Below the pieces are notes generated by a model. The model was not told where the DNA came from. It ran no database searches and worked only from the letters and a program-made list of their open reading frames with translations. Positions 1 to 5,417 of a DNA stretch of 5,417 nucleotides are shown here, one piece after another. The first letter of the stretch is position 1, and the number at the start of each line of letters is the position of its first letter. Source of the stretch: Nitrospirota bacterium (lineage in GTDB: Bacteria > NPL-UPA2 > JAADIA01); the NCBI GenBank assembly GCA_013151555.1, contig JAADIA010000053.1:1-5417 (forward strand). Direction: 5' to 3'. A program made the translations under genes and the position numbers.

Positions 1-66
1 CTGATTCTCCTGGGAAGTGGACTAATGGGATTGATAAGGTGGAGAAGAAAGAAGTCGGTGAGTTAA
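1..66 (+). CDS. C-terminal end of a protein with a PEP-CTERM-like sorting tail (5' partial)
   Basis: Reading from base 1 gives 21 codons followed by TAA at 64-66. The peptide is LILLGSGLMGLI followed by RWRRKKSVS: a short hydrophobic helix with a Gly-Ser-Gly turn and then a cluster of Arg and Lys at the extreme C-terminus. This is the layout of PEP-CTERM tails (typically PEP, then LLLLGSGLLGLA, then RRRK), which direct secreted proteins of Gram-negative bacteria to exosortase processing. The Pro-Glu-Pro motif itself would lie just off the left edge, so the class is inferred from helix and basic end only. A generic C-terminal membrane anchor is the alternative. The gene converges on trpE with 14 bases between the stop codons and no clear terminator in the gap. 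Confidence 0.6.
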   Translation: MILLGSGLMGLIRWRRKKSVS

Positions 67-80
67 GGAGTTATTTGTTA

Positions 81-1601
81 CTACTCTAATCCCTGTTCGG
101 CGATTTCGAGGGCTTTGAGGAGGGCTTTGGCTTTATTCTTCGTTTCCTGATACTCCTTTTCGGGACGGGAATCAGCGACAATTCCCGCTCCCGCCTGGAC
201 GTAGGCAGTATCTCCTTTCACCACAATGGTTCTAATGGTAATACAGCTATCCAAGTTTCCCGAGAAGCCGAAATATCCCACTGCTCCCGCGTAAGGACCT
301 CTCCTTGTCGGTTCCAGTTCCTCAATTATCTCCATGGCTCTCACCTTGGGAGCTCCGGTCACCGTCCCGGCGGGGAAACAAGCCTGGAGGACATTAAACT
401 GGTCTTTCCCTCTTTTCAGTTTGCCCACTACATTGGAGACAATATGCATCACGTGGGAGTATTTCTCGATGGTCATCATCTCATCAACGCGTACGCTGCC
501 GTAACGGCATACCCTTCCCACATCGTTCCTTCCCAGGTCAACAAGCATAATATGTTCGGCTTTTTCCTTGGGATCAGCCAATAGTTCCTTCTTTAAAATT
601 TCATCTTTTTTCTCATCCGCTCCCCGGGGTCTTGTCCCGGCGATCGGTCTTAAGGTAACCTTGCCCTTCTCAGCCCGGACCAGAATCTCCGGGGAGGAGC
701 CGATAATCTTCAAGTTTCCAAATTTCAGGAAATACATATAAGGCGAGGGATTGACCGACCGCAGAGCCCGATAGAGGTCAAAGGGATCTACCTTAATCTT
801 CTTCTCCCACCTCTGGGAGAGAACGACCTGGATAATATCCCCTGCTCTTATATAACCTTTAGCTTTCCGCACGCTTTTTATAAAACTTGTTTTGGTAAAG
901 TTAGATTTAAGCGGGGATCTGGTTTTCCTGCCCCGGGGCCGGGGAACAGCAAGGGCAGGTTTCCGCAACCGGGCGACAACTTCCTCTATCCTCTCCGTAG
1001 CTGATTTATAAGCTCTGTCCACCTGCCGGCGAGAAGGGATAGCGCTCTTTTCGATGAAAGCATGAGAGACAACCTTCATAGTATGATTGACATGGTCAAA
1101 GATCACCAAGCAAGAGCTGAAAACAAAGATACAATCGGGCAATTTCAGATCGTCAACGTTTTCCTGGGGAAGCGTTTCGAAGAAGCGGACCATATCGTAA
1201 CCGATATAACCTACCGCCCCTCCCGGGAAGCGAGGAAGTCCCGGGGAGATGACAGGCTTATATTCCGACATAATCTCTTTCAACGCTTGCAGGGGGTCGC
1301 CTTTAACGGTTATCGTCTCTTTCTTCCCATCCCGGATAATTTCCACCTTACTCCCTTTGCTTTTAAAGACGAGCTCGGAACCGCTTCCCAGGAAAGAGTA
1401 CCGGGCCAATTTCTCCCCTCCCTCCACGCTCTCTAAAAGATAGGAATATTCATGGTCGGCAATCTTCCGGAAGGCAGAGACCGGCGTCTCCATATCCGCC
1501 AATATCTCCCTATAAACAGGTATCAAGTTCCCCCTTTTAGCCAAGCGCCGAAACTCTTCCTTACTAGGAAAAAAAAGGGGACAGGCTACTTTTTTATCCA
1601 T
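81..1601 (-). CDS. trpE: Anthranilate synthase component I (TrpE)
   Basis: TrpE converts chorismate to anthranilate, the first committed step of tryptophan synthesis, using ammonia delivered by the glutamine amidotransferase subunit TrpG in the cytoplasm. The 506-residue length is normal for the family. The N-terminal domain carries the feedback-inhibition motif LLES (residues 55-58) within SYLLESVEGGEKLARYSF. The chorismate-binding domain has PIAGTRPRG (319-327), HIMLVDLGRND (350-360), the EKYSHVMHIVS stretch near 380, and PAGTVTGAPK (410-419), followed by GPYAGAVGYFGFSG. All key segments are present, so it should be active and Trp-sensitive. It starts with ATG six bases after the stop of the upstream CoA-activase gene, with only a weak GATGGG in place of a Shine-Dalgarno. 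The first ten residues (MDKKVACPLF) come from a repeat element; homologous proteins usually begin close to FPSKEEF. No trpG or other trp gene lies beside it, so its partner must be encoded elsewhere. Confidence 0.96.
   Translation of the reverse strand: MDKKVACPLFFPSKEEFRRLAKRGNLIPVYREILADMETPVSAFRKIADHEYSYLLESVEGGEKLARYSFLGSGSELVFKSKGSKVEIIRDGKKETITVKGDPLQALKEIMSEYKPVISPGLPRFPGGAVGYIGYDMVRFFETLPQENVDDLKLPDCIFVFSSCLVIFDHVNHTMKVVSHAFIEKSAIPSRRQVDRAYKSATERIEEVVARLRKPALAVPRPRGRKTRSPLKSNFTKTSFIKSVRKAKGYIRAGDIIQVVLSQRWEKKIKVDPFDLYRALRSVNPSPYMYFLKFGNLKIIGSSPEILVRAEKGKVTLRPIAGTRPRGADEKKDEILKKELLADPKEKAEHIMLVDLGRNDVGRVCRYGSVRVDEMMTIEKYSHVMHIVSNVVGKLKRGKDQFNVLQACFPAGTVTGAPKVRAMEIIEELEPTRRGPYAGAVGYFGFSGNLDSCITIRTIVVKGDTAYVQAGAGIVADSRPEKEYQETKNKAKALLKALEIAEQGLE
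1572..1592. repeat. Left inverted repeat arm
   Basis: This arm reads AAAAAGGGGACAGGCTAC plus TTT on the + strand and is flanked by further A residues outside and T residues inside. On the minus strand it encodes KVACPLF at residues 4-10 of TrpE, so the repeat is translated in this copy. Confidence 0.75.
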
Positions 1602-1607
1602 TACCCA

Positions 1608-2867
1608 TCACTTTTTCTTAGTCTTTCTCATAGTCTGATTGTTGATTACAATCCAAACACTTTCCCGACTCACATCCACCATAATAAGTTTACCATTTGG
1701 AGATTGACGAATAACACTATGGCCAAATCTCTCCAGCTCTTTTTCCCTTAAATAAAGGTTCATCCACACGGCTTTAAAGTAGCCTGTTCCCCTTTTTCGC
1801 CTTCTTTCTAGCAGGTCTACAAAAGCCTCCAGACGGGTTATCATGCCCGCTTCCCCGGTATGCTCATCAAGGATGAAGTTGAGGACCGGCATATCATAAT
1901 GGCGGCTCACTTTGGGAAGAATGCTCTGGGCAACAATCTCCGGCATACAAGTAAAAGGCATTAAATGAATGAGACCATCATAGCCCCGCTGCTTGGCGAT
2001 AATAGTATTTCCTACCGAGATGTTGCATTCCGCTCCCACATTATATCCCAAGTAAGGCTCCGCTGCTTTTAAGGCCCGGCTCTTTGACCTCCAGTTCCAG
2101 AAATCCAGATGGATGCGGTGAAGAATATTCTCACTTAACCAAAGGCACCTTACTACTTCCACTCCCATCTCACCTAATTTAGTCTCTATATTCAAATTGA
2201 CAAAGGGTTCCCAGACAACATAGATCTCTCCGGTAACGGCAATCCTTAAGGGACGACGGCTCCGGTCTTGTTTGATGTTCTTCAATAAGCTCAGGCTCTC
2301 TCTTCCAACCTCTCTTAACCGAGAAATGTTCTCCGATGCATCTATCATCTTGATCGACTGCTGGTATACCTTGGTCGTCTCTCCTCGATTCACTTCGCAA
2401 GGGCGAATCCGGTGGCTCCGCCGTTCAATTCCCTCACAAAGCCTCATCTTGCGCCAGCCCAGCCAGAAAGCAGAGACAATCTCCCTTCGGGATTTGTCCC
2501 GGCCAAGATCGGCCAACCCTCCCACAAACTCGTTGCCGGACCGATTGGTAAGAGTAATCATACGGAAATCGTAACCCAACTCCCTGAGAATAACTTGGTG
2601 TATTCGGGCATAAAAACCTAACCGGCAGGATCCTTTGCCACTATCCCCGACCATAAGAAGGGTATCCGCTCCGCTTTCCAACCCCTCAATAAAATTGCCC
2701 AGATTTACCTTAAAGGGCAAACAGGCAAATTCGGGAGAATGTCTCATTCCCAGGTTGAGAGTTCTCCGGCTCGTCGGAGGAGGAATAACGACCTCTTGCC
2801 CCAACCCTTCCAAGATAGCTTTAACAACGATATTCATATGTCCCATATGAGGGAAAGTGATTTTCAC
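1608..2867 (-). CDS. CoA-activase/2-hydroxyacyl-CoA dehydratase-related protein (DUF2229/COG3581 type) with an acquired C-terminal extension
   Basis: The protein resembles the COG3581 group, which is related to components of the 2-hydroxyglutaryl-CoA dehydratase system: an ATP-driven activase plus an iron-sulfur dehydratase, acting on acyl-CoA in anaerobes. Recognisable stretches are MKITFPHMGHMNIV at the start, VVIPPPTSRRTL (26-37), SPEFACLPFKVNLGNFIEGL (44-63), LLMVGDSGKGSCRLGFYARI (70-89), VTGEIYV (211-217), GLIHLMPFTCMPE (298-310) and DEHTGEAGMITRLEAFVDLLERR (334-356). Cys49, Cys81 and Cys307 are candidate cluster or active-site cysteines. The physiological substrate is unknown. The GTG start is chosen because the family begins MKITFPHMG and GGAGAGGA lies 7-8 bases upstream. 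Family-like sequence stops near residue 358; the remaining 60 or so residues, starting at RGTGYFK, are encoded by the inserted repeat element. trpE follows after 6 bp, so co-transcription is likely. Confidence 0.85.
   Translation of the reverse strand: MKITFPHMGHMNIVVKAILEGLGQEVVIPPPTSRRTLNLGMRHSPEFACLPFKVNLGNFIEGLESGADTLLMVGDSGKGSCRLGFYARIHQVILRELGYDFRMITLTNRSGNEFVGGLADLGRDKSRREIVSAFWLGWRKMRLCEGIERRSHRIRPCEVNRGETTKVYQQSIKMIDASENISRLREVGRESLSLLKNIKQDRSRRPLRIAVTGEIYVVWEPFVNLNIETKLGEMGVEVVRCLWLSENILHRIHLDFWNWRSKSRALKAAEPYLGYNVGAECNISVGNTIIAKQRGYDGLIHLMPFTCMPEIVAQSILPKVSRHYDMPVLNFILDEHTGEAGMITRLEAFVDLLERRRKRGTGYFKAVWMNLYLREKELERFGHSVIRQSPNGKLIMVDVSRESVWIVINNQTMRKTKKK
1776..1797. repeat. Right inverted repeat arm
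   Basis: This is the reverse complement of the left arm apart from one extra base (TGTTCCCC against TGTCCCC). On the minus strand it encodes KRGTGYF in the CoA-activase protein (around residues 358-364), exactly where the conserved family sequence ends. Confidence 0.75.
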
Positions 2868-2873
2868 TTAGAA

Positions 2874-2882
2874 TTCCTCTCC
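2874..2882 (-). promoter_or_regulatory. Ribosome binding site that fixes the GTG start of the CoA-activase gene
   Basis: On the minus strand the sequence GGAGAGGAA precedes GTGAAAATC by six bases (TTCTAA). This good Shine-Dalgarno match supports the GTG at 2867-2865 over the internal ATG codons at residues 8 and 11. Confidence 0.65.
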
Positions 2883-2980
2883 GGCATCAAATTAGTGCAT
2901 CTTCTGGGCGGTAAGCATAAAAAAGGTGCTAGGTTAAAAAACAATGTTTCTCAATCCTGCTCTCTTTGTGCTTCTCTTAG

Positions 2981-3009
2981 TATATATCACAGGCAAGCTT
3001 TCTTAGCAA
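2981..3009 (-). promoter_or_regulatory. Candidate promoter of the CoA-activase-trpE transcript
   Basis: On the minus strand TTGCTA (3009-3004) and TATATA (2986-2981) are separated by exactly 17 bp, and a TGA directly before the -10 box makes an extended -10 element. Transcription would begin near 2974 and leave a leader of about 107 bases before the GTG. In that leader I see no T-box core, no Trp-rich leader peptide and no attenuator-like stem pair. The promoter begins just after the terminator of the preceding group, as expected for the start of a new unit. Confidence 0.45.
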
Positions 3010-3010
3010 T

Positions 3011-3041
3011 AAAAAAAGAGCCGGTTTTATCCCGGCCCTTT
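3011..3041 (-). terminator. Rho-independent terminator of the regulator/small-protein transcript
   Basis: On the minus strand the stem GGGCCGG (3038-3032) pairs with CCGGCTC (3024-3018) around a 7-base loop and is followed by seven T residues (3017-3011). The one non-Watson-Crick pair is a G-U wobble in minus-strand RNA, but it would be an A-C mismatch in plus-strand RNA, so the terminator is directional. It lies about 65 bases after the stop of the four-cysteine gene. Confidence 0.85.
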
Positions 3042-3104
3042 CCTTCTTCCAAATTTTCAAAAAACCGCTATCTTGATAAATATCCTTATAAAGGCAAAAT
3101 CCTC

Positions 3105-3290
3105 CTATTCTTCTGTTTCTTCAGCTTTCTCTCCCTCCGGATAATGCCGGCAACGAATGTATTCATCCGTAAAGCAGGGATAACTATTAATATCCTCGGT
3201 ACTAATCTTCCGTTTACGATTTCCTGCTTTACAAACATAATGAAGGTCAGCCATACTGTGAGAAGCATCAAAGTAAGGACAATCACTCAT
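3105..3290 (-). CDS. Small four-cysteine protein, probable metal-binding
   Basis: I do not recognise a named family. The 61-residue product begins MSDCPYFD and has cysteines at 4, 20, 39 and 47, each next to an aromatic or basic residue (CPYF, YVCKAG, YPCF, RCRHYP). This spacing is typical of small cytoplasmic zinc or iron-sulfur proteins, and short proteins with CPYF near the start and a late C-x-x-Y are familiar from anaerobes; the metal role is inferred. The acidic tail EGEKAEETEE suggests a soluble protein, and no signal peptide or membrane segment is visible. A second frame covering nearly the same bases lacks any such pattern and was discarded. The gene lies 128 bp downstream of the XRE-cupin regulator on the same strand and ends just before a strong terminator. 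The start ATG has only a weak purine-rich tract (GAGAAAAGAATT) before it. Confidence 0.7.
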   Translation of the reverse strand: MSDCPYFDASHSMADLHYVCKAGNRKRKISTEDINSYPCFTDEYIRCRHYPEGEKAEETEE

Positions 3291-3328
3291 AATTCTTTTC
3301 TCTTTATTATAACGATCAATTTTCTCCT
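3287..3328 (-). promoter_or_regulatory. Possible minicistron with strong Shine-Dalgarno overlapping the start of the four-cysteine gene
   Basis: On the minus strand a consensus AAGGAG (3328-3323) is followed after four bases by TTG, then nine further codons, and TGA at 3289-3287. That TGA overlaps the ATG of the four-cysteine gene in the form ATGA. Such an overlap permits translational coupling and would compensate for the weak ribosome site of the downstream gene. A TATAAT at 3311-3306 lies in the same interval but has no good -35 at 16-18 bp, so a separate promoter is less convincing. The alternative is that the AAGGAG serves an in-frame ATT start at 3319 region, extending the four-cysteine protein. 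Confidence 0.25.
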
Positions 3329-3418
3329 TGCTCTTTTACTTAATACATGCACCGTTTTCTTAAGCGAAAGTTTAGTTTTTTTAAGTATTACTTCAGTTAA
3401 GGCTAAAAAAATAAACGC

Positions 3419-3967
3419 CTAAGACTCTGCCGGAGAAACAACCCAGATGACTACGGTCCTCCCTCGGCCGGTATTGTTCCATCCGTGAGGAAGTGAGGAA
3501 TTGAAATAAAGGCTATCTCCCTCTTCCATAACATATTTCTTATCACCCACGAACACTTCCATTTTTCCTTTTATCAGAAACACAAACTCTTCCCCTTTAT
3601 GCGAATAACGTCCCTTGCCTTGAATAGAGCCAGGTTCCATAGCAATAAGAAGAGGCTCCATTCTTCCTTTCGGAACATTCGGAGCCAAGAGACGAAAGAC
3701 AGCCTTGGAAGCAGCGCTGTTTAACTTTTTTCCCTCTCCCCTCTTCAGAAAAAGAATCCTCTGAGGTTCATATTTATCCTCAAAGAAATGGGTAAGAGCA
3801 ATCCCCAATGCCAAGCTGATCTTTTTCAAAGAGGAAATAGAAGGAGAGGCTATTTCTCTCTCCACCTGAGAGAGAAAACTTTCCGTATAGCCAGTCTTCT
3901 CTGCTATATCTTTAAGGGTTAAGCCCCGGTGCTTTCGCAACCTTCTTATTTTAGGTCCTAGTTTCAA
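3419..3967 (-). CDS. XRE-family transcriptional regulator with C-terminal cupin domain
   Basis: The 182-residue protein joins an N-terminal helix-turn-helix DNA-binding domain (about residues 5-63: IRRLRKHRGLTLKDIAEKTG, then YTESFLSQVERE) to a cupin_2 sensor domain (about 105-178). The cupin has the usual pattern SHKGEEFVFLIKGKMEVFVG, GDSLYF and LPHGWNN; His123, Glu127 and His161 are the likely metal or ligand-contacting residues. This class senses small metabolites and often controls its own gene and neighbours; the effector here is unknown. The start is TTG, preceded directly by two in-frame TAA codons, and the family's usual beginning (short lead then KIRRLRK) fits it. The ribosome site is modest (AGAGGG, 8 bases upstream). 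The gene has a strong promoter with an inverted repeat around it and is divergent from the DUF3786 gene. Confidence 0.93.
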   Translation of the reverse strand: MKLGPKIRRLRKHRGLTLKDIAEKTGYTESFLSQVEREIASPSISSLKKISLALGIALTHFFEDKYEPQRILFLKRGEGKKLNSAASKAVFRLLAPNVPKGRMEPLLIAMEPGSIQGKGRYSHKGEEFVFLIKGKMEVFVGDKKYVMEEGDSLYFNSSLPHGWNNTGRGRTVVIWVVSPAES

Positions 3968-3982
3968 TTATTAGGCCCTCTC

Positions 3983-4027
3983 TCTTGACAGATTTCATGA
4001 TACCAAAAGTCCCGAACTCTGTCAAGA
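3983..4027. promoter_or_regulatory. Perfect 10-bp inverted repeat, probable operator of the XRE-cupin regulator
   Basis: TCTTGACAGA at 3983-3992 is repeated inverted as TCTGTCAAGA at 4018-4027, with 25 bp between the arms. The upper arm covers the -35 box of the regulator's promoter and the lower arm covers its predicted start point. A dimeric repressor bound at both would occlude RNA polymerase, which fits autoregulation. Whether the regulator encoded here is the protein that binds is an inference. Confidence 0.5.
3997..4025 (-). promoter_or_regulatory. Sigma-70-type promoter of the XRE-cupin gene
   Basis: On the minus strand a consensus TTGACA (4025-4020) is followed after exactly 17 bp by TATCAT (4002-3997), a one-mismatch -10 box. 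The predicted start point is near 3990, giving a leader of about 22 bases before the TTG start codon. Confidence 0.75.
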
Positions 4028-4038
4028 TGATTATTTCC

Positions 4039-4064
4039 TTGATGTTACCATTTTGTGATATAAT
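4039..4064 (+). promoter_or_regulatory. Extended -10 promoter of the DUF3786 gene
   Basis: TATAAT at 4059-4064 is preceded by TG one base before it (TGATATAAT), a perfect extended -10 box. The best -35 candidate, TTGATG at 4039-4044, is only 14 bp away, so activity would rest mainly on the extended -10. The start point would be near 4071. The upper arm of the inverted repeat ends 12 bases upstream of the -35, close enough for the divergent regulator to affect it. Confidence 0.5.
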
Positions 4065-4070
4065 ACTTGT

Positions 4071-4187
4071 GTTAATCTTGATAATTCAATAAAATCCGAC
4101 TGAATCCGCAATTTTTAGGGCAGATTGCAGGGGAAGAATCACAGGAGATAGCCGAATATAACGAATATTATCCCAAGGAGACGACAG
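4071..4187 (+). other. Leader of the DUF3786 gene, no recognised riboswitch
   Basis: The roughly 115-base leader contains a small stem, CCGCAAT (4106-4112) with ATTGC-A-GG (4124-4130). It also has two 9-base direct repeats: AATCCG at 4094 and 4103, and CGAATAT at 4153 and 4162. I looked for cobalamin, TPP, FMN, c-di-GMP and T-box cores and found none. The leader ends with a consensus Shine-Dalgarno AAGGAG (4175-4180), seven bases from the ATG. Confidence 0.3.
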
Positions 4188-4801
4188 ATGAACACTGGCA
4201 GGACCGCCATTAACTTGGCCTGGAACAGGTTCTCTTCCCTTAATCCGGAGTTAGTAGCAAGAGCAGGTAAAGTAAAATACAGAGAAGATAAGTTTGAGGT
4301 CCCCTTTCTCGCAGATACATATATTATAGACAGGGAAAATCAAAAGGTCCTCAGGGATAAGGCCGAAGCAGGAGATTATTTCTCCATCCTTATTCTCCAT
4401 TACTTAATTGGAGTAAAAGATATACCTCTATCAGGAAAGATACTTTCTTTTAAGAATCTTCCCTCGGGTCGCTTTTACTTTTCCGCTTTTCGCCAGAGAA
4501 GTCTCCAACCATTAATTGAAACTTTCGGAAAGCGTCCGGGTTCCTTACTTGCCGCAGGAGAAGCTTTAGGGGCAGAGAAGTTTGCTCAGGGAGATGCCGG
4601 GATTACCGTGAAAGTATTTCCCATGTTGCCGTGCCGATTTCACTGGTCATCTGGAAAGGGGATGAGGAATTGCCTCCCGAGGCAACCATCCTCTTTGATG
4701 CCACAGCTTCGCAGATACTGGAGACAGAAGACCTCTCGGCTGCCGCAGGAATGCTTGTCCGGCGCCTGGTCAAGGAAAGCAAAGGGAACTTACGAGGATA
4801 G
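4188..4801 (+). pseudogene. DUF3786 protein gene, interrupted by a one-base frameshift
   Basis: DUF3786 proteins are about 200-residue cytoplasmic proteins of unknown function found mostly in anaerobic bacteria and archaea. Residues 1-145 match the family layout: AINLAWNRFSSLNPELVARAG, YIIDRENQKV, ILILHYLIG, GRFYFSAFRQRSLQPLIETFG and AQGDAGITVKVFP. From base 4620 the original frame continues with unrelated sequence to a stop at 4881-4883. The -1 frame instead carries the missing family C-terminus, HVAVPISLVIWKGDEELPPE, then ATILFDATASQILETEDL and MLVRRLVKES, ending at TAG 4799-4801. Restoring one C in the run TTTCCCATG (4617-4625) would give a full-length 204-residue protein. No slippery heptamer is in phase with the reading frame, so a mutation or a sequencing or assembly error is more likely than programmed frameshifting. 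Start choice is secure: ATG with AAGGAG seven bases before it. The gene is divergent from the XRE-cupin gene. Confidence 0.88.
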
Positions 4802-4879
4802 ACTCTTATCAAAATTTAGCAGCTGCAATTTCCGGGTTAACTTAACAAGAAAATTTGTCGCTTCGCTCCTCATTTCTTT

Positions 4880-4907
4880 TTGAGGGGGAAGATCTATCCC
4901 CCCTCAA
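4880..4907. other. GC-rich hairpin between the convergent DUF3786 and HAD genes
   Basis: TTGAGGGGG (4880-4888) and CCCCCTCAA (4899-4907) form a perfect 9-bp stem around a 10-base loop. It lies about 80 bases after the DUF3786 stop, and its right arm contains the TGA stop of the HAD gene (4906-4904). Neither strand has a T-run after the stem, so it is not a standard intrinsic terminator. It could still act as a 3' end stabiliser or assist termination for the two convergent transcripts. Confidence 0.45.
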
Positions 4908-5417
4908 CGTTCGCTTTCTCTCCCTGCTCTTCCCAGAATACAAGCAAGTTCATTAAAGTCCTTCACCAAATAATCGGCACCAGCTCTTTTTAAGGTATCT
5001 GCATTGTTGCCGGTCAATCTCCCAATGGCTACGATTCCTGCATCTTTAGCAATAGTCATGTCATGTTTTCCATCACCGATAAGCGCTGAACCAATTTGAA
5101 ATTGGGTAGGATTCATATTCAACACCTGTCGAATAATTTTAAAATGCTCCTTCCCTTTAGTCATCCCTGTGTCCCGGTAATCCGTTCCCAGCATCAGTTT
5201 AAAATATTTACTAATTCCGGCTTTACTCATTTTTGCTTCCACAACTGAAGGAGAACAGCTGCTAATGACAATCAATACGTAACCCGCCTGCCAAAATTGT
5301 TCGATTGCACCCGGCACATCCGGAAAGAGAGTGGGCTGAGACTCTTGAACAAGTACCCAAAATCGATCTATCAAATCTGTGACGTTTTCTGTTTTAGGGC
5401 TCTTTGATAATCGAAAG
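4904..5417 (-). CDS. HAD-superfamily hydrolase, phosphoglycolate-phosphatase-like (5' partial)
   Basis: The frame is open from the right edge of the window to TGA at 4906-4904, giving 170 visible residues. Three of the four HAD catalytic motifs are visible: motif II as VLIVISSCSPS, the motif III lysine in GMTKGKEHFK, and motif IV as ALIGDGKHDMTIAKDAGI with the Mg-binding aspartates. Motif I (DxDGT with the nucleophilic Asp) and the cap start must lie outside the window. The TTG at 5374-5372 is therefore not taken as the start: it would remove motif I, and codons upstream of it remain open. Such enzymes dephosphorylate small metabolites in the cytoplasm; the substrate cannot be read from the sequence. 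The sequence GRLTGNNADTLKRAGADYLVKDFNEL near the end is the usual C-terminal stretch of the family. It converges on the DUF3786 gene. Confidence 0.88.
   Translation of the reverse strand, partial: FRLSKSPKTENVTDLIDRFWVLVQESQPTLFPDVPGAIEQFWQAGYVLIVISSCSPSVVEAKMSKAGISKYFKLMLGTDYRDTGMTKGKEHFKIIRQVLNMNPTQFQIGSALIGDGKHDMTIAKDAGIVAIGRLTGNNADTLKRAGADYLVKDFNELACILGRAGRESER

Follow-up and report, generated by a model that had tools for sequence, protein, structure and literature searches.

A probable deleted relic of a REP-type transposable unit at the junction of a dehydratase-like gene and trpE

How did a segment bounded by inverted repeats come to occupy the junction of two adjacent genes, and how do both genes remain readable? 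The locus lies in a 5,417-nucleotide window, meaning the whole stretch of DNA analysed. Here a gene for a CoA enzyme activase/2-hydroxyacyl-CoA dehydratase-like protein (DUF2229; 1608..2867, minus strand, 419 aa; Pfam DUF2229, 8e-12) is followed on the same strand by trpE, which encodes anthranilate synthase component I (81..1601, minus strand, 506 aa; TIGR00564, 600 bits, above the cut-off).

Results

An inverted-repeat segment on the junction

The core arms of the segment, at 1572-1592 and 1776-1797, are members of a dispersed inverted repeat, AAAAAGGGGACAGGCTACTTT, and differ in length (21 versus 22 bases) because an extra A is present in the arm nearer the dehydratase gene (GGGGAACAGG). 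Read in the coding orientation, the left terminal inverted repeat is AAAAGGGGAACAGGCTACTTT with one extra A (1776..1797, minus strand) and the right one is AAAGTAGCCTGTCCCCTTTTTTTT (1567..1592, minus strand), the outer T-run of which leaves the exact edge uncertain. Extended to 1566-1592 and 1776-1802, the arms span 27 nt, are 85% complementary and are separated by 183 nt. The 226-bp segment contains the 3′ end of the upstream gene with its TGA stop (1608-1610), a 6-nt gap and the ATG of trpE (1599-1601), all on the minus strand. It is short, carries terminal inverted repeats and lacks a complete transposase, as MITEs do; the arms, the missing transposase, the gap and the start codon are all present as an earlier, sequence-only reading had described them. 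That reading also held that such arms were very unlikely to arise by chance. Exact inverted seeds of 12 bases, on their own and no more than 400 nt apart, also appeared in 13 of 100 shuffles of the window and, as a short inverted match alone arises in this way, the decisive evidence is the length of the arms together with their dispersion. The judgement is borne out by the 16-mer AAAGGGGACAGGCTAC, which occurs in 15 exact copies in the 1.81-Mb genome against none for the reversed control. Five of the six reading frames are open through the repeats, and a promoter search of the segment returned weak consensus matches at most. No target-site duplication is evident in the flanks, and the spacer of the order-mate G001 is too divergent to reveal a target-site footprint. 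Such duplications would not be expected of Y1 transposases.

Dispersion of the repeat

The dispersed and often paired copies that the same reading anticipated were found. Facing pairs in the genome have gaps between their cores of 18 nt (contig C22), about 460 nt (C15) and about 710 nt (C1); contig C28 carries a close back-to-back pair, and solo repeats lie on C9, C23, C25, C39 and C49. In the examined loci there were 232 distinct copies, including 58 facing pairs separated by 6-175 nt and four pairs at 685-708 nt. The 16-mer was present in 11 of 386 sampled genomes and, among the matches listed in the named collection, its hosts include Aminicenantes, Omnitrophota, Elusimicrobia, Desulfotomaculum, Desulfoscipio, Geobacter relatives, Myxococcaceae, Nitrospirae and others. 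The 16-mer had no copy in the four order-mates examined (G001-G004). No paper in the literature searched gives GGGGACAGGCTAC in its running text, as distinct from its figures. On contig C15 (~17053-17546; locus L039, 1057-1544) a 488-bp segment enclosed by the same repeats, which reach about 50 bp at this site, contains a tRNA-Arg (TCG anticodon) and a remnant resembling, by eye, the N-terminus of a different REP-type transposase. No second close copy of this tRNA-Arg exists in the genome, where the next best is 83% identical.

Intact units bounded by the same repeats

On contig C1 an open reading frame of 224 codons (6236-6907) lies between a forward repeat at 6192 and a reverse repeat at ~6916-6931, providing the intact REP-associated Y1 transposase gene for which the sequence-only reading had suggested a search. 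The product matches Pfam Y1_Tnp (4e-16), NCBIfam REP_Tyr_transpos (REP-associated tyrosine transposase; 80.8 bits, cut-off 80) and the PDB entry for TnpAREP, 4er8 (3.5e-5), its sole solved relative by sequence. It displays an HUH motif (NHFHL, HFH) and a tyrosine in RYVEGNPVRANL, while Pfam detected no HTH domain in it. Units with the same repeats and transposases 63-67% identical occur in Omnitrophota (L137), TA06 (L087) and a deltaproteobacterium (L121). One repeat, identical over 21 bases, serves REP-type transposases of ~65% identity across several phyla.

REP-type transposases flanked by long inverted repeats with GGGGWSAS in common were described by Di Nocera et al. (2013) under the names TIRYT and TIRtron, and the same authors reported that these repeats are also dispersed, both singly and in pairs (PMC3733652). 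Most transposases of the TIRYT type have been placed in TnpAREP subclass 2.1 (PMC6006769). The present repeat reads GGGGACAG, which agrees with the published consensus (PMC3733652), and the same inverted repeats bound a Y1/HUH REP-type transposase gene on C1 (6192-6931) and at L087, L121 and L137. In motif and layout, the repeat fits the TIR/TIRtron (TIRYT) type rather than the REPIN.

In complete units at L121 (3885 onward), L137 (845 onward) and L036 (6928 onward) the right-hand repeat abuts the start of the downstream gene. By eye, these genes are WecB-like, acylphosphatase-like and Rossmann-fold-like, respectively, and their native start codons seem to have been altered or lost. A second, divergent Y1 transposase, 32% identical to that on C1, is located at the end of contig C42 (25310-25609; L035, L038), with no copy of the repeat in view.

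The interior derives from a transposase gene

By Smith-Waterman comparison, the interior of the segment matches REP-type Y1 transposase genes at their 3′ ends and retains a frameshifted remnant of the C-terminal ~50 codons (1593..1764, minus strand). Against the 3′ end of the C1 gene the DNA scored 43, compared with 14 ± 2 for dinucleotide shuffles, none of 1,000 reaching 43. Across four TIRtrons the scores were 43, 46, 28 and 26, with shuffle maxima of 20-24, and all four alignments were collinear with the 3′ ends of the units, which places the interior with an autonomous element as its source. The interior frames read, in order, VDEP, LREKELERFGHSVIRQSPNG and LWWM*VGKVFGL*STIRL, the counterpart in L121 being VNEPVTAKELERIRQSVIRQAPYGDESWRLQLSKDLGLESTVRP. 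The layout thus runs from the left repeat through about 11 nt and the final ~170 bp of a unit, which are frameshifted, to the right repeat; this collinear 3′-end match, with repeats at both ends, identifies the segment as an internal-deletion derivative. The interior occurs once in the genome, whereas an amplified MITE would be present in many copies.

Both reading frames include codons supplied by the element

The predicted dehydratase/activase-like protein ends in a 62-aa C-terminal tail (residues 358-419; 1611..1796, minus strand) that is encoded by the element, as is the TGA that follows it (1608..1610, minus strand). Homologues in seven other genomes align only to residues 1-361 of the 419. 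The predicted N-terminus of TrpE is likewise element-encoded, with its ATG at 1599-1601 and residues MDKKVACPLF (1572..1601, minus strand). In seven other genomes of the phylum, which comprises nine in the searched set, alignments of the TrpE orthologues start at residue 9-10, or at 3-4 in one case, and none shows an N-terminal extension; starts in relatives include MNYCPSLKEF, MYYPSLELF and MYHPTIEEF. A relative without the segment, another of the observations that the sequence-only reading had called for, is G001 of the same order, in which the two genes are adjacent (proteins 73% and 70% identical) with no repeat between them. Its junction consists of a dehydratase ending ...RRKSCKPQ*, a spacer of about 17 nt and a TrpE beginning MNYCPSLKEF. 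The homologues without these ends and the empty site in G001 indicate that the native stop and start codon disappeared together with the spacer and that the element supplies the replacements, namely 62 codons and a stop at the end of one gene, and an ATG with about 10 codons at the beginning of trpE. The earlier proposal that the element was kept because neither frame was destroyed therefore holds in that both genes are readable, but the native stop and start have gone and new ones come from the element itself.

The tail peptide had no match in plasmids, phages or named genome contigs, a single weak, chance-like match in 290 genomes, and no Pfam family. An origin as a separate protein was rejected, as the peptide has no convincing relatives. 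An assembly error may account for the extra A in the left repeat; were this A absent, the tail would end after about 12 residues, still within the element. Elsewhere in the window, the DUF3786 gene (4188-4801) contains an apparent 1-base frameshift near 4615-4630 that puts its C-terminal part in another frame (VPISLVIWKGDEELPPEATILFDATASQILETEDLSAAAGMLVRRLVKESKGNLRG*), through either decay or an assembly error in this contig.

Repeat edges often coincide with gene stops

Among 214 repeat copies in the examined loci (L051-L196 and contigs of this genome), 139 had a frame of at least 150 codons ending no more than 400 nt from the outer edge. The stop fell within -10 to +6 nt of that edge in 44 of the 139, against 51 of 724 control A-runs, and overlapped the A-run of the repeat in 19, compared with 22 of the 724; 16 of these 19 read T|AA, the repeat contributing the AA. 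The control A-runs were unmatched for gene density, making the effect size approximate. This coincidence is in line with the report of Di Nocera et al. that REPs lie close to 3′ ends and often supply the stop (PMC3733652). Gene starts showed no enrichment, 17 of 127 outward open reading frames having a start within 15 nt of the edge compared with 139 of 971 in the control.

Discussion

With the dispersal of the repeat, an intact donor-type unit on C1, a transposase-derived interior and an empty site in a relative all observed, we put the probability at roughly 0.9 that the segment is a decayed TIRtron copy, non-autonomous and reduced by internal deletion. A TIRYT, likely the one on C1, would have acted in trans to insert this copy between the dehydratase-like gene and trpE, probably after the split from the order-mates, a timing suggested by the absence of the 16-mer from the four examined; a full unit may instead have inserted and later undergone internal deletion. 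The native stop, spacer and start codon have gone, and the open frames of the repeats, with the TGA and ATG of the remnant, would have kept both genes readable. As these two codons are 6 nt apart, re-initiation of trpE translation could be coupled to that of the upstream gene. The protein ends that the element contributes are most probably neutral. We consider it unlikely that the tail and start are translated and useful, with the transposase end taken into the dehydratase/activase-like protein and the stop-start pair coupling translation of trpE. The movement of this particular copy, the interior of which is single-copy, is presumed.

The sequence-only reading had proposed a MITE or REPIN. 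Its view of a non-autonomous element stands, but the segment is not an amplified MITE subfamily, since a single-copy interior marks a single deletion relic, nor a REPIN, since the single arms form no REP hairpin. A canonical REPIN, comprising two inverted REP hairpins mobilised by a RAYT, would be in keeping with the assignment of the C1 transposase to the NCBIfam REP-associated family and with the inner end of the repeat, which reads GTAG. We nevertheless judge it very unlikely, as single arms lack the hairpin with its GTAG foot (pairing of the A-run and T-run is weak, -1.4 to -2.4 kcal/mol) and the repeats lie as terminal repeats on either side of the transposase gene, as in the published TIR type. 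More improbable still is that the inverted repeat forms a regulatory RNA or attenuator of trpE. Although the strand folds with -69.5 kcal/mol (z -4.3 against shuffles) immediately upstream of trpE, this stability derives mainly from arm-arm pairing that is the same at unrelated loci, an Rfam search of the segment gave no match, and the segment is absent upstream of trpE in relatives.

Two independent insertions of solo repeats, at the dehydratase end and at the trpE start with native sequence between them, have a precedent in the solo copies on five contigs of this genome. The sequence between the arms, however, is transposase-derived and collinear with the unit 3′ ends right to the repeat, and the two genes of G001 have nothing of the kind between them, leaving this account a smaller probability again. 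Least credible, to the point of being almost negligible, is an inverted repeat arising by chance, or a chimera of metagenome assembly; the window is the whole of a 5.4-kb contig and the repeat is multicopy, but the exact genomic copies contrasted with none in the control, and the genes on both flanks are adjacent in G001.

The deleted TIRtron copy offers a checkable case in which donor unit, empty site and remnant are available together and one element replaces both a stop and the start of the next gene. Its family shares with published TIRtrons a REP-type Y1 transposase between long inverted repeats that carry GGGGWSAS, and dispersed singles and dimers occur in both (PMC3733652); this copy differs in that it retains no more than the last ~170 bp of the unit, spans a gene junction and supplies a stop and a start codon. 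The REPINs and REPs associated with RAYTs (Bertels and Rainey 2011, PMC3116915) are likewise paired, inverted short repeats with proposed mobilisation by a related transposase, and REPs are often near gene 3′ ends, sometimes supplying the stop codon (PMC3733652), but REP arms are hairpins with a GTAG foot and the arms described here are not. Rickettsia palindromic elements are also palindromic repeats turned protein-coding (as cited in PMC3733652), although most of them lie within genes, in frame, and no transposase dedicated to them is known, whereas the present element sits at a junction and is transposase-derived. This element neatly illustrates a type already known rather than a new one.
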